From: Candidatus Poribacteria bacterium
GTDB taxonomy: Bacteria > Poribacteria > WGA-4E > WGA-3G
DNA length: 33,920 nucleotides
Direction of reading: 5' to 3'
NCBI GenBank assembly: GCA_022822215.1
Contig: JAJECD010000224.1
Location: forward strand, 1 to 33,920
The position numbers were made by a program, and so were the translations under genes. The notes beneath the pieces were generated by a model. That model made no database searches. It was given only the letters and a program-made list of their open reading frames with translations, and was not told where the DNA came from. Shown piece after piece: positions 1-33,920 of this stretch (position 1 is its first letter; every line of letters begins with the position of its first letter).

Positions 1-1703
1 TAGACGTAACCGCGACTCCCAAGCATAGCGATGGTGCAATTTTTGTGCAGACGGTCTCGGACTATCCGCTCGTAGAAGCGATTTCGCAAAATGTCGTCAA
101 ACACCCAGTCCTGCCCAATGCTGAAAGCAGAGCGAAACTTGTTGAACGCCAGAGCATAAAGTACACCGAGAAATACGCAGACTACCTCGACCTCGGTATC
201 ATTGAATGGCAAAAAGCAGCCGAAGAACACGAAAAAATGGGAAAGAAAGCCATCTTGTTTGTGATGACCGACAATACCCAGAACTGTGATGAGGTTGCAG
301 CGTATCTCGAAAGCCACTATCCTGCGCTCAAAGATGCAGTGTTAACAATTCACACCAATAAAAGCGGCGAAATCTCTGAAGCGAAATCCAGTAAAAAGCA
401 AGCAGAACTTAAGAAACTCCGTGAACAAGCGAATAAGATTGATTCACTGGAGAGTCCATACAAAGCGATTGTCTCGGTGTTGATGCTCAAAGAAGGGTGG
501 GATGTCAAAAATGTAACGACTATCGTCGGACTTCGTGCCTATTCCGCTAAAGCCAATATCCTACCCGAGCAGACCTTGGGACGCGGGCTACGTCTGATGT
601 ACGCTGGTACGGAGGAGGAAACCGTCAGTGTTATCGGCACCGATGCCTTCATGGAATTCGTCGAATCCATTAAATCAGAAGGCGTTGAATTAGAACGGCG
701 ACCCATGGGTGAAGGCACAAAACCGAAAGCACCTATCGTCATTGAGGTAGACAAAACAAATATCAACAAAGATATTGACGCACTCGATATTGAAATTCCG
801 ATACTCACGCGCCGCATCTACCGCGAGTACAAGAATCTGGCGAATTTAGACCCTACACATCTCAATTTTACGCCCGTTTCGTATCAGACATTTGGCGAAA
901 CAGAACTACGGGAAATTGTGTTTAAGGACATGACAACAGGCGAGGTTACACACACTACGGTGATGGATAGTAACGGAATCGCCGATTACCGCAGCGTGAT
1001 CGGCTATTTTGCAGAGACGCTTCGCAAGGACTTACGGCTCGTCAGCGGTTACGATGTCTTGTACGGAAAGGTTAAAGACTTTGTGCGGGATCAACTCTTC
1101 GGCGAGACGATAGCGTTGGCAGATCCCAACACCTTGCGAAATCTGGCAGAACTCCCTGCCACAAAAACCGTCATGGAAACCTTCAAGTATGCTATTAACG
1201 ACCTCACGATACAAGACAGAGGCGAGGCACAACTGAACGAGACAACACGTGCCCAAGACGCACGTCCCTTTATGGTGAAAGAGCAGGAATACCTAATTCC
1301 CCAAAAATCTGTATTTAACAGAATCACCGGTGACAGCCATTTTGAATTGGAATTCGCCGCATTTCTTGAAAGTTGTCCCGATGTCGCCTCCCACGCCAAA
1401 AACTACGCTGGAATGAATTTCAAACTTGATTATATCAATGCCGACGGCGACATCAGCAACTACTACCCGGATTTCCTCGTCAAGCTGACCGATGGACGCG
1501 TAATTGTTGCCGAAACTAAGGGGAGAGAAGATTTAGATGTACCCCGTAAGATGCAACGCTTATCGCAATGGTGTGAGGATGTCAATAGAGTTTCGCCAGA
1601 TGTTGATTATGATTTTGTCTATGTGGATCAAGAAAATTTTGACACGTATAGACCGCAAACATTTCAGCAACTGCTTGATGGCTTTATGGAATATAAGACC
1701 TGA
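1..1703 (+). CDS. Type III restriction-like Res subunit / DEAD-DEAH helicase with C-terminal nuclease-like domain, 5'-truncated by window edge
   Basis: Frame stays open upstream of the listed start (DVTATPKHSDGAIFVQTVSDYPLVEAI from nt 3); SF2 helicase motif VI-like LPEQTLGRGLRLM; C-terminal YPDFLVKLTDGRVIVAETKGRED resembles PD-(D/E)XK. Confidence 0.85.
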   Translation, partial: DVTATPKHSDGAIFVQTVSDYPLVEAISQNVVKHPVLPNAESRAKLVERQSIKYTEKYADYLDLGIIEWQKAAEEHEKMGKKAILFVMTDNTQNCDEVAAYLESHYPALKDAVLTIHTNKSGEISEAKSSKKQAELKKLREQANKIDSLESPYKAIVSVLMLKEGWDVKNVTTIVGLRAYSAKANILPEQTLGRGLRLMYAGTEEETVSVIGTDAFMEFVESIKSEGVELERRPMGEGTKPKAPIVIEVDKTNINKDIDALDIEIPILTRRIYREYKNLANLDPTHLNFTPVSYQTFGETELREIVFKDMTTGEVTHTTVMDSNGIADYRSVIGYFAETLRKDLRLVSGYDVLYGKVKDFVRDQLFGETIALADPNTLRNLAELPATKTVMETFKYAINDLTIQDRGEAQLNETTRAQDARPFMVKEQEYLIPQKSVFNRITGDSHFELEFAAFLESCPDVASHAKNYAGMNFKLDYINADGDISNYYPDFLVKLTDGRVIVAETKGREDLDVPRKMQRLSQWCEDVNRVSPDVDYDFVYVDQENFDTYRPQTFQQLLDGFMEYKT

Positions 1704-1779
1704 GACCTGCTTGTGGAAGGGTAGAAGCGATCTCCGAATCGCGACTAAAAACCTCCGAGCATTTATTTCTACACCGGTA

Positions 1780-1801
1780 GGCGAGGTTTCCTAACCTCGC
1801 C
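1780..1801. repeat. Palindromic REP-like element GGCGAGGTT-tcct-AACCTCGCC
   Basis: Perfect 9-bp inverted repeat with 4-nt loop in the intergenic gap; related sequence near 27620-27655. Confidence 0.6.
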
Positions 1802-1830
1802 GATCCTCCCTTAAAAAACCTGAAAACTCC

Positions 1831-1860
1831 TTGACATACCATACCAACTTACGTTAGAAT
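1831..1860 (+). promoter_or_regulatory. Predicted sigma70-type promoter upstream of the ParA-like gene
   Basis: TTGACA (1831-1836), 18-nt spacer, TAGAAT (1855-1860), about 50 bp before the ATG at 1909. Confidence 0.55.
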
Positions 1861-1908
1861 TTAAAGGGGCTTTCCACAAGTTTCTATTTTTTTAGAGGGG
1901 GTGGCATT

Positions 1909-2937
1909 ATGACTGCTTATGCATTTTGGAACAATAAAGGCGGTGTTGGCAAGAGTTTCTTAAGCTTTGTTGCAGCGACTGAGTATGCACATGCCTATCC
2001 AGACACCGATGTCTATGTGATAGACCTTTGCCCGCAGGCGAATGTCTCTGAGATGTTGCTCATTAATCCCGATGTGATTCATAAACTGATAGGGCAAACA
2101 CCCCGTGCAACTGTTGCAGGTTACCTTGAAGCACGGCTAAATTCCCCATTCCGTTCTCTCAAGGATGTGTCTCCCTATATATGTCGTCCGCGGGACTTCA
2201 ACGCCAAACTTCCAGTGAATTTACTTTTGGTGTGTGGCGATAATTTGCTGGAAATTCTATCCGAAGCAATTCGTCAAACATCTCAGTTCACGCTTCCAGA
2301 AGATGCATGGAAACAAGTCCTCAGTTGGATCAAAGATTTAACGATTGCGTTGCGTCAGCGGAGTGTCACCAGAGATACGCTCTTTATCCTTGATTGTAAT
2401 CCCAGTTTTGCTATCTACACCCAATTGGGACTCGTTGCAGCAGAAAATGTCATTGTGCCTTTTACACCCGATGACGGTTCGCGTCGAGCTGTGGAGAATG
2501 TTATCGCGCTACTTTATGGCAACGGTATGGGCAACCCAAATATAGAAACTTATGCCCAAATCAACTTTGCCAAAAGCGCGAAAGAGGAAGGTCTCGCGAT
2601 TCCAAAACTCCACACTTTTATTGGTAACCGCATAACACTTCATAAAGGCAGAGCAAGCAAAGATTTCGAGGTTGTGAGTGCCGCTATCAAGAAAACGCTG
2701 GATGCACTTCACAAAAAACATCGTCAAATTTACGCAACCCCGAAAGAGCTCCCAAGTGAAAGGTTTATAGAAATACCGGATTATTCCAGAGCCTGCACGA
2801 TGATGACAACAACCGGGACTCCCTTATATAACCTTCAACCCGGACTGAATAAGTTCCGAGGCAAGCAAGTCCAACTCGATCGCGAAGCATTGGAACGGTA
2901 TCAGGGTGCACTCGCCCATTTTGTGGCGTATCTTTAG
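1909..2937 (+). CDS. ParA/MinD-like P-loop ATPase
   Basis: N-terminal deviant Walker A NNKGGVGKSFLSF; VYVIDLCPQANVSEML resembles the ParA DxDPQxN region; GGGGGTGG upstream of the ATG; no ParB nearby. Confidence 0.85.
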   Translation: MTAYAFWNNKGGVGKSFLSFVAATEYAHAYPDTDVYVIDLCPQANVSEMLLINPDVIHKLIGQTPRATVAGYLEARLNSPFRSLKDVSPYICRPRDFNAKLPVNLLLVCGDNLLEILSEAIRQTSQFTLPEDAWKQVLSWIKDLTIALRQRSVTRDTLFILDCNPSFAIYTQLGLVAAENVIVPFTPDDGSRRAVENVIALLYGNGMGNPNIETYAQINFAKSAKEEGLAIPKLHTFIGNRITLHKGRASKDFEVVSAAIKKTLDALHKKHRQIYATPKELPSERFIEIPDYSRACTMMTTTGTPLYNLQPGLNKFRGKQVQLDREALERYQGALAHFVAYL

Positions 2938-2974
2938 AGGTTTTTTGTGGCATCACCCGCAGCATCAAAGCATA

Positions 2975-2987
2975 GCCCCAGCGGGGC
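2975..2987. repeat. Short palindrome GCCCC-agc-GGGGC (REP-like)
   Basis: 5-bp GC stem between the ParA and two-TM genes. Confidence 0.4.
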
Positions 2988-3040
2988 GAAATGTGTATCC
3001 TTAAAAAATTGTCTAAACTTTAGTGATGTCCTGATAAACT

Positions 3041-3508
3041 ATGAAACATCTTGAACGTATCGGTCCCGCGCTGCTACTTTTTTTCTCAATAGTTGTATCT
3101 GTTATTTTCGCATATACAGCGACACAGCGCACTTTGACCGGCTTAGAGAGTATGATTTGGCAAATTTTTGCCTTCGGTGCCGGACTTGCGGGTTCGTTTA
3201 TTTTCGGCCGTCAGTCGGCCCGTGAAGCAGCAACAGAAGTCATCAAGCCGTATGCTCGATCTGCGTTCCGACGACTTATCTTTCTTTATTTAACTCTTCG
3301 GAGGGCAGCAATAGCAGTAGAATTAGCACAACATTCAGAATCTCAAGAAAACTACCAAGTAATACTTGCACGGCTTGAAGAAATTATCGCTGCACAGCTA
3401 ATGACAGCAGATGATGCATTAGAGGATTGGAACGACATTGTTCCTGAAGATGTAGAAGAGTTAAAACAAAAACTCCAATCTGAAGATACAATGGAGGATA
3501 GAAAATGA
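3041..3508 (+). CDS. Small protein with two predicted transmembrane helices and a charged helical C-terminus
   Basis: Hydrophobic segments IGPALLLFFSIVVSVIFAYTA and MIWQIFAFGAGLAGSFIFG, then an E/Q-rich tail; ATGA overlap with the next gene. Confidence 0.7.
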   Translation: MKHLERIGPALLLFFSIVVSVIFAYTATQRTLTGLESMIWQIFAFGAGLAGSFIFGRQSAREAATEVIKPYARSAFRRLIFLYLTLRRAAIAVELAQHSESQENYQVILARLEEIIAAQLMTADDALEDWNDIVPEDVEELKQKLQSEDTMEDRK

Positions 3509-3909
3509 ATGAACCGATTCGTGGAAAAGTTGCCCAAGTGCTTAACGAACGAGAAATCGCAATAAATGTCGGAACTGAGCATGGCGTATATGTCGGCATG
3601 TACTTTGATGTGATAGATACTCAAGATGAAAAAATAAAGGATCCCGATACAGGCCAAGTGTTAGGATCTATTGAACGCGCGAAGGTCAAAGTACAGGTTA
3701 CACATGTTCAAGAGAAATTATCTGTAGCAACAACATACCAAGTCCAGAGAATGAATATTGGAGGAGATTTATTCACGAACTTTCTTATGCCACCTAAGTG
3801 GGTAGAAAAGTACGAAACATTGAGAATAAAAGATAAAGGCTGGTCTCCGCTTCGTGAGATAGACAGTTATGTAAAAGTTGGAGATCCCATTGTTCAAGCT
3901 GATTGGTAA
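3505..3909 (+). CDS. FlgT C-terminal-domain-like protein
   Basis: Pattern IRGKVAQVLNEREIAINVGTEHGVYVGMYFDVIDTQDEKIKDPDTGQVLGSIE..KVKVQVTHVQEKLSVATT resembles FlgT_C; translationally coupled to the two-TM gene. Confidence 0.7.
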   Translation: MNEPIRGKVAQVLNEREIAINVGTEHGVYVGMYFDVIDTQDEKIKDPDTGQVLGSIERAKVKVQVTHVQEKLSVATTYQVQRMNIGGDLFTNFLMPPKWVEKYETLRIKDKGWSPLREIDSYVKVGDPIVQADW

Positions 3910-3938
3910 ACAATTTGGAAATTGAAAGAAATAACACT

Positions 3939-6212
3939 ATGCCAAGACTCACAGACCAAGAACAACAAGAAATCATCCGATTTATCGAGGCAGACAAACC
4001 GCTGCCCGACAAATACCGCTTCCTGCTATTTGAAGACAAACGCGAGGTCGAACTCGTCTGGAACGGCAAAACCAACGAAGTCTGCAATAGCGTCCTCCCC
4101 TTTCAGACAATTGAGCAGGTGGACGAACCCCGGACCGAAAAAACCTCCGAAGACGACCTGCAACTTACGATGTTTGACGAACGCGGACGACAACTTAAGG
4201 GCTGGACAAACAAACTGATATGGGGCGATAACAAACTCGTTCTGTCATCCCTCAAGAACGGTCCACTGCGCGAGGAAATTGAATCACAAGGTGGACTTAA
4301 GCTCATCTATATCGATCCGCCTTTTGATGTAGGCGCGGATTTTTCCATGGATATCGAAATCGGTGATGAGACCTTTACCAAAGATCCCAATATCCTTGAG
4401 GAGATAGCCTATCGCGACACCTGGGGCAATGGAGCAGATTCGTTCATCGCTATGATCTATGAGCGGCTCAGTTTAATGCATGATCTACTCGCAAAAGACG
4501 GAAGTATTTATGTCCATTGTGATTGGCGGGTAAGTGGCTATATGAGATTGGTGTTGAATGAACTGTTTGGCAGAGATTTTTTTGTAAATGAAGTAATATG
4601 GCAAAAGATTAGATCATCAAAGGGACAAGCTAACGGATTTGGCAATGTCCACGATACAATCTACTTTTTTTCTAAAGGTTCCAACTATCTACATAATAAA
4701 CAATATACCTTACACGATCCAAAGCGGTTGGAGACCCACTACAATTTGATAGACGAAAAAACAGGTAAAAGATACCAACTTGCGGATTTCACGCAGAAGG
4801 GATCGGGTGAACCGAGACAGTTCGGTGATAAGGGACTTATGGCTCCTCCTCCTGGCAAACATTGGATTTGGTCACAAGAAAGAATTACTGAAGGGTTAGA
4901 GAAAAATTTAATAGTTTTCACGCAATCAGGGAAGCCGAGAGTAAAGAGATTCTTAGATGAATCCAAAGGGCAGCCTGTAGAGGATATATGGACTGATATT
5001 TATCCTATTAATTCACAAGCTAATGAAAGTATAGGTTACCCTACCCAAAAACCGGAAGATCTCCTTGAACGCATTATCAAAGCGTCTTCCAACGAAGACG
5101 ACCTTGTCGCTGACTTTTTCTGCGGCTCCGGCACGACTGCCGCCGTGGCTGAAAAACTCGGACGTAAATGGATTGCCACAGACCTCGGCAAATTCGCTAT
5201 CCATACGACCCGCAAACGAATGATCGGAGTCCAACGTCAACTAAAAGCAGACGGTAAAGACTACCGCGCCTTTGAAATCCTCAATCTCGGCAAGTACGAA
5301 CGTCAACACTACATTGGTGTCAATCCTAATCTACGCGAAGTTGAACAACAGAAACAATTGGTAGAGAAGGAAAAGGCATTCATTAACCTCATCTTGTGTG
5401 CCTACGCTGCAGAAAAGATCGAAGGATTCACCAGTTTTCAAGGTAAAAAAGCCGGGAGGCTTATCGCAATCGGTCCCGTCAATCTACCGGTAACGCGACA
5501 ATTTGTGGAAGAAATTATTTTTGAATGCCGCAAGCATCAGATTACGCGTGTAGACGTTCTCGGCTTTGAATTTGAGATGGGGCTGTTTCCCAACGTATTA
5601 GATGAGGCGAAAAGTGGAGGCATTGACCTTGCTCCCAAATACATCCCCGCTGACGTATTCGATAATCGCGCAGTCGAACAAGGTCAAGTTGTATTCCACG
5701 ATATGGCTTTTATTGAAGTCAAATCACATATCACGGCAGGCGAAAAAGACAAATCGGCAACGGTGTCAGTAGAATTGACCGACTTTTCCGTCTTTTACTC
5801 ACAGGACTCCATCTCCCACACCGAGCAGACGCTCAAGAACAGACGCAGTCGGATTGTGGTAGAGCAAGGGCAGGTCGTAAAAGTAAGCAAAGATGCAGAT
5901 GAGATTGTTAGTCGTGAAGTGCTAACGAAACACTGGACAGATTGGATCGACTACTGGTCTGTTGACTTTGACTTTGAGAGCAAACGCGAAATTATTCGCG
6001 TGCAAGACCCTGACACGGGTGAATGGTCAGAGCAGTGGACAGGTGATTATGTCTTTGAAAACGAGTGGCAGAGCTTCCGTACGAAGAAGGATCGCTCGTT
6101 AGAATTGACCAGCGTCGCCCATGAATGCCCTTCCGGTCGCCGCAAACTTGCTGTCAAGGTTGTAGACATCTTTGGGAATGATACGATGACGATTGTGGAG
6201 GTGGCGATTTGA
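3939..6212 (+). CDS. Type III-like (Mod) site-specific DNA methyltransferase, beta-class amino-MTase order
   Basis: Motif IV LIYIDPPFDVGADF precedes motif I VADFFCGSGTTAAVAEKLGRKWIATDLG; likely ATG at 3939 (MPRLTDQEQQE) rather than TTG at 3903. Confidence 0.9.
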   Translation: MPRLTDQEQQEIIRFIEADKPLPDKYRFLLFEDKREVELVWNGKTNEVCNSVLPFQTIEQVDEPRTEKTSEDDLQLTMFDERGRQLKGWTNKLIWGDNKLVLSSLKNGPLREEIESQGGLKLIYIDPPFDVGADFSMDIEIGDETFTKDPNILEEIAYRDTWGNGADSFIAMIYERLSLMHDLLAKDGSIYVHCDWRVSGYMRLVLNELFGRDFFVNEVIWQKIRSSKGQANGFGNVHDTIYFFSKGSNYLHNKQYTLHDPKRLETHYNLIDEKTGKRYQLADFTQKGSGEPRQFGDKGLMAPPPGKHWIWSQERITEGLEKNLIVFTQSGKPRVKRFLDESKGQPVEDIWTDIYPINSQANESIGYPTQKPEDLLERIIKASSNEDDLVADFFCGSGTTAAVAEKLGRKWIATDLGKFAIHTTRKRMIGVQRQLKADGKDYRAFEILNLGKYERQHYIGVNPNLREVEQQKQLVEKEKAFINLILCAYAAEKIEGFTSFQGKKAGRLIAIGPVNLPVTRQFVEEIIFECRKHQITRVDVLGFEFEMGLFPNVLDEAKSGGIDLAPKYIPADVFDNRAVEQGQVVFHDMAFIEVKSHITAGEKDKSATVSVELTDFSVFYSQDSISHTEQTLKNRRSRIVVEQGQVVKVSKDADEIVSREVLTKHWTDWIDYWSVDFDFESKREIIRVQDPDTGEWSEQWTGDYVFENEWQSFRTKKDRSLELTSVAHECPSGRRKLAVKVVDIFGNDTMTIVEVAI

Positions 6213-7750
6213 GAATAAGGTCCATACACTTGAAAGGTTTTAAGCGATTTGTGGACTTAACTATTAAAGGCATTCCCGATACCGCGAGACTCGTCATTTT
6301 GGTTGGTCCAAGTGGTAGCGGAAAATCATCTTTATTTGAAGCTATTAATGCTTGGGGCAAAGATCACAATGATAGCCGATATGATCCTGAATACTACAAG
6401 AGAGATGCACAACCGATGAATTCTAGGTCTCAGGAACACTTTAGCAATCTTGGCGTAACTATCATTGCTGATGACTCTCCCTCAAATCTGGGAGAAGCTT
6501 GTTATATCCGCTCAGCGTATCGGCATACCCCACAATTTAGCATTTCTAACATGGTAAAAATCGATGAAAGCGAGTATTGGCGATACTACGGAGAACGGAA
6601 TTTTTCCATGCCAGATAGTGAAGTAGAAAGAAATTATCAAAGAGTATACTGGCAAATAATGAAGGAAGTTTTTAACCCAAAAGAACGTACAAACACGGAT
6701 ATTAGGGAACAAGTCATAGGTTTGGTTCGTGATTCATTGCAATCTATTTTTCCTAATTTACGGTTGCATTCCCTTGATGATCCCGAAGGCAAAGGTACTT
6801 TCTATTTTGAGAAAGGAGGGGCTAAAAAGTATAACTATGTCAATTTATCTGGCGGTGAAAAAGCAGCTTTCGATTTATTACTTGATTTTATTGTCAGGAG
6901 AGAATATTATCTAAATGCAGCCATGTGTATTGATGAACCGGAAGGGCATATGGGGTTGAGTGCACAGGGCAAATTGCTTGAGGTGCTGTATACATTAATT
7001 CCTGAGAGGTCCCAACTTTGGCTTGGAACACATTCCATTGGGATTTTACGGGCATCGAAAAAAATTTTAGAAGAGAACCCCGGGACAGTAGTTTTCTTGG
7101 ATTTTTCCGGACACGACTTCGACCAAAAAGTAGAGATAATACCAATTACAAAGCCCGACCGTGAACTTTGGCAAAAACTCCATGAAAGTGTTTTGGAGGA
7201 CCTTTCTGGTTTGTTGGCACCAGAAAAAATAATTGTCTGCGAATCGGATCCAAATAGGGCAGCTTTTGATGCACGTTGCTACAATAAAATTTTCGCCAAA
7301 AATCACCCAGATGCTTTGTTTGTTTCTGCTGGCAGCAAATCGGAATTAAATAAAATCATTCCTGTACTTCAGGATGTCATACAAAAGGCAGAAATCTTCG
7401 TTGTACGAGATCGTGATGGCTTACTTGATGAAAGACGTAACGAGCTCATCCAAGAAGGAATCCGTGTTTTGAACCGCCGCAGCATAGAGGATTATCTTAT
7501 TGATCATGAGGTCCTGGACAAATTTGCTGATGACAAAGGCTTAGATGCCCGCCAATTACAGGAACTAAAAGACATCAACGGAAATAATGCTAAAGCGAGG
7601 GTCGGACAAATATATCAGAAAATTAGTAATGGATACCGTCTAATCGTTGGAGACGATAGAGAGGAATTTCTTTCGGATGTCCTTGCTCCTTTGTTCACCG
7701 AGGAGATGACTGTTTATAGAGAATTGGAGAACGATATTTTTGGGACTTAA
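6209..7750 (+). CDS. OLD-like ATPase-TOPRIM protein (putative nuclease)
   Basis: Walker A VGPSGSGKSS; signature NLSGGEKAAFDLLLDF; Walker B AAMCIDEPEGH; WLGTHS; C-terminal IIVCESD and VVRDRDG (TOPRIM E and DxD) and RRSIEDYLI; TTG start overlaps the Mod TGA stop. Confidence 0.8.
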   Translation: MRIRSIHLKGFKRFVDLTIKGIPDTARLVILVGPSGSGKSSLFEAINAWGKDHNDSRYDPEYYKRDAQPMNSRSQEHFSNLGVTIIADDSPSNLGEACYIRSAYRHTPQFSISNMVKIDESEYWRYYGERNFSMPDSEVERNYQRVYWQIMKEVFNPKERTNTDIREQVIGLVRDSLQSIFPNLRLHSLDDPEGKGTFYFEKGGAKKYNYVNLSGGEKAAFDLLLDFIVRREYYLNAAMCIDEPEGHMGLSAQGKLLEVLYTLIPERSQLWLGTHSIGILRASKKILEENPGTVVFLDFSGHDFDQKVEIIPITKPDRELWQKLHESVLEDLSGLLAPEKIIVCESDPNRAAFDARCYNKIFAKNHPDALFVSAGSKSELNKIIPVLQDVIQKAEIFVVRDRDGLLDERRNELIQEGIRVLNRRSIEDYLIDHEVLDKFADDKGLDARQLQELKDINGNNAKARVGQIYQKISNGYRLIVGDDREEFLSDVLAPLFTEEMTVYRELENDIFGT

Positions 7751-7842
7751 CTTAGAGAAATCGCCATAATATACAACAAATATACACACTTGCAGCTTTG
7801 TTTTCTAACTAAGTTCAGAGGACATTTTCTAAGGAGATAACC

Positions 7843-7929
7843 GTGTCGGAAAGTATTAGAATATCCATGTTTGAAGTCGTGGGTGATGATGTCGATGATG
7901 TAAAGACAATTGTAGAGGTATCCGTATGA
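7843..7929 (+). CDS. 28-aa ORF (MSESIRISMFEVVGDDVDDVKTIVEVSV) resembling the C-terminus of the upstream Mod
   Basis: GTG start with AAGGAGAT 5 nt upstream; stop TGA overlaps the ATG of the next gene (ATGA); tail DDVKTIVEVSV vs Mod NDTMTIVEVAI. Confidence 0.5.
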   Translation: MSESIRISMFEVVGDDVDDVKTIVEVSV

Positions 7930-9314
7930 GTCTGACAGTCCGCTTAAAAAACATTGGAATCCTAAAACAGGCAGAGTTTTCACTAGGCGACTTGACGCTT
8001 ATCTGTGGTGAGAATAACACTGGTAAGACCTACGCGACTTATGCTCTGTACGGTTTCTTGCAGTCTTGGTCGAGATTTAGCCCTATTCAGATTAGTGAGG
8101 ATCAGATTCGTAATTTACTTACACATGGCACTTTTGAAATTGAGTTGACACAATACGTCGAACAGGCAAATCAGACGCTTATAGATGCATGCAAGAGATA
8201 TCCTAAGCAATTGGATGAGATCTTTGCAGCACCTGAAGACACTTTTCACAACAGCAAGCTCCACATTGATATCGGCGAAAATAACCTACGTAATAGAGAA
8301 ATCAATGGAAAAATCAGGACCACGCAAGAGGGAAATTTTAACTTTTCAAAGCACATAGGTAGCGAAATCCTAACAGTTACGATAGAGATGGAAAAAGAGA
8401 AAAGAAAAATTGATTCGCATTTTGCAAGAATGTGCGTTGAACTTGCTATTCTCCGTGCTTTTTTTTCCGATGCTCTTCCTCGACCTTTTATATGCTCAGT
8501 TGAGCGGACAGGCGCGGCTATTTTCCGCAAGGAACTTAATTTTGCCCGGAACCGACTGCTTGACCAGATCGCAAAGACGAACCAAAAAGTGGATTCACGT
8601 GAACTTTTATTTGAAGGGTACCAAAATTACCCATGGCCAGTAAAGACTAATGTTGACTTTACGCGCCAACTTGAAGACATTGCGAAAAGTAAAAGTTTCA
8701 TCGCTAAAGAATATCCTGAAATATTAGATGACTTTACAGACATTGTTGGTGGCACATACACCATTACACAAAATGATCAACTCTACTATATCCCCAAAGG
8801 TACGCGACCATTGACGATGGTTGAAAGCTCAAGTTCTGCACGCGCCCTCTTAAACCTCAGTTTTTATCTCAATTGTATTGCCCAAAAAGGCGACCTGCTG
8901 ATGATAGATGAACCCGAATTAAGCCTGCACCCCGAAAACCAACGCCGTATCGCTAGGCTTTTTGCACGACTCGCGAACATAGGCGTTAAAGTCTTCGTAA
9001 CCACTCATAGCGACTACATCGTCAAGGAATTGAATACACTCATCATGCTCAACCACGACAAACCTCACTTGAAAAGAGTTGCTGAAGAAAATGGCTATCA
9101 GGATAACGAGTTAATTAACGCCGATCAGGTTAAAGTGTACATAGCGGAAGAAGCGTTAATGCCGTTAGAAGAAGGTCAGAAAAGACGAAGAAGGGGACAT
9201 ACGCTTGTACCTGCCGATATTGATCCCGAGTTCGGCATTGAAGTCGGTAGTTTTGACAAAACAATTGATGATATGAACAGGATTCAGCGCGACATCGTGT
9301 GGGGAGCAAAGTAA
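7926..9314 (+). CDS. SMC/ABC-type AAA family ATPase
   Basis: Walker A CGENNTGKTYATYAL; signature-like ESSSSARALLNL; Walker B LLMIDEPELSLHPENQ; VFVTTHSDYIVKEL. Confidence 0.88.
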   Translation: MSLTVRLKNIGILKQAEFSLGDLTLICGENNTGKTYATYALYGFLQSWSRFSPIQISEDQIRNLLTHGTFEIELTQYVEQANQTLIDACKRYPKQLDEIFAAPEDTFHNSKLHIDIGENNLRNREINGKIRTTQEGNFNFSKHIGSEILTVTIEMEKEKRKIDSHFARMCVELAILRAFFSDALPRPFICSVERTGAAIFRKELNFARNRLLDQIAKTNQKVDSRELLFEGYQNYPWPVKTNVDFTRQLEDIAKSKSFIAKEYPEILDDFTDIVGGTYTITQNDQLYYIPKGTRPLTMVESSSSARALLNLSFYLNCIAQKGDLLMIDEPELSLHPENQRRIARLFARLANIGVKVFVTTHSDYIVKELNTLIMLNHDKPHLKRVAEENGYQDNELINADQVKVYIAEEALMPLEEGQKRRRRGHTLVPADIDPEFGIEVGSFDKTIDDMNRIQRDIVWGAK

Positions 9315-9877
9315 GATTAGTGAACGACATTACCGTATTACAAGAGATGCTCAATGCTGATCCCCAAGTTCCGTTACAACAAAGATCAGGGAAGTATTTC
9401 GTTACACTAACAGACAAACAAGCAAATACAACCGTAGAAATCACAGATCTTCCGCACGACTCAATTGTTATAAGAGCAGAGGCTTTTGAGCCTTCCAACG
9501 TTTTTAAAGGTTTAAAAGGTGAACGCAGACGGGCTGATTTCGTCATTGTGTCGAATACCGAAAATGAAAATTGGATTATCTGTATTGAAACACAGGCAGG
9601 AACAGGTAAAGATCCAGAACATGTTGAACAACAATTGAGGGGCGCGGAATGTTTTATCGGCTACTGTAAATGTATTGGGAAATCCTTCTGGCAATCAGAA
9701 AATTTTCTTGATGTCTACCAGTACAGGTTTGTAAGTATTGTAAACATTAACATTGACAAGCAAACCACGCGCTTCTATAAGCCCGGAAGCCAGCCCAAAA
9801 AGAAGTTGCATGACAGTCCTGAAAATTTCCAAGAAATCCAAGGACATCAAAGTCTCCATTTCAATCAACTGACTTGA
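9299..9877 (+). CDS. PD-(D/E)XK-like small protein, probable partner of the preceding ATPase
   Basis: RRADFVIVSNTENENWIICIETQAG...VEQQLRGAECFIGYC resembles D-Xn-ExK plus QL helix, with Q in place of K; overlaps the ATPase 3' end. Confidence 0.5.
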   Translation: MGSKVRLVNDITVLQEMLNADPQVPLQQRSGKYFVTLTDKQANTTVEITDLPHDSIVIRAEAFEPSNVFKGLKGERRRADFVIVSNTENENWIICIETQAGTGKDPEHVEQQLRGAECFIGYCKCIGKSFWQSENFLDVYQYRFVSIVNINIDKQTTRFYKPGSQPKKKLHDSPENFQEIQGHQSLHFNQLT

Positions 9878-9948
9878 TAATATATCTCGACAAAGTAACC
9901 ATCACTGACACAGCAGCAACTGTATCTTTAAACCGAACGGTATAAACA

Positions 9949-10227
9949 ATGGAAGAACCGATAAACCGTACAAAAATCCCACAGATCGACTCAATTCAAG
10001 AACTTGCCCGCTTCTGGGATACACATGATTTAACCGATTTCGAGGACGAACTTGAGGAAGTACCAGAACCCGTTTTTGAATTGCTAACCGAACTTACTGT
10101 TCCCTTAGAACCCGAAGAATTTGAGGCACTTAGCGCACTCGCCAAGGCACATAACACCTCTCCTGTGAATCTGGTTCGAGAGTGGGTCATTGAACATATT
10201 GAAGCTCCATCAGAATCGACAACTTAA
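9949..10227 (+). CDS. CopG-type antitoxin-like protein, no toxin gene adjacent
   Basis: IQELARFWDTHDLTDFEDELEEV typical of CopG_antitoxin proteins, plus RHH-like C-terminal helices. Confidence 0.75.
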   Translation: MEEPINRTKIPQIDSIQELARFWDTHDLTDFEDELEEVPEPVFELLTELTVPLEPEEFEALSALAKAHNTSPVNLVREWVIEHIEAPSESTT

Positions 10228-10249
10228 CACTAAGTGAGGAGAAAAACCA

Positions 10250-11125
10250 ATGCTACACACAAACGAAACATCTATCGACTTAGACTGGCACCCACTCTCC
10301 GACGAAGATATACGCCATTTCGACAACAACGGCTATCTCATCGTCCGGAATGTACTGGACTCAGATACCATAGGCGGACTCATTGAGGCAAGCGATCGAC
10401 TCATGGCGAGCGATCGGCGCGAGAATCGTCAACAAAATTTCGACAAATTATACGACAGTTTCCGAAATTCTATCTCCATTGACGATGCCTTCATTCCGCT
10501 ACTCACGCAGAAGACCATCCTCCCTGTTGTCGTCCAACTGCTCGGTGCGCACTTGCAGCTTATGACCTCACACCTCATATACAAACACCCGGATCCGGAA
10601 GGTACACCTGATACTACTCGCAGACCCGGTTGGCATCGCGACTACGCTATGGCAACGACAACACACGGCAACAAGGTGCCACGCATCTTGCTAAAATGTG
10701 CATATTACTTCACCGATCTGAGTGAACCCAATTCCGGCGTAACACTTGTCGCCCCCGGCAGCAACCACCTCCTTGAACGGGTTCCCATTCCAAAAGGACA
10801 AGCGGATCCCGAAGGTGCGCTCGAAGCGAGTTTACAACCTGGGGATTGCTTGCTGTTTGAGAATCGTACTTTTCATGCGGGGGCTGCGAACTTAACCGAC
10901 CAGATCCGTAAAGGTATAATGATCGGCTACGGTTACCGGTGGTTGATGCCGATGGATTATCGGACGCAGGAACAGACGTTGTTAGATAAACTCACGCCAC
11001 TTGAGCAGTATTTGGTGGGTGAACCCTTCACGAAAACGAAAGAATTTATTCCCAGTGGTAGCGAAAGTCCCCTCGCAGCGTGGTGTGAACAACACGGCAC
11101 ACCAGCAGTGAGACCGGTTTCTTAA
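10250..11125 (+). CDS. Phytanoyl-CoA dioxygenase (PhyH) family protein
   Basis: FDNNGYLIVRNVL start; GWHRDY HxD motif; distal FHAGAANLTDQIRKGIMIGY. Confidence 0.85.
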   Translation: MLHTNETSIDLDWHPLSDEDIRHFDNNGYLIVRNVLDSDTIGGLIEASDRLMASDRRENRQQNFDKLYDSFRNSISIDDAFIPLLTQKTILPVVVQLLGAHLQLMTSHLIYKHPDPEGTPDTTRRPGWHRDYAMATTTHGNKVPRILLKCAYYFTDLSEPNSGVTLVAPGSNHLLERVPIPKGQADPEGALEASLQPGDCLLFENRTFHAGAANLTDQIRKGIMIGYGYRWLMPMDYRTQEQTLLDKLTPLEQYLVGEPFTKTKEFIPSGSESPLAAWCEQHGTPAVRPVS

Positions 11126-11130
11126 CTTAT

Positions 11131-11949
11131 TTACGTCAACGTAATAACGTCCTTTTTAACAATCTCTTTCGTGTGGAAGTGATCCGCCTGGGAGATGAGT
11201 TCCAACGTTTCCGGCGACAATCGTCCTCTAACCTCTTCCGACACGCGACTCTCACCGCGATGCTGCGGTCTATAGCGTAAGGTTAAGACGCAACGGTACC
11301 GATCTTCCGGTTTCCAAGGCAGCGCACCGTGCGTCAAGAGTTCAGAGATAATCACGAAATCCCCCGCTTTCGGCGTGATGTTAACAACCCCTTCTGGAAC
11401 ATCATCGGCATCTTTGATCCTTCCGTTGTGATAGAGGTGTTCAGGGCGATCAAAAAGGGTCTTGTGTGTGCCGGGAACGACCAGCAACCCACCATCTCCG
11501 GGGTTCACGTCGTACAGATACGGGAAAACGACAAAATCGTCACAAAAGATGCGACCGTTTCGGACTTCATACCGATTGGCGTGCCATCCAAAATCTTCTC
11601 GCGCGCAATGCAAGCGTAAGCCTTCCGCCGACTCCGACGCACCTGCCCGATCCGCAATCATCGTGCCGCGGAACAGTTGCGGTCGGTCATTCGTCAACTC
11701 CTTGATGATCGGCCAGGTGGCTCGGTGCAGTGTGAGTGTTTCTAAAGGTTTCGCGAAGGCAAAACCGTTTGGAAGGTTTTTTTCCCTGGAGTCAAATCCG
11801 GGAGGGAGTTTTTCGGTAGGGGTATTGATGTATTCCTCTGCTGCTGCTTGTGCTGCTCTCAACTCTTCGTCGCTCATAACATTCTTTAGGTGCAGGTATC
11901 CTGTAACATCAAAAAGATAACGCTGTTCAGGGGTCATCATAAATCTCAC
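11131..11949 (-). CDS. Phytanoyl-CoA dioxygenase-like protein (atypical HxD region)
   Basis: FDVTGYLHLKNVMSDEELRAAQ start; GDGGLLVVPGTHK; ELLTHGALPW; expected HxD region reads GWHANRYE. Confidence 0.8.
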   Translation of the reverse strand: MRFMMTPEQRYLFDVTGYLHLKNVMSDEELRAAQAAAEEYINTPTEKLPPGFDSREKNLPNGFAFAKPLETLTLHRATWPIIKELTNDRPQLFRGTMIADRAGASESAEGLRLHCAREDFGWHANRYEVRNGRIFCDDFVVFPYLYDVNPGDGGLLVVPGTHKTLFDRPEHLYHNGRIKDADDVPEGVVNITPKAGDFVIISELLTHGALPWKPEDRYRCVLTLRYRPQHRGESRVSEEVRGRLSPETLELISQADHFHTKEIVKKDVITLT

Positions 11950-12000
11950 TCCTTGTCATAAAATAGAATTTATGCAAAACCTGCTTCTTTGCCGGTGCAA

Positions 12001-12060
12001 GTGGAAGACTGGAAGATTGGAGGAAGTATATCCAACCTTCCTGCCCTTCCAGCCTTCCAC
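12001..12060. repeat. Long imperfect inverted repeat GTGGAAGACTGGAAG...CTTCCAGCCTTCCAC
   Basis: 14/15 arm match, 60-bp hairpin between the 3' end of the enolase-like gene and the 5' end of the PhyH-like gene. Confidence 0.65.
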
Positions 12061-12067
12061 TCCCAAT

Positions 12068-13333
12068 CTAAACCAATGCCTCCCATACCGGCCAATCACT
12101 CTCCTGCAAACGCTTGAATAACTTATCAAACGCCTCGCTACCGTCATCTTCCCATTCATCCAAACGTACACCCGGGGCATAAGATTCGTCTACCCCCTGC
12201 TTCATGAGGCGTTCTGCCTGTTGTAGATTGCGGTAATAGTGCTTTACATCACCCGGTAGCGTGACAACAGAGATATGCCGTTTCCATTCCGGTTCAGACG
12301 TTTGGGAATAGCGTCTCACAGCACCTTCGTCCAACACAACACCCAACCCTGCACCCTCTGGCACCTGCATGAACCCGCGCTGGACTTTGTGGGATGTAAC
12401 AATCAAATCATCTTCATAGGCGTGACTGGCGGTTACACCGGGCAAGGTCGCCGTCGGCATCACTGCCCCCAAATGACACGCAAATGCCGCCGTGATACCC
12501 GTGCCGACATACTGCAGCAGAATCGGCGTATTCGCAGCAGCGAAAGCCCACCCCGATGCCAGTGCACTCTTGACACTTTCATGGCTGCATAACGCACCGT
12601 CAAAATCACCCGCTCGTAGTCCAATCCAAGGACCAGAAGGTTGACGCGACGCGCCTTCTCGGATGACACCAACACCGTGCAGATAAAACGGAATCCGAAT
12701 CTCTCGATGCAGTCGCCGCCAGCCCTCTACATCATACGCGAAGATTGGTTCCTCAAGACCTTTGACAACCGGAATCTTCTCCAGTTCTCGCAGGATAGGG
12801 AGTGCCTTCTCAACATTGATAAGCGAACCGTTAAAGTCAAACTCTACACGAAAATCAGGAGGCGCGACCGCTTGAATTGCCCTTGACTGCTCGACGACAT
12901 CATAGAAGGCACGTGCCTTGCACTTGAGACCGCGGTATCCGCGTTCAGCGGCGATTTGAACTTCGGCAGCAGTGTCTTCAGGAGACATACACGGCATCCA
13001 CCATCCCATCGCAACCCAATCCCGAACCTGCTGCCCCATCAGTTTCCACGCAGGTAAACCGAGGTGTTTCCCCATCAGGTCATAGCACGCCATGTCAAGG
13101 TTAAAACGTCCTTCACCCATGACATGGTCAAACGGATTTGTGCCCAGATAGGTGTCCAAAACCTCTTGCTCAAACGGCGGTCCTGGATTTTCTCCGAGTC
13201 CGACGAGACCGGTATCGGTATAAAACTTGTAGACCGTGACCAACTCGGTCATCGCAAAGTGATAGTATTGTTTGCGAATCCGTTTTTCATAAGGCACATG
13301 CAACGGAATCGCTTCAATAGCAGTAATTTCCAT
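12068..13333 (-). CDS. Mandelate racemase/muconate lactonizing enzyme family (enolase superfamily) protein
   Basis: MEITAIEAIPLHVPY start; GLKCKARAF; RVEFDFNG; GLEEPIF. Confidence 0.85.
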   Translation of the reverse strand: MEITAIEAIPLHVPYEKRIRKQYYHFAMTELVTVYKFYTDTGLVGLGENPGPPFEQEVLDTYLGTNPFDHVMGEGRFNLDMACYDLMGKHLGLPAWKLMGQQVRDWVAMGWWMPCMSPEDTAAEVQIAAERGYRGLKCKARAFYDVVEQSRAIQAVAPPDFRVEFDFNGSLINVEKALPILRELEKIPVVKGLEEPIFAYDVEGWRRLHREIRIPFYLHGVGVIREGASRQPSGPWIGLRAGDFDGALCSHESVKSALASGWAFAAANTPILLQYVGTGITAAFACHLGAVMPTATLPGVTASHAYEDDLIVTSHKVQRGFMQVPEGAGLGVVLDEGAVRRYSQTSEPEWKRHISVVTLPGDVKHYYRNLQQAERLMKQGVDESYAPGVRLDEWEDDGSEAFDKLFKRLQESDWPVWEALV

Positions 13334-13578
13334 TTTTTTAACTATCGCTCCTGAGCTGCTGCGTCCGTTGTCCTTGCAGGTTTTCTTCTAATTTGTAAGG
13401 AGTTAGGGTCCGTGCGTTTTTATTTTCCTTTCTTTCGGAAGTTGTCGTAGAAAAGATTATCCTTACTTTTCCTTCGTGTCCCCAATTATTTTACCAAAGT
13501 CCTTGAAAAGCGTCAAATCTAAAATTCGGAGTTTCCTCCTACTAAAAATATGAAGGATCCCGATGCCTTATGAAAAAT

Positions 13579-13607
13579 TTGACAAACTGCCTAAAATGTA
13601 GTACACT
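13579..13607 (+). promoter_or_regulatory. Predicted sigma70-type promoter upstream of the hicA remnant/hicB
   Basis: TTGACA (13579-13584), 17-nt spacer, TACACT (13602-13607). Confidence 0.45.
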
Positions 13608-13641
13608 TCTTAACAACCTCAAGAACTAACAAATAACTTTG

Positions 13642-13782
13642 GCATCCTCATGCTTCCACTGGCGGAGCCATCAATACCCAACTAAACCTGGCACCGTAAC
13701 TGTTGCCGGAAATTTAGGTGAAGATGCAACACCTGGGATGCACAACAGTGTTCTCAAGCAAGCAGGACTTAAGAATCGATAG
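13642..13782 (+). pseudogene. hicA: HicA toxin C-terminal remnant
   Basis: Reads ...HWRSHQYPTKPGTVTVAGNLGEDATPGMHNSVLKQAGLKNR*, like HicA (GSHHQY.HP..PG.VTV..H..D..PGTL.SILKQAGL); in-frame stop at 13627 and no N-terminal half. Confidence 0.7.
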
Positions 13783-13792
13783 GAGTCAATTT

Positions 13793-14050
13793 ATGCAGTA
13801 CGTTGTTATTTTTGAAAAGGGCGAAAATAGTTACGGTGCTTATGTACCAGATCTCCCCGGCTGTGTCGCAGCAGCAAAAACGTTAGACGAAGTGCAGATA
13901 TTGATTGCGGAAGCTATTGAATTTCATATTGAAGGATTGCGAGAACACGGGGAAGCCATCCCTCCTCCATCACCACTGTCAGATATTCAAGGAACGCTGC
14001 TTGAATCGTCTCAACATCTATTTCCAGCTTTAATCACGGCAACAGCCTGA
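13793..14050 (+). CDS. hicB: HicB-family antitoxin
   Basis: MQYVVIFEKGENSYGAYVPDLPGCVAAAKTLDEVQILIAEAIEFHIEGLREHGEAIPPP; AGGAG before ATG 13793. Confidence 0.85.
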   Translation: MQYVVIFEKGENSYGAYVPDLPGCVAAAKTLDEVQILIAEAIEFHIEGLREHGEAIPPPSPLSDIQGTLLESSQHLFPALITATA

Positions 14051-14101
14051 TTGCTTTTTCCTGCGAACTTACTTGACTGTATTGACCGATGTCCTGTAGG
14101 T

Positions 14102-14150
14102 ACAATGCTCCGGACGTCCCTGTGTACGGTATTATGAGTGATAGTGAACG
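14102..14150 (+). pseudogene. Decayed fragment of a paralogue of the downstream PD-(D/E)XK gene
   Basis: YNAPDVPVYGIMSDSER*Q vs NSDPDVPVYGIVSDGERWQ in the downstream ORF; in-frame stop. Confidence 0.6.
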
Positions 14151-14230
14151 TTGACAATAATGCCGTCTTTAACGCTCCCCGTCAAATTCCATGCTTTAGG
14201 TTGCCGGATGTAGACAGAAGGTTTAGTACA

Positions 14231-14875
14231 ATGGCATTTAGCGATTTTAAAAGGATCTCTGAAGTTCAAGAAAAATTCAGAATCAAATACACAGTAAACG
14301 ACTTTTTCGAGACTGAGGAAGCGAATCCATCAACGCAATTCTTGGAAGAATTCAGGTTCACTATGGAAAACGTCAACGTTTTCTCGTCTGAGGCATCACG
14401 CTGTGAAGCGATTATCTTTCCTATTTTAAGGGAAGCTTATAAAGCTTATGCCGACACCTACGCGCTTTGGATAAGAGAACCTATTATCTACGATGAAACC
14501 TTAAACGGCACGCCAGATTACCTCGTCGCTACAAAATCCGAATTAGGCATGACGGTTGTCGGTACACCCGTCGTAATACTCGTTGAAGCGAAGAAGAACG
14601 ATTTTGAACAAGGCTGGGGGCAATGTCTCGCAGAACTGGTAGCAGCACAGAAAATCAACAGTGATCCAGATGTCCCCGTCTACGGCATTGTCAGCGATGG
14701 TGAACGATGGCAATTTGGGTATCTTGTGGGTGATAATTTCACCCAAAACAGAACGAGTTTTAGCATAGATAATTTGCCAGGCCTCTTTGGGGCGATTAAC
14801 ACCGTTTTTAAAGCGGCAAGTGAGACAGAATCAGCGCGGGGCAAAGACTGGGAAGGTGATATAGGAAAAGTGTAA
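14231..14875 (+). CDS. PD-(D/E)XK nuclease-like hypothetical protein
   Basis: GTPDYLVATKSELGMTVVGTPVVILVEAKKNDFEQGWGQCLAEL; probable ATG at 14231 (MAFSDFKRI). Confidence 0.7.
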   Translation: MAFSDFKRISEVQEKFRIKYTVNDFFETEEANPSTQFLEEFRFTMENVNVFSSEASRCEAIIFPILREAYKAYADTYALWIREPIIYDETLNGTPDYLVATKSELGMTVVGTPVVILVEAKKNDFEQGWGQCLAELVAAQKINSDPDVPVYGIVSDGERWQFGYLVGDNFTQNRTSFSIDNLPGLFGAINTVFKAASETESARGKDWEGDIGKV

Positions 14876-14878
14876 CCC

Positions 14879-15952
14879 TCACGGCACCAACTGCACCTTA
14901 ATGGAATCCGACCCTTCCTGAACCATCTCAAATCCTGTAAGATAATCCTCCAACGGCAATTGATGCGTTACCATAAGACTCACATCAATCAAACCGCGAT
15001 GGATATAATCTATCGCCAACGGATACGCATACGGACCCAGATGTGAGCCGTGGATATTCAATTCCTTTGTATCCCCAATGATAGTCCAATCCACAGTTAC
15101 CGGTTCCCGCATGACGCTGAATTCTACAAATGTGCCAGCCTTTCGGATCATGTGCAATCCCTGTTCAACCGCTTTCGGATGTCCCGTCGCCTCAATATAG
15201 ACATCACACCCATAGCCTTCCGTCAAATCTAACACCGCCTGCACAGCATCCGTTTCCGATGGATTAATCCCGATATCCGCGCCCAACTTCTTAGCAACCT
15301 CCAACCGGTTTGGCATCAGGTCAACAGCGATAAGCACCCCTGGGCTTTTCAATTTTGCCGCGCCAATCATACCGAGTCCGAGCGTCCCTGCTCCCGCAAC
15401 TACGACGACATCTCCAAACTCAATGTTCCCGCGTTGCACAGCGTGAATTGAACAAGCGAGCGGCTCAATCACCGCTGCATTCGCCGTCGGAATGTCAGAA
15501 GGCACCTTGTAAACGAGCGAACGCGCCGGAAACTTCATATAGTCCGCCATCCCGCCGTTGACAACAGGTTGAAACCCGTAAATATTGTGGACCTGGCAGA
15601 GCCAATACTTCCCCGTTCGGCAGTAACGGCACTCCCAACACGGGACGATCTGCTCAGCAATGGCAGTATCACCCATCTGGAGACTATACTTCTCACCCGC
15701 GCCTTCACCGAGTTCCACAACCTCACCGATGAATTCGTGTCCAGCGATAACAGGTGCTTCTACATAAGGTTTGCGATGTTCATCCCCCCAGAAAAGTGGC
15801 GCGCCTGTCCAGCATTTGATGTCGCTGGCACAGATACCGCAGGCGTTTACCTTAATAACAACTTCACCGGGACCCGCCTCCGGCATCGGGACCTCTTCAA
15901 GACGGTAATCCCACGGTTCACGACACATAATCGCACGCATCGTTTCCGACAT
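14879..15952 (-). CDS. Zinc-binding alcohol dehydrogenase (MDR superfamily)
   Basis: NACGICASDI; GHEFIGEVVELG; four-Cys lobe CWECRYCRTGKYWLC; VVVAGAGTLGLGMI. Confidence 0.87.
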   Translation of the reverse strand: MSETMRAIMCREPWDYRLEEVPMPEAGPGEVVIKVNACGICASDIKCWTGAPLFWGDEHRKPYVEAPVIAGHEFIGEVVELGEGAGEKYSLQMGDTAIAEQIVPCWECRYCRTGKYWLCQVHNIYGFQPVVNGGMADYMKFPARSLVYKVPSDIPTANAAVIEPLACSIHAVQRGNIEFGDVVVVAGAGTLGLGMIGAAKLKSPGVLIAVDLMPNRLEVAKKLGADIGINPSETDAVQAVLDLTEGYGCDVYIEATGHPKAVEQGLHMIRKAGTFVEFSVMREPVTVDWTIIGDTKELNIHGSHLGPYAYPLAIDYIHRGLIDVSLMVTHQLPLEDYLTGFEMVQEGSDSIKVQLVP

Positions 15953-16086
15953 GCAAATACTCCTTATCGAATTTAGTCATCAGTTGTTCGTGCAGCGGTT
16001 GCCAACGTTTGTAATACCACACAACCTCTTTGCTGACCGCTGAGAGCGCAGCGACCTAACCACTAATTGCTAACTGCCAACGGCTA

Positions 16087-16596
16087 TTAGTGGTGTAAGA
16101 TGTGATAGGCAGCAATGCCCAGCGAGACGTGAACGTTCAGCGATGCACCCGCCCCGTACATCGGTAGGAAGATGACACTATCGCAAACAGCAAGCGTCCG
16201 CTTTGTTACGCCATGATCCTCATGTCCCACGATAAGACAGACTTTATCAGGGTAGTCCACCGCATCGTAACGGATGGATTGCGCCGTGATCTCCAAAGCG
16301 AAACTCGTGTAACCGCCCGCTCTCAGAGATACAATTGCGTCCGCTGCCTGCGCGACATACCGCCAGTGGACGCGGCGGTGCTTGCCTCGCGCGACTTTAC
16401 GAATAAGTGGATGCGGTGGTTGCGCACTAATACCCGTCAAGATGAGTTCTTTCACACGGCACGCATCAGCGATCCGAAACGCAGAACCGACATTAACCGG
16501 GTCTTGCACGTCTTGGAGAATAAAAATCAGTTCTCTCTCTGGCGGTCTCACCTGCTTCAGAAAGTCTTTAAGCGGTTTGCGGCGAAGCTGCTTCAT
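16087..16596 (-). CDS. TrmH/SpoU family RNA methyltransferase
   Basis: LQDVQDPVNVGSAFRIADACRV; CLIVGHEDHGVT; FLPMYGAGASLNVHVSLGIAAY. Confidence 0.88.
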   Translation of the reverse strand: MKQLRRKPLKDFLKQVRPPERELIFILQDVQDPVNVGSAFRIADACRVKELILTGISAQPPHPLIRKVARGKHRRVHWRYVAQAADAIVSLRAGGYTSFALEITAQSIRYDAVDYPDKVCLIVGHEDHGVTKRTLAVCDSVIFLPMYGAGASLNVHVSLGIAAYHILHH

Positions 16597-16603
16597 GTAA
16601 ACT

Positions 16604-17392
16604 TTAAGCCGCTCTGCTCTGTATCAGACGGCGTCTCGCACTCGCACGTGCAAGTCCGACATCCAATGTGATATGGGGATAATCGCTAATACCGAGGTTG
16701 ATAGCGTGTGCTGTTTCGAGATTGAAACCCCATTCGATCCATTCCGACATAGCCGCCTCTGGAATATTACCCGCGACGATAACCTTCATGATACTAATGC
16801 CTTTACCCAAGTTGTATGCGCGTCGGATATATTCGAGATGCCGATCAAACGGACCGCCTTCTAACATCCGACCCTCTTTATTCGCCGTCGTCAGAATAAC
16901 CGCAAGTTCCGGGTGGTCAATCACGGCATCCATGACAGGACCTGTGTAGATGTGCGTCGAGCAGCCAATAACTCGGATTTTACCAGCAGCTTTTGCCTCC
17001 CGAAACGCATCCAGCGCACCTTCCCGCGATACCAAGTCTTCAGGCGAGGCAATACCGTGCAAGAGTAAAACATCTAAGTAATCCGTCTGCATCTCCTCAA
17101 GCGAACGCGTAATGCTCGCCTTGGCACCCTCATAATCCTTCGCACCGGTCTTCGTTTGAATGACGACTTCTGCCCTGTTAATTTGACGGACCGCCTCGCC
17201 GAGGTGCGGTTGACTCCCATAGCCTTCAGCGGTATCCCAGAAGGTAATCCCTTCGTCAAGTGCCTTCAACATTAGTTTACCACCGGCTTCATAACTTTCA
17301 CAGGTATTGTTAAGATGTCCTGCTCCGAAGCAGAGACGTGAGATCTCTAAACCCGTTTCTCCATAAACTAAATATTCCATTTTGTCCTCCAC
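16604..17392 (-). CDS. Aldo/keto reductase family protein
   Basis: YGETGLEISRLCFGAGHLN; ITFWDTAEGYGSQPHLGEAV; QTDYLDVLLLHG; IRVIGCSTH. Confidence 0.87.
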   Translation of the reverse strand: MEDKMEYLVYGETGLEISRLCFGAGHLNNTCESYEAGGKLMLKALDEGITFWDTAEGYGSQPHLGEAVRQINRAEVVIQTKTGAKDYEGAKASITRSLEEMQTDYLDVLLLHGIASPEDLVSREGALDAFREAKAAGKIRVIGCSTHIYTGPVMDAVIDHPELAVILTTANKEGRMLEGGPFDRHLEYIRRAYNLGKGISIMKVIVAGNIPEAAMSEWIEWGFNLETAHAINLGISDYPHITLDVGLARASARRRLIQSRAA

Positions 17393-17577
17393 GTCCAGAT
17401 GTAGTATAAGAAAGTCCGACTATGATTCTACAAACCGGTTGAAATCTCTTTTGATATACTTTAACCGAATTCTACTGAACAATGCAACCTTTTTTCTTGG
17501 CAACAAATCGGTTTTCAGGTATCATAAGGGCAAATACACGGTCGGTTAAAATCTTTCCTGCCAAATTATATCAAAAC

Positions 17578-18720
17578 ATGAAGCTCAACGGACAAACTCT
17601 TTTCAATAATACACCCGTCGAAATCGTCCTTGCCGACACACGCGTTCAGGAGATCCGTGAAGTCTCCGCCACTGACAGTACAACTTATGTCGCACCGGCA
17701 TTGATAGACATTCAGGTAAACGGCTTTGCCGGTTTTGACCTCAATGTCGCTACCGTTACATCAGAAGACGTATGTGCGATGGTGCGCGCCCTCTGGAAAG
17801 TTGGCACCGGATTCTTATGCCCGACAGTTGTAACCGGCTCTTTCGATCGGATTTGTAACTCGCTACACGCCATTACAGAAGCATCTAAAGCAGACGCGTT
17901 AGTTGCCCACGCCATGCTCGGTATCCACCTTGAAGGACCCTATATCTCCGCGGAGGATGGACCGCGCGGGGCACACCCGTTGGAACACGTTAGAAATCCA
18001 GATTGGGACGAATTCCAGCGATGGCAGGATATCGCTGAGGGGAAAATCACTATCGTAACCCTCGCGCCTGAAAAACAGGGCGCTATCCCGTTCATCGAAA
18101 AACTGGTTGCAGAGGGGACGGTCGTCGCGTTGGGGCATACAAACGCCGCCGCAACCGACATCCAAGCAGCAATTGATGCCGGGGCAAGACTCTCCACACA
18201 CCTCGGCAACGGGGCACACGCTTTAATCCGACGGCATCCAAACTACATTTGGGAGCAACTCGGTGCCGATGCACTCTGGGCAAGCCTGATTGTGGACGGA
18301 CATCACCTACCGCCCTCTGTCGCCAAGTCGATGATGCGTGCGAAGACCCTCGACCGATGCATCCTCGTTAGTGATGCGGTGGCTCTGGCAGGCATGAAAC
18401 CCGGTATCTACGAGTTCGCTGAGAAATCCGTAGAATTGACCGCTGACCGATGTGTCCGCTTGGTCGGCACTGAATATCTCGCCGGTTCTGCCATTGAATT
18501 GGCGCGCGGTATCGAAAACAGCGTCCGATTCGCAGGCATCTCGCTTGAAGAAGCCGTCTCACTCGCCACGCTACAACCGATGTATCTGCTGGACGCGAAG
18601 GCACACGTAGAAACACAGACAGACTTGATCCTCTTTGAATGGAATGAATCACAGTGTGAAATCAATCTAATAGCGACAATCGTCAACAACAAGTTGGTTT
18701 ACCACGCGGAGACGGAATGA
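17578..18720 (+). CDS. nagA: N-acetylglucosamine-6-phosphate deacetylase
   Basis: PALIDIQVNGFAGFDLN; HLEGPYISAEDGPRGAH; ALGHTNA; STHLGNGAHALIRRHP; LVSDAVALAGMKPG; likely ATG 17578. Confidence 0.85.
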   Translation: MKLNGQTLFNNTPVEIVLADTRVQEIREVSATDSTTYVAPALIDIQVNGFAGFDLNVATVTSEDVCAMVRALWKVGTGFLCPTVVTGSFDRICNSLHAITEASKADALVAHAMLGIHLEGPYISAEDGPRGAHPLEHVRNPDWDEFQRWQDIAEGKITIVTLAPEKQGAIPFIEKLVAEGTVVALGHTNAAATDIQAAIDAGARLSTHLGNGAHALIRRHPNYIWEQLGADALWASLIVDGHHLPPSVAKSMMRAKTLDRCILVSDAVALAGMKPGIYEFAEKSVELTADRCVRLVGTEYLAGSAIELARGIENSVRFAGISLEEAVSLATLQPMYLLDAKAHVETQTDLILFEWNESQCEINLIATIVNNKLVYHAETE

Positions 18721-20324
18721 TGTCCCAGAGATCGGTTCGTTATAATAGCACCGGCATAAGAAAAGTCTGGGTCGTAGGAAGTCTTTTCGTCTTCTATTTT
18801 CTGATATCCCCTGCAGCACAACAAACTAACGACGCACAGTCCAAACACTACGCACATGGCATGCGCGCAATTCAGTTAGGACTGTACGATGAAGCGGTTG
18901 ATGCCTTTCAGCAGGTCTTGAAATTAAATCCACAAAACGCTGAAGCATACTGTCAACTCGGTGCTGTTTACACATTGAAAGAAAAGACCAACGATGCTTT
19001 GGTGGCATACCTTCACGCCCTGGAATTGCCCGCACCTTCACAGACACACGGCGTTGCACACGTCTGTCTGGCGCGGATTTACCATTCGCAAGGCAAGTTC
19101 GCAGACGCTGAAAACCACGCGCAACACGCCACCGCTATGTTGCCGAAGAACGCTGAAGCCTTTTTTCGTCTCGCCGATACATACCTACAACGCGGAAAAT
19201 TCGACTTAGCACAACAAGCGTATCAACAAGCACTGACCCTTGATGCGAACCTTGCGCCAGTCTATCACGGCTTAGGGAAAGTCGCGTTTCTCCAGAACAG
19301 GTTGACGGAAGCCGGGCAATATTACCAGAAAGCTCTCTCTCTTTCACCCTATCACGCCGAAACCTACTACAACCTCGCACTCGTCCATCGACGTTTAGGA
19401 CAGCGTTCCGTAGGAGAGGGTTCTAACCCTGATCCCTCACAGCACATAGCAGAAGCAAAAAGCCTCATGGACTCCTTTCAAGAAGTAAAAGCCTATAACG
19501 AACAGACGAATCAATACCGTAGACACCTGTTGGAAGAACCCACTGCCTTAGAGCCACGCCTTAAGTTGGCAGCGGCGCACTTTGAGATTGGAAACCATCA
19601 AGAAGCAATACGTGCCTATCAAAACGCAACAGCACTATATCCAGATGCCCCGGCACTCTACCACAATCTCGGTGGACTTTACATGCAGATGGGACAATTT
19701 CCAGAAGCGGTCAAGGCATTTCAACGACTTATTCAACTCGATGATACCGACGCTGAAGCATATCTTAACCTCGGTTGGCTCCACGCACGCCTCCGTAAAT
19801 TCACCGACGCACAGACCTACCTACAAACCGCAATTCAGAAAGACAAGCGTCTGACACCCGCCTATTACGGACTCGCAGAAGTCTACGTGCAACAACGCCA
19901 GTTTGCTGAGGCAACCGCTGTCTATCGGCAGTTAGCAGAAACAATTCCGAACGATGCCACACCGTGGGTACGGTTAGGCGTGCTACACATTAAACAGCAA
20001 CAGGCATCAGACGCTATCGCCGCCTTTACGCAAGCGATTACAGTGGACGAGAATTCGGCAGACGCACATAACAACCTCGCGTGGCTTTATGCGACAGAAG
20101 AAAAAGAACTCGGGCGCGCCGTTGAATTGGCAGAACGTGCCGTCGTATTAGACACGAATGCCTCCCGCTTGGATACCCTCGCCTTCGTATATTATCGTCA
20201 CGGTGCCTATCCAGAGGCGGAAGAGGCTATCTTACGCGCGATTACCTTGGAACCCAATAACGCCGCTTACAAAACCCGTCTGAATGAAATTCGGCAGGCA
20301 ATGGAGGATACCGACCAACAATGA
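18717..20324 (+). CDS. TPR-repeat protein with N-terminal signal/TM segment
   Basis: Serial 34-aa TPR pattern (AIQLGLYDEAVDAFQQVLKLNPQNAEAYCQLGAVY...); start overlaps the nagA stop. Confidence 0.88.
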   Translation: MMSQRSVRYNSTGIRKVWVVGSLFVFYFLISPAAQQTNDAQSKHYAHGMRAIQLGLYDEAVDAFQQVLKLNPQNAEAYCQLGAVYTLKEKTNDALVAYLHALELPAPSQTHGVAHVCLARIYHSQGKFADAENHAQHATAMLPKNAEAFFRLADTYLQRGKFDLAQQAYQQALTLDANLAPVYHGLGKVAFLQNRLTEAGQYYQKALSLSPYHAETYYNLALVHRRLGQRSVGEGSNPDPSQHIAEAKSLMDSFQEVKAYNEQTNQYRRHLLEEPTALEPRLKLAAAHFEIGNHQEAIRAYQNATALYPDAPALYHNLGGLYMQMGQFPEAVKAFQRLIQLDDTDAEAYLNLGWLHARLRKFTDAQTYLQTAIQKDKRLTPAYYGLAEVYVQQRQFAEATAVYRQLAETIPNDATPWVRLGVLHIKQQQASDAIAAFTQAITVDENSADAHNNLAWLYATEEKELGRAVELAERAVVLDTNASRLDTLAFVYYRHGAYPEAEEAILRAITLEPNNAAYKTRLNEIRQAMEDTDQQ

Positions 20325-22003
20325 TAGTCTCCGCTGTACGCCTTGGCAAAACCGCCTTACTTCTCTTTTTTTTTCTTGGCTGTACAATGCTCAGCACATC
20401 GGCAGGACACGCCGTTACCTTCGTTGAAGTGGCTGCGGAATCCGGTATCGACTTCAAACACACAGACGGTGAGAGCGGCAAACGCCTATTTAATGAACAA
20501 TACGGGTCGGGAGGCGGGCTTTTTGACTACAACAATGACGGCTATCTCGACATCTACCTTATCAATGCCCGTCCACAGGGAGAACAGGCGGACACTGCAT
20601 TGCCTACCAACGTCCTCTATCACAACAACGGCGACGGTTCATTTACAGATGTTACCCAGCTCGCAGGTGTTGGGGATACCGGCTACGGGGTCGGCGCAAC
20701 AACTGGCGACTACGATAATGACGGCGACCTGGATCTCTACTTAACGAACTTCGGACCCAACGTTCTCTACCGGAACAACGGAGACGGCACTTTCACAGAC
20801 GTTGCCGAAACAGCACAGGTCGTAGATACAGGGTGGGGGACGAGCTGCGCATTCGCCGATTTTGATAATGACGGATACTTGGAACTCTACGTAACCAATT
20901 ACGCAAACTATACCCTCGAGGCACACAAAACGTGCTATCGACACAACACCCCTGTCTATTGCGGTCCCAGCTCGTATCCACCGCAACCAGACGTGTTTTA
21001 TCACAACAACGGGAACGGCACTTTCACGGATTTAACTGAACAAAGCGGTCTGCTAAGTATCCCCGCAGCGCACGGTCTCGGCGTTGCCGTTGGAGACACC
21101 GACAACGACGGCGACCCCGACATCTACATCGCCAACGATCAAGACTTCAACTTCCTTTTTGAAAACCGCGGGAACGGCATCTTTGAAGAAATTGGATTGC
21201 TCTCTGGCGTGAGTTGCAGCGACATGGGGAAAGCAGAGGCAGGCATGGGGGTCGCCTTCGCAGACTACAACAACGACGGCAGATTGGATCTCACGGTCAG
21301 CAACTTTCAGAACGAAACGAACACGCTCTATCGCAATGAAGGTGGAAACTTTTTTATAGATACCACGATTATCGCTGGCATCGCTGAACACACGCACCGC
21401 TACCTCGGTTGGGGCATCGGTTTTCTCGATCATGATAACGACGGCTACAAGGATATCTTCGTCGCGAACGGGCATACGATGGATAACATCGCTGAAGTTG
21501 ATCGCTCCACGACGACACCACAGCAGAACCTACTCTTTCGGAACTTAGGAAATGGGCAATTTGAGGACATCACGGCACAACTCGGAGCAGGTCTCGCACT
21601 ACGTAAAACAAGCCGCGCCGCCGCTTTTGGCGACTACGACAATGACGGCGACGTTGATATCCTCGTCACGAACTGGAATCAGACCGTTGATCTGCTAAGA
21701 AACGAGGGTGGAAACAAAAATAATTGGATACAGGTCCAGGCGGTTGGGACGAAAAGCAATCGTTCAGCGATTGGGGCGCGCGTCAAAGTTGTTGCAGGTG
21801 AACTGACACAGTCCGCAGAAGTCAAGAGCAGTGGGAGTTATCTCGCATTTAACGACCTACGCGTCCATTTCGGATTGAACGATGCTGAAAACGTAGATTT
21901 GCTGGAGATTCGTTGGCAAAGTGGGATTGTTGACAAGGCGACCAACCTTACGGTGAATCAACGGCTCATCGCAATTGAGGGTGAAAAAATTGCGTCTGAA
22001 TAA
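20321..22003 (+). CDS. FG-GAP/VCBS repeat CRTAC1-like protein with ASPIC/UnbV C-terminus, putative lipoprotein
   Basis: Repeated DYDNDGDLDLYLTN Ca-binding-like motifs; C-terminal IGARVKVVAGELTQSAEVKSSGSYLAFNDLRVHFGL; LLFFFLGC lipobox-like; start overlaps the TPR gene stop. Confidence 0.9.
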   Translation: MIVSAVRLGKTALLLFFFLGCTMLSTSAGHAVTFVEVAAESGIDFKHTDGESGKRLFNEQYGSGGGLFDYNNDGYLDIYLINARPQGEQADTALPTNVLYHNNGDGSFTDVTQLAGVGDTGYGVGATTGDYDNDGDLDLYLTNFGPNVLYRNNGDGTFTDVAETAQVVDTGWGTSCAFADFDNDGYLELYVTNYANYTLEAHKTCYRHNTPVYCGPSSYPPQPDVFYHNNGNGTFTDLTEQSGLLSIPAAHGLGVAVGDTDNDGDPDIYIANDQDFNFLFENRGNGIFEEIGLLSGVSCSDMGKAEAGMGVAFADYNNDGRLDLTVSNFQNETNTLYRNEGGNFFIDTTIIAGIAEHTHRYLGWGIGFLDHDNDGYKDIFVANGHTMDNIAEVDRSTTTPQQNLLFRNLGNGQFEDITAQLGAGLALRKTSRAAAFGDYDNDGDVDILVTNWNQTVDLLRNEGGNKNNWIQVQAVGTKSNRSAIGARVKVVAGELTQSAEVKSSGSYLAFNDLRVHFGLNDAENVDLLEIRWQSGIVDKATNLTVNQRLIAIEGEKIASE

Positions 22004-22018
22004 AAATGTTATTTTTTC

Positions 22019-22047
22019 TTGACAAAAAAGGTAGATTATTGTATGAA
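22019..22047 (+). promoter_or_regulatory. Predicted promoter upstream of the LamG genes
   Basis: TTGACA (22019-22024), 17-nt spacer, TATGAA (22042-22047). Confidence 0.4.
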
Positions 22048-22062
22048 TTAGTGCAATAGTTA

Positions 22063-22119
22063 AACCTACGGGAACCCCTTTACAGCATACCACACACCAA
22101 AAGGCGTTGCCCATAGGTT
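22063..22119 (+). promoter_or_regulatory. Candidate structured 5' leader RNA element
   Basis: AACCTACGGG (22063-22072) pairs with CCCATAGGTT (22110-22119) with one mismatch; nested CCTTT/AAAGG. Confidence 0.35.
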
Positions 22120-22299
22120 CAGGGCGCAAAATATTCAAGCGCTAATACCTACTTAATCGACAACTTGCGTTATTGGAATCGTAACTGCTCCCAAGAAAGC
22201 AGGCCTATCTTGCGTCTGTCTATTTAGTCAAATTTGTTTGGAAAAGGTTCGTTAAAATTTTTATTCTCAACCAAAACTCATTAAAGGAGGCTAATTTAA

Positions 22300-23142
22300 G
22301 TGAAATTGCTTATTTCAACACTCACTATCGCTGTATTGGCGATTTGTATAACAACGTCTGCGTTGGCAGACCTAAATGATGGCGTCATCGCTGCCTGGAC
22401 CTTTGACGACGGAAAAGTAACGGATGCCATTGGTGATGCCCACGGTGAACTCTTTAAGGGTGCTAAAATCACCAATGATGGTAAATTTGGCAAGGCACTG
22501 GATGTTGATGGAAATCAAGATTCCCGTGCAGACATTGAATTCGACAATGACCTTGAGTCAATTATTGAGGGACCGCACACTGTCTCCTACTGGCTCTTTG
22601 TTCGAGAGGGTAGAGACCACTCCGGCGTTTGGAAAGGCGAAAAGGTCGGTTGGGGTGCAAATTTCACCTTCCGTATGGTAACGACCAGTAGTACCAATAT
22701 GACGTGGGGAACAACAAGTGGCGGCAACGAAAACTGGTTCGCGACGGATGGTGCCATTGAACCGAATACGTGGCTCCATATTTGTCAAACAGCGGACGGC
22801 AAGGAAGCTATCGGGTACGTCGGAAATAATGGTAAAGTCGAAATACCTGCCAGTGGTCAGGCAAATCCGCAAGTTGCTCCGGAACCCTACAACCTGTTCC
22901 CAGATCGTCCCTTGGAACTTGGCGCAGGTCGAGGTATCGGTGGTAATGATGGAAACGATACGTTCCTTGACGGCATCATCGACGATGTCATTATCTGGGA
23001 CCGCGCCCTCTCTGAAGATGAGGTCGAGGAACTCGCGAACGAATCGCGCCCAGATAAAGCACTCGCAGTCAAGGCGGAAGGCAAATTAACCACGTCGTGG
23101 GGGAAGGTCAAATCCTATCACCACCGCGATAACCGCCGCTAA
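22300..23142 (+). CDS. LamG/concanavalin A-like domain protein with signal peptide
   Basis: ADLNDGVIAAWTFDDGKVTDAIGDAHGELFKGAK; HTVSYWLFVREG; DGIIDDVIIWDRALSEDEVEEL. Confidence 0.85.
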   Translation: MKLLISTLTIAVLAICITTSALADLNDGVIAAWTFDDGKVTDAIGDAHGELFKGAKITNDGKFGKALDVDGNQDSRADIEFDNDLESIIEGPHTVSYWLFVREGRDHSGVWKGEKVGWGANFTFRMVTTSSTNMTWGTTSGGNENWFATDGAIEPNTWLHICQTADGKEAIGYVGNNGKVEIPASGQANPQVAPEPYNLFPDRPLELGAGRGIGGNDGNDTFLDGIIDDVIIWDRALSEDEVEELANESRPDKALAVKAEGKLTTSWGKVKSYHHRDNRR

Positions 23143-23194
23143 GCCTAATTGAGAATCTAAAAATAGAGCGTGAAATAGTAAGGAGCTTTTTATC

Positions 23195-24040
23195 ATGAAA
23201 CACATTGGTTTACTTTTCATTTTAGCACTTATGGTATTCGCTACCAACGGTTACGCCGAACTCGCTGACGGTCTCGTCTCTGTCTGGAACTTTGACGACG
23301 GCTCAGCAAACGATTCTATCGGCAGTAACGATGGGGCATTTATGAACGGTGCCGGCACTGTAGATGCCGAATTCGGTATGGCACTTAACCTTGATAATCC
23401 CGAAAATCCGGCGACGGGTGAAAACACCGGACAATACGTCGAAATCCCCTCATCCGCAAGCCTTGAACAAGAAGACGGTGTTTTCTCTGTCTCGTTGTGG
23501 GCCTACGTCAGAACCGATGGCGGCAGAGACCACGCTGCGATGTTCTGGAAAGGTGAAAAAGTCGGTTGGGGTGCTCTTTTTATGGTTCGGATGTGTACCA
23601 CGAACGCCACTAACATGACGTGGGGCAGCTGCTGGGAAGGCACGGAAGGGTGGTTCGCTACGGATAATGTTTACGCAGAAGAGGAATGGGTCCACGTCGC
23701 TTATGTTGCCGATGGCACAGAAGCAAAGGCGTATGTAACCTCTTCCGCTACCGGTGACACTGTTGTACCCGCGAGCGGACAAGAAAACCCGAAACCGATT
23801 ACACCACCGCTGTTCACATTCGCAGACCAGCCTGTTGAAATCGGTGTCGGACGGCAGGTCGGGGGCAACCTCGGAAACGACAACTGGCTTGACGCCATGA
23901 TTGATGAGGTCTACTTCTGGGATCGTGCCCTCAGTGAAGATGAAGTCCGGGAACTTGCTGGCGGTGCACTTGTCGGTGCTGTCAGTGTGGAAGCGCAAGG
24001 CAAACTCGCTACCACATGGGCACACATCAAGAAACACTAA
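23195..24040 (+). CDS. LamG/concanavalin A-like domain protein with signal peptide, paralogue of the preceding gene
   Basis: ELADGLVSVWNFDDGSANDSIGSNDGAFMNGA; FSVSLWAYV; DAMIDEVYFWDRALSEDEVREL. Confidence 0.87.
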   Translation: MKHIGLLFILALMVFATNGYAELADGLVSVWNFDDGSANDSIGSNDGAFMNGAGTVDAEFGMALNLDNPENPATGENTGQYVEIPSSASLEQEDGVFSVSLWAYVRTDGGRDHAAMFWKGEKVGWGALFMVRMCTTNATNMTWGSCWEGTEGWFATDNVYAEEEWVHVAYVADGTEAKAYVTSSATGDTVVPASGQENPKPITPPLFTFADQPVEIGVGRQVGGNLGNDNWLDAMIDEVYFWDRALSEDEVRELAGGALVGAVSVEAQGKLATTWAHIKKH

Positions 24041-24059
24041 GCGTCATTAACCTGAAACA

Positions 24060-24096
24060 AAAAAGGCTCCGGATTTCATGAATCCAGAGCCTTTTT
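24060..24096 (+). terminator. Rho-independent terminator
   Basis: AAAAGGCTCcGGATTtcatgAATCCaGAGCCTTTTT, stem followed by a T tract. Confidence 0.85.
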
Positions 24097-24132
24097 GCTT
24101 ATGAAGTGCTACGACATCGGAGGGCATACGCG

Positions 24133-24519
24133 ATGGAAGGTTATTACGGCATTGGGGAAGTTTTCGTCAAAGTTGAAAACCTTGAACGCGCAGCGGAATT
24201 CTATCGGGACCTGCTCGGATTTGAGGTCGTCGAACGCAACAATCGGCAGCTGTATATCTACTTAGCAACTGGACACCTCGTCCTTAAGGAAGCCGGGAGT
24301 CCCGGACACGACGCAGGTGGACCCATGCACTTCGCCTTTGTGACAAGCACTGAAAGGATTGAACAACTCGTTGAACAATTCGCGCCTTTACCTTACCGGA
24401 CTCGCGGACCTTTTGATTTTGACGACCCGCGCGGTAAATGCAGAGTTTTTTTTATTTTCGATCCAGACGGAAACGAGATTGAGTTTAATGACCTCTACTG
24501 TCCAGACAACTCAACTTAG
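24133..24519 (+). CDS. VOC/glyoxalase family protein
   Basis: VFVKVENLERAAEFYRDLLGFEVVERNN...FFIFDPDGNEIEFND; probable ATG 24133. Confidence 0.85.
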   Translation: MEGYYGIGEVFVKVENLERAAEFYRDLLGFEVVERNNRQLYIYLATGHLVLKEAGSPGHDAGGPMHFAFVTSTERIEQLVEQFAPLPYRTRGPFDFDDPRGKCRVFFIFDPDGNEIEFNDLYCPDNST

Positions 24520-24533
24520 TGGAGGAACTGAAA

Positions 24534-25328
24534 ATGATAACCGCTTCAGAGATTAACGCCTTTGTTGAAAACGGCTACATCATTCGTAAGGAGGCACTCT
24601 CCGAGACCGACATCCAGACCTACCGACATGCGATTGATCGGATTCTCCACAAATGCCGTGTTGAAGGCCTACACGCCAATCATCTCCGTTATATAGATGG
24701 AGAACGCGACGACATCTGGGGGGTCAATAACATTTTTCACCCAAGTATCCGCGAGCAGGCACTTGTGAACTCACTTGCACACCCAGAGATATTGGATGTT
24801 ATCGAAGCACTGATCGGGGAAAGACTCAGGTATCATCTCTGCACCTTGCTTGTCAGTTCGGAAGAAAAACCGTATCACATCAACTGGCATCGGGATTCCG
24901 CCCCTGACGGAGAAGTGCCGCTTGAAACGCTTCTCAGTCGCCTCAGGAGCCACGTGCAACTCAACGGTGCCCTCTATCAAGACGAAACACTTTACATCGT
25001 TCCCGGTAGCCATCGGCGTGAACTGACAGATGCGGAACGTACCGTTTTACAGCAGACACCAAAGGCAGCGATGCCCAATCAGCTCGCAGTGAAGTTGGCA
25101 CCCGGTGACATCGTCTTCTATAACTCAAGTCTGCTGCACAAAGGATACAATTTGGTTGGCGCAAAACGGCAGACGCTACATTATGCGATTGTTGTCGCGC
25201 CACCACAGACCAAACCTGCCAATCCAGAAAGCCCAACGAGTCAGGAGTGGCTCAACGAACCGACGTTTTTGGATAGTCTCCCACCGCGACTTAAACCGTT
25301 GTTTGATAATTGGTTGAAGTATGGGTAA
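24534..25328 (+). CDS. Phytanoyl-CoA dioxygenase (PhyH) family protein
   Basis: NGYIIRKEALSETDIQTYRHAIDRI; INWHRDS HxD; IVPGSHRREL; LLHKGYNLVGAKRQTLHYAI; GGAGG before ATG 24534. Confidence 0.85.
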   Translation: MITASEINAFVENGYIIRKEALSETDIQTYRHAIDRILHKCRVEGLHANHLRYIDGERDDIWGVNNIFHPSIREQALVNSLAHPEILDVIEALIGERLRYHLCTLLVSSEEKPYHINWHRDSAPDGEVPLETLLSRLRSHVQLNGALYQDETLYIVPGSHRRELTDAERTVLQQTPKAAMPNQLAVKLAPGDIVFYNSSLLHKGYNLVGAKRQTLHYAIVVAPPQTKPANPESPTSQEWLNEPTFLDSLPPRLKPLFDNWLKYG

Positions 25329-25407
25329 CTTATTGGCTGCTTGGATTCCCGGCTGCGTTCTCATCTTCTTGTAGGAGCGAGTGTTTTTGCTTGGGGTGTT
25401 TTTGATA

Positions 25408-25449
25408 GGGTATTTCTGCGTATTGCTTGGGTATTTCTGCGGATTTCTT
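25408..25449. repeat. Two-copy 21-nt imperfect tandem repeat
   Basis: gggtatttctgcgtattgctt / gggtatttctgcggatttctt. Confidence 0.7.
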
Positions 25450-25477
25450 CATGCTCGCGACTTCTATACGACGAAAG

Positions 25478-26236
25478 CTAATCTTTATGACAAATCATCG
25501 CCGTGATCCAACAGAATCGCTTGAGGACAGGGAAGCATTTGAGGAGAAACGTATCAATTGCTTTGAGGATACGGAAGGTCCACCTATAAAACAGCGGGAT
25601 AGAGATGCATTTCTGCCAGAACAGCGCACCGACTGCGGAGAGATGAAATTCACGATGCTCCAACCCCTCAAACTCGGCACCGACTGCCGCAACATCATGG
25701 AGTGAAAAGTAGTGCAACTTGCCGGAGTATCTCAAAAATGCTTTCCGATAGAGCCATACTGCTGGATGGTGCCGCATATTCTCGATGAAAATTGCTTTTC
25801 CACCCGGCTTTAGTACGCGGTAACACTCTTGAGCGGTCCGCGTGTGTTCTGTAAACACCAGCACGGATTTTGAAATAATAAAGTCGAAGGTATCGTCTGG
25901 AAAGGCGAGATGCATCGCATCCATGAGCGCGAATTCAACCGATTCGGCGACATCATGTTCCGCTGCGCGTGCCCTCGCCTCAGTGAGTCGAAAGGGGAGT
26001 AAGTCTATACCGACGACAGATGCCCCGCGTTTCGCCAGTAGCGCCGCAGTTCCACCCGTGCCGGTGCCTAATTCCAACACCTTTTTCCCTTCCAACTCCC
26101 CCATTTTCGGAAGAATGTACGCAAAGATGGGAAGATAGAAATCTTCCCACCAGAGTAAGAGATCTGCTTCAACACTATCCGAACGACTGGCAGATCCCTG
26201 CCCTTTAAGTGTCAACATATTTTTGGATTTTAGCAT
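25478..26236 (-). CDS. Class I SAM-dependent methyltransferase
   Basis: KKVLELGTGTGGTAALLAKRGASVVGIDLLPFRLTEARARA; DTFDFIISKSVLVF; CYRVLKPGGKAIFIE; probable internal start MLKSKNM. Confidence 0.85.
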   Translation of the reverse strand: MLKSKNMLTLKGQGSASRSDSVEADLLLWWEDFYLPIFAYILPKMGELEGKKVLELGTGTGGTAALLAKRGASVVGIDLLPFRLTEARARAAEHDVAESVEFALMDAMHLAFPDDTFDFIISKSVLVFTEHTRTAQECYRVLKPGGKAIFIENMRHHPAVWLYRKAFLRYSGKLHYFSLHDVAAVGAEFEGLEHREFHLSAVGALFWQKCISIPLFYRWTFRILKAIDTFLLKCFPVLKRFCWITAMICHKD

Positions 26237-26325
26237 AAAAAGCGCGCAGCTTGAAACGCAGTGGAAAGCGGGTCTACGGGAAGGTGTTTTCAATCCCGCA
26301 CCCGCCTCAACGAACGTAAGGAAAG

Positions 26326-27087
26326 TTAAGAAATTTTTCCCATCTTTCTTAGATTTGTGATGCAGCGTTCGGCACACTCAATCGGGGGATAGGCGTAACT
26401 TTCCTGCTCCACGATATACCACTCAGTACCGCCGACAGTCTCACAGGCGTGAAACACAGCCTCCCAAGGGATGTCCCCTTCACCGACGTTTGCCTTATCA
26501 TTTGTGGCGGAATATTCCTTAAGATGCACCAGTTTCGCTCTGCCTGCATAGCGTTCGATATACGCGACAGGATCCGCACCCGCACGAAGGGCGTGACCAA
26601 TGTCAATCTGCATCACGACATCGGCGCGGGTATTGCTACCGAATATATCCCACGGGATTTCACCGTCCAGCGATTCAAATTCACCCGTGTGATTGTGATA
26701 ACCAGTAGCCATCCCTTGGTCAGCGATCTTTTCAGCGATGTCGTTGAAGAGTTTTGACGTGTCGCGCCACGCTTGTCCTGAACTTCGGTATTCTTCGGAT
26801 AACCCGGGAACAATCAGATACGGGTTGCCGAGCACTTTGTTGAATTCAACGGTTTTGGCGAGTGCGTCACCGAGAAGTGTGTTGATACCCGTATGTGTCC
26901 CAGCGACTTTCAGTCCGAGATCCTCACACATATCGCGCAATTCTTCGGCAGTCCGATCATAGTAACCCGCAAACTCAACGCCTTCATAGCCCATCTGTGC
27001 AACCGCTTGCAGCGTTAAAGATAAATCGCCAGCACAATCGTCTCTGACGGAATAGAGTTGTAATGCAATCGGGATTCTACTACTCAT
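26326..27087 (-). CDS. Sugar phosphate isomerase/epimerase (xylose isomerase-like TIM barrel)
   Basis: IALQLYSVRDDCAGDLSLTLQAVAQMGYEGVEFAGYY; YHNHTGEFE; QIDIGHALRAG; LVHLKEY. Confidence 0.87.
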   Translation of the reverse strand: MSSRIPIALQLYSVRDDCAGDLSLTLQAVAQMGYEGVEFAGYYDRTAEELRDMCEDLGLKVAGTHTGINTLLGDALAKTVEFNKVLGNPYLIVPGLSEEYRSSGQAWRDTSKLFNDIAEKIADQGMATGYHNHTGEFESLDGEIPWDIFGSNTRADVVMQIDIGHALRAGADPVAYIERYAGRAKLVHLKEYSATNDKANVGEGDIPWEAVFHACETVGGTEWYIVEQESYAYPPIECAERCITNLRKMGKIS

Positions 27088-27097
27088 AAAATTCTCC

Positions 27098-27610
27098 TTA
27101 ATTTACGGTGTTAACAGCATGTTCGGTCTTGCGCGCTTCCATCTCTTGCCGCAACGCTTCAATCTGTTCGTGCTGCGCTTCGATTTGTTTTTGCTGCGCC
27201 TCAATTTTCTCGTCTTGTGCCCGTTGGTGTTTTCGCTGCGTCGCAACGATGATTTGCGGTATCCCTACAACAACACCAATAAAAGCAACTAACACTATAA
27301 CCAGCCCGAAGATCTGCTCCAACCGCTTGTCCATCTCCGAGATTGTCATATTAACAATCTTAATTTCTTGAGAGACGTATTCGCGCATCCGCTTTTCAGA
27401 GGCAGTAATCTCTGTTTTCGTCCGCTTTTCAGCGGCAGCGATCTCTGCTTTCATCCGCTTTTCAGAGGCAGCAATCTCTTCTCTAACGATAATGCGGACA
27501 TCCTCTCTAAGCAGCGTGCGGATTTTTTCAAAATCCTCCAAGCTGAGTTCGCTGGATGCTGGCATAGCCCAAATCAATAAACTGAGGCTTAAAATTAGTG
27601 TCAACCGCAT
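27098..27610 (-). CDS. Coiled-coil protein with signal peptide and TM segment
   Basis: MRLTLILSLSLLIWAMPASSE leader; repeated EIAASEKRMKAEIAAAEKRTKTEITASEKRM; TM IFGLVIVLVAFIGVVVGIPQIIVA; Q/E-rich tail. Confidence 0.7.
   Translation of the reverse strand: MRLTLILSLSLLIWAMPASSELSLEDFEKIRTLLREDVRIIVREEIAASEKRMKAEIAAAEKRTKTEITASEKRMREYVSQEIKIVNMTISEMDKRLEQIFGLVIVLVAFIGVVVGIPQIIVATQRKHQRAQDEKIEAQQKQIEAQHEQIEALRQEMEARKTEHAVNTVN
27389..27487 (-). repeat. Three 33-nt tandem repeats encoding 11-aa units
   Basis: ccgcttttcagaggcagtaatctctgttttcgt and two near copies at 27422 and 27455. Confidence 0.8.
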
Positions 27611-27667
27611 CTCTTTTTCCTTCACGCTGTGAGAGGCGGGGTTTGAAACCAACCACGCCTACAATAT

Positions 27668-28687
27668 TTATGACACCGATAGGTTCACGACCTGGCCACT
27701 ATCTGCCGAGACGAGCCCGGCTTCAAGGATTTCTTGCGCATCCCGACTCACTTTGGCGTTACAGAGACCTTCAATCGGTTCACCCGTTTCCAAGCAGTGA
27801 ATGAAGTACTCCGCAGCGTTGCGTCTCCCCTCTGGGAGTGCTTCAGGTGTTATCACTTCAGCATCACCCCCTGCAGGATGGAGATGGACCTCGTTTCCGC
27901 TTACCATCAAAGCACCTTCCGTCCCATAAACCACTGGGTTCGGTGTAATATAACCGACCTTTTGGGTCCAAGACGCCTCCGTGATGCCGAAAGCGTTTCC
28001 GTACTTCATAACGATGACAGCGTTATCATCAGGGATTGGATAATCTTTGACGAAGGTACCACGGAAAGCCGTCACCTGTTGTGGCAAACCGAGGAGGTAG
28101 GCACACATATCGGCACAATAACAGCAGTAATCCATCAACGCACCCGCCCCATTCTTTTCTTCATCGTAGAGCCATTCGTAGAAATAGCGGGAGCAACCGA
28201 TCTCCATCGGTCCGTTATGCGCAGAACGCCACTTGAAATAGAAAATGTCTCCAATGCGTCCGTCTTTGATGAGATCCATTGCAGTATTAAGTGCTGGACT
28301 CCACGCCGTGGGCCAATTCACCATGAGTTGGATACCGGCACTCTCTGCAGTAGCCAGCATCTGATCTGCCTGCGAAAGGCGTGCAGCCATCGGCTTTTCA
28401 GATACGACATGGGTACCTTTTGCCGCCGCAGCCGCAACAATATCTGCACCGGCGTTGTTCTCTGCAGCTGCTTGGACGATGTCCAATTCCTCTTTTTCTA
28501 ACAACTCTTGCCAAGAGTCGTAGACTTTCTCAACACCCGATTCCTCACTGAATTGTGCGCGTAACTCCGCATTGACATCGCCCGCTGCAACGATTTCAAC
28601 GTTCGGGTGTGCCTTCCAATGACGGAGTTCACCCCACACATGGTCATGCACCAGAGATGCGAAGCCAACGCGATACGTTTTTGACAT
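27668..28687 (-). CDS. Gfo/Idh/MocA family oxidoreductase
   Basis: KAHPNVEIVAAGDVNAELRAQFSEESGVEKVYDSWQELL; AAAKGTHVVSEKPMAARLSQADQML. Confidence 0.88.
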   Translation of the reverse strand: MSKTYRVGFASLVHDHVWGELRHWKAHPNVEIVAAGDVNAELRAQFSEESGVEKVYDSWQELLEKEELDIVQAAAENNAGADIVAAAAAKGTHVVSEKPMAARLSQADQMLATAESAGIQLMVNWPTAWSPALNTAMDLIKDGRIGDIFYFKWRSAHNGPMEIGCSRYFYEWLYDEEKNGAGALMDYCCYCADMCAYLLGLPQQVTAFRGTFVKDYPIPDDNAVIVMKYGNAFGITEASWTQKVGYITPNPVVYGTEGALMVSGNEVHLHPAGGDAEVITPEALPEGRRNAAEYFIHCLETGEPIEGLCNAKVSRDAQEILEAGLVSADSGQVVNLSVS

Positions 28688-28844
28688 TTAGTATGACTCC
28701 TTGTTAATTTTATGAGTAATGAATCGTAGGGACGAGGTCAACTCGCCCGGTATACAAAAAAATACTCACACGTTCAAACTTGAAAGATGAGTCGTTAGCA
28801 ATCAGCCGTCAACTATTGGCAATGAGCCAGACACCAACTGCTGT

Positions 28845-29900
28845 CTATTCTTCAGCTCGAACCGCAATTTTAATCGCAGTTTCACCAGCGATACGGTAGT
28901 CCCCATTAAGTGCGTGAAAACCGTCGCCGACCTGCGAGAGTGGCAGCTGATGGCTAATCATATCCGCGAACGGAAGCTCGCTCTGTTCAAGGAGCGGCAA
29001 ACCGCGGACGAAATGCTCATAACTGCTTCCCCAGATCGCCTCGACCCGAAGGTTTTTGCGCATCAGCAACTGGTTAATGTTAAAGTCAATAGACCCCATA
29101 TCCACAAAGTGACCAACCTCAACAAAAGTGCCGCTACGGCGAGTATACCCCAATCCTTCAGGCGTGGCAGGAAGGAAACCTGCGCATTCAAAGACAACGT
29201 CTGCCCCCTCTTTGCGCGGTGTTTCCGCTTTCACCAGTTCCGTCCGCTCTTCGACAGAGGTAACCTTCTCAATGTCGATTGTTACGTCGGCACCGAGGCG
29301 TTTCGCGAGTTCCAACCGTCCAGCAGGACCCCCAACCATAATCGCTTTCGCAGCACCGCTCAATTTCGCGCAAGCGAGCGTCACAAGCCCGATGGCACCC
29401 GAACCCTGCACAACAACGGTATCGCCGAGTTTTATTTCCCCGCGCATTGCTGCATGGACACCGACAGTAAAAGGCTCTGTGAGGACCGCCACTTCAGGCG
29501 ATGCGTCGGTTTTTATAAAACAGGTATTCGGATGGACGAGGTACATATAATCAGCGAACCCACCGCGAAAATGCGGTGCCTCGTCCGGATTCCACTGGAA
29601 CCCATAAGCACCGTAACTCGTCCCGGGCGCGAAGATAATTCTATCCCCTTCTTTAATCGGGTTTCCAACATAATCCGTCTCAACCCCTTCACCAAGTGCC
29701 TCAATGATACCTACGTTTTCGTGTCCCAACAGCACTTCCTCTTGGAAACCGTTCTGCCAGTTATGCAAGTCGGTTCCGCAGATGCCCGCTAACTCCTGAC
29801 GGAGCAGCACCGTGTTAGGTTCAGGATCGGGAACTGGATACTCCCGAATCTCAAAATCTTGTCCGTGTGCGACCACGGCTCTCCCTGTTCGACTCATCAT
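28845..29900 (-). CDS. MDR family dehydrogenase without the four-Cys structural zinc lobe
   Basis: ELAGICGTDLHNW; LLGHENVGIIEALGEGV; VVVQGSGAIGLVTLACAKLSGA; no CxxCxxC. Confidence 0.83.
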   Translation of the reverse strand: MMSRTGRAVVAHGQDFEIREYPVPDPEPNTVLLRQELAGICGTDLHNWQNGFQEEVLLGHENVGIIEALGEGVETDYVGNPIKEGDRIIFAPGTSYGAYGFQWNPDEAPHFRGGFADYMYLVHPNTCFIKTDASPEVAVLTEPFTVGVHAAMRGEIKLGDTVVVQGSGAIGLVTLACAKLSGAAKAIMVGGPAGRLELAKRLGADVTIDIEKVTSVEERTELVKAETPRKEGADVVFECAGFLPATPEGLGYTRRSGTFVEVGHFVDMGSIDFNINQLLMRKNLRVEAIWGSSYEHFVRGLPLLEQSELPFADMISHQLPLSQVGDGFHALNGDYRIAGETAIKIAVRAEE

Positions 29901-29965
29901 GCTCTCCCTCTCGTAAGCTTAGGACACCTGTAACACATCTACAGATATCCTATATTGACTCTCGT

Positions 29966-30253
29966 TCAGATATATTTCCTCTTATTTCGCGAGGAAATAA
30001 TCACAATAGCAACAATAGCGACAACCGTAATTGGCAGCCAGAACGCTTCAAAGATCTCCCAGAAAAAGTTGAACCCTATCCAGAGCAGGACTTCAATCCC
30101 GACAATGGATGCCGTCTTGCCCCACGGGAAATCTGCGTTGTACTGTTTCTTTAACCGACTGGCATATATCCACGAAACGACTAATGTCCCCACAATAGCC
30201 ACGAAGAACAGGAGATTCACAAGCCCTTGAATGCTGTTTAAAATGCTTAACAT
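29966..30253 (-). CDS. Small multi-TM membrane protein
   Basis: Hydrophobic segments LVNLLFFVAIVGTLVVSWIYA, SIVGIEVLLWIGFNFFW, FWLPITVVAIVAIVIIS. Confidence 0.6.
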   Translation of the reverse strand: MLSILNSIQGLVNLLFFVAIVGTLVVSWIYASRLKKQYNADFPWGKTASIVGIEVLLWIGFNFFWEIFEAFWLPITVVAIVAIVIISSRNKRKYI

Positions 30254-30336
30254 GAGAATTTGACTCCTTTTAAGTTTTTCTTGCTATTATAGAGACAGGC
30301 TATCTGAAAAAGATAGTAAAAAAACCCGGCCACTGC

Positions 30337-30355
30337 CACAAACTAACAGTTTGTG
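30337..30355. repeat. Palindromic dispersed repeat CACAAACT-aac-AGTTTGTG, copy 1
   Basis: Perfect 8-bp inverted repeat, identical core at 33740-33758. Confidence 0.75.
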
Positions 30356-31192
30356 CTACACGGAACTTATCCGCTCTGGACAACTGTAGACCGCCATACT
30401 TTTCCCGCGCATGAAACCGACTAACGTGAGATTGCCTTCCGCTGCGAGGTCAACGGCGAGTGTAGATGCAGCGGAAACAGCAACAACGATCGGGATACGG
30501 GCAAAGAGTGCTTTCTGGACGATTTCAAAACTCGCCCGTCCGCTCACCATCAAAATATGCCGTTCAAGCGGCAGAAGATCCGTCAGCAATGCATGCCCTA
30601 TCACTTTATCAACGGCGTTGTGTCTGCCTATATCTTCCCTGACAATCAGGAGTTCACCCGTCTCGTCAAACAATCCAGCGGCGTGAAGGCCACCCGTCCT
30701 TTCAAAAACAGATTGTGCCGCTCTTAACCGGTCATTGAGCTGATAAAAGACGGCTTGGTTAACGTGCATCCGTGAATTCAAGGGAGGCACCTGATGTTTA
30801 ACAGATTCAATCGTCATCTTGCCACAGAGTCCGCAGCTGGCATTCGCGTGGAAATTCCGTTGCCAACCCGATTGCGTCTCAAGGTCGAGTGCTCCCGTGA
30901 GGTGGACGTTGACAATGTTCTGCAGCGACGAGAAACCCGTGGGCTGATCTTCAGAAGGCACCTCATCACAATACGCAATAATTGCGATGTCATCGCAAGA
31001 AGTTATGAGGCTTTCTGTGTAGAGAAAGCCCGCCGTCAATTCAAAATCGTGTCCTGGCGTCCGCATGACAACGATTAAACTTTGTTGCCCCACCCGGATC
31101 TCAAGCGGTTCCTCAACAACCAACTCGTCTTCGACTTGGGTCGGTTCAGCATAAGCCCAGCGTGTAATAGATTTTGTAGATGTCGGTTGCAT
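30356..31192 (-). CDS. fdhD: Formate dehydrogenase accessory sulfurtransferase FdhD
   Basis: HANASCGLCGKMTIESV; GGLHAAGLFDETGELLIVREDIGRHNAVDKVIG; MVSGRASFEIVQKALFARIPIVVAVSAAS. Confidence 0.92.
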   Translation of the reverse strand: MQPTSTKSITRWAYAEPTQVEDELVVEEPLEIRVGQQSLIVVMRTPGHDFELTAGFLYTESLITSCDDIAIIAYCDEVPSEDQPTGFSSLQNIVNVHLTGALDLETQSGWQRNFHANASCGLCGKMTIESVKHQVPPLNSRMHVNQAVFYQLNDRLRAAQSVFERTGGLHAAGLFDETGELLIVREDIGRHNAVDKVIGHALLTDLLPLERHILMVSGRASFEIVQKALFARIPIVVAVSAASTLAVDLAAEGNLTLVGFMRGKSMAVYSCPERISSV

Positions 31193-31216
31193 TTTTTTAA
31201 GTTAGGACTAACGAAC

Positions 31217-33313
31217 TCATTGGACGCTCACGGTTGCCAATCCGTTGGCGGTCGCTATCCATGCTCTATTATTCGCCACAACAAGAGACTGAATTGTTGT
31301 CAATTCACCCGATACGATTTGAGGGGTCGTCGTATCCTGCCACGCGCCAGACCGTGTGTGATGTGTGTAAAACAGATCGTTCGTTGCTATCCACAACACT
31401 AATGGCACTTCGGGTGTAGGCAGTAGTGGTTGCGCTTCTTCTTCGACTCCCATTTCAGCGGAGAATTCGGATTCCGACGGATCTTCTATTTCCACGATCT
31501 CCTCCGGCACTATTTCAGCCTCTTCCACAAAAGGTGCCTCGACCGCTTCCTCGATAGCAGCTTCCTCAAGAATAGGCGAAGTATCAAGAGCTCCCCGAAT
31601 ATAAATGTTCTTCAGTTTGTTTTCATCGTCTACGCCGGTGTGGAGCGTCGTCGATTTCCCGTTCCGACCATCTAAATCTGCCCGAAAATAACCGTTGGAC
31701 TTCTCATCAGTGTTGAACCATGTGAAGAGAAGCTGCTCGGCCGCGGCCTCAATCCCGACGATTGTCATACCTTCTCGAATTGCTATCGAATGGTATGTAT
31801 ACCACTCTTCTATCTCTCGATCAAAGGTCCCAATCACGCCATCTTCCGAGACACACCAGACCCGTTCAGGTGTAAGGACCAACGTCTCAAGGTCGTCTGC
31901 TGGCAGTTGGCTGTTCGGAACGTTGTAGACAAGAGGCGGATCAAGACTCCCGCGAATCCGACGGATAGCACCGATACCGGTTGCGAACCAGATTTCTGTT
32001 TCGTCCATCTTGATGTCCCTGACCCAATCGGGGAAGCCATCTATGGGTGAATACGCCTGAATTTCGCCGGTTAACCTGTCGTAATGGATCGCGCCTTGCG
32101 AACGCGTGCCGATCCACACCTCTTGTGCGTTGACAGCGATGGCTCTAACATCTGGAACCGTTTCGACGGCACTATTAATAAGTTGCGGGATATCTTCAAT
32201 AGGTATCCATTTATCATACGCAGTCTCAAACAGCATAATACCTTTCGCGGTGCCGATCCACAACTTTGTTTCATCATTGACGATAGCCTGTATCTGATTG
32301 TCTGGCAGTCCGTCTGCGTCTGTGTAAACCGTCCATCGCGTCTGATCAAGAATCTGTTTCGCCCGTTCCTTCACAGGCTCATCTATGCTTGACTCGTAGA
32401 TGAGACTCGCTTCACTCGCAGCCTCTGAGATCCGACCAAGTTTTAAATTGACCTCAGCGCGGGTAAGGCGCGCTTCATAAACCCACTCGCTTATCGGGTA
32501 GCGGATAATAAATCCCTGTAAAGTATGAAGGGCATCTTCTAAACGATCCGTTTCTGCTTGGAGTTTTCCTATCAGGAAAAACGCCTTTTCGTGTTCGGGC
32601 CTGTCCGGATACGCTGTGATCGCTGATTCAAGGAGCGTCAGCCCCGCAGCCGCATCCTCCAACTGTTCAACGAATAGAAATCCGGTAATATAACGCAATG
32701 CGGGAACGGATGGGTGTTCTGGATAATGGGTCAGGATTAACTGATAGTTATCCACGGCTTCAGCATACGCGCCACTGGCGAGTGCGGTATCGCCGAACTC
32801 CTGAAAGAACGGCACGAGGTCATAATTGGCGGCATCAAGGATCGCCACAGAGCGGAAGCGTTCCAACGCGCTGGCAGTGTCGCCCTCTGCTTTGTGAAGC
32901 AAGCCGAGTTGATAGTGCGCAGCGGGGTATTTTGGGAGTTCCTCAATCGCGGCTTTAAAACGCCCTTTCGCGTTCTCGGGGAGTCCTAACTCCAAGAGCA
33001 TGCGTCCATTGCGGAAATACTTCGCAGCGGTTCGATCTGGAACGTGTGTGGTATCTGACGTGAAATCAAGACTATAACCTGTCACGGGCAGCCGTAACAC
33101 CTGTCCATTATACTCAATTTCAAAATGGGTTTCGGTGGCACCACGCCAAGTACCGGTTAATCTATCACCGTTCTCTCCATCTACGACGACGTACTGCTGA
33201 CTGTAAGCAGGGGACTGATAGATGAATAGAACGGCTGATATTATTAGCGCGAATAGACGGTAAGTTTTCTGTTTTTTTGTTTGTGTCTTTTTTTTACAGG
33301 TCTGATGCAACAT
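31217..33313 (-). CDS. TPR plus two-component-regulator-type beta-propeller repeat protein, secreted
   Basis: Signal-like N-terminus; TPR region (MLLELGLPENAKGRFKAAIEELPKYPAAHYQLG); propeller repeats (WIGTAKGIMLFE, VWIGTRSQGAIHYDRLTGEIQ, IWFATGIGAIRRI). Confidence 0.82.
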   Translation of the reverse strand: MLHQTCKKKTQTKKQKTYRLFALIISAVLFIYQSPAYSQQYVVVDGENGDRLTGTWRGATETHFEIEYNGQVLRLPVTGYSLDFTSDTTHVPDRTAAKYFRNGRMLLELGLPENAKGRFKAAIEELPKYPAAHYQLGLLHKAEGDTASALERFRSVAILDAANYDLVPFFQEFGDTALASGAYAEAVDNYQLILTHYPEHPSVPALRYITGFLFVEQLEDAAAGLTLLESAITAYPDRPEHEKAFFLIGKLQAETDRLEDALHTLQGFIIRYPISEWVYEARLTRAEVNLKLGRISEAASEASLIYESSIDEPVKERAKQILDQTRWTVYTDADGLPDNQIQAIVNDETKLWIGTAKGIMLFETAYDKWIPIEDIPQLINSAVETVPDVRAIAVNAQEVWIGTRSQGAIHYDRLTGEIQAYSPIDGFPDWVRDIKMDETEIWFATGIGAIRRIRGSLDPPLVYNVPNSQLPADDLETLVLTPERVWCVSEDGVIGTFDREIEEWYTYHSIAIREGMTIVGIEAAAEQLLFTWFNTDEKSNGYFRADLDGRNGKSTTLHTGVDDENKLKNIYIRGALDTSPILEEAAIEEAVEAPFVEEAEIVPEEIVEIEDPSESEFSAEMGVEEEAQPLLPTPEVPLVLWIATNDLFYTHHTRSGAWQDTTTPQIVSGELTTIQSLVVANNRAWIATANGLATVSVQ

Positions 33314-33739
33314 AATTTACCTTCAAAATATAGGTTGATATTTATAGACTTAATAATTACTTCGTCAAGCGTATCGCGCGGTATCCATGCCCAATATTGA
33401 TGGGCGCGACAGTGGGTACGCAGACACGCCACCAAGCGGTGACGCTGCTCATATCTACCCCTATGATACCATCATTATACTACATTTTGGCGATAATATC
33501 AAGAGAAAACATAGGTGCGGCAGAGGCATTCAATTCTCCAAAACTTTTAGAAATGGTATAAATCCCGTAAGGACGCAAAGAGGTTGGAATGAGAATTAAA
33601 TGGAAAGGGGTCAGCATCAACGATGCTCGAATTTTTCAGGAGGGGTTTGCCAAGAAGTTATTGCGTTTCGCGGCTTTTGTTGAGCGACCGGTGGACGGCG
33701 TAAGTCCTATCTAATGCAATACCTCTCAAAGTGCTGTAG

Positions 33740-33758
33740 CACAAACTAACAGTTTGTG
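33740..33758. repeat. Palindromic dispersed repeat CACAAACT-aac-AGTTTGTG, copy 2
   Basis: Same 19-bp core as 30337-30355; flank gtag/ctac shared in opposite orientation. Confidence 0.75.
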
Positions 33759-33801
33759 CCACCACCTTCACTTTCAGAAAAGGTATCACTACCCACTCAG
33801 G

Positions 33802-33920
33802 TTATACCAAAGGGTCGCTCTTAGCATCGGGAGACTGGTGTTTCTGAAGGGCTGCGTCCTTATACGCAGCAACCAACTCATTTTCAAAGTCGATCCAGAC
33901 TTGATGTTTTCGCCAGCGCG
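33802..33920 (-). CDS. C-terminal fragment of a protein running off the right edge
   Basis: Minus-strand open frame RWRKHQVWIDFENELVAAYKDAALQKHQSPDAKSDPLV* with stop at 33802-33804. Confidence 0.5.
   Translation of the reverse strand, partial: RWRKHQVWIDFENELVAAYKDAALQKHQSPDAKSDPLV

Follow-up and report, generated by a model that had tools for sequence, protein, structure and literature searches.

Type III restriction-modification (R-M) systems, such as EcoP1I and EcoP15I, are composed of a beta-class methyltransferase (Mod) with a hypervariable target-recognition domain (TRD) and a restriction subunit (Res, BPTD_3080 family) with helicase and C-terminal nuclease regions, and are encoded by linked genes that normally adjoin with mod first. 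PARIS consists of the OLD-ABC ATPase AriA and the TOPRIM protein AriB (DUF4435), and single-gene fusions of the two are known. Studies have shown that PARIS backs up R-M/BREX, serving as a second line of defence (PMC9122126). Backup effectors of the OLD-ABC, TOPRIM, REase and HEPN types have been described in BREX loci (PMC12839542). The ParA/Soj-HEPN dyad (MAE_18760 HEPN) was predicted by Anantharaman et al. in 2013 to be a toxin-antitoxin pair (PMC3710099). The PD-T4-4/PDC-M47 systems, relatives of WonAB, combine an ABC-ATPase with a nuclease.

In this study, we analysed a window of 33,920 nucleotides (the whole stretch of DNA), which is contig C110 of a sponge-associated Poribacteria MAG. 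It contains eight co-directional genes, and the order and families that a first-pass annotation had given them were borne out: type III Res, ParA/AAA_31, a two-helix membrane protein, an FlgT_C-like protein, type III Mod, an ABC-ATPase with TOPRIM, an ABC-ATPase and a nuclease partner. The locus has a new variant architecture made of mostly known parts, and we think it probable that a type III R-M system forms the core of a layered anti-phage block here and has recruited backup effectors. The genes and the right-hand flank are as follows:

3..1703, + strand, Res, type III restriction subunit (566 C-terminal residues, comprising the helicase part and the nuclease region at the C-terminus)
1909..2937, + strand, ParA/Soj-type ATPase (Pfam AAA_31, 3e-11)
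3041..3508, + strand, 2TM protein of 155 aa with two predicted membrane helices, outside known families
3505..3909, + strand, FlgT_C-like small beta-barrel protein (Pfam FlgT_C, 4.7e-5, below cut-off)
3939..6212, + strand, Mod, beta-class type III DNA methyltransferase (PADLOC MTase_III, 1.8e-108; Pfam N6_N4_Mtase, 1.3e-44)
6209..7750, + strand, PARIS-like AriAB fusion, OLD-family ABC ATPase with TOPRIM/DUF4435-like region (PADLOC AriAB, 1.5e-27; DUF4435, 0.0014)
7926..9314, + strand, PDC-M47A/PD-T4-4_A ABC-ATPase (PADLOC PDC-M47A, 3.5e-198; PD-T4-4_A, 2.8e-157)
9299..9877, + strand, PDC-M47B, predicted nuclease partner of M47A (PADLOC PDC-M47B, 7.8e-58)
9949..10227, + strand, CopG/RelB-type antitoxin-like orphan ORF (Pfam CopG_antitoxin, 3.1e-5, below cut-off)
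10250..11125, + strand, PhyH (1.8e-19), member of the phytanoyl-CoA dioxygenase family that flanks the hotspot on its right-hand chromosomal side

Position 10227, where the first-pass annotation ended its eight-gene locus, belongs to the ninth gene, the antitoxin-like ORF, which is rare among relatives and does not belong to the conserved part of the locus. Many genes had also been described as overlapping or closely spaced. This holds for 2TM/FlgT_C, Mod/AriAB-like (with a TTG start) and M47A/M47B, with overlaps of 4, 4 and 16 nt, respectively, but not for Res-ParA and AriAB-like-M47A, which are separated by intergenic gaps of 205 and 175 nt, respectively. An FlgT_C/Mod overlap needs the TTG start of Mod at 3903, whereas the ATG at 3939, near which Mod homologues start, leaves a 29-nt gap. 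Because of the two long gaps, a single transcript for all genes is only putative and the operon limits are uncertain. The top promoter-like match (11/12) was at 1831-1860, immediately 5' of ParA, and promoter-like matches overall showed no excess over shuffled sequence. No RNA families were found in the window.

Res is truncated by the contig start. Its residues 1-321 were found at the end of contig C123, with a few-codon gap and zero overlap between the two halves; this N-terminus, including the GTGKT Walker motif region, matched a relative at 91%, and the full Res of close relatives has about 893 aa. The part in the window matched PADLOC REase_III (2.8e-20) and NCBIfam BPTD_3080 (5e-42), and Res as a whole has the SF2 helicase and the C-terminal PD-(D/E)XK nuclease of a type III subunit, the C-terminal endonuclease/TnsA-like matches being weak. 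The omega of Res was 0.06-0.12 in pairs with the window. Mod has the AdoMet motif I (FCGSGT), the catalytic motif IV (DPPF) and a hypervariable TRD (approximately residues 230-380, counting from the TTG at 3903), where the identity between relatives was 4-41%, compared with roughly 75-97% over most of the remaining sequence. Relatives of Mod were found in the PDB by sequence search, and no phase-variation repeats were found in mod. In the window, Res comes first and is separated from Mod by 2.2 kb with three genes, as had been noted from the sequence. Mod-first adjacency is a feature of gene order and not a biochemical requirement of type III R-M. The nearest Mod-first relatives (G035, G013, and plasmids of Aminobacter and Sinorhizobium) have Res directly after Mod; in contrast, 21 Poribacteria loci have Res before Mod, 0.6-3.4 kb apart, with a gap that is usually filled with cargo.

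The Res-first order was thus found in 20 other Poribacteria loci, which is beyond chance. The gap bore cargo in 20 of the 21 loci (window counted), with FlgT_C, 2TM, ParA, HEPN, another membrane protein and an Mrr-type REase in 14, 12, 12, 9, 5 and 2 loci, respectively. The contents of this slot are exchanged. For example, Res is 93% identical between the window and its sister locus G070, but the cargo is unrelated, with ParA-2TM-FlgT_C in the window and only an Mrr-type REase in G070; the DNA homology of the two loci picks up again just before Mod. The block occupies a chromosomal hotspot that is vacant in sister genomes, where PhyH directly follows a thioredoxin-domain gene. The full block is present at this hotspot in some genomes and M47A/B alone in five others. 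No described type III locus with such an arrangement was found in the literature searched, which was covered in part. A neighbourhood analysis, proposed as the test of a common system, gave a divided answer: the genes do co-occur beyond the source genome, and several belong to separately known systems.

M47A and M47B are an example of the latter. Both matches are full-length and adjacent, so that the pair is a separate, already catalogued two-gene candidate system related to PD-T4-4, with no essential difference from it and merely a common hotspot. It also stands alone at the hotspot, with no R-M beside it, which contradicts the earlier view of these ATPase effectors as part of an R-M expansion. 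The same observation favours a plain defence island, in which insertions are tolerated at the hotspot and each module works alone, uncoupled from R-M; the Res-Mod slot could then be a mere insertion-tolerant position without functional coupling. The fast turnover of cargo fits this explanation, as do ParA-HEPN pairs that lie at a great distance from R-M genes in Caldilineaceae, Thiomargarita, Alphaproteobacteria and viral contigs. However, 17 of 20 strong copies of the FlgT_C-like gene lie inside the Res-Mod slot, the closest AriAB-like subfamily lies directly 3' of Mod in every case and is fused to it in one, and two loci at other chromosomal sites (G079 and G060) retain the R-M core together with slot and tail cargo. 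We consider a plain island possible, if somewhat unlikely.

The ATPase-TOPRIM gene behind Mod had been called OLD-like; the domain assignment stood, and PADLOC refined it to a putative PARIS-like fused AriAB. An ABC ATPase and a DUF4435/TOPRIM-like region appear to be joined in one protein, as in PARIS. Residues E345 and D401 are invariant. The AriAB match is not full-length (best stretch, profile 265-549 of 694), and no PARIS chain in the PDB was matched by sequence. Unlike PARIS, this subfamily has a weak DUF4435 score (18.8 bits, below the cut-off of 27) and is tied to type III Mod, to which it is fused in frame through a clean deletion in G060. T7 Ocr, the known PARIS trigger, had no effect on the type III system EcoPI (PMC10149784), and an Ocr-like trigger is therefore not a given here.

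The 2TM protein matched nothing above the family cut-offs of PADLOC, Pfam and NCBIfam. In the predicted topology, the second membrane helix runs on into a long cytosolic helix, and there is a helical tail; the model is all-helical and of low confidence (pTM 0.37). Inside the Res-Mod slot lie 14 of its 21 copies. A viral origin was rejected, as a search of IMG/VR found no relative. The core of the FlgT_C-like protein was modelled by AF2 with a pLDDT of about 82-96, and its best folds were the LPHT ring and FlgT; its profile gave no useful PDB sequence match. Although the fold is shared with the FlgT flagellar/LPHT ring protein, the Pfam score is below threshold and no signal sequence is visible at the N-terminus, so we did not assign it to that family. 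Together, 2TM and the FlgT_C-like protein make up a membrane module linked to R-M that has not been described before and fits none of the known families. Its union with ParA into a single membrane/ParA module, as first suggested, did not hold: these are two separate cassettes, because ParA usually neighbours HEPN and one relative has 2TM-FlgT_C 5' of ParA-HEPN. We speculated that this pair and the AriAB-like protein might be dedicated R-M partners, with Mod or Mod-Res as a guarded sensor whose inhibition or failure would trigger the TOPRIM nuclease and the membrane effector, that is, a guard-type R-M with exchangeable effectors. This reading is tentative and rather unlikely.

In most relatives, the direct downstream neighbour of ParA is an HEPN RNase gene with an R-x4-H motif, which scores as Pfam RiboL-PSP HEPN; the HEPN profile gave no useful PDB sequence match. 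The window keeps ParA and has lost HEPN, which is also absent from the source genome as assembled. In Poribacteria, 16 of 16 HEPN copies adjoin ParA, while ParA occurs without HEPN in four genomes, corresponding to at least three and at best estimate four independent losses, the window being one of them. The orphan ParA is still under purifying selection (omega about 0.10-0.13, and about 0.10-0.12 for the ParA of the window). A role in plasmid or chromosome partitioning is not favoured, the neighbour in relatives being HEPN. Plasmids of Enterobacteria and Acinetobacter carry ParA relatives of 36-38% that lack an adjoining HEPN, so other partners exist in the wider ParA family.

These results could be explained by addiction and immunity: ParA would be an antitoxin kept against the HEPN toxins of incoming elements, and 2TM/FlgT_C would be similar selfish cargo that stabilises the R-M locus. 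The toxin-antitoxin prediction (PMC3710099), the one-sided and repeated loss of HEPN, the selection on the orphan ParA and the presence of the dyad in viral contigs agree with this. However, four against zero is a small sample, the toxin activity of HEPN is only predicted, and the orphan ParA may have a new partner, because 2TM-FlgT_C comes next in 4/4 cases. We regard this explanation as unlikely. The repeated loss of HEPN with ParA conserved makes the 2013 prediction testable. As for a single integrated machine that needs all eight genes together, the possible undescribed multigene system of the first-pass annotation, the co-directional, compact and recurrent order speaks for it, but it is very improbable and we rejected it because the modules, such as M47A/B and ParA-HEPN, occur separately, the exact gene set is unique among the loci read (the nearest, G082, has an extra STAS gene) and most loci lack at least one module.

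For the layered block that we prefer, we infer the biochemical activities of all its proteins and their order of action as follows. Mod would methylate host sites, and Mod with Res would cleave unmethylated invading DNA; the target domain of Mod is exchanged between relatives, so that the specificity turns over. Two cargo positions, the Res-Mod gap and the place directly after Mod, would house recruited second-line modules, in the window presumably the orphan ParA, the 2TM/FlgT_C-like membrane pair and the PARIS-like ATPase-TOPRIM gene that overlaps Mod. The AriAB-like ATPase most likely senses infection or a disturbance of the R-M complex, which would release the TOPRIM nuclease and lead to growth arrest. 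The 2TM/FlgT_C pair may most plausibly be an inner-membrane effector or anchor, and M47A/B would be an independent ATPase-nuclease defence system in the common hotspot.

The natural series of loci, with a common core, differing cargo and empty sites, makes the coupling between core and cargo directly testable. What the block has in common with BREX and BREX-related loci is a core epigenetic system that shares its locus with recruited modules of the OLD-ABC/TOPRIM, REase and HEPN types. In contrast to BREX, the core here is a type III R-M system, and the exchange positions lie within and behind the R-M gene pair. On this reading, the built-in backup effectors of epigenetic defence loci, so far known from BREX and type I R-M, would extend to type III R-M.

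The block starts at the first base of the window, contig C110 of a 4.3-Mb Poribacteria MAG (422 contigs, 84% complete; phylum judged from the nearest named relatives), with eight genes on the + strand: Res, ParA, 2TM (155 aa, a predicted two-helix membrane protein), FlgT_C-like (134 aa, a small beta-barrel protein), Mod, an ABC-ATPase/TOPRIM gene, and an ABC ATPase with a nuclease-like partner. Family searches assigned Res and Mod to type III R-M, and identified gene six as a PARIS-like fused AriAB and the final pair as PDC-M47A/B, which are related to PD-T4-4. The expanded type III R-M core proposed in the first-pass annotation was borne out, and its gene order stands as observed but needs corrections. 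The first 321 residues of Res were located at the end of contig C123 of the same genome, directly after a thioredoxin-domain gene, and the break in Res is an assembly break only. The idea of one undescribed multigene machine did not hold; the locus is a modular R-M hub with an independent neighbour system. Placement, overlap and one fusion suggest that the modules may be coupled. The genome is R-M-rich, with eighteen N6_N4 methyltransferase family matches, some of them fragments.

Among 85 Poribacteria genomes, close relatives of Mod were found in 31 and of Res in 30. Inspection of the neighbourhoods gave 21 loci at which Res precedes Mod in the same orientation, the window included and the very distant G065 locus (21% Res) excluded. 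The Res-Mod gap was 0.6-3.4 kb and held genes at 20 of the 21 loci.

Cargo of the Res-Mod gap (loci of 21)
FlgT_C-like: 14
2TM: 12
ParA: 12
HEPN: 9
Second membrane protein: 5
Mrr-type nuclease: 2

The order in more distant relatives is Mod first with Res directly after; two rhizobial plasmids (Res about 72% identical) are among them. Because the Mod-first loci can form one side of a weakly supported branch in the Res tree, the Res-first order looks derived. One possible route would be a tandem duplication of Mod and a later loss; a duplicated FlgT_C-Mod unit occurs in genome G029. One locus (L095) is decayed, with Res reduced to terminal pieces, Mod to fragments, and ParA and HEPN intact. Another (L081) carries a 382-aa gene, TnpB-like by eye, in its Res-Mod gap between HEPN and Mod.

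The window and genome G070 share 93% of Res, and nothing from the Res stop until some 12 bases ahead of the start of Mod. Within Mod, identity falls to 4-41% at residues 230-380, compared with about 75-97% over most of the remaining protein, the pattern of a swapped target-recognition domain. The genes after Mod in relatives are AriAB-like, GHKL, STAS (DUF4325) or PIN-like. At L067, L074, L076, L096 and other loci, AriAB is followed by, or gives way to, a GHKL ATPase and STAS-like DUF4325, sometimes with a PIN-like gene; a PADLOC search of these GHKL and STAS proteins gave no match.

The block is flanked by the thioredoxin-domain gene and a PhyH gene, which are nearly adjacent in six sister genomes (the empty site). 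Five genomes carry only M47A/B between these flanks and others the full block; therefore, M47A/B is a separate system sharing the same hotspot. Two further features of the window were recorded.

13718-14050: HicB-like antitoxin gene, just beyond the hotspot
27155-27479: 21-bp and 33-bp tandem repeats within a 184-aa ORF of the - strand that has no Pfam match

In Poribacteria, Caldilineaceae, Thiomargarita, two Alphaproteobacteria and three viral contigs, the gene after the ParA relative encodes a HEPN protein with an invariant R-x4-H motif. This type of dyad was predicted to be a toxin-antitoxin in 2013 (PMC3710099). Every HEPN copy in the phylum (16 in total) lies next to ParA, and four genomes, the source genome included, have ParA without HEPN. 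Because the tree needs four changes (three forced by supported branches) and omega of the orphan ParA is kept near 0.1, ParA is of use in the absence of HEPN, as an antidote or alongside a new partner. ParA relatives (36-38%) without HEPN also occur on Enterobacteria phage-plasmid-like and Acinetobacter plasmids (L105, L106), in Acinetobacter beside DUF4747.

In all four genomes with an orphan ParA, that gene is followed by 2TM and FlgT_C-like. Neither of these proteins exceeded any family cut-off in family searches. The structure model of the FlgT_C-like core is of good quality and resembles the FlgT C-terminal region; that of 2TM is weak. Of the strong FlgT_C copies, 17 of 20 occupy the Res-Mod slot, as do 14 of 21 2TM copies. 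Both genes are rapidly evolving, with median omega values of 0.44 and 0.34. Our best guess for their role is a membrane effector or anchor.

The TTG start of the AriAB-like gene overlaps the Mod stop. The start lies at the Mod stop in all eight full-length copies of the subfamily and also in a ninth, truncated at a contig boundary; more distant relatives are located elsewhere. In genome G060, a clean in-frame deletion unites Mod and AriAB in one 1225-aa frame. We consider this a natural fusion of a type III Mod with a PARIS-like AriAB; the joined frame might be an assembly error, though a single-base slip would not account for it. Since PARIS is a precedent (PMC9122126) and BREX loci carry such backup modules (PMC12839542), a second-line role is likely by analogy. 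However, Ocr has no effect on the type III system EcoPI (PMC10149784), which counts against the AriAB-like gene being a simple copy of PARIS.
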